A DNA stretch of 64,000 nt from an uncultured Phycisphaerae bacterium. Lineage in GTDB: Bacteria; Planctomycetota; Phycisphaerae; Sedimentisphaerales; Anaerohalosphaeraceae. The number at the start of each line of letters is the position of its first letter. Position 1 is the stretch's first letter. A model generated the notes under the pieces. It was given only the letters and a program-made list of their open reading frames with translations, did no database searches and had not been told where the DNA came from. The stretch covers positions 1-64,000 of the forward strand of contig CALEDR010000027.1 of the NCBI GenBank assembly GCA_937949545.1. Reading direction: 5' to 3'. The position numbers and the translations under genes are program-made. Positions 1 through 64,000 of the stretch are shown here, piece by piece.

Positions 1-90
1 TTTGTGATGAGTATTTTCTTCCAGAATTCCAAAGCGTAACGGACCGTTTCGGGCCGCTGCTCTGCGGCCCCTTGTATGAGGAGTTGTGCT

Positions 91-732
91 ATGCTGTCAT
101 TCTTGCGAGATGGAAGTCAGACGCCGGCTGCCGCCCGGATCGAAAACGAAGGGGCTTCGGCTTCGCCGTCGCCTGCGGCTTCGGATTTTCTGCGTCCGGC
201 CGTTCGGAATCAAACGGTCAAGCAGGGAACCATACTCCTGATGATTCTGTTTTTGACCGGCGGAGCGGCGGTCTGGTGGATGGTCAAAAAATCCGGGCCG
301 TCTGAGGCGCAGGGATCCACGGTGGCGGAAACCTCTCAAATCGACGAGGTGCTGACGCAGCTGAGCTCCTTTCAGAAAGATATGAATTCCCAGATGAATT
401 CCGTTGCCGGCCGATTTTCACAGGTTTCAGAGCTCGGTCAGATTACGGTGTCGGACCTGAAGAAAAACCCCTTCCGTCAGGAGCTGTCCTCCGGCGGTCC
501 TGACCTGTCGTTCAGTCAGGCCCTGATGCGGAAGGAAGAGATGCGGCGAAAAGCCGCCGGGCTGAAACTGTGGAGCATCACCGCTCGTGCGGACCGGTCC
601 TGCTGCATGATCGGCGACAAGGTCCTCTATGTCGGGGACGCCGTCAGCGGGTTTGTGGTCAAAGAGATTCATCCGGACCGGGTGGTTCTCGGCTGGGAAG
701 ACCTTACTGTGGAGCTGAAAATAGAGGAATGA
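91..732 (+). CDS. GspC/PilP-like inner-membrane pilus or secretion protein
   Basis: About 213 residues. ATG at 91 is preferred over ATG at 76 because GAGGAG at 79-84 lies 6 bases upstream. Residues about 45-65 form one transmembrane helix (LLMILFLTGGAAVWWMV), preceded by a short cytoplasmic part and followed by a polar periplasmic region. The C-terminal 60 residues (LKLWSI, then KVLYVGDAVSGF and a beta-rich end) resemble the small beta domain of GspC/PilP proteins that link the inner-membrane platform to the secretin. The family assignment is inferred from layout and neighbours rather than from a diagnostic motif. The stop overlaps the pilB start (ATGA). Bases 1-39 could hold the last codons of an upstream gene, and 51-70 form a GC-rich hairpin. 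Confidence 0.6.
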   Translation: MLSFLRDGSQTPAAARIENEGASASPSPAASDFLRPAVRNQTVKQGTILLMILFLTGGAAVWWMVKKSGPSEAQGSTVAETSQIDEVLTQLSSFQKDMNSQMNSVAGRFSQVSELGQITVSDLKKNPFRQELSSGGPDLSFSQALMRKEEMRRKAAGLKLWSITARADRSCCMIGDKVLYVGDAVSGFVVKEIHPDRVVLGWEDLTVELKIEE

Positions 733-2663
733 AGCGATTATTCGGAAAAAATAAAACGTCCCCGGAGCCGGTGGCTCTGGCTGACCTCGAAGATCAGAAC
801 GGCCAAATTGAATTGGCCCCCGGCCTGAGGAATCTGTATTGTCCGGAGCCCAAGGCTGCTCTGCATGTCCGCGATTTGGCGGATGTGCTGGCGGAGATGG
901 GGGTTTTGACCGCTGAACAGCTTCAGGAACTGCGGGCCGAGAAGGTACACGGGGAGGAGCTGGAAAAACACCTGAAAAAGAAGGGCATCTCTCCCGATGC
1001 GATTCTGGAGGCCAAGGCCCGTCTGTACGGCTATGAGTTTGTCCGCCTGGAACCTGAAAAAGTGGACCGGGAGGTCTTCAAGAAACTCGACAAGGACTAC
1101 ATTTGCAGCAATCATCTGATGCCGGTGGCCGTAGAAAACGGCGTGCTGGTGCTGGCCGCCAGCGACCCGTCGAATGTGTTCGGGTTTGACGACGTCAAAC
1201 GCCAGACGGGGATGAACCTTCGGGTGGTGGTCTGCACGCCGCAGAATATCGAAGCCGTCTGCGATGCGCTGGACGAAAGCAAGTTCGATTACAACGTGGA
1301 TGAAATCATCAGCGATTTGGGGGAAATCGAACTGGTCCAGGAGAGCGAAGAAAGCATCGAAGACCTCGAAAAAAGCGCCGGCGAATCCCCGGTCATTAAG
1401 TTTGTCAATTATATTCTCAGCAATGCCCTGCGGGAGGGAGCCAGCGATATTCATATTGAACCGAAGGAAAAGTACACCAAAATTCGGTATCGCATCGACG
1501 GGGTGCTGTTTGAAATCCAGCAGGCGCCGGCCAAAATGCATCCGGCGATTGTCTCACGTCTGAAAATTATGGCCAATCTGGACATTTCCGAGCGGCGCAT
1601 TCCGCAGGACGGGAAAATCGCCGTGATTATGGGCGGACGCGGGGTGGATTTGCGGGTGTCGGTGCTGCCGACCTGCCACGGCGAAAAGGTGGTGGTGCGT
1701 CTGCTGGACAGCAAAAGCATTATGCTCGGGCTGGATAAATCGGGAATGGAGCCCCGGGTGCTCAAGGCCTTTCAGGAGCAGATTGAGCTGCCGCACGGCA
1801 TTCTGCTGGTGACGGGCCCGACGGGCAGCGGCAAAAGCACAACGCTTTATTCGGCCCTGGCCCAGATGGACAGCGAGCGGCTGAACGTTTCGACGGTGGA
1901 GGACCCGGTGGAGTATCAGCTGGAGTACTGCAATCAGGTCCAGGTGAACGAAAAAGCCGGAATGACCTTTGCAGCGGCCCTGCGCAGCCTGCTTCGTCAG
2001 GACCCGGACATCATCATGATCGGTGAGATTCGCGACCAGGAGACAGCCCGGATTGCCGTCCAGGCGGCCCTGACAGGCCATTTGGTGCTGTCCACGCTGC
2101 ACACCAACGATGCTCCCAGCAGCGTCTCCCGACTGGTGAATATCGGTGTAGAACCGTATCTGATTGCCGCCTCACTGAACGCCATCCTGGCTCAGCGTCT
2201 CGTGCGGCGCATCTGCGAGCACTGCAAGGAAGCCGTTCCTGTTCCCGATTCGGTGCGCCGGTATTTTGAACGGGCCCGGATTGAGATCAGCGAAATGATG
2301 CGGGGCAAAGGATGCGACAAATGCCGCCAGAGCGGCTATTCCGGCCGGGCGGGCATCTTTGAGCTGCTGGTGGTGGATGAAAAGTTCCGCCAGCTGATTC
2401 ACGAGGACCCCTCCGTCCACACCATGCGGAAGGCCTTCGCCAAAAGCGGCTGGCCGACGCTGTTTGAAGACGGTCTGCAGAAAGTCAAAAAAGGAATCAC
2501 CACGATAGAAGAAGTCCTTCGGGTGACCGAAGAGGTCCGTCTGGAAGAAGAGGAACCGCCGGTCAGGCCAGCCGTCAAACCTGCTTCGGAATCGCCGGCA
2601 GTTTCAGAGGAAACCGCTTCGACGGAAAAGAAACGGACGGAACGAGTGAGGAAGAAAGCATGA
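729..2663 (+). CDS. pilB: Type IV pilus assembly / type II secretion ATPase PilB (GspE)
   Basis: 644 residues starting at the ATG that overlaps the previous stop. The enzyme is a cytoplasmic hexameric ATPase that drives pilus or pseudopilus extension. The N-terminal 230 residues form a GspE/MshE-type N domain. The ATPase core carries Walker A GPTGSGKST near residue 363, the Asp box before it, Walker B with IMIGEIRD, and the His box (LVLSTLHTND). A zinc site with two CxxC pairs (CEHC near residue 496 and CDKC further on) is typical of the PilB/GspE branch and absent from PilT. The C-terminal 40 residues are a charged Glu/Lys-rich extension. It is translationally coupled to pilT by a 4-base overlap. 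Confidence 0.93.
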   Translation: MKRLFGKNKTSPEPVALADLEDQNGQIELAPGLRNLYCPEPKAALHVRDLADVLAEMGVLTAEQLQELRAEKVHGEELEKHLKKKGISPDAILEAKARLYGYEFVRLEPEKVDREVFKKLDKDYICSNHLMPVAVENGVLVLAASDPSNVFGFDDVKRQTGMNLRVVVCTPQNIEAVCDALDESKFDYNVDEIISDLGEIELVQESEESIEDLEKSAGESPVIKFVNYILSNALREGASDIHIEPKEKYTKIRYRIDGVLFEIQQAPAKMHPAIVSRLKIMANLDISERRIPQDGKIAVIMGGRGVDLRVSVLPTCHGEKVVVRLLDSKSIMLGLDKSGMEPRVLKAFQEQIELPHGILLVTGPTGSGKSTTLYSALAQMDSERLNVSTVEDPVEYQLEYCNQVQVNEKAGMTFAAALRSLLRQDPDIIMIGEIRDQETARIAVQAALTGHLVLSTLHTNDAPSSVSRLVNIGVEPYLIAASLNAILAQRLVRRICEHCKEAVPVPDSVRRYFERARIEISEMMRGKGCDKCRQSGYSGRAGIFELLVVDEKFRQLIHEDPSVHTMRKAFAKSGWPTLFEDGLQKVKKGITTIEEVLRVTEEVRLEEEEPPVRPAVKPASESPAVSEETASTEKKRTERVRKKA

Positions 2664-3766
2664 TTTCAGTCAAAGATATTCTGGCGGTTGCCATTCAGTC
2701 CGGTGCATCGGACGTACATATCAACACCAATCTGCCTCCGGTGATGCGCATCAACACGGAGCTGATTCTGATGGACATGCCGGAGGTAACGGCGGAGGAT
2801 GCGGCGGCGATGGTGCTGGAGATGGTCGGGCCGGAAAAATTCAAGAAGTTTGAGGAAAAGCGCGACCTGGATTTTTCGACCATGATTGACGACGGCAGCC
2901 GATTCCGCGTCAACGCCCATTACCAGAAGGAAAGCATTGCGATTTCCTTCCGTGCGATTTCCAATAAGGTGCCGAACATTGACGACCTGCATCTGCCAGA
3001 AATCGTCAAGGAACTGACGGACCTGCCCCGCGGGCTGGTGATTGTCACCGGTCATACCGGGTCGGGCAAAAGCACCACGCTGGCTTCCATGATCGGCGTC
3101 ATCAACAGAAAATACAAAAAACGCATCATTACACTGGAGGACCCTATCGAATATCTGCTTGAAAATCAGTCGTGCATGATTGAACAGCGGGAAATCGGTT
3201 CGGACTGTCCGACCTTCGCCTCCGGTCTGCGGCATGCTCTGAGGCAGGACCCCGACATCATTCTGGTCGGCGAAATGCGCGACCTGGAAACCACCAGTGC
3301 GACCATTACCGCCGCCGAAACGGGCCATTTGGTGCTGTCCACCCTGCACACGGTGAACGCTTCTCAGACGGTCGAGCGTATCATTGATATTTATCCGGCC
3401 AGCCAGCAGAACCAGATTCGGGCGATGCTGGCCAATACGCTCCAGGCCGTCATTTCCCAGACGCTGTTCCGGCGCATCGACCAGCCGGGCATGGTGCCCT
3501 GTACGGAGATTCTGCTGTGCACCTCGGCAGTGCGCAACTGCATCCGTGAAAACCGGATTTATGAGATTCCCAACATCATTGAAACCTCCCGGCGTCTGGG
3601 GATGCAGACGATGGACTACAGCATCCAGCAGATGTATGAGGCCGGCTATATTGACCGTGAAGAGGCGATTAACCGCTCCAGCAACCCGGCCAAAATGGAA
3701 AAACTGCTTGCCCCGGCTCCCGTTCGGAAAACCGCTGCTTCTGCAAAAGCCAAAGCAACCGTCTGA
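2660..3766 (+). CDS. pilT: Twitching motility / pilus retraction ATPase PilT
   Basis: 368 residues, start overlapping the pilB stop (ATGA). It belongs to the same secretion-ATPase superfamily as PilB but is shorter and lacks the N domain and the zinc cysteines. Visible motifs are Walker A GHTGSGKST near residue 133, Walker B in DIILVGEMRD and the His box GHLVLSTLHT. Pilus retraction is the usual role. PilB and PilT side by side argue for a dynamic type IV pilus rather than a pure type II secretion system, although no secretin gene lies in this window. Confidence 0.92.
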   Translation: MISVKDILAVAIQSGASDVHINTNLPPVMRINTELILMDMPEVTAEDAAAMVLEMVGPEKFKKFEEKRDLDFSTMIDDGSRFRVNAHYQKESIAISFRAISNKVPNIDDLHLPEIVKELTDLPRGLVIVTGHTGSGKSTTLASMIGVINRKYKKRIITLEDPIEYLLENQSCMIEQREIGSDCPTFASGLRHALRQDPDIILVGEMRDLETTSATITAAETGHLVLSTLHTVNASQTVERIIDIYPASQQNQIRAMLANTLQAVISQTLFRRIDQPGMVPCTEILLCTSAVRNCIRENRIYEIPNIIETSRRLGMQTMDYSIQQMYEAGYIDREEAINRSSNPAKMEKLLAPAPVRKTAASAKAKATV

Positions 3767-3780
3767 TGGAGTAAGAGACG

Positions 3781-4941
3781 ATGAATATTCTTGAAAAACT
3801 CGGCACACAAACGTCCCGTTCACAGCGTCTGGAAGAGGCGGCGGCTGTTTCGCATGCGGCCCCGAAACCCAAGCCGCAGGGCTTTCGAGTGGAATTCGGC
3901 CCCAGCCGCAAAGATATTCTGAACTTTACCAACCAGCTGGCGGTGATGCTGCGGGCGGGCATCAGTCTGCAGGACGCCCTCGAATCGATCGGGATGCAGA
4001 TTCAAAAGCAGAAATTCCGTCGGATTGTTCTGGACCTCAAGCAGCAGATTGAGGCCGGCAAAAGCTTCTCGCAGGCCCTGGCCGGACATCCGGAGGTCTT
4101 CAATAACTTGTATGTCAACATGGTGGCGGCCGCGGAAATCTCCGGTTCGATGAGTTCGATGCTCCAGCGGCTGGCAGAATACCTCGACCAGGAGGCGGAG
4201 ACGCGAAGCCATGTCATCAGTGCGATGATTTACCCGATTATCATCGGCGTGATGGCCGTCACCTGCGTGACGTTTCTGCTGACGTTTGTTCTGCCCCGGT
4301 TCCTGGTTGTCTTTGAAGGCAAGGAGCATCTGCTGCCCACGCCGACCAAACTGATTATGGCTCTGAGCACCGGCATCCGGACGTACTGGTTTATTGTGTT
4401 TCCGGCAATCGGGATGCTGTTTGTCGGATTCTGGTACTTTACTCGCAAAACCCCGTTCGGCAAACGCTGGTGGGACCGAACAAAGCTGCGGATTCCTCTG
4501 CTGAAAACCCTCTGCCGGAGTCTGTATATCACCCGCAGCATGCATACGATGGGGGTGCTGACCAATGCGGGCGTGCCCATCCTCGACACCATCTCGATTA
4601 CCGCTCAAATTACCGGCAACACCCTGTATGAAGGGATGTGGAAGGGGGTGTTTGAGGAGGTCCGGCAGGGCAAGAAGATTGCCTCCAGTCTAGCCCAGTT
4701 TACGCTGATGCCCTCCAATGTGGTTCAGATGATTCAGTCCGGTGAGGAATCGGGTACCCTCGGGGATGTGCTTAATGATATTTCGCAGTTTTATGCCCGC
4801 GAGCTGCGGACGGTTATTAAAACGGTAACCAGCATGATTGAGCCGCTGATGATAGTGGTGATGGGCTTGCTGGTGGGCTTTATTGCGATGAGCATTATTC
4901 TGCCCATCTTCAAGATGTCCAGCGTCGTCACCAGCGGCTGA
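3781..4941 (+). CDS. pilC: Type IV pilus inner-membrane platform protein PilC (GspF)
   Basis: 386 residues with a GGAG ribosome site 9 bases before the ATG. This is the polytopic platform protein that couples the PilB/PilT ATPases to pilin assembly. Two T2SSF repeats are visible, each opening with a FTNQLAVML- or RSMHTMGVL-like helix and holding the glycine-rich LRAGISLQDALE and TNAGVPILDTI segments. Hydrophobic stretches near residues 150-175, 200-220 and 360-380 fit the three-helix topology. The first 40 residues are a polar cytoplasmic tail. It sits 14 bases after pilT in the same operon. Confidence 0.93.
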   Translation: MNILEKLGTQTSRSQRLEEAAAVSHAAPKPKPQGFRVEFGPSRKDILNFTNQLAVMLRAGISLQDALESIGMQIQKQKFRRIVLDLKQQIEAGKSFSQALAGHPEVFNNLYVNMVAAAEISGSMSSMLQRLAEYLDQEAETRSHVISAMIYPIIIGVMAVTCVTFLLTFVLPRFLVVFEGKEHLLPTPTKLIMALSTGIRTYWFIVFPAIGMLFVGFWYFTRKTPFGKRWWDRTKLRIPLLKTLCRSLYITRSMHTMGVLTNAGVPILDTISITAQITGNTLYEGMWKGVFEEVRQGKKIASSLAQFTLMPSNVVQMIQSGEESGTLGDVLNDISQFYARELRTVIKTVTSMIEPLMIVVMGLLVGFIAMSIILPIFKMSSVVTSG

Positions 4942-4956
4942 TAAGGAGACCTGTTT

Positions 4957-5388
4957 ATGAGACCCGGAAGATATCGAAGGAGACAGGGGTTTACGCTTCT
5001 GGAGGCGCTGTTTGCCGCTATGCTGATCGGCCTGGCGATTGCCGCTCTTTTGGGCACCAGCAGCGCCTTTACGATGAAGAACGCCGCCGGTGTGGACCTG
5101 TCCACAGCGGAGTTTCTCATTGAAGAAATCCGGGAGATGACGGCTTCAGAGCCGTTTGATATTCTGCCGGCCTATGACGGCCAGTCCTACAATCCGCCCA
5201 TCGACGTGGAGAAACATCTGCTGGAGGATTTTTCGGCCTTCACGCAGCAGATACAGGTTCAGTATGTGAACGCCTCGAACCTGACCCAGACGGTCCCAGG
5301 GCCTACGGATTTTGTCCGGATCACGGTGACGATTCTGAAAAAGGACCGGCCTATCAGTTCGGCCAGCTGGATTCGGGCTCGTCTGTAA
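4957..5388 (+). CDS. Pseudopilin / minor pilin, GspI/PilV-like
   Basis: 143 residues with a GGAG ribosome site before the ATG. The N-terminus has a short basic leader (RPGRYRRRQG), the prepilin peptidase site G-FTLLEALFAA with glutamate at mature position 5, and a hydrophobic helix. This is the class III prepilin signature. The rest is a small globular domain without recognisable motifs. Length and position after pilC fit a minor pseudopilin of the GspI/PilV type. The subtype is an inference from gene order. Confidence 0.82.
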   Translation: MRPGRYRRRQGFTLLEALFAAMLIGLAIAALLGTSSAFTMKNAAGVDLSTAEFLIEEIREMTASEPFDILPAYDGQSYNPPIDVEKHLLEDFSAFTQQIQVQYVNASNLTQTVPGPTDFVRITVTILKKDRPISSASWIRARL

Positions 5389-5406
5389 CATCTCGGGAGA
5401 AATCTT

Positions 5407-5913
5407 ATGGAAAAAGGTTTTCCTATTCGAAGCGCTTTTACCCTGATGGAGGTGCTGATTTCGATGACCATCCTGGCCGTTCTGATGACGGCCGTTGCGG
5501 TGGCGTTCGACGCCTCCATGAAAAACTACAAGGACAATGAAGCGCTGGCCAAACAGATGAATATCGCCCGTGCAGCCCTTCTGCGGATGACAAACGACAT
5601 CCGCACGGCCCGCGAAATTGTTGTCAATGCGGACAGTACCCAGTGCCGTATCGCCAGCAACGGTGACGATCAACCGGATATCATCTATCGATTTGATGGA
5701 AACGTTTTGTATCTGGATGTTTGCTCCTCCTCCGGCCCGCCGATCCACTATGTCCTTTGCGAAAATATTGCAGAGATGACATTTACATGGTCCCCAGTTC
5801 CCGGCCAGCCCTCGCTCGTTCGGAATGTTCGTATCACCATGACGGTAACGGATGAGTCGAGCCAAACGTCCAAAAAACTGGCGGCTGCCGCTGTAGTCCG
5901 CAGAAACCTGTAG
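5407..5913 (+). CDS. Pseudopilin / minor pilin, GspJ/PilW-like
   Basis: 168 residues, GGGAGA ribosome site. The prepilin signal is SAFTLMEVLISMTILAVL with glutamate at mature position 5; residue -1 is alanine rather than the usual glycine, which prepilin peptidases tolerate. The soluble part (LRMTNDIRTAREI, then a strand-rich region) resembles GspJ/PilW-type minor pilins, which start with a long helix followed by beta strands. It is the last gene of the pilus operon and is followed by about 165 bases without a gene before the tRNA promoter. Confidence 0.8.
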   Translation: MEKGFPIRSAFTLMEVLISMTILAVLMTAVAVAFDASMKNYKDNEALAKQMNIARAALLRMTNDIRTAREIVVNADSTQCRIASNGDDQPDIIYRFDGNVLYLDVCSSSGPPIHYVLCENIAEMTFTWSPVPGQPSLVRNVRITMTVTDESSQTSKKLAAAAVVRRNL

Positions 5914-6077
5914 GCAGATTTTAAGACCATTGTAGGGGGACAAAGCAGACGCGCGGGGTGCCTTCGCCGAAAGGAGCGGTTTTTCTCCAGACGGCGGCTT
6001 CGGAGCCAATGTGCTTTAAGTCTTTGGAAACAAACCATCTGTGTCATTTTGGATTTCGTTGCTCTGAAAAATCCCTC

Positions 6078-6106
6078 TTGACAATCCGACCGGATTGTAG
6101 TTTACT
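6078..6106 (+). promoter_or_regulatory. Promoter of tRNA-Val
   Basis: TTGACA at 6078-6083 and TTTACT at 6101-6106 are separated by exactly 17 bases. Transcription would begin about 7 bases before the mature tRNA at 6120. This is the cleanest sigma-70-type promoter near the left end of the window. Confidence 0.7.
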
Positions 6107-6119
6107 GGCTTCGGAAAAC

Positions 6120-6193
6120 GGGCGATTAGCTCAGCTGGTTAGAGCGTACGGATCACACCCGTAAGGTCACAGGTTCGAATCCTGTATCGCCCA
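6120..6193 (+). tRNA. tRNA-Val, anticodon CAC
   Basis: Full cloverleaf read by eye: acceptor stem GGGCGAT/ATCGCCC, D arm GCTC...GAGC, anticodon stem TACGG/CCGTA with loop ATCACAC (anticodon CAC, decoding GUG), variable loop AGGTC, and T arm ACAGG-TTCGAAT-CCTGT. The discriminator base is A. The 3' CCA is not encoded, so it must be added after transcription. Confidence 0.96.
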
Positions 6194-6289
6194 GTTCCCC
6201 CCGAAGGCGGCGATTTCATCCGAAATGATTTCCTGCTCTTTTTTGTCACTCAAAGCTTCGGAGGACTGACTTGTCGAAAATTGCAAAGA

Positions 6290-6318
6290 AAAAGGCCTCT
6301 TTGTTCAAGAGGCCTTTT
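6290..6318. terminator. Bidirectional rho-independent terminator
   Basis: A perfect 12-bp stem AAAAGGCCTCTT / AAGAGGCCTTTT with a 5-base loop, flanked by T-runs on both strands. It lies just downstream of the minus-strand PEP-CTERM gene (ends at 6344) and can also stop readthrough from the tRNA side. Confidence 0.85.
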
Positions 6319-6343
6319 GTGTTTGGCGCAGGGCAGTCCGGTT

Positions 6344-6988
6344 TTATTGTTTCCTTCTGAGCAGCAGACCGCCCAGACCGAGCAAAGCCAGCGTGGCCGG
6401 CTCCGGGACGGTAGAAATCACCACGGCTTTGGAGGCAATCGAACCGGCCGGGTCACTGACCGGCCCCAGAACCGCAAAGCCGACCTGCGTAACCGGCAGA
6501 GCAATCGGATTGACCGTCAGGGTCAGGGTATTAAGACCCGGCGTCAGGTCCGCAGACACCATGTTAATCGTTGCCCATCCGCTGGCCGGATCCAGGACTT
6601 TGATAAACGCCTTTGTGCTGTACCCTTCAGCCGCCAGATTGTTGCTCAGCACCAGATAATTAAACGTAACCGTCTGACCGGCCAAACCGCCGTACCATTC
6701 CTGATAGAAATTGCCTTCCATAATCTTGTTGGGGGCGCCGTTCACAACCCAATACGGTTCTGCCGGATTCCAGCAGTTGGTATTGGACTGAAGAAGCAGC
6801 GTATTGCCCGCAAAACCGGCCCGAAGGTGCGCCGTGCCCCACGGGCTTCCCCACTGATAGTTCATGCCCATATCAAAAACATTCATATAGCCCAACCAGG
6901 TGGCGCCGGGGTCAGCCCCATTGACCACCACGTCTGCCTGAGCGGCTCCAATCAAACAGAGAGCAGCCATTACGAATACCTTTTTCAT
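6344..6988 (-). CDS. Secreted PEP-CTERM protein, function unknown
   Basis: 214 residues. The start at 6988 has GGAGG 8 bases upstream; a longer reading frame to 7054 lacks such a site. The Sec signal peptide MKKVFVMAALCLIGAAQA is followed by a beta-rich domain that looks like a jelly-roll carbohydrate-binding fold (weak inference). The C-terminus is a complete PEP-CTERM signal: VPEPATLALLGLGGLLL and then RRKQ, which in known systems is cut by an exosortase. No exosortase gene is in the window. It diverges from the dockerin-like gene at 7540, and both promoters carry a shared palindromic motif. Confidence 0.85.
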   Translation of the reverse strand: MKKVFVMAALCLIGAAQADVVVNGADPGATWLGYMNVFDMGMNYQWGSPWGTAHLRAGFAGNTLLLQSNTNCWNPAEPYWVVNGAPNKIMEGNFYQEWYGGLAGQTVTFNYLVLSNNLAAEGYSTKAFIKVLDPASGWATINMVSADLTPGLNTLTLTVNPIALPVTQVGFAVLGPVSDPAGSIASKAVVISTVPEPATLALLGLGGLLLRRKQ

Positions 6989-7136
6989 CCTCATTTCCTC
7001 CACATAAAAGTAGGTTTCTCTTTTCAAACGTTTCCCTCTCATGATAAAAACCACTCATTCCTCACACACACTTCACCGCTTTTTTTCCAAGGATGCTCTT
7101 TCGCCGCTGCCGTCTTAACAGTTTGCTGAGGGCAAT

Positions 7137-7150
7137 AGCAATCGGTTTCT
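7137..7150 (-). promoter_or_regulatory. Operator candidate (AGCAATCGGTTTCT)
   Basis: The left half and centre match the perfect palindrome at 7379-7396; the right half is degenerate. It lies immediately downstream of the -10 box of the minus-strand promoter at 7159-7187, covering the expected start of transcription. That is a position suited to a repressor. Confidence 0.5.
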
Positions 7151-7158
7151 AATTGCAC

Positions 7159-7187
7159 AGTTTACGATTTTTGAAAAGGAATGTCAA
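7159..7187 (-). promoter_or_regulatory. Promoter of the PEP-CTERM gene at 6344
   Basis: On the minus strand, TTGACA (7182-7187) and TAAACT (7159-7164) are separated by 17 bases. The -35 box matches the sigma-70 consensus fully. Transcription would start near 7152 and give a leader of about 165 bases. Confidence 0.65.
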
Positions 7188-7378
7188 GCCTTTTTCAGGG
7201 AAAAAATAAAAAACTTTCTTACTTGGCGGATTCTGCCAGAGAGTTTATGCGTTGCTGCAACGAGTCGGATCTGCAGGCCTTCTTTGTTTGGAAGTGCTTG
7301 TATCCCAACAGGTTGCAGACGTTTCTGTTGGGGCATCAGACGGAATAAGGTCCGGAAAAAGCGGTGTTGCCATATTAG

Positions 7379-7396
7379 ATAGCAATCGATTGCTAT
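7379..7396. promoter_or_regulatory. Perfect 18-bp palindromic operator, LacI-family type
   Basis: ATAGCAATCGATTGCTAT is an uninterrupted inverted repeat with a central CG, the usual form of LacI/GalR-family operators. It lies about 77 bases upstream of the start predicted for the plus-strand promoter at 7430-7458. Shorter versions occur at 7137 and 7497. No LacI-family gene is in this window. Confidence 0.6.
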
Positions 7397-7429
7397 TCAA
7401 GAATTTTTGATAATTTTCAATTTTTCTTC

Positions 7430-7458
7430 TTGCAAACAGCCGAAAGAAAAAGTATAGT
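7430..7458 (+). promoter_or_regulatory. Promoter of the dockerin-like gene at 7540
   Basis: TTGCAA (7430-7435) and TATAGT (7453-7458) with a 17-base spacer. Transcription would start near 7465, giving a leader of about 75 bases that contains the operator-like copy at 7497-7510 and the GGAGG ribosome site. Confidence 0.6.
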
Positions 7459-7496
7459 AGCAAGAGTCTTAACAGCAAGCGGAGCGGTTGGCAAAC

Positions 7497-7510
7497 AGCA
7501 ATCGGTTTGG
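7497..7510 (+). promoter_or_regulatory. Operator candidate (AGCAATCGGTTTGG)
   Basis: Shares AGCAATCGGTTT with the copy at 7137. It lies about 33 bases downstream of the predicted start for the plus promoter. Together with the upstream palindrome it could allow looping or a roadblock by one regulator. Confidence 0.45.
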
Positions 7511-7539
7511 TTCAAAAAATCAATACAGGAGGTTTGTGT

Positions 7540-8943
7540 ATGACCCAAACAGCATTCTTTATCGGAAGATTTCCCAGAAGGCAGGCGGTGCGGCTGACAG
7601 CGCTTATCCTTCTTTTATCGGCGGTGCCGGCCCAGGCTCTGTTTCTGGTAAACAACGGCGGCTTTGATATCAATGCCGCCGACTGGAACGCGGCCGGCGG
7701 CGGCGGACCCTGGGCACCGGCCCATGTGGCTTCCGGTGGAAACCCGGGCGGCTATGTGACGCTTCAAACAAACAACAATACCTGGTCTGTCTGGTATCAG
7801 GTTATCAATGAAAACCTGAACGTCTGGGGAATTCCTGTCGGAACGACCATTATTTTTGGGGCGGACATGATTGATCTGGGGCCGGCCGGCAACAACACCG
7901 TGGGCGGTCTGAAAATTGAGGCCTGGAATACGGCCATGATAAATGATTATGCAGTTCAGTTTCCCGTTACGACGTCCTGGCGGCGGTATTCAGCCCCGTA
8001 CACGATCCCTGCCAATACCCAAAGCCTGAAGATGGTTCTGACAAATGTAAACTATAACGGACAGGGGATTGCCCGGTTTGGTTTTGACAACGTTTTCTTT
8101 GCGATTCCGGGAGGAACCCCGGCACTCAAGCCGGTGCCCTATGTAGGCAGAGGACTTAATCCGGCCAACCCGATTCTCAGCTGGACCTATCCGGACCCCA
8201 ATCGTCCGGGCGATACCCTTACGGCGGATGTGTATGTGCTGGAAAGCAATGTGCTGCTTCCCACAGAGCCCAATTTGGGACCGGTCCTGGTGGACCCCGG
8301 TGTTGTGAAAGTGGCCGATGACATTACGGCTTCCACAATCAATCTGGCGGAGGCCGGCTATCCCGTTCAGTCGGACAAATATTATTACTGGGCCGTCCAT
8401 GTCAATGACCCCACGATAGGCACCATTAAGGGCTTCACCTGGTACTTCCAAACCTTCGACGCTCCGCCGGTCAGCGCCAACGCCGGCGCCGATCAATACG
8501 TCTGGCTGACGATGAACGACGGCACTCCCAACGACGGCAAGGTCACGTTTACCCTCTCCGGTTCGTATGTGGATGACGGCAAGAGCCCGGTGACGGTGGC
8601 CTGGGCCCTCGATCCGGTTCTGACCCAGACAGACCCGGCTACGCAGGTTGTTATCCACAATCCGAACAGCCTGACGACTCAGGTAACGATTGACAATACC
8701 GGCTGGTTCTTCTTTGTGCTGACGGTTCAGGACCAGATTGGGTCGGCCTCAGATGTGGTGAACGTAGGAGTGTATGCAGACGCCTGCGAAGCGGCCAATG
8801 AGGACCCGTCGGATATTCCCGCCCGATATCCAAACGGACATGGGGATATTAACGGTGACTGCAAAATCGACCTGCAGGATCTGGTTGTTCTTGCCCGCAC
8901 GTGGCTGGACTGCATGAGCAGCAAACTCGGCTGTACGCCCTAA
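7540..8943 (+). CDS. Secreted multidomain protein with C-terminal dockerin-like repeat
   Basis: 467 residues; ATG at 7540 is chosen for its GGAGG site (7528-7532). The signal peptide has an RRQ basic part and ends near VPAQA. Next come a jelly-roll domain of about 150 residues rich in Asn/Trp (NNGGFD, then WNAAGGGGPW) that resembles CBM4/9-type carbohydrate-binding modules, a fibronectin-like module (LSWTYPDPNRPGDT) and an Ig/PKD-like module (ANAGADQYVWL). The C-terminus is one dockerin-type calcium loop (DINGDCKIDLQDL) followed by WLDC and a final Cys. No catalytic domain is evident, so it is probably a binding or surface protein. It is followed by a terminator at 8988-9022. Confidence 0.85.
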   Translation: MTQTAFFIGRFPRRQAVRLTALILLLSAVPAQALFLVNNGGFDINAADWNAAGGGGPWAPAHVASGGNPGGYVTLQTNNNTWSVWYQVINENLNVWGIPVGTTIIFGADMIDLGPAGNNTVGGLKIEAWNTAMINDYAVQFPVTTSWRRYSAPYTIPANTQSLKMVLTNVNYNGQGIARFGFDNVFFAIPGGTPALKPVPYVGRGLNPANPILSWTYPDPNRPGDTLTADVYVLESNVLLPTEPNLGPVLVDPGVVKVADDITASTINLAEAGYPVQSDKYYYWAVHVNDPTIGTIKGFTWYFQTFDAPPVSANAGADQYVWLTMNDGTPNDGKVTFTLSGSYVDDGKSPVTVAWALDPVLTQTDPATQVVIHNPNSLTTQVTIDNTGWFFFVLTVQDQIGSASDVVNVGVYADACEAANEDPSDIPARYPNGHGDINGDCKIDLQDLVVLARTWLDCMSSKLGCTP

Positions 8944-8987
8944 TAAAACCATGAATCTGCCGCCAACAAGCATAAAGGTTTATCCAA

Positions 8988-9022
8988 AGAAAGGGCCGGG
9001 AGACACGCCGGCCTTTTCTTTT
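8988..9022 (+). terminator. Rho-independent terminator after the dockerin-like gene
   Basis: Stem GGCCGG/CCGGCC (8994-8999 with 9008-9013), extended by A-T pairs and followed by TTTTCTTTT. It lies between the stop at 8943 and the ATG at 9035, so the next gene cannot sensibly start at 8951. Confidence 0.75.
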
Positions 9023-9034
9023 CTCGGGAAACGG

Positions 9035-9859
9035 ATGGAAGCGAAAAAGACCGGACCTGCTGCCTTTACGCTGATTGAACTGCTGGTTGTCATTGCCGTT
9101 GTTTCCCTTCTGCTGGCCGTCATTGTTCCTGCCCTGCGAAAAGCCAAAGAATCCGCCCGCGCTGTCGTTTGCCGGACGCACTTGAAAACCCTCGCGTTAG
9201 CCAATGAACTCTATGCTGCCCGCTGCGACAATTGGTATGTGCCTGTAATTGACACCACGATGACGGCACGCGGTGAACCGACCTGGAACTCCAACACCCT
9301 CTTTCGAGAACTGGTCGGTCTTCAAAGCGCCTATGTTGGCAGCAGTTATATCCTGCCGCCGGAGTACCTCTGTCCCTCTGACAGGCAATCCAACGAGGCC
9401 TACTGGAATCAGGCCGGCGTGACCTATGCCAACTTCGTCAGCTACGGCTATAATCTGACCGACTGGGGCCCCGACTCCCGCAGTCCGGTCTCCTGGAGCG
9501 GCAATATTCCGGTAAGCACCTGGTCCTGCCGCTTCCGGGTCGGAACACTCCGCACCCCCGCCGAAGCCATTATGTTTGCCGACGCCGGCGACATCTGGGT
9601 CCGCAAAGCCGGCGCCGACTACAAAACCTATTGGAATCAGTACGGGCAGGACATCGTCAAATACCGCGCCCGCAGTATGTGGCATCCCGTTTATTACCGA
9701 CATAAGGAAGGCGCCAACCTGTCCTTTTTCGACGGACACGTCGAATTTCTCAAAAAGGAGTCCCTATTTTTCTATCGGAACAATTCAAATACCCCCGACG
9801 ACGGAAGAAACAATCAGATTTGGTTCTGCATTCCCCAAAACCGCCCCAGACCCGACTGA
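9035..9859 (+). CDS. Pseudopilin-like secreted protein with H-X9-DG motif
   Basis: 274 residues. ATG at 9035 is preferred over the in-frame ATG at 8951 because the terminator of the previous gene lies between them. The prepilin signal is AAFTLIELLVVIAVVSLLLAV, with Glu at mature position 5. Near the C-terminus, H-KEGANLSFF-DG matches the processing-associated H-X9-DG motif found in large families of planctomycete and verrucomicrobial pseudopilins. The middle is rich in Trp/Tyr and unrecognised. These proteins usually occur in many copies next to secreted enzymes; their function is unknown. Confidence 0.85.
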   Translation: MEAKKTGPAAFTLIELLVVIAVVSLLLAVIVPALRKAKESARAVVCRTHLKTLALANELYAARCDNWYVPVIDTTMTARGEPTWNSNTLFRELVGLQSAYVGSSYILPPEYLCPSDRQSNEAYWNQAGVTYANFVSYGYNLTDWGPDSRSPVSWSGNIPVSTWSCRFRVGTLRTPAEAIMFADAGDIWVRKAGADYKTYWNQYGQDIVKYRARSMWHPVYYRHKEGANLSFFDGHVEFLKKESLFFYRNNSNTPDDGRNNQIWFCIPQNRPRPD

Positions 9860-9937
9860 AGAAGAGAGGAAGACAAAAATACAGGAAGACAGGTGGTCAG
9901 GAGAAAAACGTGAAAAAGCCTGTTCGGAAAAGTTGTC

Positions 9938-9974
9938 AAAAAAAGAAAAATGAGGGCAGGACCTGCCTGCCCTC
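9938..9974 (-). terminator. Rho-independent terminator of the alkaline phosphatase gene
   Basis: A perfect 9-bp stem GAGGGCAGG/CCTGCCCTC (9952-9960 with 9966-9974) and a 5-base loop. On the minus strand it is followed by a long T-rich run (complement of the A-run at 9938-9951). It lies 40 bases after the stop of the minus-strand gene. Confidence 0.8.
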
Positions 9975-10013
9975 GTAAAAGTACCCCTGCAGCGATTGAA
10001 AAGATGCCGTCGA

Positions 10014-11531
10014 TTATTGTTTCTTCCGGACAAGCATCAGCACGCTGCCCAATCCGAGTATTACTACTGTAGCCGGTTCCGGAATAACCGAGGACGCTAC
10101 AACAAACACATCTGTGTTGTCAATATAACACCCGTTAAATCCCATGGCAGCCCAGTCAGAGTAGTAGAGATCAAAATTGCTGTCGATTCCGTCCACCAGA
10201 GCGGCAAAACGGTCAGCGCCATACCCGCGTGCAAACAACGGCACCAGTTCGTTTGTATGGTTGCCGCTCCACCAGCGAACGCCGTTCGGGTTGCTGCTGG
10301 TGTATGTTCCCGCATTTATGTTGTCCCGCGAGATCCGCTCGTGAGGAATTATGTTGGAACTTTCTCCGCTCGGCATCGAATTGCCGTGATCTGTGGTAAC
10401 AATCAGGAGGTTGTTTTCCCAGCCGCCGTTGTTTTCAATCCAGTTGATCACGGCTTTGACGGCATTGTTAAAGTCAAGCTGCTCTTCAACGAGACGGCTG
10501 GTCTGATTCGCATGAGCCGCCCAATCGACCGCACCGCCTTCAATCTGTAAAAAGATTCCGTTGCCGTTGTCGAGATGCTGGAGTACATTCAATGCCGCCA
10601 GCGTCATTGTTACCAGTGAAGGAACGGAGACATTAAAGGGATCGCTGAATACCGTGTCGGTATGGCTGTAGCCGCTGCGAGCCTGCTGGAGCGTCGTAGC
10701 CACCTGGGCGGTTCCAACCAACCGAGTTTTGCCGTTCAGAATAGACAGATCGCCGTTGGCGAGAGCTTCAAATTCGCTTTTGGTCTGAATGGACTTCCAG
10801 TCGTTGGGATGCGTGTCGGTGTTCAGCTGGTTCCAAACAGTTTGTCCCCCGACGTATTTGTAATCTTGGCCGCTGGTTTTCAAGGTGCCGTTGTTGGTAT
10901 AGTCCGGATTGCCGGCGCCCATAATGACATCCATCACATTGCCGTTGAGCATATCATTGGCAATGGCCTCATAATTATTGCGGCTGACATCATGGGCATC
11001 ACTGAATGCGGCGGGAGTAGCATGGGACCATTGTACCGATGAAATCGTTCCGACAACCTTGCCGTTCGCCTTGGCCAGTTCCGGAAGCGTCGGCATAATG
11101 GGTGCATTTAAATTGCTCCAGTTGATGGCATTGTTATAGGTCTTTTGACCGGTACTCAATGCCGTGCCGGCGGCAGCAGAGTCGGCGGCATTCTGATGGA
11201 GATAGCCGGACGATGTGTTATAACTGGCCAACCCCCATGCCCTGGAAGGATCGTAACCGACCATGGGGGTCATGCTGCCGGTTGGTGTCGAAGAAGTATT
11301 CAGCGGATAAGTCGTCATTAAATACTTGCTCCACTCTGAACCGAAATACGGGCTCGCACAGGTTGTGCCGTATTCGTATAAATCGGCTGCGTCCCAGGCG
11401 CCGAATGAGGCACCATCCGAGATCATCACAATAACATTTGTTGATGCTGTCGCCGAAGCGGATATCATCGGCAGAATGAAGGTGGCCATGGTCGCGAACA
11501 AAGACAATCTGTTTTTCATCTTTCCTTTCAT
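10014..11531 (-). CDS. Exported alkaline phosphatase with PEP-CTERM anchor
   Basis: 505 residues; the ATG at 11531 follows GGAGG with a 5-base gap. After a signal peptide (LSLFATMATFILPMISASA) comes an alkaline phosphatase superfamily domain (PF00245 type). Visible metal and catalytic residues are the Asp in VIVMISDGAS, the nucleophile serine in DSAAAGTALSTG, Asp/His in GAVDWAAHAN, Asp-His in VTTDHGN, and the His in GNHTNELVP. It hydrolyses phosphate monoesters outside the cytoplasm. The C-terminus IPEPATVVILGLGSVLML then RKKQ is a PEP-CTERM sorting signal, so the enzyme is probably surface-attached or released by an exosortase pathway. It has its own terminator. Confidence 0.9.
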   Translation of the reverse strand: MKGKMKNRLSLFATMATFILPMISASATASTNVIVMISDGASFGAWDAADLYEYGTTCASPYFGSEWSKYLMTTYPLNTSSTPTGSMTPMVGYDPSRAWGLASYNTSSGYLHQNAADSAAAGTALSTGQKTYNNAINWSNLNAPIMPTLPELAKANGKVVGTISSVQWSHATPAAFSDAHDVSRNNYEAIANDMLNGNVMDVIMGAGNPDYTNNGTLKTSGQDYKYVGGQTVWNQLNTDTHPNDWKSIQTKSEFEALANGDLSILNGKTRLVGTAQVATTLQQARSGYSHTDTVFSDPFNVSVPSLVTMTLAALNVLQHLDNGNGIFLQIEGGAVDWAAHANQTSRLVEEQLDFNNAVKAVINWIENNGGWENNLLIVTTDHGNSMPSGESSNIIPHERISRDNINAGTYTSSNPNGVRWWSGNHTNELVPLFARGYGADRFAALVDGIDSNFDLYYSDWAAMGFNGCYIDNTDVFVVASSVIPEPATVVILGLGSVLMLVRKKQ

Positions 11532-11560
11532 AATTTCCTCCATTTGTTCCTTTCTTTTTT

Positions 11561-11609
11561 TGAAAACACGTTCTGTTTAAACGCTCTTCCTTCAGCGCGC
11601 ACTTTCTCC
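11561..11609. repeat. Direct repeat, copy 1
   Basis: First copy of an imperfect tandem repeat. It begins TGAAAACA and holds AAACGCTCTTC and AGCGCGCACT before ending in TCTCC. It lies in the leader of the alkaline phosphatase gene. Confidence 0.6.
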
Positions 11610-11617
11610 CGCCTTTG

Positions 11618-11662
11618 TGAAAACATTCCGTGTCCAAACGCTCTTCAGCGCGCACTGTCTCC
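11618..11662. repeat. Direct repeat, copy 2
   Basis: Second copy in the same orientation, with the same TGAAAACA start and the same AAACGCTCTTC and AGCGCGCACT blocks. It is three bases shorter in the middle. The function is not evident. Confidence 0.6.
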
Positions 11663-12108
11663 TGCAGGGGATACCCGAAAGCAATGGCTGAAAAAAAGCG
11701 GCTGAAGTCTTACAGCAGCAGCGTCGGAGATATATATAGAAAAAATTTTTTAAATAGAATGAGCAATAGATTGAATGATTGTTAGATGGTTTTTCGTGTT
11801 GTATTAACGAAGAGAACGAGCGAATGGCGTAGATATAGGAATGATAAGCGGCAGCTGTAAAAGAATATGCTTAATCTTGATACGGTGGGAGACCGGCAGC
11901 GAGTCCGGTACCGGCGAAATCCGCTCACCGGACAAGATTCAGCGGAATGGCTGCACAAATGATTTTCTGGGGAGCTTCGGCAGCAGGGGATGAAGGTTTG
12001 TCGAAAGGCGGAACACAATCCTAACGGCAGGGTGCCGCCGCGTTTGTTTTTTTGACGGAGGAAAAAAGAGAAAATTTTAATTTGGAATGTGCGGGCCGTT
12101 GGGGTTGT

Positions 12109-12588
12109 TTATCCGAAGAGGACGGGGAGGAGGCGGATGGCAGGAAGGGAGAGGGCGGCGGCGTATAGACCTGCGGCCAGGTCATCGGCCAGGATGCCCC
12201 AGCCGGCGGGGAGGATTTCGAGTTTGCGGATCGGCCACGGTTTGGTGATGTCAAAAAGACGAAAGAGGACAAACCCGAGCACGGCCGTACTGCAGATATG
12301 AGCGGGCCCCATGAGGGCAATCGCCAGCAGGGTGAGGGCCTGGCCTGCCGTTTCATCGGCGACTACCTCGCGCGGGTCGCTTTGTCCGGTGCGGCGGATG
12401 ACCGCGGGTGCAAACTGCACACAAAACCAGCTGAACAGGATAACTGCCGCCGCCATCGCGTAAACATTTGCGGCAGGCCAAAGAAATCCGAACACCTGAT
12501 AAAGAATCACCGGCGGCAGAGAACCGAAGGTGCCCGGAGCAGCGGGCACCTTGCCGAGTCCAAAACTTGTCGCAAACCATTCTTTCAT
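12109..12588 (-). CDS. pgpA: Phosphatidylglycerophosphatase A
   Basis: 159 residues. PgpA removes the phosphate from phosphatidylglycerophosphate in phosphatidylglycerol synthesis at the inner membrane. The N-terminus KVPAAPGTFGSL and the conserved DPREVVADETAGQ (Asp/Glu-rich active site), plus RLFDITKPWPI and GWGILADDLAAG, match the family well. Hydrophobic helices fill the rest and the length is normal. It is the last gene of a minus-strand run; the start at 12588 (MKEWF) is 32 bases after dgt and has only a weak ribosome site. Confidence 0.92.
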   Translation of the reverse strand: MKEWFATSFGLGKVPAAPGTFGSLPPVILYQVFGFLWPAANVYAMAAAVILFSWFCVQFAPAVIRRTGQSDPREVVADETAGQALTLLAIALMGPAHICSTAVLGFVLFRLFDITKPWPIRKLEILPAGWGILADDLAAGLYAAALSLPAIRLLPVLFG

Positions 12589-12620
12589 ATTTTTTTCTAC
12601 GCTGGTTTCAGTCGGAGGGC

Positions 12621-13715
12621 TCAAACTTTTTCCAGCAGGGACAAAGCGTAGCGGTCGGTCATCCCGGCGATGTAATCGCAAACCGTCCGCTGGAGGCCCT
12701 CCGTTTTGAGCAGGTTTCGAAAGTAGCGGGGCATCCGTTCGGGCTGCCGACACAGCCGGTCGAACAAATCATTCAGCCATTGTTCAATCTGACGATCCAC
12801 CGCTTTCAGGTTTGGATGGGAATACAGGTGCCGCCTCAGAAAATCTTCCAGCTCCTCCAGCCGGGCCTGTATGGGTTCGCTGAGCTGAATCAGCGGCCGT
12901 CCGTATTGATAGACTTCTTCGAGGGAGCCGATGCGGGCCTCCTGAAGGACTCGTCGGCTGGTTTCAATCCCGTCTCCGACAAGCCGGTCCAGAATTGCCT
13001 TGGCGGTGCGGGTTCGCCGGATGACAAAGTCCTCGATTGCCTCGGCCCGGATTTGCTCCTGAGCCGTTCGAAACAGCTCACAGCCGCGGGCTTGCTCTTC
13101 TTCAATCAGCCGGGCGCGGATGCCGTCCTCCAGGTCGTGGCAGTTGTAGGCGATGCGGTCGGCCAGGTTGGCAGCCTGCCCCTCCAGGCAGCAGACCGGT
13201 TCGGAAAACTCGGCGGAGCCGCCGCAGTCGTACGGCCCCTGATGGCCGGCAAGAGACTGTCGGGTTTCATGCATCAGATTCAGTCCCTGAAAGTCCGGAT
13301 AGGGGGTTTCGAGAAAATCGACAATCCGCAGGGCTTGGCGGTTGTGTTCAAAGCCGCCGAAGGAGGCCATTCGCTGATTTAGGACCCGCTCGCCGGTGTG
13401 GCCGAAGGGACTGTGGCCGATGTCATGGGCCAGACAGACCGCTTCAGTCAATTCTTCGCTAAGCCCCAGAGCCCGAGCGATGGTTCGTCCGATTTGGGCG
13501 ACCTCAATGCTGTGGGTCATCCGCGTGCGGTAATGGTCATTGACGCCGGGCATGAAAACCTGGGTTTTGCCCTCCAGGCGGCGAAAGGCCGCGCTGTGGA
13601 TAATCCGGTCGCGGTCCCGCTCGAAGGGGCCGCGGTAGGGATGGGGCGGCTGCGGAACCCTGCGTCCGCGGCTGTTTTGCGGTGTGACGGCATACGGTGC
13701 AGGCGGCGTTCTCAT
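12621..13715 (-). CDS. dgt: dGTPase-like HD-domain nucleotide triphosphohydrolase
   Basis: 364 residues. Dgt-type enzymes hydrolyse dGTP (or other dNTPs) to nucleoside and triphosphate. The family start FERDRDRIIHSAAFRRLEGKTQVF is intact. The HD metal site is visible as TRMTHSIEVAQIGR, CLAHDIGHSPFGHTGE, and a later Asp in NLADRIAYNCHDLED. The substrate range of bacterial homologues varies, so dGTP specificity is not certain. The start codon directly abuts the stop of the HIT gene upstream, which suggests coupled translation. Confidence 0.92.
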   Translation of the reverse strand: MRTPPAPYAVTPQNSRGRRVPQPPHPYRGPFERDRDRIIHSAAFRRLEGKTQVFMPGVNDHYRTRMTHSIEVAQIGRTIARALGLSEELTEAVCLAHDIGHSPFGHTGERVLNQRMASFGGFEHNRQALRIVDFLETPYPDFQGLNLMHETRQSLAGHQGPYDCGGSAEFSEPVCCLEGQAANLADRIAYNCHDLEDGIRARLIEEEQARGCELFRTAQEQIRAEAIEDFVIRRTRTAKAILDRLVGDGIETSRRVLQEARIGSLEEVYQYGRPLIQLSEPIQARLEELEDFLRRHLYSHPNLKAVDRQIEQWLNDLFDRLCRQPERMPRYFRNLLKTEGLQRTVCDYIAGMTDRYALSLLEKV

Positions 13716-14225
13716 TTACAGATTCGGCAGTAGATGGTCCCGCGACAGGCGGGTCAGTTCCTCATACAGTTCGGACATGCTCTGGCTGATGACTTTGGTG
13801 GAGCTGCAGACGGACATAAAATTGGTGTCTCCGTCCCAGCGGGGGACGATATGGATATGCATATGCTCCGGCAGTCCCGCTCCGGCACAGCGTCCGAAGT
13901 TCATTCCGATGTTGAAGCCGTGCGGGTGAATCGCCAGCGAGAGCACCTTCTGGCTTTCGCGAATCAGTTTCATCATCTCGAGCAGTTCATCGCTGTCCGC
14001 TTCCTCCAGTGTCGGGATGTGCCGCAGAGGGGCAATCAGGAGATGCCCGTTGTTGTAAGGAAAGCGGTTGAAGGCAACGACAGCACGTTTGGTTCGCCAC
14101 AGCACAAGATTGTCCCGGTCCTGTTGCGGGGTGCGGATGTAGTCACACAGAAAGCAGGGGCTTTTCTCGGGCAGGCCCTGAATGTAGGGCATTCGCCAAG
14201 GGGCCCACAGATTCTTACTGTCCAC
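13716..14225 (-). CDS. HIT-family nucleotide hydrolase/transferase
   Basis: 169 residues from a GTG at 14225, chosen because AGGA lies 6 bases upstream. A start further upstream would lie deep in the preceding gene. The histidine triad is EHMHIHIVPRW near residue 117. A CxxC pair is lacking except for the CFLCDY motif near residue 22, typical of Ap4A-hydrolase-like or Ap4A-phosphorylase-like HIT proteins with a WAPWRMPYI N-terminus. It probably acts on dinucleoside polyphosphates or AMP derivatives. It overlaps the upstream gene by 11 bases and abuts dgt. Confidence 0.88.
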   Translation of the reverse strand: MDSKNLWAPWRMPYIQGLPEKSPCFLCDYIRTPQQDRDNLVLWRTKRAVVAFNRFPYNNGHLLIAPLRHIPTLEEADSDELLEMMKLIRESQKVLSLAIHPHGFNIGMNFGRCAGAGLPEHMHIHIVPRWDGDTNFMSVCSSTKVISQSMSELYEELTRLSRDHLLPNL

Positions 14226-15270
14226 TGGTATTCCTTTCCGACGGAAGGGCGTTTTGGGAGCCGTCTGAAAGCCGTTCAATCTGAATATGCTGACGAACCG
14301 TCAGTTTCGGCAGACTGTCTCCCAGCGGGAGGATGAAGTCCGCCGCGGTTAGGAGCGTGTAGTCCTCTTGAGCCGATTCGAGCCGTCCGTCGGTGAGATT
14401 GAAGACCAATCGGCCTGTGCCTTCCAGTGACTCGTGTCGATAGCTGCGAAGGACGGAGAAGAGAGACCCGCGAATCTGGTAGCTGCCTTCATACGGCAGG
14501 GGGAAGTTCACCAACGGTTTTTCACGAAGCTGATAGTGGGCACGGACAGCGGCAAGTTTTGTTCCTTGATGATCTTCAATAGTCTCTACGGTGTAGGTAA
14601 TGATGCGGCTGGGCAGGTTCTGAATCGGGACCGGCCAGGGCAGGAACTGTTCGCTCTGCCAGCTGGAGCCGGGGGCAACGCCCCGCAGGGGTTTGGGGTT
14701 GGAGGCCGTCAGGTCCCAAAGGGCATACTGGAAGAAAAGCCAGTCCAGAATCATATCGGGGTCTTTGATGCGCTGAGCCGAGTCTCCCTTTTCGATAAAA
14801 CTTTTCTGGCCGATTTCACGGAGCAGATTCCGAAAGGAATCGGTCAGTTCAATTTGGCCGGTCGGACTGACCTGAAGGGTATAGGTTCGTCCCTGAAGAG
14901 ACTGCATCGCATCCGGTCCGGCGGCTTTTCCTGAAAACGTTGTCCGTTTGACCTCGACAGATTCGCAGGTAAACTCGAGGGTGGAAAGACCGTAGGGGTT
15001 TGCCTCCAGCGGCCGGATGCGGAAGACCATTTCAATCGATTCATTGGCCAGTTTGGAATCTTCTTTTTTTCCGGCGGAACTGCTGGTCAGCTCAATCTGG
15101 ACTTCCCGAGAAGAGACAAACCGATAGCGGAGAGAAGGGACTGCCTCGAAGTCCAGGGCCATATACTCTCCCCGCGGAATGGTTCCGCATCCGCAGAGAA
15201 AACCGCCCGCCAGACAGATAAACCCCTCTACCGCTCGGCTGATTGTTTTGATGGATGACGAAGCGTTCAT
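14215..15270 (-). CDS. Lipoprotein of unknown function (paralogue of the gene at 15286)
   Basis: 351 residues. The N-terminus has a hydrophobic segment ending in FLCGCG, a plausible lipoprotein cleavage at C28. The mature part is beta-rich. TYTLQVSPTGQIELTD is the counterpart of SYLVRLTPDGKAEALD in the upstream gene, and both contain a Trp-containing FLPWP/WEHIVPSP region in the second half, so the two are paralogues. Their layout resembles bacterial families of the DUF6263 kind, but this is from memory and not verified. The stop overlaps the HIT gene. Confidence 0.7.
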   Translation of the reverse strand: MNASSSIKTISRAVEGFICLAGGFLCGCGTIPRGEYMALDFEAVPSLRYRFVSSREVQIELTSSSAGKKEDSKLANESIEMVFRIRPLEANPYGLSTLEFTCESVEVKRTTFSGKAAGPDAMQSLQGRTYTLQVSPTGQIELTDSFRNLLREIGQKSFIEKGDSAQRIKDPDMILDWLFFQYALWDLTASNPKPLRGVAPGSSWQSEQFLPWPVPIQNLPSRIITYTVETIEDHQGTKLAAVRAHYQLREKPLVNFPLPYEGSYQIRGSLFSVLRSYRHESLEGTGRLVFNLTDGRLESAQEDYTLLTAADFILPLGDSLPKLTVRQHIQIERLSDGSQNALPSERNTSGQ

Positions 15271-15285
15271 TTCAGCGGCCAGAGA

Positions 15286-16251
15286 TTACTGAACGAGTTT
15301 TCGTTCGATGCTCTGGATGAAGCGAATCACCAGGGTATCCGGTTCCTGTTCCGGTTTGGCTTTGGGATTCATTTCTTGAGCGGTGTAGGTGCTGATCAGG
15401 GTTTCGCCGTATTCGAGGACCTTTCCGCTGTCCAGATTCATTGTCATTTTCCCGGTGTACTGGTTTTCGTTGTCGAGCATTTTGGCGAAGATGCCCATGC
15501 TGCCCTGGCCGGCATCAGGGGAGGCGGCGCTTTCGGAGGCGTTCATTTCAACGGTGACGGTCTTTCCGCTGTCGGTCTGCTGCAGATCGGTGACTGTATA
15601 AACTTTGCGGAAGTTTTTGCTGGACAGAAGCCCCGGCGGAGAAGGGACGATGTGTTCCCAGGCAGCACCGACTTTCAGCGGTGTACCGAGGTCGGGGAGG
15701 GCAAGGATTTCATGCCGTTTGGCGATTTCTTCTTTGGCAAAAAGGCGGGATGCCAGACGTCCTTCCTGTCCGGGGATGTCGGCGGTGTTGACCGTGCTGG
15801 TATCGAGGGCTTCAGCCTTGCCGTCCGGGGTCAGCCGGACGAGATAAGACTGACCGACCAGTTTGGCCAGCGGATTGGCCTGGTCTTCGGGCCGGCGGCT
15901 GTCAAAATCGATCTGAACATTGTTTTGCTGGATGACCCGACAGGCAATGTCCCGAATAGTGATAACGGCTTCCGCCGCTCCGGTCTCGTCCACTTTATTG
16001 ATTCGCTGCTCTACGGTCATTCGAACAGAGGTGGTGGTTTCCTCCTGTCGGAGTTTCTCGAGGGCGGGCTGCTCAAACTTGAAGTCTTTCGTTGTGGTCA
16101 TTGTGATTTCATAAATGTCCGCTGTTTGCGGCTGGAATTGCTGAGCGGCCTGAAAGGACATTCGCTTGGAAGGGCCTTTGCAGCCGGGCATTAGGAAAGC
16201 GGTGAGGGCAAAAGAAAAAACAACCAGACTCAAGATTACCGAACGACGCAT
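15286..16251 (-). CDS. Lipoprotein of unknown function
   Basis: 321 residues with a lipoprotein signal (LTAFLMPG-C24). The mature protein begins with a polar region and continues as a beta-rich domain with TTTSVRMTVEQRINKVDETG and the LTPDGKAEALD segment shared with its neighbour. It is the first gene of a five-gene minus-strand run whose strong promoter lies at 16312-16340. The C-terminal part (YTGKMTMNLDSGKVLEYGE) looks like an edge beta structure. No enzyme motif is seen; an envelope role is likely. Confidence 0.72.
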   Translation of the reverse strand: MRRSVILSLVVFSFALTAFLMPGCKGPSKRMSFQAAQQFQPQTADIYEITMTTTKDFKFEQPALEKLRQEETTTSVRMTVEQRINKVDETGAAEAVITIRDIACRVIQQNNVQIDFDSRRPEDQANPLAKLVGQSYLVRLTPDGKAEALDTSTVNTADIPGQEGRLASRLFAKEEIAKRHEILALPDLGTPLKVGAAWEHIVPSPPGLLSSKNFRKVYTVTDLQQTDSGKTVTVEMNASESAASPDAGQGSMGIFAKMLDNENQYTGKMTMNLDSGKVLEYGETLISTYTAQEMNPKAKPEQEPDTLVIRFIQSIERKLVQ

Positions 16252-16311
16252 GGGACTGTCCCTTCAAATTGATAGATATCCTTATCTTCTTTATTTTCCT
16301 GTCGGATAGGG

Positions 16312-16340
16312 ATTATAGAGAGTTTGGGCGCGGTTGACAA
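16312..16340 (-). promoter_or_regulatory. Promoter of the lipoprotein-HIT-dgt-pgpA run
   Basis: On the minus strand, TTGTCA (16335-16340) and TATAAT (16312-16317) are separated by 17 bases. The -10 is a perfect match and the -35 is 5 of 6. This is the best sigma-70-type promoter in the window. The leader is about 50 bases. Confidence 0.75.
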
Positions 16341-16496
16341 CTGAAAATTCTCAAAGGAAGGCAAAATCAGGATTTTGAGTGTCCGCATTTGGGTTTCCGG
16401 GGGCTGGGTTCGTAAATTTCTGTTCTGGTTGACGGGTTCTTTCGCTATAATGCGGTTTTTGAGAACGAGCCAAAAACAGCAATTTGGGAGAACCAT

Positions 16497-18167
16497 ATGA
16501 ACAGTGACCAGATCAAACAGGGGTTTCAGCGGGCGCCGCACCGGGGGCTCTTGCGGGCGTGCGGGCTGAAGGATGAGGATATCAACAAACCGTTTATCGC
16601 CGTAGCGAACAGCTACTGCGATGTTGTGCCCGGGCATATTCACCTTCACAAGGTAGCCAAAGTTGTCAAGAAAGCGATTCGGCAGGCCGGCGGGGTGCCG
16701 TTTGAGTTTAACACGATCGCTATCTGCGACGGCATTGCCATGGGACATACGGGAATGAAGTATTCCCTGACTTCCCGGGAGATTATCGCGGATGCCGTGG
16801 AAGCGATGCTCCGCGCCCATTGTTTTGACGGAATGGTCTGCATCCCAAACTGCGATAAGATTACCCCAGGAATGCTGATGGCGGCGGCTCGGGTGAATAT
16901 CCCGACGCTGTTTGTTTCGGGCGGACCGATGCTGGCTGGCAAGACGAAAGACGGCAGGACGACGGATTTAATCAGCATCTTTGAGGGGGTTGCCCAGTTT
17001 AACGCCGGCAAAATCACCCAAGAGCAGCTCTATGAACTGGAATGCTCGGGCTGTCCGACGCCGGGGAGCTGTTCGGGGATGTTCACGGCCAACAGTATGA
17101 ACTGTCTGTGTGAGGCGATTGGAATGGCCCTGCCGGGCAACGGAACGATTCCGGCGGTGGATCGGCGGCGGCAGAAACTGTACCGCACAGCCGGACAGAG
17201 AATTGTCGAACTGGTGCGGGAGAACTTGAGGCCGCGCGACATTATTACCGAAAAGTCTATCGACAACGCCTTTATCTGTGATATGGCCATGGGCGGCTCG
17301 ACCAATACGGTGCTGCACACCCTGGCGCTGGCGAATGAGGCGGGCATTTCCTACGATTTGGACAGAATCAACCGAATCAGCGAGCGGTGCCCGAATATCT
17401 GCAAGGTCTCGCCGTCCAGCCATTGGCATATCGAGGATGTAGATGCGGCTGGCGGAATCAGTGCTATTCTCAAAGAAATCAGCCGGATTGACGGGCTGCT
17501 GCATCCGGAATGTATGACGGTGTCGGGGATGACAATCGGGGAGCGGATTCGAAAGGCCAAAATCCGCAATCCGGAGTGTATCCGGCCGCTCGAGAATGCC
17601 TATTCGAAGACGGGGGGACTGGCCATTCTTCGCGGGAATCTGGCCCCCAACGGCTGTGTAGTCAAGACGGCGGGCGTGTCGGAGAAGATGCTTCGCCACA
17701 GCGGGCCGGCGGTTATTTTTGAAAGCCAGGAAGAGGCATGCGAAGGCATCTTAGGCGGAAAGGTCAAACCCGGAGATGTTGTAGTCATCCGGTACGAAGG
17801 GCCTAAGGGAGGACCGGGGATGCAGGAAATGCTCAGTCCCACCAGTTATATTATGGGGGCGGGGCTGGGAGATTCCGTGGCGCTGATTACGGACGGGCGG
17901 TTTTCCGGCGGAACACGCGGAGCCTGCATCGGTCATATCAGTCCCGAAGCGGCGGTCAGAGGGCCGATTGCGCTGGTTCAGAACGGCGACATCATTGACA
18001 TTGATATTCCTGCGCGGACCCTTGCGGTTCGTTTGAGTGCGGATGAGCTGAATCGGCGGAAGGCGCAGTGGAAACCGCGTCCGCCGCGGATTACCGGCGG
18101 CTGTCTGGCCAAATACGCTGCGATGGCTACAAGCGCCGATACCGGAGCTGTACTGAAATGGGACTGA
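16497..18167 (+). CDS. ilvD: Dihydroxy-acid dehydratase
   Basis: 556 residues, GGGAGAA ribosome site. IlvD dehydrates 2,3-dihydroxy-isovalerate and -methylvalerate in branched-chain amino acid synthesis and needs an Fe-S cluster. The cluster cysteines are in [12 protein letters not shown] and [18 protein letters not shown]; the conserved end motifs [13 protein letters not shown] and GHISPEA are present, as is [10 protein letters not shown]. Length is normal. A TATAAT box at 16446-16451 is the likely -10, though no good -35 is in register. Its end overlaps the first YkgJ-type gene, suggesting translational coupling. Confidence 0.97.
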
Positions 18168-18622
18168 TGGACATTCGGACCGACAAGTGGTATGCAAAGG
18201 GTTTGCGGTTTGCGTGTGTCGGCTGCGGGCGGTGCTGTGCGGGGCCGCAGGAAGGATACATCTGGCTGACGCGGAGAGAACTTGAGCGGGCGGCGGAGTA
18301 CCTGAAAATCTCTCCGGAGGTCTTTCGGGAAAAGTATGTCCGTCGGGTGGGCTTTCGGCTTAGTCTCATTGAGCATCCGCGAACCAAAGACTGCATTTTT
18401 CTGACGGATTTCGGCGGCGGCCGGCGCGGCTGTGCAATTTATCCGGTGCGGCCGCTTCAATGCCGAACCTGGCCGTTTTGGAATGAAAACCTTCGCACGT
18501 TTCAGGCGTGGGAGGCGACGGGGCAAAAATGCTCCGGAATCAATCAAGGGACGCTTTGGAGTATGGAGCAGATTGAATCCCAGCGAACCGCAAAATCAGA
18601 TGCCGACGCACGTCCTGGATGA
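18158..18622 (+). CDS. YkgJ-family cysteine-cluster protein 1
   Basis: About 154 residues from ATG 18158; ATG at 18167 (a TGATG overlap with the ilvD stop) is an equally good start. The cysteine pattern is C-VGCGRCC near the N-terminus, then [15 protein letters not shown] and a late CSG. This is the YkgJ / zinc- or iron-chelating family (PF03692 type), proposed to bind a metal or Fe-S cluster. Position directly after ilvD, an Fe-S enzyme, suggests a supporting role, but that is inference. Confidence 0.82.
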
Positions 18623-19028
18623 GATTCTTGCCCGGGTGCAGCAGGTGTATGATTGGCTGGGGGAGGCGATTGGGGGCCTGAATCCTGTCTGTCGGGCCTG
18701 CGGGACCTGCTGTGATTTTGAGACGTACGGGCATCGGTTATACATCACGACGCCGGAGATGCTCTATTTTCTTCATCGTCTGCCCCTGGATTTTCGTCTG
18801 ATGACGGATGGGGTATGTCCGTATCGGGAAAACGGGCGATGCGTTGTTTATCCGTACCGGTTTGCTGCCTGCCGGATTTTCACGTGTACGTCGGAGCCGC
18901 GGCGGCAGCATCAGCTCAGCGAAGAAGCCATCCGGCGTTTTAAAGACATCTGCTCTCGTTATGACTTGTCGTATCGATACATCGATTTGAAGTATGCCCT
19001 CAGCCGTCCTGACCTGTGGCTTGCGTAG
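18600..19028 (+). CDS. YkgJ-family cysteine-cluster protein 2
   Basis: 142 residues from ATG 18600, overlapping the previous gene by 23 bases. The cysteine set is CRACGTCC near residue 31, CPYRENGRC, and YRFAACRIFTC, the same order as its neighbour. The two are distant paralogues in tandem. The longer in-frame extension back to 18432 runs inside the upstream gene and is not used. No Shine-Dalgarno is clear, so coupled translation is likely. Confidence 0.8.
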   Translation: MPTHVLDEILARVQQVYDWLGEAIGGLNPVCRACGTCCDFETYGHRLYITTPEMLYFLHRLPLDFRLMTDGVCPYRENGRCVVYPYRFAACRIFTCTSEPRRQHQLSEEAIRRFKDICSRYDLSYRYIDLKYALSRPDLWLA

Positions 19029-19189
19029 TTTTCCTGAGCCGGATTCGGAGATTTTCTGAATGCAGGCTCATAAAAAATCCCTATTTTGTACAAAAAACTG
19101 CTTGAGATATATTAAAAAAGAACATTCTGCGAAAACGGAAGGTAGAAAAAACCAGCAAAGCAGGTCTCTGTTTTTACAAGAGAACCAGC

Positions 19190-19651
19190 ATGGCAGAGTT
19201 TCATACCCCAGAAGAGATCTTGAGGTTTGCTCTGGACCGTGAAAAGGAGTCCGAGAGGATTTATCGGCGGTTGTCGGACGCCGTGGAGGATGTAGCGGCA
19301 CAAAGCATTTTTCTGGCTCTGGCTCATGCCGAGGAGAGGCAGAAAAAGGTCATCGAGCTGGAGCTGCTCAAGATAGGTTCCATTGTTCCTGAAACGAATG
19401 TTTCAGAGCCGCCCCGAAAGGAGGAATGGCCGGACTGGAAATTATTGGCCAGACGGATGCTGCTGCAGGATGCATTTGAGCTGGCGATATATCGGCAGCG
19501 TGAATCGTTTTATCTGTTTACGGAAATGATGGGGAAGGCGGAGAATTCGGAAACGGCCGATATTTTGTTTCATCTGGCTCAGGAAGAAATGCGGCATCTG
19601 CTGCAGCTGGAGAAGGAGTACAAGTCCATTTTCCCCGACTGCAAACTGTAA
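19190..19651 (+). CDS. Ferritin-like / rubrerythrin-related protein
   Basis: 153 residues, nearly all helical. Iron-ligand-like motifs of the ferritin superfamily are visible: EKESERIYRRL near residue 18, AHAEERQKKV near residue 44, the ELAIYRQRESF helix near residue 98, and AQEEMRHLLQLE near residue 138. There is no rubredoxin-type CxxC domain, so it is the four-helix core only. The EEH of canonical rubrerythrin is EER in the first half. It could bind a di-iron site for peroxide defence, but metal binding is unproven. It is transcribed alone, convergent with coaD. Confidence 0.75.
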   Translation: MAEFHTPEEILRFALDREKESERIYRRLSDAVEDVAAQSIFLALAHAEERQKKVIELELLKIGSIVPETNVSEPPRKEEWPDWKLLARRMLLQDAFELAIYRQRESFYLFTEMMGKAENSETADILFHLAQEEMRHLLQLEKEYKSIFPDCKL

Positions 19652-19676
19652 GAATTTCAGGTCGGCAGGGGCTGTT

Positions 19677-20198
19677 TTATTCCGGGACGTCGTTTTGCTT
19701 GGCGGGTTTTCGAACGGTTAATTTCTGCCGAAGCCGCTGATAGACGGAAGGGGGAATCAGTCCGGAGACATCGCCGCCCAGCAGGGCCAGCTGGCGGACC
19801 ATCGTAGAATTGACATACCCGTATTCTTCACTGGTCATGATAAAGACGGTTTCAATACCGGCGATTTTTCGGTTGGTCATGGCCAGCTGAAACTCATATT
19901 CAACATCCGTGAGGTTTCGCAACCCCCGCAGCATAACCTGAGCTCCTCTGCGGGCGGCAAACTCCACCGTGAGCGTATCATAGCTTTCCACGGTGACGCC
20001 CGGCAGGTCCGATACCAGATTACGAATCATGTCCACCCGCTCGGCTTTGGTGAACAGTTCTTCCTTTCCGGGATTTTGTCCGACCGCCACAATCAGCCGG
20101 TCAAACAGTTTGTATCCGCGGCGAATCACGTCCAAATGTCCGTTTGTAATGGGGTCAAATGAACCCGGAAAAATGGCAGTAATGGACTGCGGTTTCAT
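19677..20198 (-). CDS. coaD: Phosphopantetheine adenylyltransferase
   Basis: 173 residues (usual length about 160). CoaD makes dephospho-CoA from 4'-phosphopantetheine and ATP. The nucleotidyltransferase signature is complete: GSFDPITNGHLDVI at the N-terminus (T/HxGH motif), RADFE-like segment replaced by TVEFAARRGAQVMLRGLRN, and EYGYVNSTMVRQLA near the C-terminus. The last 15 residues are a Lys/Gln-rich extension. It ends 25 bases from the convergent ferritin-like gene. Confidence 0.96.
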   Translation of the reverse strand: MKPQSITAIFPGSFDPITNGHLDVIRRGYKLFDRLIVAVGQNPGKEELFTKAERVDMIRNLVSDLPGVTVESYDTLTVEFAARRGAQVMLRGLRNLTDVEYEFQLAMTNRKIAGIETVFIMTSEEYGYVNSTMVRQLALLGGDVSGLIPPSVYQRLRQKLTVRKPAKQNDVPE

Positions 20199-20245
20199 CG
20201 AAGTTTCCTTTTCGGTTCGGAGGTTTTTGGCCGTTTTTGAAAATA

Positions 20246-20950
20246 TTAGGAGATTGTTTTGAAGGATTCAAGTTCTATGTTCTGGAAGTCCTGCCCGAGG
20301 TACTCGTTTCGCAATTGGCGGAAATACTGCTCCATGGCGGCAAAACGGGATTGGGCGATTTGTCGGACGGTCTGAAAGTGAAATCCTTCTTTGAGGCGGG
20401 CATCCCAGTAGCGGTATTCGATCCTTCGGTCCCAGCCGTCCAGCAGGGCACCGGCTCCTTTGCCTTGCAGAAAATATCGGCGGAATTCGTGCAGAAGCCC
20501 CAAAGCCCCTATTTCGTCCAGGAGACGGGCATCGGAGAGGATTTGGGCTTCAAGGAGCGGAGAAGCACGGCTTTCAGACTCTGTAATAATGCGACATATA
20601 TAATCTGTTTTGTCTCCTAATAACGAGGTGGTTTGTTTTTCTCTGATGAACTGGACGGAATACTCCCTCAGCTGTCTGCCTCGCAGTTCGGTGACGGCTT
20701 CGGAAAAGGAGCGTTCTTTGATGCGACTGTAGAGTCGATATCCGCAATCGGACAAGTAGGCGGCGGCCAGGAGAGAAAATGTATCAACTGATTCGCCCTT
20801 TTTTGTTAATTCGGGTAATTTAGAGATGAGGTCTGCATTCCGTGCGATGTGTAAGGTTTTTTCCCACAGCCATCGTTCGGTTTGCCCTGATGGTTGCTGA
20901 AAGGTTAACACCTCCTTTGCGAGTTGGCGAATCCTTTCTAAGTCTTCCAT
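20246..20950 (-). CDS. Degenerate HD-domain protein
   Basis: 234 residues from ATG 20950, which has AGGAGG 8 bases upstream. The protein is all-helical. Residues 137-152 (ILSDARLLDEIGALGL) match the conserved C-terminal metal motif of YedJ-type HD phosphohydrolases (usual form DADRLDAIGAIG). The HD pair itself is changed: the helix that should read LLHDIGH reads YLSDCGY at residues 65-71. H34 may correspond to the first metal histidine. It is therefore probably a relative without full catalytic ability, or one with altered metal binding. Confidence 0.6.
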   Translation of the reverse strand: MEDLERIRQLAKEVLTFQQPSGQTERWLWEKTLHIARNADLISKLPELTKKGESVDTFSLLAAAYLSDCGYRLYSRIKERSFSEAVTELRGRQLREYSVQFIREKQTTSLLGDKTDYICRIITESESRASPLLEAQILSDARLLDEIGALGLLHEFRRYFLQGKGAGALLDGWDRRIEYRYWDARLKEGFHFQTVRQIAQSRFAAMEQYFRQLRNEYLGQDFQNIELESFKTIS

Positions 20951-21267
20951 GCATCCATCCTCCTGTGTGCGCAACGGTATAGTATGAAAATAGGCAAGAA
21001 TGCGTCAAGCAATTTCTCGTGCCGCGGGACGGATTTTTGCTGTTTTATTCCGTATAAGCCTTACAAACGTTCTTCGGCGGATTCGCTACAGAGCGTACGA
21101 CTGGTTTGGCCGCTATTTTATGAATCGCGGGTGCATTTTATTATTTATATTTTGTGAGACCAGGTGAAAAAGTTTCAGGATTTTTGTTTGAAGCGCCGAA
21201 ATAAATGGTACAATGGGCGGGACGAGTTATGAGATGGAAGTCTTGGGATGAGCGCACAGGGATGGGC
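20951..21267. other. 317-base divergent intergenic region
   Basis: It separates the HD-like gene (minus) from the amidase-like gene (plus). It holds the minus promoter at 20979-21008 and a TACAAT box at 21209-21214 that could serve the plus gene. Nothing recognisable lies between 21010 and 21180. Confidence 0.5.
20979..21008 (-). promoter_or_regulatory. Promoter of the HD-like gene
   Basis: TTGACG (21003-21008) and TACTAT (20979-20984) on the minus strand with an 18-base spacer. The leader would be about 20 bases and includes the AGGAGG site. Confidence 0.5.
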
Positions 21268-21792
21268 ATGAATCGTCGGAATCGCACGTTCTTCGTATGG
21301 GTCTCATTGGTTGCTTCGATGACAATCGCCGGCTTGCTTTTAATGGCCCTTGACCAGAAGACACCTATGACCGGGGCCTACAGTCTGGCCAGTTATTTGC
21401 GATTGGATCCTATTGAGAAGGCGGCTTTTCGTCCTATAACAGCGCGGCCTGCGGAATGGAATCGAATTGAGGTCTATTACAGCCGGACCAATTCAGGGAA
21501 TGCAGGCGATGTAGCGATGATTTCATCCCTTCGGGGTACGGCCCGGGCTGATTTTCATTTTCTGGTTGGAAACGGCCGGGGAGCCGGAGACGGTCAGATT
21601 GAGTGCACTGACAGCTGGATTCAGCAGAAGAGCACCAACGGGATCATTCGGATTTGCGTTGTGGCGGATTTGTATGACAGCCCTGTCACGGCCTATCAGC
21701 TGCGGCGTACAGCCGCTTTGGTAGAGGCCTTGAGCCGCCGTTTCAATATCAAGACGCAATATATCCACTACCCTGCAAACTGGCAGTTTTGA
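21268..21792 (+). CDS. Membrane-anchored amidase_2/PGRP-like protein, probably non-catalytic
   Basis: 174 residues. ATG 21268 is chosen because a TACAAT -10 box at 21209 makes the in-frame starts at 21205 and 21229 unlikely. One helix (FFVWVSLVASMTIAGLLLMAL) anchors it to the membrane. The rest follows the amidase_2 fold order: WNRIEVYYS strand, a helix, FHFLVGNGRGAGDGQIECT, then IRICVVADLYDSPVTAYQLRRTAALV. The first zinc His is replaced (YYS where a His is expected) and the second is not seen, so peptidoglycan cleavage is doubtful. It may bind muropeptides. Assignment is by pattern only. Confidence 0.6.
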   Translation: MNRRNRTFFVWVSLVASMTIAGLLLMALDQKTPMTGAYSLASYLRLDPIEKAAFRPITARPAEWNRIEVYYSRTNSGNAGDVAMISSLRGTARADFHFLVGNGRGAGDGQIECTDSWIQQKSTNGIIRICVVADLYDSPVTAYQLRRTAALVEALSRRFNIKTQYIHYPANWQF

Positions 21793-21815
21793 GTTGTCCG
21801 GTTTCGGATTTTCCC

Positions 21816-21846
21816 AAACCGCGGTTTTTGAACCGCGGTTTTTTTG
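21816..21846 (+). terminator. Rho-independent terminator
   Basis: An 11-bp perfect stem AAACCGCGGTT/AACCGCGGTTT with a TTTG loop and a run of seven Ts. It ends the amidase-like transcription unit. Confidence 0.85.
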
Positions 21847-21867
21847 TTTCCGCGGATAGGCTCTGAA

Positions 21868-21904
21868 AGGAATCGATTGCATCCGGAAGGGGTTTTGCTA
21901 TAAT
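21868..21904 (+). promoter_or_regulatory. Extended -10 promoter overlapped by an operator-like palindrome
   Basis: TGCTATAAT at 21896-21904 is an extended -10. TTGCAT at 21877-21882 is a weak -35 with a 16-base spacer. AGGAATCGATTGCA at 21868-21881 overlaps that -35 and matches the palindrome core of 7381-7394 at 12 of 14 positions. A repressor bound here would block polymerase. Confidence 0.55.
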
Positions 21905-21961
21905 CCTCCAGGTTCTTTTTCAGGCTTTGGTAACATTGAATCCAAAAATGGGAGCGGACTG

Positions 21962-23437
21962 TTGAAATTTCTGGTGTTTCAGAACGGCCGACCGGTGGAG
22001 AATTTTTCTCTGGCGGCGGCTTATATGTTTGGGGCGGACCAGATTCCCTTTTATCAGGTACAAATGGATTATAAGGAAGGGGTTCTGGAGTGTACCAAGA
22101 AGAGTCCGGATTCGGCGGGCCTGGCGCTGCTTTGGCCGGTGGAGGGGGCCGGGCGGCTCCTTTTGTCCACGACGCGGCTGCCGGACAGACCGGAGCCCTA
22201 CAATCTGAACGTGGAGCTGGCGCGGGCTCGTCTGATGCAGATTACGCTGAAGCGCGAGGATTGGGCGCTTTTTGAAGAAGATACGCGTTTTGCGGATTTG
22301 GCCCACGAAGCACAGGACCTGTTCATCCAGTCGCTTCTGCATATTTCAGACCCGGCGCAGGCCTCGGTGCTGGCGGACCGTTCCCTGGAAAAAGGGCTTC
22401 ATTTTTCGGAGCAGCTGGCGGCCCGACATGCGGACCAGCTTTTGGCTTTGCGCTGCCGCCATCGCGGACTCGGACGTCATTCTCTCGGGGTCGGAATTGA
22501 CCTAAACCGGATAGAGGATTCGACTTATCGGAAATGGCTGCTTGAGATTTTCGGGTTTGTGACGATTCCGATGGAATGGGGCCGGATTGAAACGGAACCC
22601 GGACATTATGATTTTGAGGCGATAGACCGGTGTATGGAATTGCTGGCGGGCCGCCGTCTGGCCCTCTGTGCCGGTCCTTTGCTTCGCTTTCATCCCAGCA
22701 GTCTGCCTGCGTGGCTGTCTTCGGAGGGCCGAGAGTTTGAAAAAATCCGGGAAGCGGCCTATGAGTTTGTGGCCCGCACGGTAGCTCGGTATGCCAAATA
22801 TGTCCATGCCTGGCGGGTAATTTCCGGCATGCATGCGTGGAATTGTTTCGGTTTTACCTTTGAGCAGGTGATTGAAATGACGCGGACGGCGTGTCTGGCG
22901 GCCAAATCGGCAGATACCAAGTCGCGGAAAATCATTGAGATTGTGTTTCCGTGGGGAGAATACTACGCTACCGACCGCACAACCATCCCGCCTCTTGTTT
23001 ATGCGGATATGATTATCCAGAGCGGGATTAACTTTGATGCCGTCGGTCTGCAGCTGCAGTTTGGGGCCAACCAGCCGGGAATGCATGTCCGGGATATGAT
23101 GCAGATTTCCTCGCGTCTGGATTTTTTTGCGCAGGTGGCCAAACCCGTTCATATTACGAGTGTGGCCGTTCCGGATCGGATTTCGATGCCGGAGGGAGAT
23201 CCGCAGCTGTGCGGCTATTGGCACAAACCGTGGACGGAGGAGATTCAGGCCCAGTGGATTGAAAGTTTCTATAAGGCGGCGCTGAGCCGTTCGTTCATCA
23301 ATACGGTTACCTACGGGGCTTTGGCAGACGGGACTCCTGATTCCCTTGTCGGACAGGGGCTTCTGGATGAGCATCTGAATCCCAAAAAAGCCTTTCTGAG
23401 TATTGTAAAATTTCAGAAATTGATTGAAAAGCGATAA
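21962..23437 (+). CDS. GH10-like TIM-barrel protein lacking both catalytic glutamates
   Basis: 491 residues from a TTG start at 21962 with GGGAG 7 bases upstream. Residues about 1-180 form an accessory beta/helical region. Residues about 190-480 follow the glycoside hydrolase family 10 barrel: FGFVTIPMEWGRIETEPGHYDFEAID is the typical 'work the land' strand-3 region. The acid/base site (family WDVVNE) reads WRVISG at 284-289, so Glu is Gly289. The nucleophile site (family HITELD) reads HITSVAV, so Glu is Ser400. There is no signal peptide. It may be a sugar-binding or regulatory relative. Planctomycete homologues are often labelled xylanase, which this sequence does not support. Confidence 0.7.
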   Translation: MKFLVFQNGRPVENFSLAAAYMFGADQIPFYQVQMDYKEGVLECTKKSPDSAGLALLWPVEGAGRLLLSTTRLPDRPEPYNLNVELARARLMQITLKREDWALFEEDTRFADLAHEAQDLFIQSLLHISDPAQASVLADRSLEKGLHFSEQLAARHADQLLALRCRHRGLGRHSLGVGIDLNRIEDSTYRKWLLEIFGFVTIPMEWGRIETEPGHYDFEAIDRCMELLAGRRLALCAGPLLRFHPSSLPAWLSSEGREFEKIREAAYEFVARTVARYAKYVHAWRVISGMHAWNCFGFTFEQVIEMTRTACLAAKSADTKSRKIIEIVFPWGEYYATDRTTIPPLVYADMIIQSGINFDAVGLQLQFGANQPGMHVRDMMQISSRLDFFAQVAKPVHITSVAVPDRISMPEGDPQLCGYWHKPWTEEIQAQWIESFYKAALSRSFINTVTYGALADGTPDSLVGQGLLDEHLNPKKAFLSIVKFQKLIEKR

Positions 23438-23451
23438 GCAGGTTTCTGAGT

Positions 23452-23880
23452 ATGGCAGGCGGTGATTGGAAGGATTCTGCGAATGCAAGCCCCGGTATCG
23501 GCCTTGAGCAAGGCGCTCGGGGGGCGCAAGTTGTTTTGGGGTTGTGTATTGTTTCTGGGCTGTTTTGGGGATGGAGGTGCTTGGGGCTTCAGGAGGGGAA
23601 GGCGGGGGCGGCACTGGTGGATGCGGTCAATCCGAATACGGCATCGATAGGCAGTCTGATGCGGCTGGAGGGGATTGGGCCGGTCCGGGCCCTGAAGATC
23701 ATTCAGTATCGGCAGCAAACGGAGACAGCAGGTTTTCGGAATCTGCAGGAGATGGAAAATGTCCCGGGGATTGGTCCGAAGACCGTATCCAGAATCGCTC
23801 CGTTTCTGGTTTTTAAACAGGTGCAGCGACAGACAACGGACGAAATGAGCGAAGGTCAGGATGGCGGACTGGGAGATTAA
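23452..23880 (+). CDS. Membrane-anchored helix-hairpin-helix (ComEA-like) protein
   Basis: 142 residues. One transmembrane helix (VVLGLCIVSGLFWGW, residues about 27-42) is followed by a linker with VNPNTASIGSLMRLEGIGPVRA and FRNLQEMENVPGIGPKTV, two helix-hairpin-helix motifs as in the DNA-binding domain of ComEA. ComEA binds incoming DNA during natural transformation in other bacteria; whether that applies here is unknown. It lies 14 bases after the GH10-like gene and overlaps the next by 20 bases. Confidence 0.8.
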   Translation: MAGGDWKDSANASPGIGLEQGARGAQVVLGLCIVSGLFWGWRCLGLQEGKAGAALVDAVNPNTASIGSLMRLEGIGPVRALKIIQYRQQTETAGFRNLQEMENVPGIGPKTVSRIAPFLVFKQVQRQTTDEMSEGQDGGLGD

Positions 23881-24355
23881 AAAACCGCTCGGACGCTGCT
23901 GCGTGACCGGACGGGAATTTGCACCCGATGAGGAATACTATGCGGCTCTGGTGGAAACATCGGAGGGATTCGAGCGACGGGATTTCTGCCGGGAATACTG
24001 GGAGGCGAATCGACCTGTGGTCTACTGTTTCTGGAAGACCCGCATGCCCAACCCGCAGAAAAAAAAGCAGCAGATGTTTATTGAGCCGGAGATGCTGCTG
24101 GCGTTTTTTGACCGTCTGGCCTCGGAAACGGAGCCGGAAAAGCTGAATTTCCGTTTTGTTCTGATGCTGATTCTGATGCGCAAGAAACGGCTGAAGTATG
24201 AGGCCGGCCGGGTTGACGGAGGACGGGAAATCTGGACGGTTCGGGTAGTCGGTCAGGAGCGGCTGGAAGAGGTTGTCAATCCCAACCTGACGGATGAGCA
24301 GATTCAGCAGCTGTCTGAGCAGATGGGACAGATTCTTCAGACGGAACTGGATTAG
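23861..24355 (+). CDS. Conserved hypothetical protein with N-terminal cysteines
   Basis: 164 residues, start overlapping the ComEA-like gene. Cysteines C13, C14 and the DFC at about 43 with CFW at about 56 could bind a metal (CCVTGREF resembles half a zinc ribbon). The middle is helical (EMLLAFFDRLASETE, FRFVLMLILMRKKRLKYE) and the end is acidic. The pattern is familiar from planctomycete genomes, but no function is known to me. Confidence 0.7.
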   Translation: MADWEIKKPLGRCCVTGREFAPDEEYYAALVETSEGFERRDFCREYWEANRPVVYCFWKTRMPNPQKKKQQMFIEPEMLLAFFDRLASETEPEKLNFRFVLMLILMRKKRLKYEAGRVDGGREIWTVRVVGQERLEEVVNPNLTDEQIQQLSEQMGQILQTELD

Positions 24356-24363
24356 GGCAGAGC

Positions 24364-25212
24364 GTGCTTCGAAACGGATGGATTTTGCTGGTCGTCTGGA
24401 CGGTCTTTCAGGCCGGCTGTGCCTCTCCTTCGTTGGGACCGCCGGCCCAAGTTCGGCCCTGTCGGGGCAAGGGGACGATAGAAGAGGCCGTGAAGACTCT
24501 TGCGCTCAAACGGGCCAATCTGCATCCGCTGAAGGCCTCGGCCCGCTGTTTTCTCGAATGGACGGATTCGGAGGGGAAGGTTCGCAAAGAGACGTTTGAT
24601 GCACAGTTTCGGTATGTTCCGCCGGATTGTCTGTTTGTTCGGGGCGACAAGTTTGGTGAGATTCGCTTCGGCACCAATTCGGAGGCCTTCTGGATGATGG
24701 TCAAGCCGGAGATTGACACCTATTGGTGGGGAACCCGGCAGGCGGCCGAACAGTGCAAGGAGATGCTCCAGTTTAATCCGTGGAATGTGATTGAGGCCCT
24801 CGGAATTGTTCAGGTTGATACAAATTGGACGCTGGATTGGCACAACGGGTTTGATGTTTTGACTTTGACCGATTCCAATGGGGTATTGGTTCGAAAAATC
24901 TGGATAAGGGCTTGCGATTATCAGGTGATTTCGATTGAATCGGCCGACTCACAGGGACAGCAAAATGTCCAGATTCGAATGGAGGATTATGTCCCGACAG
25001 AACAGGGCTTTTCAGTCCCGAGCGTCATAGAGGCACAGCATTTTTCCGGGGGGCGTGCGGATGCATCGCTGCGGCTGGAGCTGCGGGGGATTGGGCTTTT
25101 CGAGGTGGACCCCGTCCGGGCTCAACGGCTCTTTTCCCGTCCGTCTGAGGAGAATTATCGGACGATCTATCGTCTGAGCACTGCCTGCGAATTTGTGCAG
25201 GTCGGACGCTGA
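24364..25212 (+). CDS. Lipoprotein of unknown function
   Basis: 282 residues from a GTG 8 bases after the previous stop. The signal is a lipoprotein type, VWTVFQAG-C19. The mature part is beta-rich with SARCFLEWTDSEGKVRKETFDAQFRY and alternating strands, loosely like LolA-type curved sheets, but no diagnostic motif supports that. It is the last gene of the four-gene unit starting at 21962. No clear terminator follows. Confidence 0.7.
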   Translation: MLRNGWILLVVWTVFQAGCASPSLGPPAQVRPCRGKGTIEEAVKTLALKRANLHPLKASARCFLEWTDSEGKVRKETFDAQFRYVPPDCLFVRGDKFGEIRFGTNSEAFWMMVKPEIDTYWWGTRQAAEQCKEMLQFNPWNVIEALGIVQVDTNWTLDWHNGFDVLTLTDSNGVLVRKIWIRACDYQVISIESADSQGQQNVQIRMEDYVPTEQGFSVPSVIEAQHFSGGRADASLRLELRGIGLFEVDPVRAQRLFSRPSEENYRTIYRLSTACEFVQVGR

Positions 25213-25244
25213 TTTTTTTTGCAACTTCCTTAGAAAACAAGGTC

Positions 25245-25288
25245 TTGCGCGAATTTGTCTTTATTTATGCGCAAGATTGCCTTGTCCG
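25245..25288 (+). promoter_or_regulatory. Shared 44-bp upstream element, copy 1
   Basis: The block starts with TTGCGC, contains GCGCAAGATTG, and ends CTTGTCCG. It is 35 of 44 identical, without gaps, to 26453-26496, in front of the paralogous gene. The ends form inverted half-sites (TTGCGC ... GCGCAA). A possible -35 (TTGTCC, 25282-25287) and -10 (GATAAT, 25306-25311) follow with an 18-base spacer. Confidence 0.6.
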
Positions 25289-25421
25289 TTTCTCCCCTTT
25301 TTTTGGATAATTCAGAGTGTGTTGGAGTGTGTGTGTGATGTGTGTGTCGGGTGAGGGAAATCCTCGAAACATTTCAAGTTTTTTAAATTCCAAAAACCAT
25401 TTTGGAAAGGAGTGAGGAAAA

Positions 25422-26285
25422 ATGAAGAAAGCATTTCTTTTATTGCTGGTGTTGCTCGCCGGCACCCTCGGTCAGGCTGCTGTAATTCTCCATGACACTT
25501 TTGCTGATGGAGATCGTACAAACACAAATCTGCCGTATGAGTCCGGCTTTTGGGCCTCTTCCCCTGCCGATGTAACAACCACGCCGGGCAATGTCCGTCT
25601 GGATATGGCCACAAGCAGCCGACGAATGCACACTTATTTTACCCCCGCGGGCTCACCGGTTTCTTTGGATGTTGGTCAGAAGCTCATTGCAACGATTGAT
25701 TTTATCCCCGAAGTTGCTTTTGTGGCTTCCACGAGCCGGAATTTCCGTTTTGGTCTGTTTTATAATGACACCCAATATGCTCAGGACAGTGTCGGCGACA
25801 GCGGTATCAGCAACGGCTGGCAGGATGCGACGGGCTATGCCGTACAGTTTGGTCTGAGCGATACCGGTTCTGTGGCTTATGCCCGTGCCGGCAAGCGAAC
25901 GAATCTGACAGGCGGACATACGCTGCTGGGGACGGATGCGGCTTATACGTGGGGCAGCAACGGGGGCCAGGCGGCCTATCTGAGTCTTGACACTGTTTAT
26001 ACCCTGGTCATGACGTTGGATTATCAATCTGCCAGTGAGATGCTGGTTTCCTTTTCGTTTTTGCAGGGCAATACTGAAATCGCCGCAGCTTCCCTGCTTG
26101 ATGACGGCTTAGGCGGCCAGCCGATTTACACCGATTTTGACTTCCTGCTTTTCCGGCTTTCCAGCAACGCGGGGACAGCGGAAGTTATCAATTTCCAGAG
26201 TATCAAGATTGAGTATATTCCGGAACCGGCGACACTGGTCCTTCTGGGCTTGGGCGGTCTGCTGACGTTCCGCAGAAGTCGCTGA
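25422..26285 (+). CDS. Secreted PEP-CTERM protein, domain 'A'
   Basis: 287 residues with a strong AAGGAG ribosome site. Signal peptide MKKAFLLLLVLLAGTLGQA. The mature domain begins HDTFADGDRTNTNLP and is a beta-sandwich-like sequence with no catalytic motif, probably carbohydrate-binding (inference). The tail is IPEPATLVLLGLGGLL then FRRSR, a PEP-CTERM signal. The N-terminal 240 residues are clearly paralogous to the N-terminal part of the next gene (DTFADGDRTNTNLP shared). It is followed by a terminator, so the neighbours are separate transcripts. Confidence 0.85.
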   Translation: MKKAFLLLLVLLAGTLGQAAVILHDTFADGDRTNTNLPYESGFWASSPADVTTTPGNVRLDMATSSRRMHTYFTPAGSPVSLDVGQKLIATIDFIPEVAFVASTSRNFRFGLFYNDTQYAQDSVGDSGISNGWQDATGYAVQFGLSDTGSVAYARAGKRTNLTGGHTLLGTDAAYTWGSNGGQAAYLSLDTVYTLVMTLDYQSASEMLVSFSFLQGNTEIAAASLLDDGLGGQPIYTDFDFLLFRLSSNAGTAEVINFQSIKIEYIPEPATLVLLGLGGLLTFRRSR

Positions 26286-26321
26286 AATCCTCCGGAAGCG
26301 AACCGTCTGACATACAACAAC

Positions 26322-26358
26322 ACCGGCCCCATCGCCCAACGGCGGGGGCCGGTTTTTT
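26322..26358 (+). terminator. Rho-independent terminator
   Basis: ACCGGCCCC (26322-26330) pairs with GGGGCCGGT (26345-26353), followed by TTTTTT. The loop is about 14 bases. It ends the PEP-CTERM transcript. Confidence 0.8.
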
Positions 26359-26452
26359 GAACAGGATGTGGATTTTCCCAAAGGGTGATGGAGCCGCAAA
26401 AACCGTATTTTCAGTATTAGCGAGCGTGAGAGGAAAAAGCAGGGCCGTGTTT

Positions 26453-26496
26453 TTGCGCAAAATCGCCTTTGTTTTGGCGCAAGATTGACTTGTCTG
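26453..26496 (+). promoter_or_regulatory. Shared 44-bp upstream element, copy 2
   Basis: TTGCGCAA and GCGCAAGATTG are conserved with copy 1 at 25245. The segment sits about 110 bases before the ATG of the next gene, with GATAAT 19 bases downstream. Conservation of both arms at fixed spacing suggests one regulator for both genes. Confidence 0.6.
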
Positions 26497-26608
26497 AATT
26501 GTCCATTTTACCGAAGATAATAAGATGAGTTTTTCTATCCAAGGCGGCTCCGCAGTTCAGGTCTGCGGAGGTAACAAATCAGGGATTCATAAGATGAGGA
26601 GATGCACA

Positions 26609-28804
26609 ATGACAAGGACACTTCAGTACACCTTTTTGACAGCGGTTTTGGTCCTGGGTGCGGTCTGCTCGGCGGAGATTCTGCTCTATGATACTTTTGC
26701 CGATGGAGACCGTACCAATACCAACCTGCCGACGGAGTCGGCTGTATGGTTTTCTCACCCGGCTAATCTGACAGTCACCCCCGGTTCTTTGGCGGTGAAT
26801 CAGTTGGCCATTGGGAATACCAGTTCGAAGATGTGGACTTATTTTGCCCCGAATGGTTCTCCGGTGACGCTGGGGGTGGGGGATCAGCTGATTGCGGAGA
26901 TTAAGTTTACTCCCCGCGGAAACATGTACAGCACCACCTCGAAAAATTTCCGGTTTGGGCTTTTTTATGATCCCACGGATGCCCAACTGCTGACCGATAC
27001 CAATTCGGATAATGGCGGGGGGCGGTGGTATGATTCGCGGGGGTACGCCGTAATCCTTACGCTCAGTCCGGATTCGACAGCCGGAACGATCCAAGTCGGC
27101 AAAAGGACCAATGTTTCCGGTACCGATGGGCTGTTGAGTTCTACGGGCACCTACACCTGGAATACTGGTTCCGGTCAAGCCGCCAATTTGAGCGTCAATA
27201 CTCAATACACTTTGAAGCTGGTGCTGAAACGGACGGCCGAAGAAGAGATGAAGGTGACCTTTACATTTTTGCAGGGCGGTACGGAGATTGCCACAAGCAC
27301 CTTGACGGATGGCGGTCTGGGAAGTCTTCCAATTTATACATCCTTTGACCAATTGTTCTTCCGTTTATCGTCCTATACAGGGACGGCAGACGTTGTGGAT
27401 TACAACAGTATCAAGATCGAGAAGATTCCGGCAGCATACGGCGGGCCGTTGGTGGGTGTCGAGCATGTTTTTACGGCGGTGGAAAGCTGCCGAACGTCCT
27501 TGTACGAGACGGAATCTGATGTCGATAAGAATGTACCAGACAGTTCCAAGCTGTCTGTTCGCAGTGATTACAAGGCCAAGAAATCCTGGATCAAGTTTGA
27601 TATCGGGGATTTGGATGTGAGCAAACTCAGGTCGGCTGTGCTGACTGTTACACTCAACGACCCGAGGGCCGGCGCAAATACCTGCGATTTATCAGCCGTG
27701 AACGATGACTGTCTGGATAATATCGGCTGGACACGTACGTCCCTAACGTGGAACAATGCACCCGGCAATTATACCAGTTCCGATGGGCAAAATCCCAATC
27801 AACCTGGGGTTACGGTCGAGGACCTTCGCATCCGTCTGGATCCGAGCAAAACTATGGCGGTGGGGACTCTGTCGTTTACAGACGGCTTGCAAGGGACAAA
27901 AATTTCTATGGATGTGATGAACACTGTACAGGCGGATACGGATGGGATTATTCAATTTGTTCTTCACAACAGCAGCGGCTTGATGAATTTCTGTACGCAC
28001 AACCATCCGACGGCTGCTTATCGTCCGGTCCTGACGATTTTGGAAACTCCGCCCGGAGCCGACTGGCCGATTCCGTATCAGGGGCAGACGGTTCAGACCA
28101 GCTTGGCTTTGCTGCAGTGGACCAATCCAGAGCCGAATCTGCCCGGCGGCATTATTACCTGTGATGTGTATTTGGGTACAGAGCCCAATCGGCTTCAAAT
28201 GGATAAGGTCACGCTCGGTCCGGGTGTCAATGCCGCGTTGGTGAATGCATCCAACTTTCCGCATTTTGTCCCGCTGCAGGAGCACCAGACCTATTATTGG
28301 ATTGTAGACGTGCATGATACAACCCGCCAGGAGGTGCTCGAGGGTCTGGTTTGGTCATTTTATGTGAATGACAACACGGCCCCGACTGTGGATGCCGGGC
28401 CGGACCAGGTGACTTGGGGATTGCCAAAAGTGATTTCCTTGTCGGGAACCGCCTCGGATGACGGACGTCCGAACCCGCCCGGCCTTATGACGATTCAGTG
28501 GACCCAGGACAGCGGACCGGCGGTCACCATCAGCCCCAATGATCAGCTGAATACGTCCGTCTCGATTTCTCAGGCCGGGGTGTATGTCTTCCGGCTGACA
28601 GCTAATGACAGCGAAAAGCAGACTTATGATACCGTGAAAGTGGTAGTCGGGGAAACCAGCTGCCAGGCCTCGCATCTATCCACGGGACAGCCGTATATGG
28701 CCGGTGATTTCAATCAGGACTGCATCGTGGACCTGGAGGATTTCGCCCAGCTGCTCAGCAAGAACTGGCAGGACTGCACAGACCAGCTGGTCGGGTGCAA
28801 CTAG
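26609..28804 (+). CDS. Large secreted protein: A domain + DNRLRE-type + Ig-like + dockerin-like repeat
   Basis: 731 residues; ATG 26609 is chosen for GAGGAG 7 bases upstream. The signal peptide ends near GAVCSA. Residues about 20-270 are paralogous to the gene at 25422. Residues about 280-480 (SSKLSVRSDYKAKKSWIKFDI, SLTWNNAPGNYT) match the CBM96/DNRLRE-type domain that is also in the next gene. Then come a fibronectin-like module (LLQWTNPEPNLPGG), a PKD-like module (VDAGPDQVTWG) and one dockerin-type calcium loop DFNQDCIVDLEDF with WQDC and a final GCN. There is no PEP-CTERM tail. It is probably a polysaccharide-binding surface protein. Confidence 0.85.
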   Translation: MTRTLQYTFLTAVLVLGAVCSAEILLYDTFADGDRTNTNLPTESAVWFSHPANLTVTPGSLAVNQLAIGNTSSKMWTYFAPNGSPVTLGVGDQLIAEIKFTPRGNMYSTTSKNFRFGLFYDPTDAQLLTDTNSDNGGGRWYDSRGYAVILTLSPDSTAGTIQVGKRTNVSGTDGLLSSTGTYTWNTGSGQAANLSVNTQYTLKLVLKRTAEEEMKVTFTFLQGGTEIATSTLTDGGLGSLPIYTSFDQLFFRLSSYTGTADVVDYNSIKIEKIPAAYGGPLVGVEHVFTAVESCRTSLYETESDVDKNVPDSSKLSVRSDYKAKKSWIKFDIGDLDVSKLRSAVLTVTLNDPRAGANTCDLSAVNDDCLDNIGWTRTSLTWNNAPGNYTSSDGQNPNQPGVTVEDLRIRLDPSKTMAVGTLSFTDGLQGTKISMDVMNTVQADTDGIIQFVLHNSSGLMNFCTHNHPTAAYRPVLTILETPPGADWPIPYQGQTVQTSLALLQWTNPEPNLPGGIITCDVYLGTEPNRLQMDKVTLGPGVNAALVNASNFPHFVPLQEHQTYYWIVDVHDTTRQEVLEGLVWSFYVNDNTAPTVDAGPDQVTWGLPKVISLSGTASDDGRPNPPGLMTIQWTQDSGPAVTISPNDQLNTSVSISQAGVYVFRLTANDSEKQTYDTVKVVVGETSCQASHLSTGQPYMAGDFNQDCIVDLEDFAQLLSKNWQDCTDQLVGCN

Positions 28805-28925
28805 GAGACGGTGTAATCATGAACCGAAGAAAAGAATCAATCCGTCGGCTTTCGCAGGAAACGGTTCGGGTGTGTGCCCCGTACCGGTCCTGTTTGAAAT
28901 CCTGATTCATTCGAGGAGATAGACA

Positions 28926-30323
28926 ATGAAAAAGACATATTTCTTTCTTCTGCTCTGTGTGTTCAGCGTTTCGGCCCTGGCGCTGGATGTGATTGTGCCG
29001 GCGAATATGAGCTGTCGGACAGAGGGCGGCGGCTATGCGGATACGAACCGTCATGACAGTTCGAAGTTGAGTGTTCGCAATACCAGCAACGGCAACAAAT
29101 CCTGGATTAAGTTCAGTCAGCTGGCTTCCTATGATTTGAGTCAAGTGCGGGCAGCCTATTTGACCGTGGCTCTTCATGAAGCGAAAGCCGGCGCACAGAA
29201 TTGCAAGGTGTCCATGGTTAATGATAACTGTGTGGAGAATATTCTCTGGGTGGACCATCCCACTTTGGCCAATCCGGAACAGGGGATCTATGCCCTGACT
29301 TGGAACAATGCCCCGGGCAATCTGACCACAAGTTTAGGGGCATTGGAGCCGACCGAAACGACTTATATTGCCACCATTACTTTTACAGACGGTGCAGCCG
29401 GTCAGTCTTTTACGATTGATGTGACCGATGCTGTCAAGGCGGATACAGACGGCGTTGTGCAGTTTGTTCTGCATGATTCTCCGAACCTGCTCAATTTTGC
29501 TACGCATGATCATGCCACAGTGGCCTGGCGGCCTTATCTGACGCTGGTCTTCCCGCCGCTGGGAGCGGATTATCCCAATCCTCCGGATGGGTACGACAAG
29601 GTGCCGACCAATCTGGCGCAGCTGTCCTGGACGAACCCGGAGCCGAATGTGCCGGGCCAGCCGATTTACTGTGATGTTTATCTGGGCACCGAACCCAACC
29701 GGCTTCTGATGGACAAGGTGACGCTGGGCAATAATATCTCCAGTGTAGCCTTGACGCCTGCCAATTTCCCACATTTTGTTCCGTTAAGCAACTACACAAC
29801 CTATTACTGGGTTGTGGACTGCTATGATACGACCAAGGGGAAGATTGAAGGTGAGATGTGGTCATTCTATACGAATGACAACCAGCCGCCGTACAATGTG
29901 TCGGCAGGGGCCGACCAGGCGACCTGGCTGGTGGACGGAGCGGCTTCTGTTGCCTTAGTCGGTTCTGCTCAAGATGATGGGCTTCCTATTCCGCCCGGTC
30001 AGCTGAGTTATTTGTGGGAGCAGACGGCCGGACCGACCACTGCCGTCATTAACAGTCCCAATACGGCCGTCACAACGGTTAGCTTCACCGAGGCCGGCGA
30101 TTATACCTTCCGGCTGACGGTCAGCGACGGCATGGAAAGCGTGACGGATACAGTCCGGGTGGTGGTCGGGGCTACGTCCTGTGCGGCCAGCCATGTCTTC
30201 TACAATCAGCCGTACAATGTTGCGGATGTCAATCAGGACTGTATTGTGGATCTGACGGATCTGCAGCTCCTGATTGTTAACAACTGGCTGGTGTGCGACA
30301 ACACGCTGGAAGCGTGCAATTAA
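28926..30323 (+). CDS. Secreted protein: DNRLRE-type + Ig-like + dockerin-like repeat
   Basis: 465 residues, signal peptide MKKTYFFLLLCVFSVSALA. The whole mature protein parallels the C-terminal two thirds of the preceding gene: SSKLSVRNTSNGNKSWIKF, LTWNNAPGNLT, LSWTNPEPNVPGQP, SAGADQATWL and the end DVNQDCIVDLTDL with WLVC and EACN. It looks like a tandem duplicate lacking the A domain. The 121-base gap from the previous gene has no terminator, so cotranscription is possible. A strong terminator follows at 30345. Confidence 0.85.
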   Translation: MKKTYFFLLLCVFSVSALALDVIVPANMSCRTEGGGYADTNRHDSSKLSVRNTSNGNKSWIKFSQLASYDLSQVRAAYLTVALHEAKAGAQNCKVSMVNDNCVENILWVDHPTLANPEQGIYALTWNNAPGNLTTSLGALEPTETTYIATITFTDGAAGQSFTIDVTDAVKADTDGVVQFVLHDSPNLLNFATHDHATVAWRPYLTLVFPPLGADYPNPPDGYDKVPTNLAQLSWTNPEPNVPGQPIYCDVYLGTEPNRLLMDKVTLGNNISSVALTPANFPHFVPLSNYTTYYWVVDCYDTTKGKIEGEMWSFYTNDNQPPYNVSAGADQATWLVDGAASVALVGSAQDDGLPIPPGQLSYLWEQTAGPTTAVINSPNTAVTTVSFTEAGDYTFRLTVSDGMESVTDTVRVVVGATSCAASHVFYNQPYNVADVNQDCIVDLTDLQLLIVNNWLVCDNTLEACN

Positions 30324-30344
30324 CACCGGTATTACGGTTTTTCG

Positions 30345-30376
30345 AAAAGGCCCGTCGATTCGGCGGGCCTTTTTTA
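30345..30376 (+). terminator. Rho-independent terminator
   Basis: AAAAGGCCCGTC (30345-30356) pairs with GGCGGGCCTTTT (30362-30373) around a 5-base loop and is followed by T-rich sequence. It ends the secreted-protein array. Confidence 0.88.
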
Positions 30377-30453
30377 TTTGACGAAACGATGTTTTTCCTG
30401 TAGAGGAGGGAAAAAACCAAAGATTCTTCAGGAGAACGGCTATCAGAAAATTA

Positions 30454-31335
30454 TTGGCACAGCGTTTGCGCGAAGGTTTGCTTTTTCTCGATGGGGCGAT
30501 GGGCACCCAGCTGTTTGCCCGCGGCGTCCGACAGGGTCAGTGTGTGGAGCGGCTGAATGTTGAGCAGCCCCAGATTGTCGCGGATGTTCACCGGGCATAT
30601 CTGGACACGGGCTGTGATGCCGTGCTGACCAATACCTTCGGGGGCAACTCGATATCTCTTCGACGGCACAGGGCCGATGACAAGACGGAACAGCTGAATG
30701 AAGCGGGTGCCCGGCTGGCACGCAGGGAGGCCGGTAAGGACCGCTATGTGCTCGGTGATGTCGGCCCGTGCGGGGATTTTTTGGAACCCATCGGTACGCT
30801 GAAGACGGAAGACCTGAAGTCCGCTTTTGCCCGTCAGGTGCAAGGGCTCCTGGAGGGAGGGGTGGACGGCTTTCTGATTGAAACGATGACGGCTCTGGAG
30901 GAGATAGAAGTTGCGATTGAGGCCGTTCGGTCGGTTTGTTCGGAATTGCCGATTTTGGTTTCGCTGGCATTTGACCCGGCCAAAGAGAGCTTTCGAACAA
31001 TGATGGGGGTTTCGCCGCAGCAGGCCGTCGGGCGGCTGGCGGGGCTGGGAATTTCTGCAATCGGCTTTAACTGCGGCACACTCGATATGGATTCGTATGT
31101 TCGCCTGACGCAGGAGTTTGCCGGGTCTTTGTCCGGCAAAGACATCCTTCTGCTGGCTGAACCGAATGCCGGCAAGCCGCATCTGGAGGGCGAGCGGGCG
31201 GTATATGACCTTGCCCCCGAGGAGTTTGCCCGCGGATTGGAGCGGATTCAGCAGGCCGGGGCGGGGATTTTGGGCGGCTGCTGCGGGACGACGCCAGAGC
31301 ATCTGGCGGCGGCCGTCAGACGCCTCCGCCGCTGA
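30454..31335 (+). CDS. Homocysteine S-methyltransferase family protein
   Basis: 293 residues from TTG 30454. The domain is the cobalamin-independent or BHMT-like homocysteine methyltransferase, also the N-terminal module of MetH. LLFLDGAMGTQL, TNTFGGN, GFNCGT and the zinc cysteines GGCCGTTPEHL are all present. It would transfer a methyl group to homocysteine. The best ribosome site, AGGAG at 30430-30434, is 7 bases before an in-frame ATC at 30442, 12 bases upstream of the TTG; the true start could be that ATC or a mutated ATG (protein would begin RKLLAQRL). Its end overlaps waaA by 20 bases in convergent orientation. Confidence 0.85.
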   Translation: MAQRLREGLLFLDGAMGTQLFARGVRQGQCVERLNVEQPQIVADVHRAYLDTGCDAVLTNTFGGNSISLRRHRADDKTEQLNEAGARLARREAGKDRYVLGDVGPCGDFLEPIGTLKTEDLKSAFARQVQGLLEGGVDGFLIETMTALEEIEVAIEAVRSVCSELPILVSLAFDPAKESFRTMMGVSPQQAVGRLAGLGISAIGFNCGTLDMDSYVRLTQEFAGSLSGKDILLLAEPNAGKPHLEGERAVYDLAPEEFARGLERIQQAGAGILGGCCGTTPEHLAAAVRRLRR

Positions 31336-32614
31336 GCGCTTCACGAAGAGCTTCAAGCGTTTTCTGCGTGGCCCCTTTGCTGCGCAGGATGATGTTTCGT
31401 CCGTTTTCGGCAATCTGGCGGGCAAAATCTCTATGGAGCAGGCACTTGCGAATCATTTCAAAAAGCTGTTCTTTGTCGGCGACCTCAATGGCGCCTTGTC
31501 CGGCCAGAAGTTCCTGTACGGTCTGCTTGAAGTTGAAGGTATGCGGGCCGAAGAGGGTGCATTTGCCCAGGGCGGCCGACTCCATCATATCCGAGCCGCC
31601 CAGCGGCACCAGTGTGCGTCCGACAAAGACAACAGCGGCCAGGGCATAGAAGTTGTTTAAATCGCCCATGGTGTCGCCCAGGATGATGTCCGGTTTTCCC
31701 TCCGCGGCGATATTTTGTGCTTTGAGGCGGCTGTACCGCACCCAGGGAAAGCCGGAACGGCGAATCAGGTCGGCAACCTCTTCAAAGCGTTCGGGTTTGC
31801 GGGGAATGACGGCCACTCGAAGCGATTCGAGCGGCGGTTCTTTTTTAAGCCGGCTGAAGATTTCGAGGGCGATTTGCTCTTCGCCCGGACCGGTCCCGCC
31901 GACAACCCACAGCGGTTCACTGCCTAGATGAATCTGTTCGGTGAGTTTCTGCACGGCCGGCGCATCGGGTTCCGTTCGGGCGGTGTCGTATTTGAGCGAG
32001 CTGGTGATGCGGACGCGTTCGGGCGGGCAGCCCAATTCAATAAAGCGGCGGGCATATTCCTCCGTTTGAGCCAGCACCAGGGCAAGACGGCGGAAGGTGC
32101 GGCGGACAAACGGGCGAATTTTCAGATAGCGGGGGAAACTTTTGTCGCTGAGCCGTCCATTGACCACAATCACCGGAATTTTTTGCTCAGTCGCCAGAGT
32201 GGTTAAATTCGGCCAGACCTCCAGTTCCATCAGCAGAATCGCTTTGGGGTTGATTTGCCTGAAGGCCCGTTTCATAATCCAGGAAAAGTCGAACGGAAAA
32301 TAGGAAACCGTCAGGGTTTTTTCGTAAAGGGAACGGGCCCGCTGCAGGCCGGTATCCGTGGTGGAGGTCAGAACGATTTCATACTCGGGCATTTGCCGGA
32401 GGAGTTCGTCGATGAGGGTGCGGGCGGCGTTGACCTCGCCTACGCTGACGGCGTGTATCCAAAGGCAGGGACGCTCCGGAAACCGCCGCTGGATCTTTCC
32501 CAAACGCTGGTCCCAACCGGACTTGTAGCGGTTTTCCTTCAGGATCCGATAGACAATCTTCGGACTGTATCCGAGCAATGCAAGAATGTAAGCCAAATCA
32601 ATCAGGTATCTCAT
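31316..32614 (-). CDS. waaA: 3-deoxy-D-manno-octulosonic acid (Kdo) transferase
   Basis: 432 residues from ATG 32614 (MRYLIDLAYI). WaaA/KdtA attaches Kdo to lipid A from CMP-Kdo at the inner membrane. An N-terminal membrane helix is followed by the GT30 signature: WIHAVSVGEVNAARTLI, LTSTTDTG, LLMELEVWPNL and the C-terminal GDTMGDLNNFYALAAVVFVG with GGSDMMESAALG. Length fits. Its presence indicates an LPS-bearing outer membrane. The reading frame upstream of 32614 is not used because it runs into the tRNA region. Confidence 0.95.
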   Translation of the reverse strand: MRYLIDLAYILALLGYSPKIVYRILKENRYKSGWDQRLGKIQRRFPERPCLWIHAVSVGEVNAARTLIDELLRQMPEYEIVLTSTTDTGLQRARSLYEKTLTVSYFPFDFSWIMKRAFRQINPKAILLMELEVWPNLTTLATEQKIPVIVVNGRLSDKSFPRYLKIRPFVRRTFRRLALVLAQTEEYARRFIELGCPPERVRITSSLKYDTARTEPDAPAVQKLTEQIHLGSEPLWVVGGTGPGEEQIALEIFSRLKKEPPLESLRVAVIPRKPERFEEVADLIRRSGFPWVRYSRLKAQNIAAEGKPDIILGDTMGDLNNFYALAAVVFVGRTLVPLGGSDMMESAALGKCTLFGPHTFNFKQTVQELLAGQGAIEVADKEQLFEMIRKCLLHRDFARQIAENGRNIILRSKGATQKTLEALREALSGGGV

Positions 32615-32712
32615 AGAATTCGCCGTTTTAGGAAAAGAGCATCTTACCCGAATCCGGGCGGCTGTCAATCCAGGGAAAAAGTCCGGAAAGTGCCGGAACG
32701 GCTTTTTCCTTC

Positions 32713-32741
32713 TTGACTTGGGGAGGTTTTTCTCGTATTTG
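32713..32741 (+). promoter_or_regulatory. Promoter candidate of tRNA-Arg
   Basis: TTGACT at 32713-32718 and TATTTG at 32736-32741 with a 17-base spacer, 10 bases before the mature tRNA. The -10 is weak. Confidence 0.4.
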
Positions 32742-32751
32742 TAAAAGAAAA

Positions 32752-32824
<73 letters not shown>

Positions 32825-32984
32825 TTTGGAAGTACTTTTGATGAAGGGGTTATAGAATTCCTTCTATTTCTTGCCTGAACGGCTCCTGAAATAATGAAAA
32901 AAACACCTGCCGTCAATTTTTTCACAATAATTTTGTTTTATCCTGCCGCTCGGCTTCGGAGGAAGAAATTGTGATGGAGGTCTT

Positions 32985-33416
32985 ATGAAGAGACAGTCCC
33001 TTCTGATGGTGTTTGAGGAGCTTTGGCCCATCCTGCTGAAGATATCCCCGGCTTCTCCAATTTGGCGTCAGATACGGATTCCGGCGGGGTATTTTTCTGT
33101 GTTGGAAGGGGTGTATGATGAGGATGTTTTGGCGGAGTGGGCTCAGAAGCACCAGCGTACCTGGTGGGAAGTAACGTGGGCTTTTCCGGATTGTCCATCC
33201 GAGCCGATTCTTCAGCAGTGCCGCTATGTTGCGGATTCATTTTCGGATGCCGTTCGTCTGAAACCCCAGCTGGTGATTTCGTATCATTCGTTGGAGACAC
33301 TAACAGCTCCGGATATGGAATTGTTTGAAGATTTGGAATTCGAATACAGCGAGCGTATGAAGCGCACACCGGAATTATCTGCGGCTAAAACGGAAGCCAG
33401 GGCATTAATCCATTGA
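32985..33416 (+). CDS. Hypothetical protein
   Basis: 143 residues with GGAGG 6 bases before the ATG. No domain is recognised. It is soluble, acidic near the C-terminus (MELFEDLEFEYSER), and has two Trp-rich segments (WRQIRIPAGYF, WWEVTWAFPDC). The clear ribosome site and coding-like composition support a real gene. Its last 32 bases overlap the end of the convergent gene at 33385. Confidence 0.6.
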   Translation: MKRQSLLMVFEELWPILLKISPASPIWRQIRIPAGYFSVLEGVYDEDVLAEWAQKHQRTWWEVTWAFPDCPSEPILQQCRYVADSFSDAVRLKPQLVISYHSLETLTAPDMELFEDLEFEYSERMKRTPELSAAKTEARALIH

Positions 33417-33762
33417 GGTAAAGTTCTACCGCAAAGTAATTGTAAAAAGCCGCAAACAAATAAAACAGCGCCGCTGTGGTTAAAATCGGTGCAGCATATT
33501 TGTGCCAATACAGTACAACAATCAAAGCAGCAATCAGTTTATAAAAAGCTGCCAGAATCGGACCTGCAATGGGTCCGTAAGCAAATGCGGCAATTCGAAC
33601 GAGAGGGTGGAACTCCTGTTCAGGTCCGGTGGAACTCATAAAATAGATTGTGCTGACGGTATCAACTGCCAGAGCGAGGATAAACAGGGTAAGGTGTTTC
33701 TGATAGGCGGCCCAAATGCGACGCCAATCGTCAAGAATCAACGATTCCGTATAGTTCTTCAT
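33385..33762 (-). CDS. Small membrane protein, DUF5658-like
   Basis: About 125 residues from ATG 33762; a GTG at 33795 in frame is also possible and neither has a good ribosome site. Four hydrophobic helices are visible. The segment VDTVSTIYFM with EFHPLVRI after it resembles the DUF5658 pattern (D-x-x-ST, then E and NPL). Function unknown. Confidence 0.6.
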   Translation of the reverse strand: MKNYTESLILDDWRRIWAAYQKHLTLFILALAVDTVSTIYFMSSTGPEQEFHPLVRIAAFAYGPIAGPILAAFYKLIAALIVVLYWHKYAAPILTTAALFYLFAAFYNYFAVELYLNGLMPWLPF

Positions 33763-33890
33763 ACTCTCATCTGCCTCTTTTTTCCGGACTCCCACCTTAG
33801 CGGGAATAGAAAATTCAGGCCTGTGCTGTTATCGGCAAAAAATGATGAGGACTCAAGAGGCAAAGAAAAAGATGTTGAAAGAGGATATGA

Positions 33891-35861
33891 TTACTCTTCA
33901 ATAGAAATAGGGCATTCCGGCAGAGCTTGAAGGAACTGTTTTCCGTACATTTTTTGAAGGATTCGGCTGTCTAATACGGCGACGATTCCCTGGTCGGTTT
34001 TGCGGCGAATCAGGCGTCCGAATCCCTGTTTGAATTTGAGAATAGCCATGGGGACCTGATAGTCGTAAAACGGATTGCCGCCCTGAGCCCGAATTTGTTC
34101 GATTCGGCCCTGAATGAGGGGGTGTCCGGGGACGGCAAACGGCAGCCGGACGATAATTACATTGGACAGCTGTTCGCCCGGCACATCGACACCCTGCCAA
34201 AAACTGTCGGTGCCGAACAGCACGCAGCGGGGGAGAGTTTTGAACTGGGCCAGCAGGGCGGCACGGTCCTGTCCTTCGCCCTGAATCAGGGCAGTCATTT
34301 TCTGTTCAGCCAGCCAGCTGGACAGACATTCTGCCATTTGTCGGAGCATCGTGTGGCTGGTAAAAAGGATAAAGGCACGTCCTTCGGTTTTGAGGAGGTA
34401 TTTTTGGATGGCCCGTGCGGCTTTTTCCTGAAAGGCGTCGCTGTTGGGGTCGGGCATGTTGGCTTCGATGTACAGACGTACCTGGCGGCTGTAATCAAAA
34501 GGAGAACCGACCTGGAGAGTCTGATAGTTTTCCAGTCCGATTCGTCGGGTGAAAAAGTCAAAGCCGTTTTCGGATTGTCCGCTGCTGAGAGTGGCGCTGG
34601 TAAGGACGACGGAGTCAAACACATCAAACAGGCAGGCCTTGACATACGGTCCCACATCCAAAGGTGCACTGCGAAGAACCGCCGTTTTGCGCGGGCCGGT
34701 CTCTTTTTCGACCCAGTATACAAAATCGTTTTGGGACTGGGACAGAAAGATTTTCAGTTCCTGTTCGATTTCCTGACAGCGGTCTATCATCCGCTGGAAC
34801 TCCAGCCGCTGGTCTTCGTTTTCCTCTTCTTTGACCACCCGGTTCAGCTCGAGCCGAAGCTGACGAAGCGGTTCGGTGAGGTTGTCGCTGACAAAGTCCG
34901 GGGTGCATCGTCCGCCGGTTTCTTCGGCGGTCTGATCATACCAGGCCTGAACCTGCGCAAAGAACAGGTCTGCCTGACGGCGGCACTCATTAACGAGCCT
35001 GCGGGCCTTTTGATGCGGGGGGCCGCTGTCCAGCAGGCCCTTGTGGGTTCGAGGGTGACAGAGTGTATCCAGCAAATACCGGACGGAAGAGGGGCTCAAT
35101 TCGATTCCGAAATGGTCTTCCGCAACGTGTTCGATGTTATGGGCTTCGTCGAGAATCACAAAGTGATAGGGTGGCAGAATGCCCGCTCCGCTTTGTCGGA
35201 GAACCAAATCACTGAACAGGAGGGCATGGTTGGCGACGATGATGTCGGCGGTTTCCAATTTTCGCCTGGCCCGCCAGTAAAAACATTCCCGAAAAGAAGG
35301 GCACTTACGCCCCCGGCAGGTGCCGTGTTCGCTCTGAACGGTCTGCCAGACCGGCGCGGAAGGGATCGTTTTCAGGTCGCTCAGGGAGCCGTCCTGCGTC
35401 TTCTGGGCCCATTCGGACAGCACCGCCAGTTCACCGCCGCGGTCTTCAAAGAGGGCTTGCCGGCGGTTTTGGGCATAGCGGAGCCGACGCAGACACAGGT
35501 AGTGGTTTCGGCCTTTGGCCAAACAGGCTGTAAAGGACTGCGGGACGGCCTGCTGAAGGAAGGGAATGTCTTTTTCCATCAGCTGCTGCTGGAGGTGAAT
35601 GGTATATGTGCTGATGAGCACCCGTCCATTTTTGCGAAACGCCTGGTCGAGAGCGGCGGCCAGATAGGCAAAACTTTTGCCGACGCCTGTGCCGGCCTCC
35701 ACCACGAGTACGTATTTCTGCCGCAGCGCCTCGATGACCTTGGAGGCCATGGCAATCTGCTGGGGCCGATATTCATAATGGGTACTGCATCGGGCGACCC
35801 AGCCGGTTGGCCCCAGCAGCTGATGCGCCTCCAAACCATCCTGGGGAGCATAGGCAATCAT
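33891..35861 (-). CDS. dinG: DinG/XPD-type ATP-dependent DNA helicase
   Basis: 656 residues; GAGGAG lies 5 bases before the ATG at 35861. This is a superfamily 2 helicase with Walker A EAGTGVGKS at residues 55-63, DEAH box in VILDEAHNIEHV, motif III-VI in the second half (FTSHTMLRQMAE, FGTDSFWQGVDVPG, QGFGRLIRR). Four cysteines of an XPD-type Fe-S cluster are present before the DEAH box (CRGRKCPSFREC plus an earlier Cys). DinG helicases unwind 5'-3' and resolve R-loops and G-quadruplexes. It is part of a long minus-strand run. Confidence 0.92.
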   Translation of the reverse strand: MIAYAPQDGLEAHQLLGPTGWVARCSTHYEYRPQQIAMASKVIEALRQKYVLVVEAGTGVGKSFAYLAAALDQAFRKNGRVLISTYTIHLQQQLMEKDIPFLQQAVPQSFTACLAKGRNHYLCLRRLRYAQNRRQALFEDRGGELAVLSEWAQKTQDGSLSDLKTIPSAPVWQTVQSEHGTCRGRKCPSFRECFYWRARRKLETADIIVANHALLFSDLVLRQSGAGILPPYHFVILDEAHNIEHVAEDHFGIELSPSSVRYLLDTLCHPRTHKGLLDSGPPHQKARRLVNECRRQADLFFAQVQAWYDQTAEETGGRCTPDFVSDNLTEPLRQLRLELNRVVKEEENEDQRLEFQRMIDRCQEIEQELKIFLSQSQNDFVYWVEKETGPRKTAVLRSAPLDVGPYVKACLFDVFDSVVLTSATLSSGQSENGFDFFTRRIGLENYQTLQVGSPFDYSRQVRLYIEANMPDPNSDAFQEKAARAIQKYLLKTEGRAFILFTSHTMLRQMAECLSSWLAEQKMTALIQGEGQDRAALLAQFKTLPRCVLFGTDSFWQGVDVPGEQLSNVIIVRLPFAVPGHPLIQGRIEQIRAQGGNPFYDYQVPMAILKFKQGFGRLIRRKTDQGIVAVLDSRILQKMYGKQFLQALPECPISIEE

Positions 35862-35882
35862 CTCATCTCCTCAACTCCGAAG

Positions 35883-37292
35883 TTAAGGGGCCGACGGAGA
35901 TTGGATCGCAGCCTGAACGGCCTCAGCCAGCAAGGCGGCGGCCCGACTGCCGGGCATAGTGTCCTGAGCAAACTCTGCGGAAATGCGGGCCCGGGCCAGT
36001 TTGCCGTCCTGCAGGAGAATGTAGCCCATCAGCAGGGCCAATTCCGGCGAATTGCTCCGCTGCTGCCAGGTAGACAGTTCTGTCAGGCGGTTTTCCAAGG
36101 CATCCCGGCTGTCCAGCAGCGACGACCAGTCGAAACGGCTCTGGAGAACCTTCGGTTCCATTTCAATCGCCTGACTGAGATAAAAGGCGCTGCTCATGTA
36201 TTCCCCCGCCGCAAACAGGGCGTGAGAGCGGGCCAGTACCAGAAGCGGGTTCTTCCAGTCCCAGACGGAGGCCAGTTCAAAAGCGTCGGCGGCTTTGTAA
36301 TACTGGCCGTTTTTGAGGAATTCCTCTCCCAAAAACAGATAGTCTTCGGCCCTTGCCGCCGCCAGGTGTTCGAAGTCCGGATAGTCTTTCCGCAAAGCCC
36401 TTCCGTCTTCCGGTTTGACGAAATCCTCCGGCCGCATCCGGAGGGAGGAACGGGCGGAGGAAGACTGCGGTTTGGTTTTTTCTTCGGAAGCGGACGGCTC
36501 TTCAGCGGTTTGCAGCGTTTCTTTTTCCGGCTGTTCCCTGTCCCGGCTTAAGCCCAGCTGGCGGCGGATTTGGGCATAAATGCTTTGGGAAGGAGCGGCT
36601 GGAGTCTGGGAAAAATCATCGGATTGGTCTTTTCGTGCTGTTTTGTCAATCAGAGCCGGTGCCGGTTTGGACGCCGGCTGGGCTTTAAGGGGGTCCAAAC
36701 CTGCCGGAGGTGTCTGAAGCGGGTCAAGGAGGACGATTCTTTTGTCTTTTTCGGCAGTTCTTTGTGTCAGATGCTGCTGAAGGACGGCCTCGAGAGTCTG
36801 GGTGGAAGGGGCCAGAGGACGCTGCAGGGGAGGACGAATGACATCGGCAATGTCGAAGGATTCGAGCCACTGCTTGGATGCTGTTGTGCGGACTTGCGGC
36901 GTTATAGCGGGTGCTCCCAGTCCGGAGCCGCCGGGCCGCTGGAGCGAGGCCACGGTTTGTCTGGGGTCGAAAAAGGCCTCCGGCTGGGCGGAGCGTCTTA
37001 TGAAGGAACTGACAGATCTTGACTGCGGGTCGAGGAGACGTCGGTCGATGTAGTCGCTGGAACTGTAGGGGATAAACCCGCGGAAGTGACGTCCGCCGCC
37101 GATATTGCCGGTCATGGTCAGATTGCCTACATACCCGTACAGGTTGGGCTGGCTGGGAATAGCCGCCGTTCGGTTCGCACTGGGAACCTGAGTGGGAGAA
37201 CCGATCGGCGAGCGAGCCCCCGGGGCCTCCGCCGCCCAAACCGGGGTGCTTGCCGCCAGAAAGGTCATTGCCGTCAGGATTTTTGTTTTCAT
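35883..37292 (-). CDS. Exported protein with C-terminal helical repeats
   Basis: 469 residues with signal peptide MKTKILTAMTFLAASTPVWA. The first 130 mature residues are rich in Gly/Ser/Pro/Arg (GGGRHFRGFIPYSSSDY). The middle is a charged, low-complexity linker. The last 170 residues (AAARAEDYLFLGEEFLKNGQYYKAADAFELAS onward, given here in part) look like TPR-type helical repeats. No enzyme motif. It probably acts in the periplasm as a scaffold. It ends 21 bases before dinG in the same direction. Confidence 0.7.
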   Translation of the reverse strand: MKTKILTAMTFLAASTPVWAAEAPGARSPIGSPTQVPSANRTAAIPSQPNLYGYVGNLTMTGNIGGGRHFRGFIPYSSSDYIDRRLLDPQSRSVSSFIRRSAQPEAFFDPRQTVASLQRPGGSGLGAPAITPQVRTTASKQWLESFDIADVIRPPLQRPLAPSTQTLEAVLQQHLTQRTAEKDKRIVLLDPLQTPPAGLDPLKAQPASKPAPALIDKTARKDQSDDFSQTPAAPSQSIYAQIRRQLGLSRDREQPEKETLQTAEEPSASEEKTKPQSSSARSSLRMRPEDFVKPEDGRALRKDYPDFEHLAAARAEDYLFLGEEFLKNGQYYKAADAFELASVWDWKNPLLVLARSHALFAAGEYMSSAFYLSQAIEMEPKVLQSRFDWSSLLDSRDALENRLTELSTWQQRSNSPELALLMGYILLQDGKLARARISAEFAQDTMPGSRAAALLAEAVQAAIQSPSAP

Positions 37293-37301
37293 AAATGGCC
37301 T

Positions 37302-38195
37302 CTATTCAGATGTACTTTTGCCGTCTTTTGCAGGTTCATTGGGGCCGACGGACGTATAGCGGGGTTTGCCGGCCCAGTGAAGTTTGAACGCCAGTGTATC
37401 CCATTGGGTTCGGAGCGGATTGTTGACGACGAGGAACCGCCCTTCATGTTTTTGAATTCGAATCCGGTCCTCCAGCTCCAGCTGACTTTGAGGCTGTCCA
37501 TCGAGAAGCAGGGAGGATTGCTGATTGACTCGGAGCAGGGCGATTTCGATTCGGCGGTTCGCCGGGATGACAATCGGACGAAAACTGAGCGAGTGTGGAC
37601 AGATGGGAGTCAGGACGATGGCGGACAAGTTGGCGGCCAGAATCGGGCCGCCGGCGGACAGATTGTAGGCCGTAGAACCGGTCGGTGTAGAGACAATCAC
37701 CCCGTCGCCGATGCATCCGGCCAGGGGCTGTCCTTCGATGGTTACCTGAAATTCAATCATTCGGAACGGGGCGCCGGCGGTGATTACGACATCGTTGACG
37801 GCGGTGGAGGAAAAAATCGGCTGTCCCCTGCGGTGCAGGGAGCACTGCAGAACCATTCGTTCTTCGATGACTACCTGACCGGAGGCGATGCGGTCAAACT
37901 GCTCGAGCAGCTCTTCGATGCTGAATTCTGCCAGAAAACCGAGTTTTCCGACATTGACGCCGATGACCGGAATCTTGGATTGGCACAGCTGCCGAGCGGC
38001 AGACAGAAGGGTTCCGTCGCCGCCGAAGACAACGGCATAATCAGCCTGTTTGAGCATGTCGAGGGAGCAGGAGCTCTCCATACAGTTGGCCAGAATCCGG
38101 GCTTTTCCCTGTACAAAGGCCGCAAAACGTTCGAGGGCCTCTTTGGCAAGGGCCTTTCGTGCGTCGCCGAACAGAATCAGAGACAGAGGATTCAT
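37302..38195 (-). CDS. nadK: NAD kinase
   Basis: 297 residues from ATG 38195, 4 bases after the dxs stop. NadK phosphorylates NAD to NADP. The GGDGT motif (VVFGGDGTLLSAAR), GFLAEF, NDVVITAG and the GDGVIVSTPTGSTAYNLSAGG segment (family glycine-rich site) are intact. In the common operon nadK and dxs occur close together in planctomycetes and other bacteria. Length normal. Confidence 0.96.
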   Translation of the reverse strand: MNPLSLILFGDARKALAKEALERFAAFVQGKARILANCMESSCSLDMLKQADYAVVFGGDGTLLSAARQLCQSKIPVIGVNVGKLGFLAEFSIEELLEQFDRIASGQVVIEERMVLQCSLHRRGQPIFSSTAVNDVVITAGAPFRMIEFQVTIEGQPLAGCIGDGVIVSTPTGSTAYNLSAGGPILAANLSAIVLTPICPHSLSFRPIVIPANRRIEIALLRVNQQSSLLLDGQPQSQLELEDRIRIQKHEGRFLVVNNPLRTQWDTLAFKLHWAGKPRYTSVGPNEPAKDGKSTSE

Positions 38196-38199
38196 TCTT

Positions 38200-40164
38200 T
38201 CAGGCTCCGTAATGCTCCTGTTTGCATCGGATGTCAAGGCCTTTGCTGTACACTTTTCGAATGGTTTTGCAGATTTGTTCAGCCGTCAGCCCCATCCATT
38301 CCAGCTGGGTTCGCCGTTTGGCGATCGGGATGTATCGGTCGGGTGCAGCCAGAAGAACGGCCCTGCCGATGGATTCCCATGTCCGGTTTTGCCTGTTGTT
38401 CGAGGCTTTTTGAGCGGCTTCCGCCAGCAGGGCCTCGCCGAATCCTCCCGCCCGGCTGTGGTCTTCGAGCACGATGACGGTTTTGCCCTGCGCAAAGAGC
38501 TCCGTCAGAGCCGGGTCGATGGGCTTGGCGAAGCGGGCATTGATGACGGACACTTCGATGCCTTCCCGGGCCAGTTCCTCAGCAGCTTCGAGGGCTTCTG
38601 CTGTTAAAGGGCCTAATGCGACAAGCGCCAGCTCGGAATCGGCCTTGCGTACCCAGACGCTTTGTCCAGTCTGGAAGGGTTCGACGCCGCTTTCCCAGGC
38701 GGGCAGCAGGTCTCTGGGGTAGCGTATGGCGACGGGCTGGTTCTGTTGGAGCGCATAAAAGAGAGCTTCGCGCATTTCTTTTTCATTGGCGGGGGAAACG
38801 AGAATCAGATTCGGCAGCATCCGCAGATAGCCGATATCCCACAGACCGTGATGGGTCGGCCCGTCATCTCCGACGGCACCGGCCCGGTCGATACAGAAAA
38901 CCACCGGCAGATTCTGGAGGGAGACCTCCTGGAAAATCTGGTCGAAACTCCTTTGGAGGAATGTGGAATAAATGCAGACGAGCGGCTGAAAACCCTGTTT
39001 GGCCAGTCCGGCGGCGATATCGACCGCGGCGCTTTCGGCGATTCCCACGTCGTAGTAGCGGTCCGGAAACTGCCGGCGGAATTCGGAAAGCCCGGTGCCG
39101 TCAGACATGGCCGCCGTAATGGCGATAATTCGGGGATTGTTTCGGGCGGCTTCGAGGACGGCGTCGCTGAACGCATCGGTGAACGTCCGTCCCTGCGGAC
39201 TGGGCGAGACGGATTCGCCGTTCAGGACAAAAGGCCCGGTGCTGTGGAAGCGTCTGGGGTTTTTATCTGCCGGGGTAAAGCCCTTGCCTTTTTTGGTGAA
39301 CACGTGAAGGATGGCCGGACGGTCCAGTTCGGCCAGGCCTTTGAAAATCTGAATCAGCGAATGAATATCGTGTCCGTCCACCGGGCCGAAATAATGAATG
39401 TTCAGACTTTCAAAAAGTCGGCTGGGGGAGATAGCCATCCGGATGGTCTTTTTCAGATTCTGGAGGGCCTCTTCCATCGGTTTGCCGATGACCGGCAGGT
39501 GGTTTAAAATCATGGCGGTTGTCTGGCGGATATCCTCGTAGGTATGACTGAGCCGCACTTTCGAAAGAAGCGAAGCCAGCGAGCCCTGCGTGGTGTCGAT
39601 AGCCATGGAATTGTCGTTCAGGACAATCAGCAGCTGTCGCTTGACCAGTCCGAGGTTGTTCAGGGCCTCGAAGGACAGGCCGTTGACGATGCTGGCATCG
39701 CCGACGAAGGCCACGATTTTTTCATCGGTTTTATTGTGACGGGCCCCGAGGGCCATTCCGAGCGCGGTGGCAATGGACGTGCCGGCATGGCCGACGCTGA
39801 ACACATCCGCCGGACTTTCCTGAGGAGAGGGAAACCCGCTCAGTCCGTTTTCCTGACGAAGCTGGAACAGGCGGTCTTTCCGTCCGGTGAGGATTTTGTG
39901 GGCATAGCATTGATGACCGACATCCCAGAGCAGCCGGTCTTTGCAGAAATCGAAGACATAGTGCAGGGCGATGGTCAGCTCCACGACGCCCAGATTGCTG
40001 GCCAGATGGCCCCCGCAGCGGCTGACGGTTTCCGTAATGAACTGGCGGATTTCAGCGGCCAGCTGTTCCAGTTCAGCGGTGGAAAGGGTCCGCAGGTCCG
40101 CCGGACGGCGGATCCGCTCTAAGATGGATGCAGTCTGTTTCGATAGACCTTCGGAGAAACTCAT
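38200..40164 (-). CDS. dxs: 1-deoxy-D-xylulose-5-phosphate synthase
   Basis: 654 residues. Dxs condenses pyruvate and glyceraldehyde-3-phosphate to DXP using thiamine diphosphate, the first step of the MEP isoprenoid pathway. The three transketolase domains are complete: GHQCYAHKILTGR, then VGDASIVNGLSFEALNNLG (the thiamine-Mg motif, with Ala in place of the usual second Gly), the pyrimidine domain AAAMSDGTGL, DRAGAVGDDGPTHHG, and the C-terminal VLEDHSRAGGFGEALL. It lies between a polyprenyl synthase and nadK, a typical isoprenoid gene order. Confidence 0.96.
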   Translation of the reverse strand: MSFSEGLSKQTASILERIRRPADLRTLSTAELEQLAAEIRQFITETVSRCGGHLASNLGVVELTIALHYVFDFCKDRLLWDVGHQCYAHKILTGRKDRLFQLRQENGLSGFPSPQESPADVFSVGHAGTSIATALGMALGARHNKTDEKIVAFVGDASIVNGLSFEALNNLGLVKRQLLIVLNDNSMAIDTTQGSLASLLSKVRLSHTYEDIRQTTAMILNHLPVIGKPMEEALQNLKKTIRMAISPSRLFESLNIHYFGPVDGHDIHSLIQIFKGLAELDRPAILHVFTKKGKGFTPADKNPRRFHSTGPFVLNGESVSPSPQGRTFTDAFSDAVLEAARNNPRIIAITAAMSDGTGLSEFRRQFPDRYYDVGIAESAAVDIAAGLAKQGFQPLVCIYSTFLQRSFDQIFQEVSLQNLPVVFCIDRAGAVGDDGPTHHGLWDIGYLRMLPNLILVSPANEKEMREALFYALQQNQPVAIRYPRDLLPAWESGVEPFQTGQSVWVRKADSELALVALGPLTAEALEAAEELAREGIEVSVINARFAKPIDPALTELFAQGKTVIVLEDHSRAGGFGEALLAEAAQKASNNRQNRTWESIGRAVLLAAPDRYIPIAKRRTQLEWMGLTAEQICKTIRKVYSKGLDIRCKQEHYGA

Positions 40165-40167
40165 AGG

Positions 40168-41085
40168 TTACCTTTTTCGACTCAGAAGTTCGACGGCAAG
40201 CCGCCGCAGGATATCGGCTTCGGGTCCAAAACAGGATAAATCCTCCAGGGCCCGCTGTGTGATTTGTTCGGCAGTCTGTCGGGCCTTTTCGATTCCCACC
40301 AGGGATGGGTACGTGAGTTTTTTCTGCCGGCTGTCCTTGCCGGCGGTTTTGCCGAGCTGTTCACTGGTCGCCGAGACGTCCAGCAGGTCATCGGCAATCT
40401 GAAACCCCAGCCCGATGTCCAATCCGTATTGGGTCAAAGCGTTTTGATGTTTTTCAGAGGCATAACCTGCGACAGCTCCAAGCCGGGCGGAGGCGGCAAA
40501 CATACGTCCTGTTTTGCAGATGTGGATGGATTGGAGCTCCGAGAGGGTTCCCTCGACGCCCTGGCTTTGGAGGTCTTTGATTTGTCCGGCAATCATCCCG
40601 GCCGGGCCGGCGGCCTCGGCTAATATCCGCACCATCTGCACGGCGGTTTGGGGAGGAATGATTTCTGCGGCGAGCACTTCAAAAGCGAACGTCAGCAAGG
40701 CATCGCCGGTCAGAATCGCTGTGGCCTCGTCGAACTGCTTATGGCAGCTGGGCCGGCCCCGACGAAAATCATCATCATCCATAGCCGGCAGGTCGTCGTG
40801 AATCAACGAATAGGTATGAACCATCTCCACAGCGGCGGCGGCTGTCAAGGCGGCTTCACTGATTTGCCCGGACACAACCCGGCAGCTCCACTGGACCAGG
40901 GCTGCCCGAATCCGCTTGCCGGGACTGAGTACGGTGTAAATCATCGCCTCCTTCAGACGAGGCGGAATCTCTTTTTGGTTGTCCAGAAGCCGGCGAAGGG
41001 TTCGGGCGGTCGCCTCAGCACAGGCAGCCAATTCCTCCGAAAAGGGTATTTCGGAGACGGATTTTTCAAGATTCTGCGCGTCCAT
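40168..41085 (-). CDS. ispA: Polyprenyl (farnesyl/geranylgeranyl) diphosphate synthase
   Basis: 305 residues from ATG 41085. It chains isopentenyl diphosphate onto allylic diphosphates. The first Asp-rich motif is LIHDDLPAMDDDDFRRG and the second is IADDLLD; GKRIRAALVQ and KTGRMF are also present. The DDLPAMDDD spacing is that of bacterial IspA-type enzymes; chain length cannot be fixed by eye. It lies 3 bases upstream of dxs and shares a divergent region with miaA that holds an extended -10 promoter at 41122-41130. Confidence 0.92.
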   Translation of the reverse strand: MDAQNLEKSVSEIPFSEELAACAEATARTLRRLLDNQKEIPPRLKEAMIYTVLSPGKRIRAALVQWSCRVVSGQISEAALTAAAAVEMVHTYSLIHDDLPAMDDDDFRRGRPSCHKQFDEATAILTGDALLTFAFEVLAAEIIPPQTAVQMVRILAEAAGPAGMIAGQIKDLQSQGVEGTLSELQSIHICKTGRMFAASARLGAVAGYASEKHQNALTQYGLDIGLGFQIADDLLDVSATSEQLGKTAGKDSRQKKLTYPSLVGIEKARQTAEQITQRALEDLSCFGPEADILRRLAVELLSRKR

Positions 41086-41121
41086 TATATGTCCAAACTG
41101 GATTCTTTCTGAGAAACAGAT

Positions 41122-41130
41122 ATTATAACA
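41122..41130 (-). promoter_or_regulatory. Extended -10 promoter of the ispA-dxs-nadK run
   Basis: On the minus strand TGTTATAAT, an extended -10 with a perfect TATAAT. It is 37 bases before the ATG at 41085. The -35 region is poor, as expected for an extended -10. Confidence 0.55.
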
Positions 41131-41183
41131 AATCTCAATCAAAAATAGGATAGAAAAAACGAAACGGCTCTTTGGGAGCAGCG

Positions 41184-42134
41184 GTGGACTCCGGACAAAA
41201 AAAGATTCTGATTTTGGGGGTGACAGCCTCCGGCAAAGGGGCTTTGGCCTTTGAGCTGGCCCGCACACTCGGCGGGGGTGTCATCAGTATCGATTCGATG
41301 AAGGTCTATCGCCGGATGGATATCGGGACGGCCAAGCCGCCTCTGGAAAAGAGGAAACAGCTCCCGTATTATCTTGTTGATGTCGTAGAGCCGTGGGAAT
41401 CGTTCAGCGTGGACCAATTTCTGGATATGGCACATCAGGCAATTGAGGAAATTGCCAAGGCGCAAAAGCCTGTGATTGCGGTGGGGGGCACGGCAATGTA
41501 TATCAAGGCCCTGCTGTACGGGCTTTTTGAAGGGCCGGGGACGGATGCGGCTCTGCGGGAACAAATTCGGCAGGAGATTGAGCAAAAGGGGCTGGAGGCA
41601 CTTTATCAGGAATTGGTCCGAGTGGACCCTGAGGCTGCCGGGCGGATTCATCTGAACGACCAAAAACGCATCATTCGGGCGCTGGAGGTCTATCGGCTGA
41701 CCGGCAGGCCCATCAGTTCCTTTCAGCGGCAGTGGACCCGCCGGGAGCCGGAGGGCTGGACGGTCATCGGGCTTCGCCGGTCGAAGGAGCTCGAAAGCCG
41801 ACGCATCAACCAGCGGGTTAAAAAGATGATGGACGAGGGCTTCCTCGAGGAAGTGCGGGTATTGCTGAACGAGCCGCGTCCGATGAGTCCGCAGGCCCGG
41901 GCGGCCATCGGTTATGCGGAGATGATGGAGCACCTCGAAGGCAAACGGCCGCTGGAGGAGACGATTGAGTTAATCAAAATCAATACACGCCGGCTCGCCA
42001 AAGCCCAGCGGACCTGGTTTAAGACCTTCTGCGGGGTGCACTGGATTGACATCGGACCGGAGGATACTCTTCAGACGGTGCTCCAGCGGTGTCTTGAGAT
42101 TCTGGATTCAGCTCAGCGGCTGTCGAACGAGTAG
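41184..42134 (+). CDS. miaA: tRNA dimethylallyltransferase
   Basis: 316 residues from GTG 41184, chosen because GGGAG at 41174-41178 is 5 bases upstream; the in-frame TTG at 41172 has no such site. MiaA adds dimethylallyl to A37 of tRNAs reading U-starting codons. DSMKVYRRMDIGTAKP, HYLVD-like YYLVDVVEPWE, VGGTAMYIKALL and KRIIRALEVY match the family. The P-loop reads GVTASGKG at 12-19, with Gly where Ser/Thr is usual. Its tail overlaps the convergent gene at 42113 by 22 bases. Confidence 0.93.
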   Translation: MDSGQKKILILGVTASGKGALAFELARTLGGGVISIDSMKVYRRMDIGTAKPPLEKRKQLPYYLVDVVEPWESFSVDQFLDMAHQAIEEIAKAQKPVIAVGGTAMYIKALLYGLFEGPGTDAALREQIRQEIEQKGLEALYQELVRVDPEAAGRIHLNDQKRIIRALEVYRLTGRPISSFQRQWTRREPEGWTVIGLRRSKELESRRINQRVKKMMDEGFLEEVRVLLNEPRPMSPQARAAIGYAEMMEHLEGKRPLEETIELIKINTRRLAKAQRTWFKTFCGVHWIDIGPEDTLQTVLQRCLEILDSAQRLSNE

Positions 42135-42493
42135 CGGTCTTCAAAAACCGTTTTGAAGTCGAAGACGTTGTTGAAATCGTCGATGCTGTCGCTTTCCTGA
42201 CAGGTCATCCAGTCATTGGCAATCATCAGATACACAATCTCGCCGAAGTCGCGGGTGGTTCGAACGCCCCACTGGTTGAGCACCATCTCCGCCAGCCGGC
42301 CCCACCGCTGACACGCCAAATCCGCCAGCCCCCAGGCCAGCTCCTGACCGGTGATGTGACGGGGGTGCGCCGGGTCTCCTTCGTCTTTTCGGATCTTATC
42401 GATTGTCTCCGCCAGTCCTTCAAAAACAAACTTCAGGGCTTTCGGGTCGTATCGACCGTCCTGCCGTGCAATTTCTTCTATCGATTTTTTCAT
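42113..42493 (-). CDS. Minf_1886-family conserved protein
   Basis: 126 residues from ATG 42493. The sequence fits the Planctomycetes/Verrucomicrobia Minf_1886 family (TIGR04138): RYDPKALKFVFEGLAETI at the start, HITGQELAWGL, then LNQWGVRTTRDFGEIVYLMI and the end DFNNVFDFKTVFEDRY. It is soluble and helical, with no known function. It precedes no obvious partner; metG ends upstream of it on the same strand 41 bases away. Confidence 0.88.
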   Translation of the reverse strand: MKKSIEEIARQDGRYDPKALKFVFEGLAETIDKIRKDEGDPAHPRHITGQELAWGLADLACQRWGRLAEMVLNQWGVRTTRDFGEIVYLMIANDWMTCQESDSIDDFNNVFDFKTVFEDRYSFDSR

Positions 42494-42534
42494 AGAGTTT
42501 TCGCGGTTCCCTCTCCTGCAGCAACGGTATAACC

Positions 42535-44544
42535 TTAATGGACGCGCTGGCCGGGTTTGGCGCCCGGGTCCACTGTCAGGAGGAAAATCTGGTCTCCGCC
42601 GGAGCCGGCGGCGCAGACCATCCCGTCGGAAACGCCGAATTTCATCTTTCGCGGTTTCAGATTGGCCACACAAACGACCAGCCGGCCGACCAAATCCTCC
42701 GGTTTGTAGGCCTTGGCGATGCCGGCAAAGACATTCTTTTTCAGAGCCCCCAAGTCCAGTTCGAGGGCAAGCAGTTTATCGGCGCCTTCGACCCGCTCGG
42801 CACGGCTGATGCGGGCAATCCGCAGGTCCACTTTTGCAAAATCTTCAATCGTGCATTCCGGGGCGAGCGGTTCTTTCAGCTGGACCGGCTGGACCGATGC
42901 CGCCGGCGCTGTGTCCTGTTTGCTTTCTTCGAGCATGACGTCCACCTTTTCTTTTTCTATACGTTCTACCAGACGGATATAAGGACGAATCGGTTTGTTT
43001 TCAAGCCGCTGTTGGACCTGGGCAAATGTCAGAGGCGGAATGTCCAGAACGGCTTCAATTTTCTCTGCAAAGACCGGCAGAATCGGTTTTAGATAAATCG
43101 TCAGGACCTTAACGGCATTCAGGACGGCCGTCAGGTCAGTCCGGGTCTTCTCCGGCTCGGTTTTGAGCATCACCCAGGGCTGGGCGTCCTCAACAAAGCG
43201 GTTGCAGATGTCGGCCAGCGAGGTAATGGTCCGGACCACGGAGGCGTAATTGAGAACTTCATAATCGGCCTTGATTTTTTCGCAGGCCCCCAGCATTTGC
43301 TCCAGCAGGGCGTTTCCTTTCTCATCCAGGCGGCCGAGCCGACCATCCAGTTTCTGGGTGAGCATCGGGACGCAGCGGCTGGCCAGATTGGCCAGTTTGC
43401 CGACGAGGTCCGCATTGACGCGGCTGATGAAGTCCTCCAGATTTAAATCGATGTCGCTCACATCGCCGGTGAGCTTGGAGGCATAGTAGTAGCGGAGGTA
43501 CTGCGGGTCCAGGTGTTTCAGATAGGTTTCGGCGGTGATAAAGGTGCCTTTGCTTTTGCTCATTTTCTGGCCGTTGACGGTCAGGAAACCATGCACGAAC
43601 AGCTTGGTCGGCACCCGCAGGGAGGCACTCATCAGCAAAGCCGGCCAGAACAGGGCGTGAAAATACATAATATCCTTGCCGATAAAGTGGCAGATTTCGT
43701 ACTCGCTGCTGTTCCAGACCTGCTCAAAGTCCATTCCGTTTCGGTCGCAGAAGTTCTTGCAGGAGGCCATATAGCCGATAGGGGCGTCCAGCCAGACATA
43801 AAAGTATTTGTCCTGCTCGCCGGGAATCTTAAAGCCGAAGTAGGGGCCGTCGCGTGAGATGTCCCAGTCTTTCAGCCCCGCCGCAAACCATTCATCCAGT
43901 TTGTTGCGGACAGAGTCCTGAACGTACCCTTTGGCGAACAGGTCTTTGAGGGCGGTTTCATAGTCGCTCAGCCGGAAAAAGTAGTGCACGCTTTCCTTCA
44001 GGACCGGCGGTTTTCCGCTGATGACGCTGACCGGATTAATCAGTTCGGTGGTCTGATAATGGGCTCCGCAGACGTCGCAGGAGTCGCCGTATTGGCCTTC
44101 GGCCTTGCAGCGGGGGCAGGTGCCTTTGATGTAGCGGTCGGGCAGCCACATTTTTTCCTGTTCATCGTAGGCCTGCTGGATGGTCTTTTTGACAATCGAC
44201 CCCGCTCGGAGAGCCCCCTGATAAATCCGCTCGCTCAGCTGACGGTTTTCTTCCGAATGGGTGCTGTAGTAATTGTCGAATCGGATTTGAAAGCCGGTAA
44301 AATCCCGCAGGTGTTCTTTGTGCATCCGCTCAATCAGTTTTTCCGGCGGAATTCCTTCGCTGCGGGAGCGAATCATAATCGGTGTGCCATGGGTGTCATC
44401 CGCACAGAAATAATAGCATTCATTCCCGCAGGCCTTCTGGAATCGGACCCAGATGTCGGTCTGGATGTATTCGACCAGATGGCCGATGTGAATGGGACCG
44501 TTGGCGTACGGCAAAGCAGAGGTGACAATCAGTTTTCGTGTCAT
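42535..44544 (-). CDS. metG: Methionyl-tRNA synthetase with C-terminal tRNA-binding domain
   Basis: 669 residues. It charges tRNA-Met. The HIGH motif is [12 protein letters not shown] at the N-terminus and the KMSKS loop is [10 protein letters not shown] zinc knuckle with CPRC and CDVCG cysteines is present. The C-terminal 110 residues ([34 protein letters not shown]) are the EMAP/Trbp111-like dimerisation and tRNA-binding domain. The start overlaps the ricT stop by 4 bases. Confidence 0.97.
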
Positions 44545-45893
44545 ACAGCTGGATTCCCGTTTGAAGAAGGATTCACATTGGACGAAGGATTTCCCTCCCG
44601 GCCGGAAGGATTTCGGTTATTTCGGTTGCGGCGTCGTCGATTTTTCCGCCGTTTTTTTCTCGGAAAAGGTTTGTCCTGTCCGGGCTGGACTTCTGAGGCG
44701 GCGGGAGTATCGGGTTGGCCGTCGTTTTCCTCACCGTTGGAAGGAATGGATCCCTCCTCCGGCCCGTCCGCGGCATCAGCGAGCGGGTCTTCTTCGATTT
44801 GGTCAATGACTTCTTCAATTTCTTCGGCCACTTCCTCTGCAAGGGCTTCGGGGATAGCCGGTTCGGATTTTTGGGATGGGCCGGAACCGTTATCAGAAAA
44901 GGATAATTCCTCCTGTTCCTGCTCCTGCGGCGGGGGGGATACGGCTGAATCTCCTGCCGGCAGAGTTTCCGCCTGCGGTGTTTCTGCCGGCTTGTCGGAC
45001 AGGATTTGAAGTTCCTCCAGCGGCCAGGCCTGCTTTTCGCCGTCCGGGGTCTGGACGACAACCAGCTGGGTCAATACCTGAAAATCTACGACCGTGCCCA
45101 CGCCTTTAGGAGTCTGGACGTAGGTGTTGCGCGGCGGCAGTTTGCTTTTTAATTCTCGATACGTGTAGTCTTCATACCGCAAACAGCATTTCAAACGTCC
45201 GCAATGGCCGCTGATTTTGGACGGGTCGAGGGTGGCTTTTTGGAGTTTGGCCATCCGCATATTGACGGGGTCCAATATCTTCAAAAACCGTTTGCAGCAG
45301 CATTCAAGCCCGCAGCTTTCGTAATCGCTGAGCAGTCGGGCCTCATCGCGGGAGCCGATTTGGCGAAGCTCGATTCGGGTCTGGTACTCGCGCGCGAGTT
45401 TTTTTACCAGTTCGCGGAAATCGACGCGTCCGTCGCTGGTAAAATAGAAAATGATTCGTTCGCCTCCAAAAAGATGTTCGGCCTCGATAATCTTCATATT
45501 CAGGCCGAGTTCGTCGGCAAACCGCTGGCAGCATTTGGCCTCTTCGACGGTGGATGCTTCCAGATGTTCCTGCTCGCGAATATCCTCGTGGGTGGCAAAA
45601 CGGACGAATTTGCCCCCTGTAGTAATGGAGAGATCCTTATTGCCTTGGGTATAATACGCTTCGACTTGTTCGGGAGAGAAACGGTAATTTCCCCCCTTGT
45701 AATTGTAGGGGCCTACCAGCTGGCCTAATTCGAGACCGCGGTCTGTTTTGACGATGACGTACGGCTTGTTTTTGGGAATTTGGGATTCGTTGTGCTCAAA
45801 CCAGCCCAGAATTCCCATTTTGCCATATCGAACCAGCATCCATTTATTGTTATGTTTTTGCGCTTTTGTTTTTGCGCTCTCATCCTGTGTCAT
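44541..45893 (-). CDS. ricT: PSP1-domain protein RicT (YaaT) with long C-terminal tail
   Basis: 450 residues. The N-terminal 290 residues are the PSP1/RicT core, including the cysteine-rich [10 protein letters not shown] and [12 protein letters not shown] motifs that bind Fe-S in the Bacillus Ric complex. In Bacillus, RicT with RicA and RicF acts on RNA processing; RicA/RicF are not in the window. The last 150 residues are unusual: an acidic stretch ([18 protein letters not shown]), then a strongly basic [10 protein letters not shown] block and an NPSS-type repeat. The order tmk-holB-ricT-metG is a widely conserved cluster. Confidence 0.9.
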
Positions 45894-45929
45894 GGAAAGG
45901 CATACTCCGAGGGCCTTTTTGAGGTCGGT

Positions 45930-47075
45930 TCAGTCGTCCGACCGAACCGGCAGTATATCAGAGAAGGTCCAGGTTAACAAGAGCCGCTCAAAAATGAGTT
46001 TTTCATTGACGCTCGCATCTACCCAGCTGAGGAGTTTCTGGATATTGATTATCTTTTCTGCGGCTTCTTCTGCGTTTATTTTTTTGCTTAATTGTCTGAC
46101 GAGTTTTATTTGATCCGAGTAAACAAGAGAAGATTCCTCTGAATATGTTATCTTTATTAGGTCGGCCAGCAGGGTCAGGACCATCCGCAACAGCCCTTTT
46201 TCGGCTGTGCGAAAGAGGTCTTTGCCGCTCACATGGGGCTTTTGTCGGGCCCAGGCATCCCCGACGGCTTTGGCGGACTGGATGAGCCATCCGGCCGTGT
46301 CGATCAGGTCGGCCGGCTCCATGCGGCAGAGGCGTTCGGCCAGCTCTTTTTTGATTTCGTAGGCGTGAACAGGTTTGTCGCTTTCCTCGAGTCGGGCCCA
46401 GCGCAGGGCCTCTCCCAAACGGCCTTCACTGAAGCGTGCCCAAAAAAGAGCGTGCGAGGCGTCCATTCCTTTTCGCGTCAGTTCCTCAACGATGACGGTT
46501 TCACTGACCGGTCCGAAGGAAAGGATTCGGCAGCGGGAGCGGGTGGTGGGGAGCATCTCTTCCAATCGGCTGCACAACAGGATAATAATGCAGAACGAAG
46601 GCGGTTCCTCGAGGATTTTCAGCATCGCATTTTGACTGGAGGCATTGACTTTCTCCGCCTCCTCCATCACAAAAACGGTATAAGGTCCCATGACGGGTTT
46701 TCGGGCCGCCCTGTCGAGGAAAAATTCGCGGATGACATCCACGGGCATTTCCACCGGTGCATCTTTTTCTTCTCCCTCTTGGGTGTATTGCCGCAGTTCC
46801 TTATAAATCAGAACAAAGTCGGGATGATTTCCAGCGTCCATAAGCTGACAGGAAGGGCACTGGCCGCAGCTGTCTGTCTTGACAGGGCCGCTGCGGTCGG
46901 CGTTTTGGATGGGGGACCGGCAAAGCAGCAGGCGGGCAAAGGCCTCTGCCGTGGTGTATTTGCCGACGCCGTCCGGACCGACGAACAGATAGGCATGCGG
47001 AATTCGCCCTTCCGCATAGGCCTGCTGGAGGGCCGCCACGGCTTTGTCCTGACTGTGAATGTTCCGCATCTGCAT
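45930..47075 (-). CDS. holB: DNA polymerase III delta' subunit
   Basis: 381 residues from ATG 47075, which overlaps the tmk stop by one base (TGATG). HolB is the clamp-loader delta' AAA+ subunit. HAYLFVGPDGVGKYTTAEAFA (P-loop, with Tyr after the Lys) is near residue 26, the four zinc cysteines are C-GQCPSCQ plus an earlier Cys, and NAMLKILEEPP is the conserved helix before the SRC motif (TTRSRCRIL). In delta' subunits ATP binding is often lost, so the Tyr is not alarming. Confidence 0.9.
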   Translation of the reverse strand: MQMRNIHSQDKAVAALQQAYAEGRIPHAYLFVGPDGVGKYTTAEAFARLLLCRSPIQNADRSGPVKTDSCGQCPSCQLMDAGNHPDFVLIYKELRQYTQEGEEKDAPVEMPVDVIREFFLDRAARKPVMGPYTVFVMEEAEKVNASSQNAMLKILEEPPSFCIIILLCSRLEEMLPTTRSRCRILSFGPVSETVIVEELTRKGMDASHALFWARFSEGRLGEALRWARLEESDKPVHAYEIKKELAERLCRMEPADLIDTAGWLIQSAKAVGDAWARQKPHVSGKDLFRTAEKGLLRMVLTLLADLIKITYSEESSLVYSDQIKLVRQLSKKINAEEAAEKIINIQKLLSWVDASVNEKLIFERLLLTWTFSDILPVRSDD

Positions 47076-47743
47076 CAAAACCAGTTCCGCTTTTCCAAAA
47101 GTGCTGCGATTCGCTGATGGACTTCTTCGATGGATAGCCCGTCTGTGTTCACGATTTCGACCGGCGTAGGGTAGTATTGGGGCAAGGCCAGAAAGCCCTG
47201 ACGAACCCGCTGATAATACTCCAAGCTTCTGGAATCGAATCGGTCTTCGGCGGAATGTACGGAGGAATTGGAGTGATTTTGTCCGTTCCGCACCCCCGTG
47301 CGATGACGGCCTTTTTCCGCAGGCAGGTCCAAAATAATGGTTAAATCCGGCCAGGTTTGTCCGATGGCATAATGGGCCAGCTTGATAATGTCCTCTGCGG
47401 GATACCCGCCGGCACCCTGATAGGCGCAGGTAGAGGATACGAAGCGGTCGCAGAGGACAATTTTCCCTTCAGACAGGGCTGGACGGATGACTTCGCTGAC
47501 CAGCTGAGCCCGCGAGGCCATAAACAGCATCGTCTCCGTATGCACATCCATTTTGCCTTTGGCTTCGTACTTGAGGAGTTTTCGGATTTGCTCGCCGATG
47601 TCCGTTCCGCCCGGATCATAGGTATGAACCACAGAGAATCCCCGTTGCTCAAAGACCTTCCGCAGCAGGGGAATCTGTGTCGATTTTCCGCAGCCGTCGG
47701 TTCCATCCAGTACCAAAAAACGTCCCGGGGTGTGTGCCGTCAT
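47075..47743 (-). CDS. tmk: Thymidylate kinase
   Basis: 222 residues. Tmk makes dTDP from dTMP. P-loop DGTDGCGKST at residues about 13-22, the DPGGT motif (usual DR-E/PGGT) near 44, DRFVSSTCAYQG and the lid region with RTGVRNGQ are visible. It lies within the tmk-holB-ricT-metG cluster, overlapping the upstream membrane-protein gene by 4 bases and holB by one. Confidence 0.93.
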   Translation of the reverse strand: MTAHTPGRFLVLDGTDGCGKSTQIPLLRKVFEQRGFSVVHTYDPGGTDIGEQIRKLLKYEAKGKMDVHTETMLFMASRAQLVSEVIRPALSEGKIVLCDRFVSSTCAYQGAGGYPAEDIIKLAHYAIGQTWPDLTIILDLPAEKGRHRTGVRNGQNHSNSSVHSAEDRFDSRSLEYYQRVRQGFLALPQYYPTPVEIVNTDGLSIEEVHQRIAALLEKRNWF

Positions 47744-48501
47744 TGCTTCTCCTCAGAATGGGGGCCGAAGTATTGTCCAAATTCCTGAAGGGCGGTGAGG
47801 AAACAAACCAGAAGGACCGCACCGCCCGCCGTATTCAAAAGACCGCTGCGAACCCAAAACAAGGGTTTGGGAAACGGAATCACAAACAAGAGGACCAGGG
47901 CAGCCGCCATGATGACCAAACTTTGTTCGAGCACCTTCATCAGGGGTTTTACGGCGGTCAGCGGAACTCGACGGATGACCGCCAGGGTTTCCGTAATCGG
48001 CCGATTTTCCAGAAGAATCAGGGTCGGCAGCAGCAGAAACGGTTTGATGAGGATGCACAGAACAATCAGCTGGCAGACTCGCAGGAGCCATTCCGGTGTC
48101 GGCTCCGCGGGCAATCTTCTGTAAAGCAGGACATGCAGAAGCATCATCAGCAGGATGGACAAAAAGGACCAGGCCAGTTCGAACACCAGATAGGGCAGGA
48201 ACAATTTCCAGAAAAACGGTCGCCCGATTTGAAGCAGCTCGAGAGGATGCCGAGCCGACAGAGGGGCCAGAACGGTTGAGCGGAGGAAGCCTGTAAAGAG
48301 CATTCCAATCAAAATAATCCCAATCATCAGCCCCGCTCCGAGAAGGAGGCCTGCCCAAAGAGGCATCTGGGCCAGCAGACCCTGCGGGACGGCCTCCTGA
48401 TTCATCCGTGCCGCCAGACAGGACAGACCTCCGAACAGGCCGGTGAGCATAAGGGCTTCCGGCCAGCGGACCAACAGGATTTTCGTTACGTTCTGAGGCA
48501 T
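47740..48501 (-). CDS. Polytopic membrane protein of unknown function
   Basis: 253 residues with about six hydrophobic helices (LLLGAGLMIGIILIGMLFTG, LFLPYLVFELAWSFLSILLM and others). No known family signature is seen. It is the first gene of the unit that continues into tmk by a 4-base overlap. The start ATG at 48501 is preceded by a promoter at 48573-48601. Confidence 0.7.
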   Translation of the reverse strand: MPQNVTKILLVRWPEALMLTGLFGGLSCLAARMNQEAVPQGLLAQMPLWAGLLLGAGLMIGIILIGMLFTGFLRSTVLAPLSARHPLELLQIGRPFFWKLFLPYLVFELAWSFLSILLMMLLHVLLYRRLPAEPTPEWLLRVCQLIVLCILIKPFLLLPTLILLENRPITETLAVIRRVPLTAVKPLMKVLEQSLVIMAAALVLLFVIPFPKPLFWVRSGLLNTAGGAVLLVCFLTALQEFGQYFGPHSEEKQ

Positions 48502-48572
48502 TCAGCACCGAACGCTTTGCTGATTGTTTCTGCGGGGAGAGCCGGCGGCCTTCCCCGTTTCGACTTGCGCTC

Positions 48573-48601
48573 ATTATAAGAGAAAACCATTTCTGTGCTA
48601 C
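48573..48601 (-). promoter_or_regulatory. Promoter candidate of the tmk-holB-ricT-metG unit
   Basis: TATAAT (48573-48578) on the minus strand with GTAGCA 17 bases upstream. The -10 is perfect and the -35 weak. It sits between the dnaE stop and the first gene of the unit. Confidence 0.45.
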
Positions 48602-48620
48602 TCAAAAGTCGACGGACCGT

Positions 48621-51600
48621 TCAGGCCGTAAAGTGAACCTTCCCGCGGCCGAGGAGGGCTTCCAGCTTCCGATGGGACTCGAGATCGGCGCGGATGGACA
48701 GGTTGGAATCCGCTTTGGCTGTAATCCGAAACCGTTTCGGGGTATAAATGGTCAGCTCAATCGGACTTTTGCCGCGGTTGTGCAGGCAGATTTGGCGGAT
48801 CTTTTCCAGCAGGGCTTGATCCACAGTTTGGGCATCGATTTCCAGTTTCACCCTGGCGCCGAACCGGCGGCCCGCCTCTTCGATGTCAATTAGTTCCTCA
48901 CAGCGGATATTCGGGATTTCGCGGAGACTCTGGGCTGTCCCGCGGACGAAGACAATTCGATCGGGCTGGAGGAGATGGCCGCATTTTTCGAGGGTTTTTG
49001 GAAAAAGCACCACTTCACATTTGCCCTGAAGGTCCTCCAGTTCGGCGACGGCCATTTTTGCGCCGGCATTTTTGCCGTTTTTCGTAATGGTGTAGCGGAT
49101 TTTGGTAATCATCCCCCCGACAATGACCTCCTGCTCCTGCCGCAGCAGGCGGAGTTTGGCGGTGTTGGAGGTGGAATACAGTTCGATAATCTGCGCGTGC
49201 TTGCTGAGCGGGTTGCTGGTTACATAGAAGCCGAGAACCTCCTTTTCATAGGCGAGCATCTGCTGTTCAGACCAGGCCGGCACGTCGGGCAGAATCATCG
49301 GTTCGGTTTTGGCGCCTTCGGCGGCCAGGGGGCCGTTCAGGAAGAAATTCATTTGCCCTTTCTGGCGGTCGGCCTGAAAGGCGGCGCCGCACTGCATGGC
49401 TTTTTCGAGGGCGGCGGCCATTTGAGCGCGGCTGCCTCCGAGGGAGTCAAAAGCCCCGGCCTTAATAAGGGCTTCGAGTACCTGTTTGTTGACGGTGTGC
49501 AGGTCCACGCTTTCGCAGAAGTGGAAGAGACTGCGGAATCCTCCGACGCGCTCGCGTGCGGCGATAATCTGTTCGACGGCCTTGGAGCCGACGCCTTTAA
49601 CGGCCGCCAGACCGAAGCGAATCAGGCCGTTCTTTTTCTGCTCATCGTAAATCACCGTAAAGTCCACGAAGCTTTCGTTGATGTCGGGGGGCAGGACTTC
49701 GATGCCCATTTCCCGGCATTCGCCGATGTATTCGACCACTTTATCAGTGTTACCCATTTCGTAGGTGAGCAGGGACGCCATAAACTCAACAGGGTAATAG
49801 GTCTTCAGCCAGGCCGTCTGATAGGCGACGAAGGAGTAGCGGGTGGCGTGGCTTTTGTTGAAGCCGTAGTCGGCAAACCGGCGAATCAAGGCGAAGATTT
49901 CCTCGGCCTGTGCGGGCTGAAGCCCTTTTCGGATGCACCCGTCCATGAAGCGTTTTTGTTCGGCCTGGATCACTTCTTCTTTCTTCTTGCTGATGGCCTT
50001 AATCAGCGTATAGGCCTCACGCAGGGGAATATCGCCGAGCCGATTGCAGATGCGCATCACCTGTTCCTGATAGACGATGATGCCGAAGGTTTCAGCGAGG
50101 ATTTCCTCCATAATCGGATGGGGGGCGGACCAGCGGGCGCCGTGCTTGCGTTCGATAAACTCCGGAATCAGGGCCAGCGGGCCGGGCCGATAGAGGGCAT
50201 TGGCCGCGATCAGGTCTTCGAGCCGGTCGGGCTGGAGTTTGCGAAGCATTTCCTGCATTCCGCTGGATTCAAATTGGAAGACGCCTTTGGTCCGGCCGGC
50301 TCCGAAGATTTCTCGGTAAACCCGTTGGTCCGTAATATCGATGGCCTCGATATCGATGGTTTTGCCGTGGATTTCCTCAATCAGATCGACGGTTCGCTGG
50401 ATGATGCTCAAGGTCTTGAGGCCCAGAAAGTCCATTTTCATCAGGCCGGCTTTTTCGACAAAAGGTCCTTCAAATTGAGTAATCAGTTCATCCGAACCGG
50501 CCTGCTTGTAAAGAGGCAAAAAACGTGTCAGGGGTTCATCGGCGATCACAACGCCGCAGGCATGGACAGAGGCGTGGCGGGCCAGCCCTTCCAGTTTTCG
50601 TCCGATGTCAATGACCCGGCGGGTTTTTTCATCATTTTCATAGGCCTTTTTAAGGTCGGGTTCGGCTTCGAGGGCCTTCTCGAGGGTCATCTTCAGTTCT
50701 GCCGGAACCAGTTTGGCCAGGCGGTCTGCCTCGGCCAGCGGCACATCGAGCACTCGGCAGACGTCTCGGATGACCGCGCGGGCTTTCATCGTTCCAAAGG
50801 TAATGATTTGTGCGATATGGCCGTATTTCTGCCGGACGTAATTGAGGATTTTTTCCCGCCCGTCCTGACAGATGTCGATATCAATATCAGGCATCTCGTT
50901 TCGTTCGGGGTCCATAAACCGCTCAAACAGCAGGTCATAGCGGAGCGGGTCAATGTTGCAGATGCCCAGGCAGTATCCGACGACGGTTCCGACAGCGCTG
51001 CCGCGGGCCCCGACGGGAATATTCTGCTCTTTGGCATAATTGCAGAAGTCCCACACAATCAGGAAATAGCTGGCAAACCCTTTGCTTTTAATAACTTCCA
51101 GCTCCCAGTTGATTCGTTCCTGAATCGAAGGGGTGATTTGTCCGTAGCGTTTTTTGGCTCCTTCAAGCACCAGTTCCGTGAGCATTTGTTCGGCCGTTTT
51201 TCCAGGCGGAGTGTGGTAGCGCGGGGCGTGGCGGGTTTTCAGGTCCAGTTCGACCTGACAGCGGCCGGCAATTGCCAGCGTGTTGTCGCACGCCTCCGGA
51301 TAGGCCGAAAAAAGGGTTCTCATTTCCTCAGGGCTTTTTAAATAAACATCCGGCGGGTACTCCATCTTGTCTACATCGGTGATTTTCTTGCCGGTGTTAA
51401 TGCAGCAGAGAACCATATGGGCTTCATAGTCATCGGCATTCAGGAAGTGGACATCGTTGGTGGCGACCAGCCCGATTCCCAGTTCCTTGGCCAAGTCAAC
51501 CAGGGCCGGCAGGAGGTGCGGATGTTCATCGTTTTCGTGCTGCTGGATTTCGATGAAGAATCGTTCAGGGCCGAATATTTTCAGGTATTCTTCGGCGGCT

Positions 51601-52082
51601 CGACGGGCAGCCGCACGGTCTTCACGGACGAGGGCGGTGGGGATTTCGCCGGCGATGCAGGCGCTGGTGCAAATTAGTCCTTCGCTGAACTGGGCCAGGA
51701 CTTCTTTGTCGATTCGAGGACGGTAATAAAACCCTTCTGTATACCCGATGCTGCTTAACTGCAGAAGGTTCTGATAACCCTTGAGGTTTTCGGCCAGCAG
51801 GAGCAGGTGATAAGTGTTGTCTTTGACGCCGCCGCCTTTCTGCCGCTCAAAGCGGGAGCCGGGGGCGATGTAGGCCTCCATTCCCAAAATCGGTTTGATG
51901 CCGAATTTTTGGGCCTGAAGGTAGAAATCAAGGATTCCGAAAAGATTGCCGTGGTCGGTAATGGCGACTGCCTCCATCCCCATTTGACGGCATCTTTCAA
52001 ATAGAGCATCGGGCTGAATGGCCCCGTCGAGCAGGGAGTATTGTGTATGTAAGTGTAGGTGAATAAACCCTTTATCGTCCAT
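48621..52082 (-). CDS. dnaE: DNA polymerase III alpha subunit
   Basis: 1153 residues, normal DnaE length. The N-terminal PHP domain (HLHLHTQYSLLDGAIQ, AITDHGNLFG) is followed by the polymerase domain with the catalytic PDIDIDICQDGRE near residue 398, and the fingers and thumb regions (EQVMRICNRL, FNKSHATRYSFVAYQTAWLK). A helix-hairpin-helix (GLAAVKGVGSKAVEQI), an OB domain (VGGMITKIRYTITKNGK) and a C-terminal tail complete it. This is the main replicative polymerase. Promoter at 52122-52150. Confidence 0.97.
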   Translation of the reverse strand: MDDKGFIHLHLHTQYSLLDGAIQPDALFERCRQMGMEAVAITDHGNLFGILDFYLQAQKFGIKPILGMEAYIAPGSRFERQKGGGVKDNTYHLLLLAENLKGYQNLLQLSSIGYTEGFYYRPRIDKEVLAQFSEGLICTSACIAGEIPTALVREDRAAARRAAEEYLKIFGPERFFIEIQQHENDEHPHLLPALVDLAKELGIGLVATNDVHFLNADDYEAHMVLCCINTGKKITDVDKMEYPPDVYLKSPEEMRTLFSAYPEACDNTLAIAGRCQVELDLKTRHAPRYHTPPGKTAEQMLTELVLEGAKKRYGQITPSIQERINWELEVIKSKGFASYFLIVWDFCNYAKEQNIPVGARGSAVGTVVGYCLGICNIDPLRYDLLFERFMDPERNEMPDIDIDICQDGREKILNYVRQKYGHIAQIITFGTMKARAVIRDVCRVLDVPLAEADRLAKLVPAELKMTLEKALEAEPDLKKAYENDEKTRRVIDIGRKLEGLARHASVHACGVVIADEPLTRFLPLYKQAGSDELITQFEGPFVEKAGLMKMDFLGLKTLSIIQRTVDLIEEIHGKTIDIEAIDITDQRVYREIFGAGRTKGVFQFESSGMQEMLRKLQPDRLEDLIAANALYRPGPLALIPEFIERKHGARWSAPHPIMEEILAETFGIIVYQEQVMRICNRLGDIPLREAYTLIKAISKKKEEVIQAEQKRFMDGCIRKGLQPAQAEEIFALIRRFADYGFNKSHATRYSFVAYQTAWLKTYYPVEFMASLLTYEMGNTDKVVEYIGECREMGIEVLPPDINESFVDFTVIYDEQKKNGLIRFGLAAVKGVGSKAVEQIIAARERVGGFRSLFHFCESVDLHTVNKQVLEALIKAGAFDSLGGSRAQMAAALEKAMQCGAAFQADRQKGQMNFFLNGPLAAEGAKTEPMILPDVPAWSEQQMLAYEKEVLGFYVTSNPLSKHAQIIELYSTSNTAKLRLLRQEQEVIVGGMITKIRYTITKNGKNAGAKMAVAELEDLQGKCEVVLFPKTLEKCGHLLQPDRIVFVRGTAQSLREIPNIRCEELIDIEEAGRRFGARVKLEIDAQTVDQALLEKIRQICLHNRGKSPIELTIYTPKRFRITAKADSNLSIRADLESHRKLEALLGRGKVHFTA

Positions 52083-52121
52083 AATCGTTCATCACTCCAT
52101 TCCGGTAAGTTTCTGTGGGGC

Positions 52122-52150
52122 ATCATAAAAGCAAGGAAAGAGCTAATCAA
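52122..52150 (-). promoter_or_regulatory. Promoter of dnaE
   Basis: TTGATT (52145-52150) and TATGAT (52122-52127) on the minus strand with a 17-base spacer. The leader is about 35 bases. Confidence 0.6.
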
Positions 52151-52647
52151 CTGTTTTATGAGGCGAATTTGTGTCAAAAGTGTGGGTTAATATAGAGAAA
52201 GCTTTCAAGGCCCATCAGTATATCTACTGATAAAAGTTTTATATAATTTCTAACAATGCCTTGCAAGTTATTTATCTTCAGATAGTTATAATATATATGA
52301 AAATTTTCAAAAAAAGGTTGTAATCCAAGACCCGCTTCGGTAATATTACGTATAAATCTAAGAACTGATAAAATGTTTTCTCCCCTCCAAGGAAGAGACC
52401 CGAACGGTAACCCCAAAAGTTCCAAAAGGGTCTTTTCCTGTTTTTTAGACGATAAAACCATTAGCCTATCCTGAATGTCTCACATCTGATTTCTCTTTTT
52501 CGAAAATATTTGCATGGGGTTTCCTGCTAAAAAATTTTTCCTTGACAAGCAGGGGTTTGATGGATTTGGATAGCCCCTTCAGGGCTTTTTTGCCCTGCCG
52601 GAAAAAGAAACCAATATCTGTCGGGAATCGGAAGGCGGAGCGACTCA
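52151..52647. other. AT-rich intergenic region between dnaE and the sugar cassette
   Basis: About 500 bases with much lower GC than the genes around. A 95-codon minus-strand frame at 52174-52461 (MVLSSKKQEK...) has a plausible upstream AGGA but no recognisable domain, so it is not called. TTGACA at 52542-52547 could be the -35 of the cassette promoter, but no convincing -10 follows. The hairpin pair at 52572-52597 is listed separately. Confidence 0.45.
52572..52597 (+). promoter_or_regulatory. Mutually exclusive hairpins, attenuator candidate
   Basis: AGCCC (52572-52576) pairs with GGGCT (52582-52586), followed by a T-run: terminator-like. CAGGGC (52580-52585) also pairs perfectly with GCCCTG (52592-52597), which would break the first stem. 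They lie 50 bases before the first transporter gene. Stems are short, so this is tentative. Confidence 0.35.
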
Positions 52648-54036
52648 ATGGATGAGCCGAGCGGCAAGTTAAAACTTGGGGAAAAGATCGGCTATGCCTG
52701 CGGGGATTTTGCCTCGGTTTTGTTCTGGCAGACCATTTCTCTGCATCTGCTTTTCTTTTATACAGATGTGTTCGGCCTCAGTGCCGCTGCGGCCGGGACA
52801 ATGATTTCTCTGTCGCGTTTGTGGGACGGCATCAATGACCCTCTGGTAGGGCTGATTGCAGACCGTACAACCACCCGCTGGGGCAAGTTCAGGCCGTATC
52901 TGCTCTGGACGGCTGTTCCGCTGGCCGTCGCCGCCGTTCTGACTTTTTCAACTCCTTCCTGGGGCCCCACCGCCAAACTCATTTATGCCTATGTCACCTT
53001 TAACCTTTTTATGATGCTTTATACGGTCATTAATATTCCCTATTCGGCGATGCTCGGGGTGCTCACATCTGATTCGGTCGAACGGGTCGAGCTGTCTTCC
53101 TTTAAGTATTTCGGGGCTTACGGGGCCGCTTTCATGGTGTCTGCTTTTTTGATGCCGATGGTCCAATGGATCGGCGGTTCCGGCAGTTCTCCGTACGGCT
53201 GGAAGATTACGATGCGCATCTTCGGAGCGGCAGCTGTTGTGTTCTTTTTCATTACGTTTCTGTCCACACGGGAGAGGGTTTCGCCGCCAGCTTCCCAGAA
53301 AACGTCTATTCGTGAAGATATTCGGGACCTCCTGACCAACGGCCCGTGGCTGCTTCTGCTTTTTGCAACGCTCACGATGCTTCTGTGGGTTTCGATACGG
53401 CTGGGGGTTATCAATTACTATTTCAAGTATTACATTGCTCCCGGCAAGTATGAAAAATGGATTTCGATTTTCAATACAGTCGGAATCATCGGTAGCTTGG
53501 CCGGTGTGGCGGCCGTGAGCGGGTTTGCCCGTCTGCTCGGCAAGAAAAGGGCTTTTCTTGTTTTGTTCCTCATTGCCAATGTCCTGACGATTTCCTTTTT
53601 TGTTTATACTCCCAAACATCTTTTTCTGATTCTGGCGGCACAGTTTATCGGTTCGTTTGCGGGCGGGCCGCTGACGCCTCTGATTTGGGCGATGTATGCC
53701 GACGCGGCGGATTATTCGGAATGGAAGAACGGGCGTCGGGCTACGGCGCTGGTCTTTTCCGCCTCGACGATGGCGCAGAAATTCGCCTGGGCCTTCGGGG
53801 CTCTTCTGACCGGCTGGCTGCTTCATTGGTTCGGCTATCAGCCCGACACCCAACAGACGGAAAGGGTGATTTTCGGTTTTCGGCTGCTGATGAGCATCAT
53901 TCCCGGTCTGGCCGGCCTGATTTCTATTGTGATTATGTTGTTTTATAATCTGAATGAGGAGAAAATTCGACAAATCGGTCTTGAACTTCAGGAGCGAAGG
54001 AACCGGGAGTTGTCTTTGGTTTCTGTAGAAAATTAG
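52648..54036 (+). CDS. GPH-family sugar:cation symporter 1
   Basis: 462 residues, twelve hydrophobic helices. It is a glycoside-pentoside-hexuronide symporter of the major facilitator superfamily (MelB/GusB type): LGEKIGYACGDFASVLFWQ at the N-terminus, LWDGINDPLVGLIADRTTTRWGKFRPYLLW and PYSAMLGVLTSD are typical. Substrate is not readable from sequence; genes 50 bases downstream suggest a beta-linked disaccharide. First gene of a four-gene cassette. Confidence 0.9.
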   Translation: MDEPSGKLKLGEKIGYACGDFASVLFWQTISLHLLFFYTDVFGLSAAAAGTMISLSRLWDGINDPLVGLIADRTTTRWGKFRPYLLWTAVPLAVAAVLTFSTPSWGPTAKLIYAYVTFNLFMMLYTVINIPYSAMLGVLTSDSVERVELSSFKYFGAYGAAFMVSAFLMPMVQWIGGSGSSPYGWKITMRIFGAAAVVFFFITFLSTRERVSPPASQKTSIREDIRDLLTNGPWLLLLFATLTMLLWVSIRLGVINYYFKYYIAPGKYEKWISIFNTVGIIGSLAGVAAVSGFARLLGKKRAFLVLFLIANVLTISFFVYTPKHLFLILAAQFIGSFAGGPLTPLIWAMYADAADYSEWKNGRRATALVFSASTMAQKFAWAFGALLTGWLLHWFGYQPDTQQTERVIFGFRLLMSIIPGLAGLISIVIMLFYNLNEEKIRQIGLELQERRNRELSLVSVEN

Positions 54037-54073
54037 TACAGGCATCTTTGGTATGGGAAAGGGACACAGCGGT

Positions 54074-55066
54074 ATGAAAAAAACAATTCTCGGCTCTGCT
54101 TTGCCGAACATCCCCTGGGAAGACAAGCCGAAAGGGTGCCGGGATGTTGTATGGCGCTACAGCGGCAATCCTGTTTTGAACTGGAATCCGATTCCGCGGG
54201 CTGCGCGGATTTTCAACAGTGCGGTCCTGCCGTACAAGAATGAGTTTGTCGGCGTTTTTCGCGGCGACCAGCGGAACGGACGGGCTACGCTGTTTTTCGG
54301 CCGCAGTCCGGACGGGATTCGCTGGACGATTGGTCCGGACCCAATTGACTGGGTGGATGAACAGGGCAGACCCAGCCCGCTGAGTTTCGGCTATGACCCG
54401 CGGTTTGTGCAGATTGAGGACACCTACTATATTGTCTGGTGCGACGATATGCACGGGCCGTCTATCGGACTGGGGCGCACGAAGGATTTCAAAACGTTTA
54501 TTCGAATGCCCAATCCGCTGATGCCCTATAACCGCAACGGGGTTCTTTTTCCGCGCAAGGTCAACGGCAAATACCTTCTGCTGAGCCGTCCGAGCGACAG
54601 CGGACATACGCCGTTCGGCGACATCTTTCTCAGTGAAAGCCCGGATTTGATTCATTGGGGCCGTCACCGCTGGGTGATGGGGCGGGGCGGTCAGGGCTGG
54701 TGGCAGAACACCAAAATCGGTGCCGGCCCTGTGCCGATTGAGACGACGGCCGGCTGGCTTTTGTTTTATCACGGCGTCTCGAACACCTGCAACGGCTTTG
54801 TGTACAGTTTCGGCGCGGCGATTCTGGATATCAACGACCCGGGCAAAGTCCTGTACCGCACACGCGATTATCTGCTGACGCCGGAGGAGCCCTACGAAAC
54901 CGTGGGCTTTGTGCCCAATGTGGTTTTCCCCTGTGCCAATCTGTATGATGCCGACACTGGGCGAATCGCCATTTATTACGGAGCCGCCGACACCTGCACG
55001 GCGATTGCCTTTGCGCAGGTGGATGAGCTGATTGACTATATCCGGAACAATTCCGAAGTCTTTTAA
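54074..55066 (+). CDS. GH130 glycoside phosphorylase
   Basis: 330 residues from ATG 54074 (ATG 54053 has no ribosome site). Glycoside hydrolase family 130 enzymes cleave beta-mannosidic bonds using phosphate. FNSAVLPYKNEFVGVFRG, the SFGYDPRFVQ motif with the likely proton-donor D108, CDDMHGP, and the basic R/H phosphate-site residues (RPSDSGHTPFGDIF) are present. It is closest in pattern to 4-O-beta-D-mannosyl-D-glucose phosphorylases (GH130_1), but the exact substrate is inferred. Cytoplasmic, no signal peptide. Confidence 0.9.
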   Translation: MKKTILGSALPNIPWEDKPKGCRDVVWRYSGNPVLNWNPIPRAARIFNSAVLPYKNEFVGVFRGDQRNGRATLFFGRSPDGIRWTIGPDPIDWVDEQGRPSPLSFGYDPRFVQIEDTYYIVWCDDMHGPSIGLGRTKDFKTFIRMPNPLMPYNRNGVLFPRKVNGKYLLLSRPSDSGHTPFGDIFLSESPDLIHWGRHRWVMGRGGQGWWQNTKIGAGPVPIETTAGWLLFYHGVSNTCNGFVYSFGAAILDINDPGKVLYRTRDYLLTPEEPYETVGFVPNVVFPCANLYDADTGRIAIYYGAADTCTAIAFAQVDELIDYIRNNSEVF

Positions 55067-55077
55067 ATCGGTCTGAG

Positions 55078-56538
55078 ATGGTTTTGGAGGCCCTGTTGGA
55101 AGCCAGTCCGCACAAACCTGAACGAGACCGGCTGCCAGTCTTGACCAAAGTCTGCTACGGACTGGGGTCGGCGCTGGATATGTGGGGGTTTTGGCTGTAT
55201 CCGACGGTGGCCTACGCAGTGTTCAATATCTATTTGGGTGTGCCCCCCTGGCTGGTGGGACTGGCGCTGATGCTGATTCGCATCTATGATGCCGTTTCAG
55301 ACCCGCTGGCCGGATGGCTTTCGGACAATCTGCGGAGCCGGCACGGGCGGCGCCGCCCCTTTATTTTAATTGCAGGAATCGTAAGCGGGCTGGGGCTGCC
55401 GGCGCTGTTTTGGATTTCGCCTTCGTGGGCGGAAATCCGGATTCTGGGGCTGTCGGCGGTGTTCTGGTATATGATGCTTTCTTCGCTGATTTATATCCCC
55501 ATCGTCAGCGCGTTTTCTGTTCCCTACAACAGTCTGGGGGCGGAGATGACGCCGGATTATGAAGAGCGCACCTCCGTAATGACCTATCGGAGCGTGATGC
55601 AGAAAATCTTTGAGGTGGGCAATTTTTATGCCCTTCGCTTTACAAATCTGTCGTGGTTTCTGCTGCCGGAGGTGAACAAAAAGAACACGCTGCTGGGGAT
55701 TCAGGTTTATACGGCGATTCTGGGGACCCTGATGGCCCTGTTTTCCGTTGTGATTTTTTTGCGGGTGCCGGAGCGGTATTACGAAAAAGTGGTGGTCAAA
55801 ACCGCTCGGCGCATTTCTCTGCAAAGCTCCTTTTATGAAACGCTGAAATGCCGGCCGTTTCGCTTGATGATGGGGTTCGGGGCCTCGTTTAGTCTCGGGA
55901 CCAGCATGGTCGGTGCACTGGGGTATTATGCCACGGTCTATTATGTCTGCCGGGGCAATACGATTGAGGGGGACAACTGGAACTTTTGGAACGGCATCGC
56001 CTTTATGGTCGGCGGACTGCTGGGCGGCCCGCTGCTGAGTCGGGTTGCGTACTGGACGGAAAAGCGCCGGGCTGTTGTAGCGGCCGCAGTTATCGGGATT
56101 TTCGGATACGGCGGCTCGTGGTTTTTGTACACGCCGCTGGTCCCCTGGCTCCAGACCCTGGCGGCGGGACTGATGGGAACGGCGGCAGCGGGCTTCTGGA
56201 TGCTTTTCGGCTCGATTGGGGCGGATGTGATTGATTATGACGAATGGCAGACAGGAACGAGGCGGGAGGGGTCTTTTACCGCCTGCGGTTCGTATCTGCT
56301 CAAACTGGGCAATGCCGGCGGATATTTTGTCTCCGGGCTGATCCTGGATTGGGCCGGTTTTGACCACAAGGTGGAAGTGCAGAGCCCCCAGACCATTTTT
56401 TGGATACGGGCGATGCTAGCGCTGATACCGATTGTCGGTCTGCTCGGGGTGATTTTCTTTGTGCGGCGGGTGCCGCTGTCACGGGAGAAGTGCGAGGAAA
56501 TCCGGGCGGTGCTGGAGACCCGGCGCGGCAGGGTGTAA
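55078..56538 (+). CDS. GPH-family sugar:cation symporter 2
   Basis: 486 residues, about twelve helices, 11 bases after GH130. It shares the GPH layout with the gene at 52648: KVCYGLGSALDMWGFW, IRIYDAVSDPLAGWLSDNLRSRHGRRRPFIL, VPYNSLGAEMTPDYEERTSVM. The two are distant paralogues, so the cassette may import two sugars. Substrate unknown. Confidence 0.9.
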   Translation: MVLEALLEASPHKPERDRLPVLTKVCYGLGSALDMWGFWLYPTVAYAVFNIYLGVPPWLVGLALMLIRIYDAVSDPLAGWLSDNLRSRHGRRRPFILIAGIVSGLGLPALFWISPSWAEIRILGLSAVFWYMMLSSLIYIPIVSAFSVPYNSLGAEMTPDYEERTSVMTYRSVMQKIFEVGNFYALRFTNLSWFLLPEVNKKNTLLGIQVYTAILGTLMALFSVVIFLRVPERYYEKVVVKTARRISLQSSFYETLKCRPFRLMMGFGASFSLGTSMVGALGYYATVYYVCRGNTIEGDNWNFWNGIAFMVGGLLGGPLLSRVAYWTEKRRAVVAAAVIGIFGYGGSWFLYTPLVPWLQTLAAGLMGTAAAGFWMLFGSIGADVIDYDEWQTGTRREGSFTACGSYLLKLGNAGGYFVSGLILDWAGFDHKVEVQSPQTIFWIRAMLALIPIVGLLGVIFFVRRVPLSREKCEEIRAVLETRRGRV

Positions 56539-56556
56539 ACAGTTTGCGGAGGAGAT

Positions 56557-58950
56557 ATGCAGTACGGATACTTTGACGACGAGCGGAAAGAATATGTCAT
56601 CACGCGTCCGGACACGCCCCGTTCGTGGAGCAATTATCTGGGCTCGACCGAATACGGGGCCATCATCACCAACAACGCCGGCGGCTACAGTTTCTTTCAC
56701 TCGGCCGCTCAGGGCCGTTTCCTGCGGCTTCGCTTTAATGCGATTCCGATGGACCAGCCCGGACGCTACATCTATCTGCGGGATATGGACAGCGGGGATT
56801 TCTGGTCGGCTTCCTGGCAGCCGGTCGGCAAGCCCCTCGAGCAGTACAAATCCGTCTGCCGGCACGGCACCGCCTATACGATTCTTGAGTCCGAATACGG
56901 CCGAATCCGCACGGAGACGACGTATTTTGTTCCGCTGGGCAGACACCTGGAGTGCTGGCTTTTGAGGGTGTCGAATCTGGACACGGTCCGCCGGCGGCTG
57001 CGGCTGTTTACATTTGTCGAGTACGCCAACAACTGGCATGTCTGGCAGGACTTTATCAATCTGCAGTACACGCAGTTTATCGGCCGGATGCAGGTCGTGG
57101 ACAATATCATCGATCACGGCATCAATGTGCTGCTGCCGGACAGTACAGGCAGTCTGCCGCATCACGACGGCAACCGCCATACGTTTCTGGCGGCGGCGGG
57201 GGCAAAGATTACCGGGTTTGATACGGATCGCGATGTCTTTTTAGGGCCGTACCGCACGTATCGCAATCCGCTGATTGTCGAGCAGGGCCGATGCACTCAG
57301 TCGCTGGCCTGGGGCGACAACGGCTGCGGGGTGCTTCAGATGGATGTGGTTCTGGAGCCGGGGCAGCCGCAGGAGCTGGCTGTTTTTCTGGGCATCGGCA
57401 AGGCCGCCGTCGAGGGACGCAAAACCGTGCAGGAGTACGGAGACTTGCAGAAGGTTCATCAGGCTTTTGAGCAGCTCAAACAATACTGGCACAGCCGGCT
57501 GGAAGGCTTGACGGTCCAGACTCCGGATGCGGACCTGAACAGCATGCTCAATATGTGGAGTCCCTACAACTGCCTGATTACGTATGCCTGGTCGCGGGCG
57601 GCCAGCCTGGTTTACTGCGGCGAGCGGGATGGGCTGGGGTATCGCGATACCGTGCAGGATTTGCTGGGGGTGATGCACCTGATTGCGGAGGAGGCGCGCG
57701 GGCGTCTGGAACTGATGCTCACCGGTCAGGTCTCCACCGGCGGGGCGATGCCGCTGGTGAAGCCGTTTGCTCATCGTCCGGGACAAGAGAGCCCTCCGAA
57801 AGAGGAAGAATACCGTTCGGATGACTGCCTGTGGCTGTTTTGTACTGTGCCGGCGTATGTGAGGGAAACAGGCGATTTGGCGTTTTATGACAAGGTTCTG
57901 CCGTATGCCGATCGGGGGGAGGATACCGTGCTGGGGCATCTGAAGCGGGCGATAGCGTTTTCGCTGGAGCACAGGGGGGCTCACGGTCTGCCGTGCGGTT
58001 TGTCGGCGGACTGGAACGACTGCCTGCAGCTCGGACAGAAGGGCGAAAGTGTTTTTGTGGCCTTTCAGCTGCGGTATGCGCTGAAGACGTATATAGAAAT
58101 CTGTGAACGGCTCGGGAGGCGGGATGAGGCCGGCTGGGCGCAGGGGCACTTAGAACGGCTGGATGAGAACATCGAACGGCATGCCTGGGACGGGCGCTGG
58201 TTCCTGCGGGCGTATCGATGGGACGGGATGAAATTCGGTTCGCAGGAGAATGAAGAAGGCCGCATCTGGCTCAATCCGCAGACCTGGGCGGTCCTGAGCG
58301 GATATTTGCAGGGGCCGCGGGCTCTGGCGGTGATGGAGGAGGTCGGCCGGCACCTGGCGACGGACTACGGCCTGATGATTTGCGACCCGCCCTATGAAAA
58401 AACGGATCATCACATCATCAAGGCCTCTCTCTTTAATCAGGGGATGAAGGAGAATGCCTCTATTTTTTCGCATACGCAGGGCTGGGCGGTGATTGCCGAG
58501 GCGATGCTGGGCCGCGGCGAGAAGGCCTATCGCTGTTTCCGGGCCTATCTGCCCGCGGCATATAACAGCCGGGCGGACATTCGCCAGATTGAGCCCTATG
58601 TCTATTGTCAGTTTACGCACAGCAAATACAGCCCTCGGTTCGGGGCTTCGCGTCTGCCGTGGCTGACGGGGGCGGCGGCCTGGTCCTATTATGCGGCGGT
58701 TCAGTACATCCTGGGCGTGCAGCCGGATTATGACGGGCTGCGTCTGGACCCGTGTGTGCCTGCCGACTGGAAAGAGATTCGCCTTCGCCGGCGTTTCCGG
58801 AACAAATGGTTTGACATTGAAATCCGAAACGACAGGGGGGTTCAAAAAGGGATAAAACAGCTGATTGTGAACGGTCAGGCGGTTGACGGCAATCTGATTG
58901 GCCCCGAGCAAATGAAAGACCGAAACGAGGTTCAGCTCATTATGGGCTGA
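56557..58950 (+). CDS. GH94 glycoside phosphorylase (cellobiose/chitobiose phosphorylase type)
   Basis: 797 residues with GGAGGAG before the ATG. Family 94 enzymes phosphorolyse beta-glucosides. The N-terminal beta-sandwich opens MQYGYFDDERKEYVITRPDTP. The (alpha/alpha)6 barrel holds the catalytic acid D485 in GLSADWNDCLQLG and the substrate-binding segment LGYRDTVQDLLGV. Length and order are as in cellobiose phosphorylase; chitobiose phosphorylase has a similar form, so the substrate is open. It is the last gene of the cassette. A palindromic repeat lies downstream. Confidence 0.92.
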   Translation: MQYGYFDDERKEYVITRPDTPRSWSNYLGSTEYGAIITNNAGGYSFFHSAAQGRFLRLRFNAIPMDQPGRYIYLRDMDSGDFWSASWQPVGKPLEQYKSVCRHGTAYTILESEYGRIRTETTYFVPLGRHLECWLLRVSNLDTVRRRLRLFTFVEYANNWHVWQDFINLQYTQFIGRMQVVDNIIDHGINVLLPDSTGSLPHHDGNRHTFLAAAGAKITGFDTDRDVFLGPYRTYRNPLIVEQGRCTQSLAWGDNGCGVLQMDVVLEPGQPQELAVFLGIGKAAVEGRKTVQEYGDLQKVHQAFEQLKQYWHSRLEGLTVQTPDADLNSMLNMWSPYNCLITYAWSRAASLVYCGERDGLGYRDTVQDLLGVMHLIAEEARGRLELMLTGQVSTGGAMPLVKPFAHRPGQESPPKEEEYRSDDCLWLFCTVPAYVRETGDLAFYDKVLPYADRGEDTVLGHLKRAIAFSLEHRGAHGLPCGLSADWNDCLQLGQKGESVFVAFQLRYALKTYIEICERLGRRDEAGWAQGHLERLDENIERHAWDGRWFLRAYRWDGMKFGSQENEEGRIWLNPQTWAVLSGYLQGPRALAVMEEVGRHLATDYGLMICDPPYEKTDHHIIKASLFNQGMKENASIFSHTQGWAVIAEAMLGRGEKAYRCFRAYLPAAYNSRADIRQIEPYVYCQFTHSKYSPRFGASRLPWLTGAAAWSYYAAVQYILGVQPDYDGLRLDPCVPADWKEIRLRRRFRNKWFDIEIRNDRGVQKGIKQLIVNGQAVDGNLIGPEQMKDRNEVQLIMG

Positions 58951-59070
58951 AGGGAGATGGATATTTTGTGTGCCTGAAAAGCACACGGTTGTTTTCTGCG
59001 GCCTGCCGAGTTCCTTGTGATGGACATGCCTTCTTTTTCCCTTGTCATCTCTGAAAGGGTGTTTTTTGTC

Positions 59071-59090
59071 ATTCCCGCGCAGGCGGGAAT
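59071..59090. repeat. REP-like palindrome
   Basis: ATTCCCGC-GCAG-GCGGGAAT, a perfect 8-bp inverted repeat preceded by GTC and followed by CC. This sequence type (CATTCCCGCG...GCGGGAATCC) is a very widespread bacterial extragenic palindrome. It lies between two convergent genes, where it may also act as a weak transcription or mRNA end. Confidence 0.65.
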
Positions 59091-59124
59091 CCAAAATCTT
59101 TCGGCAAAGTGTTCTTCGATGCTG

Positions 59125-60003
59125 TCAGTCAGGCCAGACGCCGCGGAAGACCTCCACGGCCGGGCCGGTCATATAGACGCAGTTGTCCGTTTCACACCAG
59201 TTCAGGTCCAAATCGCCGCCGGGCAGATGAGCCCGCACCAGCCGCTGACAGCGTCCGATTAAAACGCCCGCCACCAGCGAGGCGCAGGCGCCGGTGCCGC
59301 AGGCCAGCGTAATGCCGCTGCCCCGCTCCCAGGTCCGCATGGTGAACTCGTTCGGATTGTCGCTTTTGACAAAATGCACGTTAACCCGCTGCGGGAACAA
59401 TTCGTGATGTTCAATCAGCGGGCCGATCAGCGGCAGGTCGATGGCATCGAGGTCTTCACAGAAAAAGACAGCGTGCGGATTGCCCATCGATACGCAGGTC
59501 ATCGACAGTTCCTGTCCGTGCACCGGCATCCTGACGTTGACGACTTGTTCGGCGTCGAGGGCCACCGGAATCTCGCGGGCCTTCAGAATGGGCTGACCCA
59601 TATTGACGCACACGCGGCTGACTTTGTTATGTTCATCCAGTTCGAGCCCGACGGTCAAAATGCCGCGTCCGGTCTCCACCCGCAGCATCGCCGGAAAGGT
59701 CTGCTGCCCGGGGACCGGCATTTCATGGTCGGCCGTGTGAGGGTGGTAGGTTTCGTAAAAATATTTGGCCAGGCATCGGATGCCGTTGCCGCACATTTGG
59801 GCCTCAGAGCCGTCGGCATTGAACATCCGCATCCGGACATCGGCCTTTTCCGAAGGACAAACCAGAATCAGACCGTCGGAGCCGACGCCGAAGTGACGGT
59901 CGCTGATTTGCACCGCCAGCCGGCTCGGATTATCCACCTGCTGCCGAAAGCAGTCCACATACACATAATCATTGCCCAGCCCATGCATTTTCACAAAATC
60001 CAT
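59125..60003 (-). CDS. dapF: Diaminopimelate epimerase
   Basis: 292 residues. DapF converts LL- to meso-diaminopimelate for lysine and peptidoglycan. The N-terminus FVKMHGLGNDYVYVD, the two catalytic cysteines in QMCGNGIRCLAKY and LACGTGACASL, and the ERGSG motif are all intact. It has a 120-base leader with a promoter at 60036-60064. The C-terminus is within 35 bases of the REP-like element. Confidence 0.96.
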   Translation of the reverse strand: MDFVKMHGLGNDYVYVDCFRQQVDNPSRLAVQISDRHFGVGSDGLILVCPSEKADVRMRMFNADGSEAQMCGNGIRCLAKYFYETYHPHTADHEMPVPGQQTFPAMLRVETGRGILTVGLELDEHNKVSRVCVNMGQPILKAREIPVALDAEQVVNVRMPVHGQELSMTCVSMGNPHAVFFCEDLDAIDLPLIGPLIEHHELFPQRVNVHFVKSDNPNEFTMRTWERGSGITLACGTGACASLVAGVLIGRCQRLVRAHLPGGDLDLNWCETDNCVYMTGPAVEVFRGVWPD

Positions 60004-60035
60004 AATGACTACCTTTAAAGAACTTTAGACAAAAC

Positions 60036-60064
60036 AGTATATGCAAAATCCTAATCAAAAGCAA
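60036..60064 (-). promoter_or_regulatory. Promoter of dapF
   Basis: TTGCTT (60059-60064) and TATACT (60036-60041) on the minus strand, 17-base spacer. Confidence 0.5.
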
Positions 60065-60118
60065 TCAAAGAGATATGGAAAGAAAAATATATAAAATATC
60101 TAAAACGTTACTTTCTTC

Positions 60119-60146
60119 TTGATTGTTTGCAAAAAGAGGATAAAAT
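60119..60146 (+). promoter_or_regulatory. Promoter of the methyltransferase gene
   Basis: TTGATT (60119-60124) and TAAAAT (60141-60146), 16-base spacer. It makes the in-frame TTG at 60119 an unlikely start codon. Confidence 0.5.
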
Positions 60147-60178
60147 TAGAAAAAGGAAGGTTATTGGATGGAGGAAAG

Positions 60179-61186
60179 GTGTTTAACAATCTGATTAACC
60201 GCCATGATTTTACAAGATTGATTTGGGGTATTCGTTACGGCTACCTGCCTTTGATTCTATCCCGACTGACCAAAGGGCATTTGGAGCGAATTCTGGATGC
60301 CTGGAAACCCCGGGAAACCAAGCCGTCCACGTGGTGGATGATACGGCTGTTCCAGAAACGATGGAATCGCTTTCAATCGGGAGATGAAAATACCGGTTTT
60401 CGTGACTATTTTTGTTCCGTTTATTTGTCAGGACGCCGAAACTTGCGGGGGTTAACGCTCGGATGCGGGGAGGGCCAAAAGGTACTGCATTGGGCACGAA
60501 CGGGTCTTTTCGCTCAAATTGAGGCGTATGATCTTTCTCCTGAACGTCTCGAAAAGGCACAACTTATGACCCGACAGTCAGGTCTTCAGAACTGCATTCA
60601 ATACAAATTTGGGGATGTGAATCGGCTGGAGCTGCCCGAAGGTCAGTATGACGTAATTTTTATTGAACATGCACTTCATCATTTTAGTCCTCTCGAACCT
60701 CTCTTGAAAAAGATAAACGATTGGCTGGCAGCAGACGGCTATTTTGTTTTTGATGAATATGTCGGACCTTCCCGCTTTCAGTGGACGGACAGACAGCTTC
60801 ACTTGGCTAATGCGGTTCGTGCTCTCATTCCGGAAAGATTTCGAAGTCATGTGATTGACGGCAGAACGGACAAAAAAATTATTCGTCCCAGCCGATTAAG
60901 TATGATTCTGAAAGACCCCTCGGAAGCAGTCCAATCGGCGGAGATTCTTCCGCTGGCCGCCCGCTTTTTTCAGGAAATTGAAGTTCGCGGTTATCGCGGC
61001 GCTGTTTTGCATTTAGTCTTGGAGGGAATCGCCCATAATTTTGTTACAGAGGCCCCGGATGCACTGTCTTGTCTGCATTTTTTATTTCAAATAGAAGATT
61101 TTTTGACTCAGACAGGTCAGGTTCAGAATGATTTTGCAGTCGGGATTTATCGGAAGAAGGACAATCGGGAAAGGAGGGAAGTATGA
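60179..61186 (+). CDS. Class I SAM-dependent methyltransferase
   Basis: 335 residues from GTG 60179, with GGAGG just upstream. Residues about 90-200 form the methyltransferase fold: motif I LTLGCGEGQKVLHWA, AYDLSPERL and EHALHHFSPLEPLLKKINDWLAADG. The N-terminal 85 residues and the C-terminal 130 are helical and unrecognised, so the substrate is unknown. The stop overlaps by 4 bases (ATGA) with the frame-disrupted PEP-CTERM gene, so the two are translationally coupled and may be functionally linked. Confidence 0.8.
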   Translation: MFNNLINRHDFTRLIWGIRYGYLPLILSRLTKGHLERILDAWKPRETKPSTWWMIRLFQKRWNRFQSGDENTGFRDYFCSVYLSGRRNLRGLTLGCGEGQKVLHWARTGLFAQIEAYDLSPERLEKAQLMTRQSGLQNCIQYKFGDVNRLELPEGQYDVIFIEHALHHFSPLEPLLKKINDWLAADGYFVFDEYVGPSRFQWTDRQLHLANAVRALIPERFRSHVIDGRTDKKIIRPSRLSMILKDPSEAVQSAEILPLAARFFQEIEVRGYRGAVLHLVLEGIAHNFVTEAPDALSCLHFLFQIEDFLTQTGQVQNDFAVGIYRKKDNRERREV

Positions 61187-61998
61187 GGCAAGGATTGATT
61201 TGGGGTTGTTTTGTATGCTGTCTTGCGGAAACATATGGTTTGGTTCTTGAAAGTCCGGAGCACTATAATTGTGCAGACCTATGCACAATATTCACGTCCG
61301 GACGGCGGACAGGCAAAGTATGCAGAGTTTGATTCGTTTGGAAATCTGTATATTACTCACGATGGGGGGCGCTGGTTAGGATTGGGTTGAATGGACAAGC
61401 CGCGGTCATCGGAAGGTACAGAAATCTGCAGGGAATTTTTTACGCAGGTGAAGAATATGATTCACTGCTTTTTTTTAACGATGCGGATTTAGGGCGGCTT
61501 TGTAAGCGATGCCTGGATGGGACCACAACGATTTTTTCATCTTTTTCCGGCAAACCGATCGGCATTACCTTAGACAAGTCCGGTCTTTATGGGGGCCGTC
61601 TGTATATGTCTGTGACGGACCCTCAGGAAAACTCTTCAGTTTTTGTGGTCAACCCGGATGGTACGGCATCGGTTTTCTGCTCGATGACATGGATTTTAGA
61701 CTTGGAGTTCGATACAACTTCTGCTGGAGCGTTTGGCGGGTTTCTGTACGGCTGCCGCTCAAGCTGGGCGATCGGAAGGATTTCTCCGGAAGGGCTGTGG
61801 ACTCGATTTGCTTTTTCAGGCAGTGCAGATGAAGCCATTAAGTGTTTGACTTTCGGGCCGGATAATTCCATGTATGTCATAGAGGAACTTGCCGCCAACC
61901 GGGCTGTTGTTTTGAAAATCAGCGTTGTTCCTGAACCGACAACATTTTTCCTGATGGTTTTGGGCGGTTTGGTATTAAGAAAGCGGGCAGCCGGCTGA
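61183..61998 (+). pseudogene. Frame-disrupted PEP-CTERM protein gene
   Basis: An AGGAGGG site precedes ATG 61183, and a signal peptide (LIWGCFVCCLAETYG) is readable in that frame until about 61263. Coding-like sequence then continues one base out of phase (from ATA 61265: TYAQYSRPDGG, FDSFGNLYITHDGG) up to a run of six Gs at 61364-61369, after which the first frame resumes (VRIGLNGQAAVIGRY) and runs to VPEPTTFFLMVLGGL and the stop. The first frame alone meets TGA at 61330. So two compensating one-base indels, one extra base near 61264 and one missing G, break an otherwise intact gene of about 270 residues. Sequencing error, decay and phase variation remain possible. Confidence 0.75.
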
Positions 61999-62036
61999 TG
62001 AAGAAAGAACAGCCGGATTCTTTGGAGTTGAGCGGA

Positions 62037-62906
62037 TTATTGAATGAGCCGCAGGCCTTTTTGTCGGGCGCAGGCGAGGGCGGTTTCGTATTCGGTTTTT
62101 GTCGGGCGGCGGTTCAGCGGCGGATACTCATCAGCATGAAAGCAGGGCCGGTATTGATCCATCACGTTGACGGCCGTATGGGGGGAAATCTGTTCGGCCA
62201 GAAAGTCAAAAATCTGTTCACTGCCGGCCAGATTGCCGGGCAGGACCAGGTGGCGAATGAGCAGTCCCCGCACGGCTAGACCGTTTTTGATGACTAAATC
62301 GCCGACCTGCCGGTGCATTTGGCGGACGGCCGCCTGGTTGACCTGGGGATAATCCGGTGCATCGGAGTATTGTGCGGCCGCCGATGAATCTGCATATTTC
62401 ATATCGGGCATGTAGATATCAATCAGGCCGTCGAGCATTGCCAGCGTTTCAGACAGGTCGTATCCGCCGGTGTTGTAAACGATCGGAAGACGCAGTCCCT
62501 CGTCTTTGGCCTTCAGGAGGGCGGGCACAATCGCTGCAATCTGATGGGTGGGCGTTACCAGATTGATATTGACACACCCTCTTGCCTGCAGCCGCAGGAA
62601 AATCTCCGCCAGGGCCTCAATGGTGATTTCCTTGCCCTGATGCAGCTGACTGATGTCATAATTTTGACAATAGACACAGCGCAGACTGCACCCGGTAAAA
62701 AAGACCGTGCCGGAGCCGCCGTGTCCGACCAGCACAGTTTCTTCGCCGAAATGCGGCCCGAAACTGCTGATGACCGGCCGAGGCCCGGTCCCGCAATAGC
62801 CCTTTTGGCCAGCCGTGCGGTTGATGCCGCAGCGGCGAGGACAAAGCGTGCAGCGGCTCAGATTTTCCTGAAGAATCGTTGCGGTTTCGGCTGAGCGGTT
62901 TTTCAT
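62037..62906 (-). CDS. Radical SAM protein, PflA-like (COG1313 type)
   Basis: 289 residues. It begins with a cysteine-rich CTLCPRRCGINR and YCGTG segment, then the radical SAM cluster CSLRCVYCQN (CxxxCxxC) and the conserved NLVTPTH, YNTGGYD and YMPDMKY motifs. These match putative pyruvate-formate-lyase-activating-enzyme relatives of COG1313, whose target is generally unknown. No glycyl radical enzyme is nearby. Confidence 0.88.
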   Translation of the reverse strand: MKNRSAETATILQENLSRCTLCPRRCGINRTAGQKGYCGTGPRPVISSFGPHFGEETVLVGHGGSGTVFFTGCSLRCVYCQNYDISQLHQGKEITIEALAEIFLRLQARGCVNINLVTPTHQIAAIVPALLKAKDEGLRLPIVYNTGGYDLSETLAMLDGLIDIYMPDMKYADSSAAAQYSDAPDYPQVNQAAVRQMHRQVGDLVIKNGLAVRGLLIRHLVLPGNLAGSEQIFDFLAEQISPHTAVNVMDQYRPCFHADEYPPLNRRPTKTEYETALACARQKGLRLIQ

Positions 62907-62990
62907 CGGTTTTTGTTTCCTTTATCGGTTTTTTCATCGTATGCTGACTGTCAGCGTAATCGTACGAGGGAAAAAGGTCAATCTGTCGTT

Positions 62991-63506
62991 ATGGGTTCTA
63001 TTTATCTGATACTGCTGCTTGTGGTGAATGTCTTCTGGCTGGTGCTGGGCTTTTTTTATCTGCCGGGCAATTGGCTGATGGTGCTGACGACGGCGGGGTT
63101 TGCCTGGTGGCAGGCGGAACACGGGATTTTTTCCATCTGGACGCTGGCGGCGGCGGCAATGCTGGCTTTGCTGGGAGAGATTGCCGAGTTCTGGGCGGGT
63201 CTGGCGGGGGCGCGGAGAGCCGGGGCGGGCCGGAAGGCTTCGTTGGCGGCCGTCGGCGGGGCGATGGCGGGGGCGGTTTTGGGCACGATTTTTATTCCCG
63301 TTCCTTTTGCGGGCACACTGCTGGGTGGCTGCATCGGAGCGGGTCTGGCTGCCTGGGCGTTCGAGCGTCGTTCCGGAAAGCCGCAACAGGTCTCCATCCA
63401 GTCCGGCATTGGAGCCGGTCTGGGCACAGCGGCAGGAGCGCTCCTGAAAGTCCTGATGGGGGCCCTGATTTGGCTTCTGATTGCGGCGGCGGCGTTTTGG
63501 CCGTGA
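62991..63506 (+). CDS. DUF456-family membrane protein
   Basis: 171 residues from ATG 62991. Alternating hydrophobic and glycine-rich segments: LPGNWLMVLTTAGFAWW, GGAMAGAVLGTIFIPVPFAGTLLGG, then SGIGAGLGTAAGALLKVL. This order and the Gly-rich helix repeats are those of the DUF456 family. Membrane-embedded, function unknown. The region upstream lacks a strong ribosome site. Confidence 0.85.
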   Translation: MGSIYLILLLVVNVFWLVLGFFYLPGNWLMVLTTAGFAWWQAEHGIFSIWTLAAAAMLALLGEIAEFWAGLAGARRAGAGRKASLAAVGGAMAGAVLGTIFIPVPFAGTLLGGCIGAGLAAWAFERRSGKPQQVSIQSGIGAGLGTAAGALLKVLMGALIWLLIAAAAFWP

Positions 63507-63520
63507 CAAAGGCCGGCCGG

Positions 63521-64000
63521 CTACATCGTTTTGTATTTCGGCCCGCCGTTGGGTTCCGGACACCGCCAGCGGATATTGTCAAACGGGCATTTCCTCTGAC
63601 AGGTCTTGCAGTGCAGACAATTGGAAGGATTGGCCGGTTTGACGGCGCCCTGAATGGATTCATACACGCCCGCCGGACAGAAGGTGATGCAGGGGGCCTC
63701 GAAAAGCGGCTGACATTTTTCTTTGCACACGGCCGCATTGCGGATTGTCAAATGGCAGGGTTGTTCCTCCCGATGAGCCGTGCCGGCCACGGCCGTGAGG
63801 GTGTCTTTGTCAAACCGTACGGCGGGTTTGAGCCGGTAGCGCCGTCGGCGCATGGTTTTCCAGTCGGGTTCAACGGAAAATTGGGGCAGCCAGTCTCCCA
63901 ACACAGACAGAGGCAGCCCCTGCAGGGGCCCGAATTTGGCGACGGTCTGGCGGAAGTTTTTGGCGGAGGCCATTTCTTTTAAGACGCCGTTTTCCTCCAG
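63521..64000 (-). CDS. Electron-transfer flavoprotein:quinone oxidoreductase, C-terminal part (partial)
   Basis: About 159 residues of the 3' end; the frame is open to the end of the window, so the FAD-binding part lies outside. The region holds the 4Fe-4S domain: CITFCPAGVYE, then NCLHCKTCQRKCP, and the typical ending IRWRCPEPNGGPKYKTM. The preceding LEENGVLKEMASAKNF also fits. ETF-QO passes electrons from ETF to quinone. An internal ATG at 63973 is not the start. Confidence 0.88.
   Translation of the reverse strand: MEENGVLKEMASAKNFRQTVAKFGPLQGLPLSVLGDWLPQFSVEPDWKTMRRRRYRLKPAVRFDKDTLTAVAGTAHREEQPCHLTIRNAAVCKEKCQPLFEAPCITFCPAGVYESIQGAVKPANPSNCLHCKTCQRKCPFDNIRWRCPEPNGGPKYKTM

Follow-up and report, generated by a model that had tools for sequence, protein, structure and literature searches.

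Are the palindromic sequences between two divergent genes for secreted proteins in an uncultured Phycisphaerae bacterium regulatory sites and, if so, which protein acts on them and to what effect? The question was raised by a first-pass annotation of a 64,000 nt stretch of contig CALEDR010000027.1 (assembly GCA_937949545.1; genome G000 below), termed the window throughout. This reported a palindrome, ATAGCAATCGATTGCTAT, at 7379-7396 and two partial copies, AGCAATCGGTTT, from 7137 and from 7497, all of which are indeed present at these positions, and interpreted them as LacI-type operators through which a regulator encoded outside the window would control both genes by looping.

Precedents for such control come from members of the LacI/GalR family. 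For instance, Bacillus subtilis CcpA generally activates from cre sites upstream of the -35 box, in a phase-dependent manner, and represses from sites near the transcription start, with more palindromic sites being bound better (PMC3463425). Similarly, the LacI-family protein GlyR3 of Clostridium thermocellum, associated with celC-glyR3-licA, has laminaribiose as its effector and is reported to answer it differently at two sites (PMC5483248). The planctomycetes themselves possess pilin-like proteins that have been proposed to capture polysaccharides (reviewed in PMC12078418).

Operators in the divergent region

Two of the three sites (operators 1 and 2 in Table 1) are true LacI-type operators, well beyond chance expectation. 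With up to three mismatches permitted, the 18-mer ATAGCAATCGATTGCTAT matches the window twice, exactly at 7379 and with three mismatches at 7135, against 0.01 matches expected from shuffled sequences. A scoring matrix built solely from the operators of a distant lacI locus and its orthologues, located on another contig and in other species, ranked 7136-7151 first and 7380-7395 second in the 64 kb, scores that were reached by none and by one of 200 simulated windows, respectively. As is typical of LacI-family operators, AGCAAnCGnTTGCT is an even palindrome with a central CG and conserved arms.

Alignment with three congeners (G004, G003 and G002) places both operators among the best conserved intergenic blocks. 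The core of operator 1 is identical in G004 and G003 and reads AGCAACCGGTTTCT in G002; operator 2 is AGCAAGCGTTTGCT in the former pair and AGCAAGCGGTTGCT in the latter, such that the arms are constant and the bases flanking the central CG vary. The copy at 7497 scores at chance level with the lacI-locus matrix, being exceeded by 92% of simulated windows. It carries a one-base deletion plus changes (GGC-ATCGGTTCG) in G004 and G003, the two closest species, and is absent from the aligned intergenic region of G002; contrary to its original designation, it is probably not a functional operator.

Table 1. Coordinates of the operators, predicted promoters and genes of the divergent region within the window
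Feature	Position	Strand	Details
Secreted PEP-CTERM protein, 214 aa	6344-6988	-	PEP-CTERM in Pfam
Operator 1, AGCAATCGGTTTCT	7137-7150, centre 7143.5	+	27.4 bits; +8.5 of minus-strand promoter
Predicted minus promoter, TTGACA-17-TAAACT	7159-7187	-	PEP-CTERM gene; start near 7152; consensus score 15.5
Operator 2, perfect palindrome ATAGCAATCGATTGCTAT	7379-7396, core 7381-7394, centre 7387.5		20.0 bits; -77.5 of plus-strand promoter
Predicted plus promoter, TTGCAA-17-TATAGT	7430-7458	+	Start near 7465
Third partial copy, AGCAATCGGTTT	7497-7508	+	9.0 bits; eroded or missing in relatives
Secreted modular protein, 467 aa	7540-8943	+	ORF, GGAGG 7 nt before ATG
Prepilin-like protein	8951-9859	+	N_methyl, DUF1559/SBP_bac_10, H-X9-DG

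Genes flanking the operators

The 214 aa PEP-CTERM protein is 72-94% identical to its counterparts in three relatives. It is predicted to form a beta-sandwich, possibly CBM4-like, the best Foldseek match of its low-confidence structural model being CBM4 (1gui; E = 2.9e-4). The divergent 467 aa protein comprises a CBM-like N-terminal region, Ig/PKD-like domains and a dockerin-like C-terminus, the CBM and dockerin likenesses being judged by eye. Its model has pLDDT values under 50 at residues 1-33 and 36-90, and a fold search returned generic Ig, FN3 and PKD domains; owing to this low confidence and these generic matches, a firm CBM identity was abandoned in favour of 'CBM-like'. The prepilin-like gene that follows probably shares its operon, and a pseudopilin orthologue lies after the CBM gene in G003, G004, G002, G005, G020 and G010.

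Directly before this block, the window contains genes (76-5913) resembling by eye a type II secretion/type IV pilus machine, including PilB/GspE-like, PilT-like and PilC/GspF-like proteins and two small prepilins; the same neighbourhood, checked in part, occurs in G004. After the pseudopilin, a secreted PEP-CTERM alkaline-phosphatase-like protein, also conserved in G004, is encoded on the minus strand at 10014-11543, and no operator was found for this gene.

A LacI-family regulator with matching operators

Four LacI-family genes are present in the G000 genome. The candidate regulator is the lacI-type gene at C33:23279-24307, the product of which contains a LacI helix-turn-helix domain (PF00356, E = 1.4e-16) and a periplasmic-binding-protein-like effector domain (PF13377, E = 1.6e-25), as expected of the family. 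A regulator outside the window, preceded by a copy of the operator, had been anticipated, and such a copy lies upstream of this gene at C33:23221, where AGCAAACGGTTTCTAATTG immediately follows a TTGACA-17-TATAAT promoter and differs by a single base from the window site AGCAATCGGTTTCTAATTG (18 of 19 positions equal). Only three places in the 2.84 Mb genome match with at most three mismatches: the 7137 site, the C33 lacI promoter and the promoter of a GH50-like gene that belongs, like lacI, to the C33 cluster. Among the nine regulator orthologues first examined (at least 60% identity), all have AGCAAnCGGTTTCT or AGCAACCGATTGCT right after the promoter, and the helix GVSKSTVSR is invariant. Binding of the C33 protein to these operators is predicted on three grounds: the matching operator of the regulator gene itself, co-occurrence and synteny.

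Genome-wide counts rest on pattern searches. Strict matches in G000 sit upstream of genes; mismatched matches on C6, C13, C16 (27066) and C30 were discounted as likely chance occurrences, since they fall inside long open frames. None of the five congeners lacks an orthologue of the regulator, several further genera of the family have one too, and a strict operator is present in 11 of 12 family genomes with the regulator compared with one of 27 without it (Fisher p = 8e-8, uncorrected for relatedness), the two agreeing in 37 of 39 genomes. The sole regulator-bearing genome lacking the strict pattern, G048, has AGAAACCGGTTGCG at the expected place, and a reversed control pattern produced almost no matches across the family genomes. 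The LacI-type assignment in the first-pass annotation is upheld by matrix scores, regulator match and conservation, and the genome search and comparison of relatives that it had suggested both came out in its favour.

Another sequence, AGTAATCGATTACT, was observed in G000 (L036, contig C44, 6727-6740), flanked on one side by a carbohydrate-kinase-like gene and on the other by a gene for a secreted protein. This site and the palindrome AGTAAACGTTTACT, present twice upstream of the nearest paralogue of the regulator on C16 (L034, about 11390 and 11480), probably represent another LacI regulon.

The beta-1,3-glucan cluster and regulon membership

The regulator gene is situated in a cluster that also encodes a GPH symporter, a 666 aa enzyme resembling GH50 agarases (E = 3e-34), a GH161 beta-1,3-glucan phosphorylase (E = 8.5e-191) and a GH16 laminarinase (E = 1.7e-64). 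The co-location of laminarinase, GH161 phosphorylase and GPH transporter identifies it as a beta-1,3-glucan utilisation locus. A GH149 label for the phosphorylase, based on a weak NCBIfam match, was replaced by GH161, and a different substrate, as hinted at by the agarase likeness, was set aside on account of the GH161 and laminarinase assignments.

The PEP-CTERM, CBM/dockerin-like and pseudopilin genes of the window lie beside this cluster in relatives. In G003 the order PEP-CBM-pseudopilin-symporter-GH50-like-lacI-phosphorylase-GH16 is contiguous, with four operators in promoter regions. The CBM/dockerin-like gene adjoins the symporter or lies a few kilobases from lacI in relatives; it shares a contig with lacI in G002, G003, G005, G010, G017, G020 and G043, and adjoins the symporter at a contig end in G001 and G053. 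In G000 and G004, the CBM block is separated from the cluster and adjoins the type II secretion/type IV pilus-like operon. The window operators are thus likely to belong to a LacI-family regulon for the use of beta-1,3-glucan (laminarin-type) and for pilin-like surface proteins.

Two fixed operator positions

For each of the 61 distinct operators present in the retrieved loci, promoters were sought on either strand by scoring against a simple sigma-70 consensus, with no choosing by fit; promoters are accordingly consensus predictions. Two positions stood out: 42 promoter matches had the operator centre at +0.5 to +12.5 (null mean 2.25, maximum 7) and 21 had it at -79.5 to -76.5 (null mean 0.63, maximum 4). 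Across 200 shuffles, the fullest four-base bin at any position contained six. The start-site group includes lacI, the GH50-like operon, the PEP-CTERM gene, other pseudopilins and PEP-CTERM/GH16 operons. To the -77 group belong the CBM-pseudopilin operons of eight genomes, the GH16 genes that have been relocated in G005 and G002, a second GPH symporter of G005 and the symporter of the cluster. As orthologous sites are not independent, the latter group amounts to approximately four or five unrelated promoters; moreover, twelve of its promoters were picked after the pattern had been seen, such that their own test (0/1000) is descriptive and the unselected test is the 61-site scan.

The window holds one operator of each class. 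The +8.5 geometry at the PEP-CTERM gene, consistent with the suggestion that this copy lies near a transcription start, is the same in G004, G003 and G002. The central palindrome, which had been considered an auxiliary site, is instead the conserved main operator of the plus-strand operon, positioned between -76.5 and -78.5 relative to the predicted start, as seen in eight species. Its end lies 35 nt before the -35 box, a spacing maintained in orthologous operons; a ninth CBM-pseudopilin operon, in G002, has 24 nt instead, placing the operator one helical turn closer. The spacer at 7395-7429 is 83% A+T.

With the cluster symporter left out, the two groups also differ in their promoters: TTGAC -35 boxes are present in 31 of 34 in the start-site group and in none of 12 in the -77 group, the spacers of which are 79% A+T compared with 57-59% in the surrounding sequence. 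The cluster symporter promoters have a -78 geometry but a good TTGACA box, hence a weak -35 box is not universal in the -77 class.

Proposed mechanism and alternatives

The operators, their match to a regulator, regulon membership and the two fixed positions are computed results. To the explanation of the locus built on them, in which one LacI-family regulator acts from both operators, we assign a probability of about 75%. The C33 protein would bind AGCAAnCGnTTkCT as a dimer, its effector probably being a laminarin-derived oligosaccharide. An operator just downstream of a -10 box is the standard arrangement for a steric block. Bound to operator 1, immediately beyond the strong TTGACA-17-TAAACT promoter, the regulator would therefore be likely to block the PEP-CTERM gene; its own gene and the enzyme operon carry operators of the start-site class as well, from which repression is very likely in general. 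By contrast, activation is what would be expected where an isolated palindrome near -77 at fixed phase precedes A+T-rich DNA and a poor -35 box. Operator 2 stands before such a UP-like stretch and the off-consensus box TTGCAA, and from there the regulator would probably assist RNA polymerase at the CBM-dockerin-pseudopilin operon; activation from this position is, by analogy, somewhat favoured. The two divergent secreted-protein genes would then be under one regulator, as originally supposed.

Looping between the three sites is rejected because the third is unconserved and the two real operators, which in four species are 244, 244, 239 and 269 bp apart, keep no constant helical phase. Looping of the lac type, with at least two conserved and phased operators on one promoter, was not evident either, G010 being the exception: one pseudopilin promoter there has sites at both -77.5 and +8.5. 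This promoter keeps open a purely repressive scheme in which the -77 palindromes serve, in the manner of lac O3, as auxiliary upstream operators that contribute to silencing, either by loop formation or by impeding the recruitment of polymerase. Such a scheme would accord with most studied LacI-family proteins being local regulators of sugar genes (PMC4052901) and with the repression of lev by CcpA from an upstream site (PMC3463425). It is nevertheless rather unlikely, as 11 of 12 -77 promoters lack any other operator scoring more than 10 bits in the interval from about -230 to +175, G053 offers as sole partner the operator of the PEP gene, a further 150 bp upstream, and -35 boxes lacking TTGAC would be odd in promoters that need silencing.

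The -77 sites are mostly full palindromes and those of lacI, the GH50-like operon and the PEP gene asymmetric, which, in a genome with four LacI-family genes, could indicate that a paralogue occupies the former and the C33 protein the latter. Yet some start-site operators are full palindromes too (a pilin gene on C331 and PEP/GH16 on C253), the distribution of the operators across the family follows that of the C33 regulator, and the nearest paralogue, on C16, has its own motif and a recognition helix of VSNATVSR rather than VSKSTVSR; this division of labour is very improbable. Hardly more plausible is a steric block at a true plus promoter overlapping operator 2, with -35 and -10 boxes flanking the palindrome. 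TTGATA/TTCATA-17-AATAAT-like pairs do surround it in G004, G003 and G005, but G000, G020, G001 and G002 have only a poor pair there, and across 12 promoters the downstream candidate at an offset of 34-35 averages 13.4, against at most 11.3 for upstream alternatives. Short motifs do arise by chance, as the 7497 copy illustrates, but functionless palindromes are scarcely conceivable for operators 1 and 2, being refuted by an independent matrix, conservation, co-occurrence and positional statistics.

Returning to a single regulator acting from two positions, a protein released by its effector would activate from -77 when substrate is absent; this calls for a physiological rationale, for example the upkeep of a basal set of surface-capture proteins. 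Tentatively, with chances a little below even, a local polysaccharide LacI regulator may be both a repressor and a helix-phased activator at about -77, splitting one beta-glucan regulon into two programmes, surface capture (CBM-like and pilin-like proteins) and intracellular breakdown.

Relation to known systems

That this is a new LacI-family regulon with a conserved two-position design is well supported. Like GlyR3, the regulator is encoded within a beta-1,3-glucanase cluster and controls its own operon from an operator near the transcription start; unlike it, the operator is AGCAAnCGnTTkCT rather than TGAACGCGCGTACA, and the available part of the GlyR3 account includes no conserved -77 class, pilin or PEP-CTERM genes (PMC5483248). 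The arrangement of operators at the start and upstream of the -35 box, at fixed helical phase, parallels that of CcpA, here in sequence geometry alone; CcpA, however, is global and works with HPr-Ser-P, whereas the present regulon is local, centred on its own cluster, with an apparently fixed -77 position (PMC3463425). The even, CG-centred palindrome, the local sugar regulator and its autoregulation resemble the RegPrecise LacI regulons, the main text of which names no planctomycete or beta-glucan regulon (PMC4052901); for planctomycetes of the Phycisphaerae type, likewise unmentioned there, the present case describes a polysaccharide-use regulon at the level of its operators. Extending the pilin-uptake idea (PMC12078418), the pseudopilin appears to share its regulation with genes for a CBM-like protein, a symporter and beta-glucan enzymes. 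This ties two kinds of protein of unknown function, pilin-like (DUF1559/H-X9-DG) and PEP-CTERM, to beta-1,3-glucan use, making the role of planctomycete pilins in polysaccharide capture directly testable, and the two positions suggest a simple rule of one protein with two signs, which can be checked with single promoters.

Additional operator-like sites

A pilin-like gene running off a contig end in G000 (L033, contig C37) has AGCAATCGGTTGCT at 9308-9321, at +0.5 of a TTGACA promoter, and is a further member of the regulon in this genome. An operator-like palindrome at C7:135121, a candidate site, lies upstream of a TonB plug-type receptor gene (L032, 7122-8902); such a gene is also found beside an operator-like palindrome in G003 (L144, contig C36, 3372-5690), and the frame appears split in both genomes. 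Finally, the palindrome AGAAAnCGGTTTCT, likewise a candidate, is found upstream of another pilin-like gene in both G000 (L203, C9:67146, near 7150) and G004 (L204, contig C18, near 6365).
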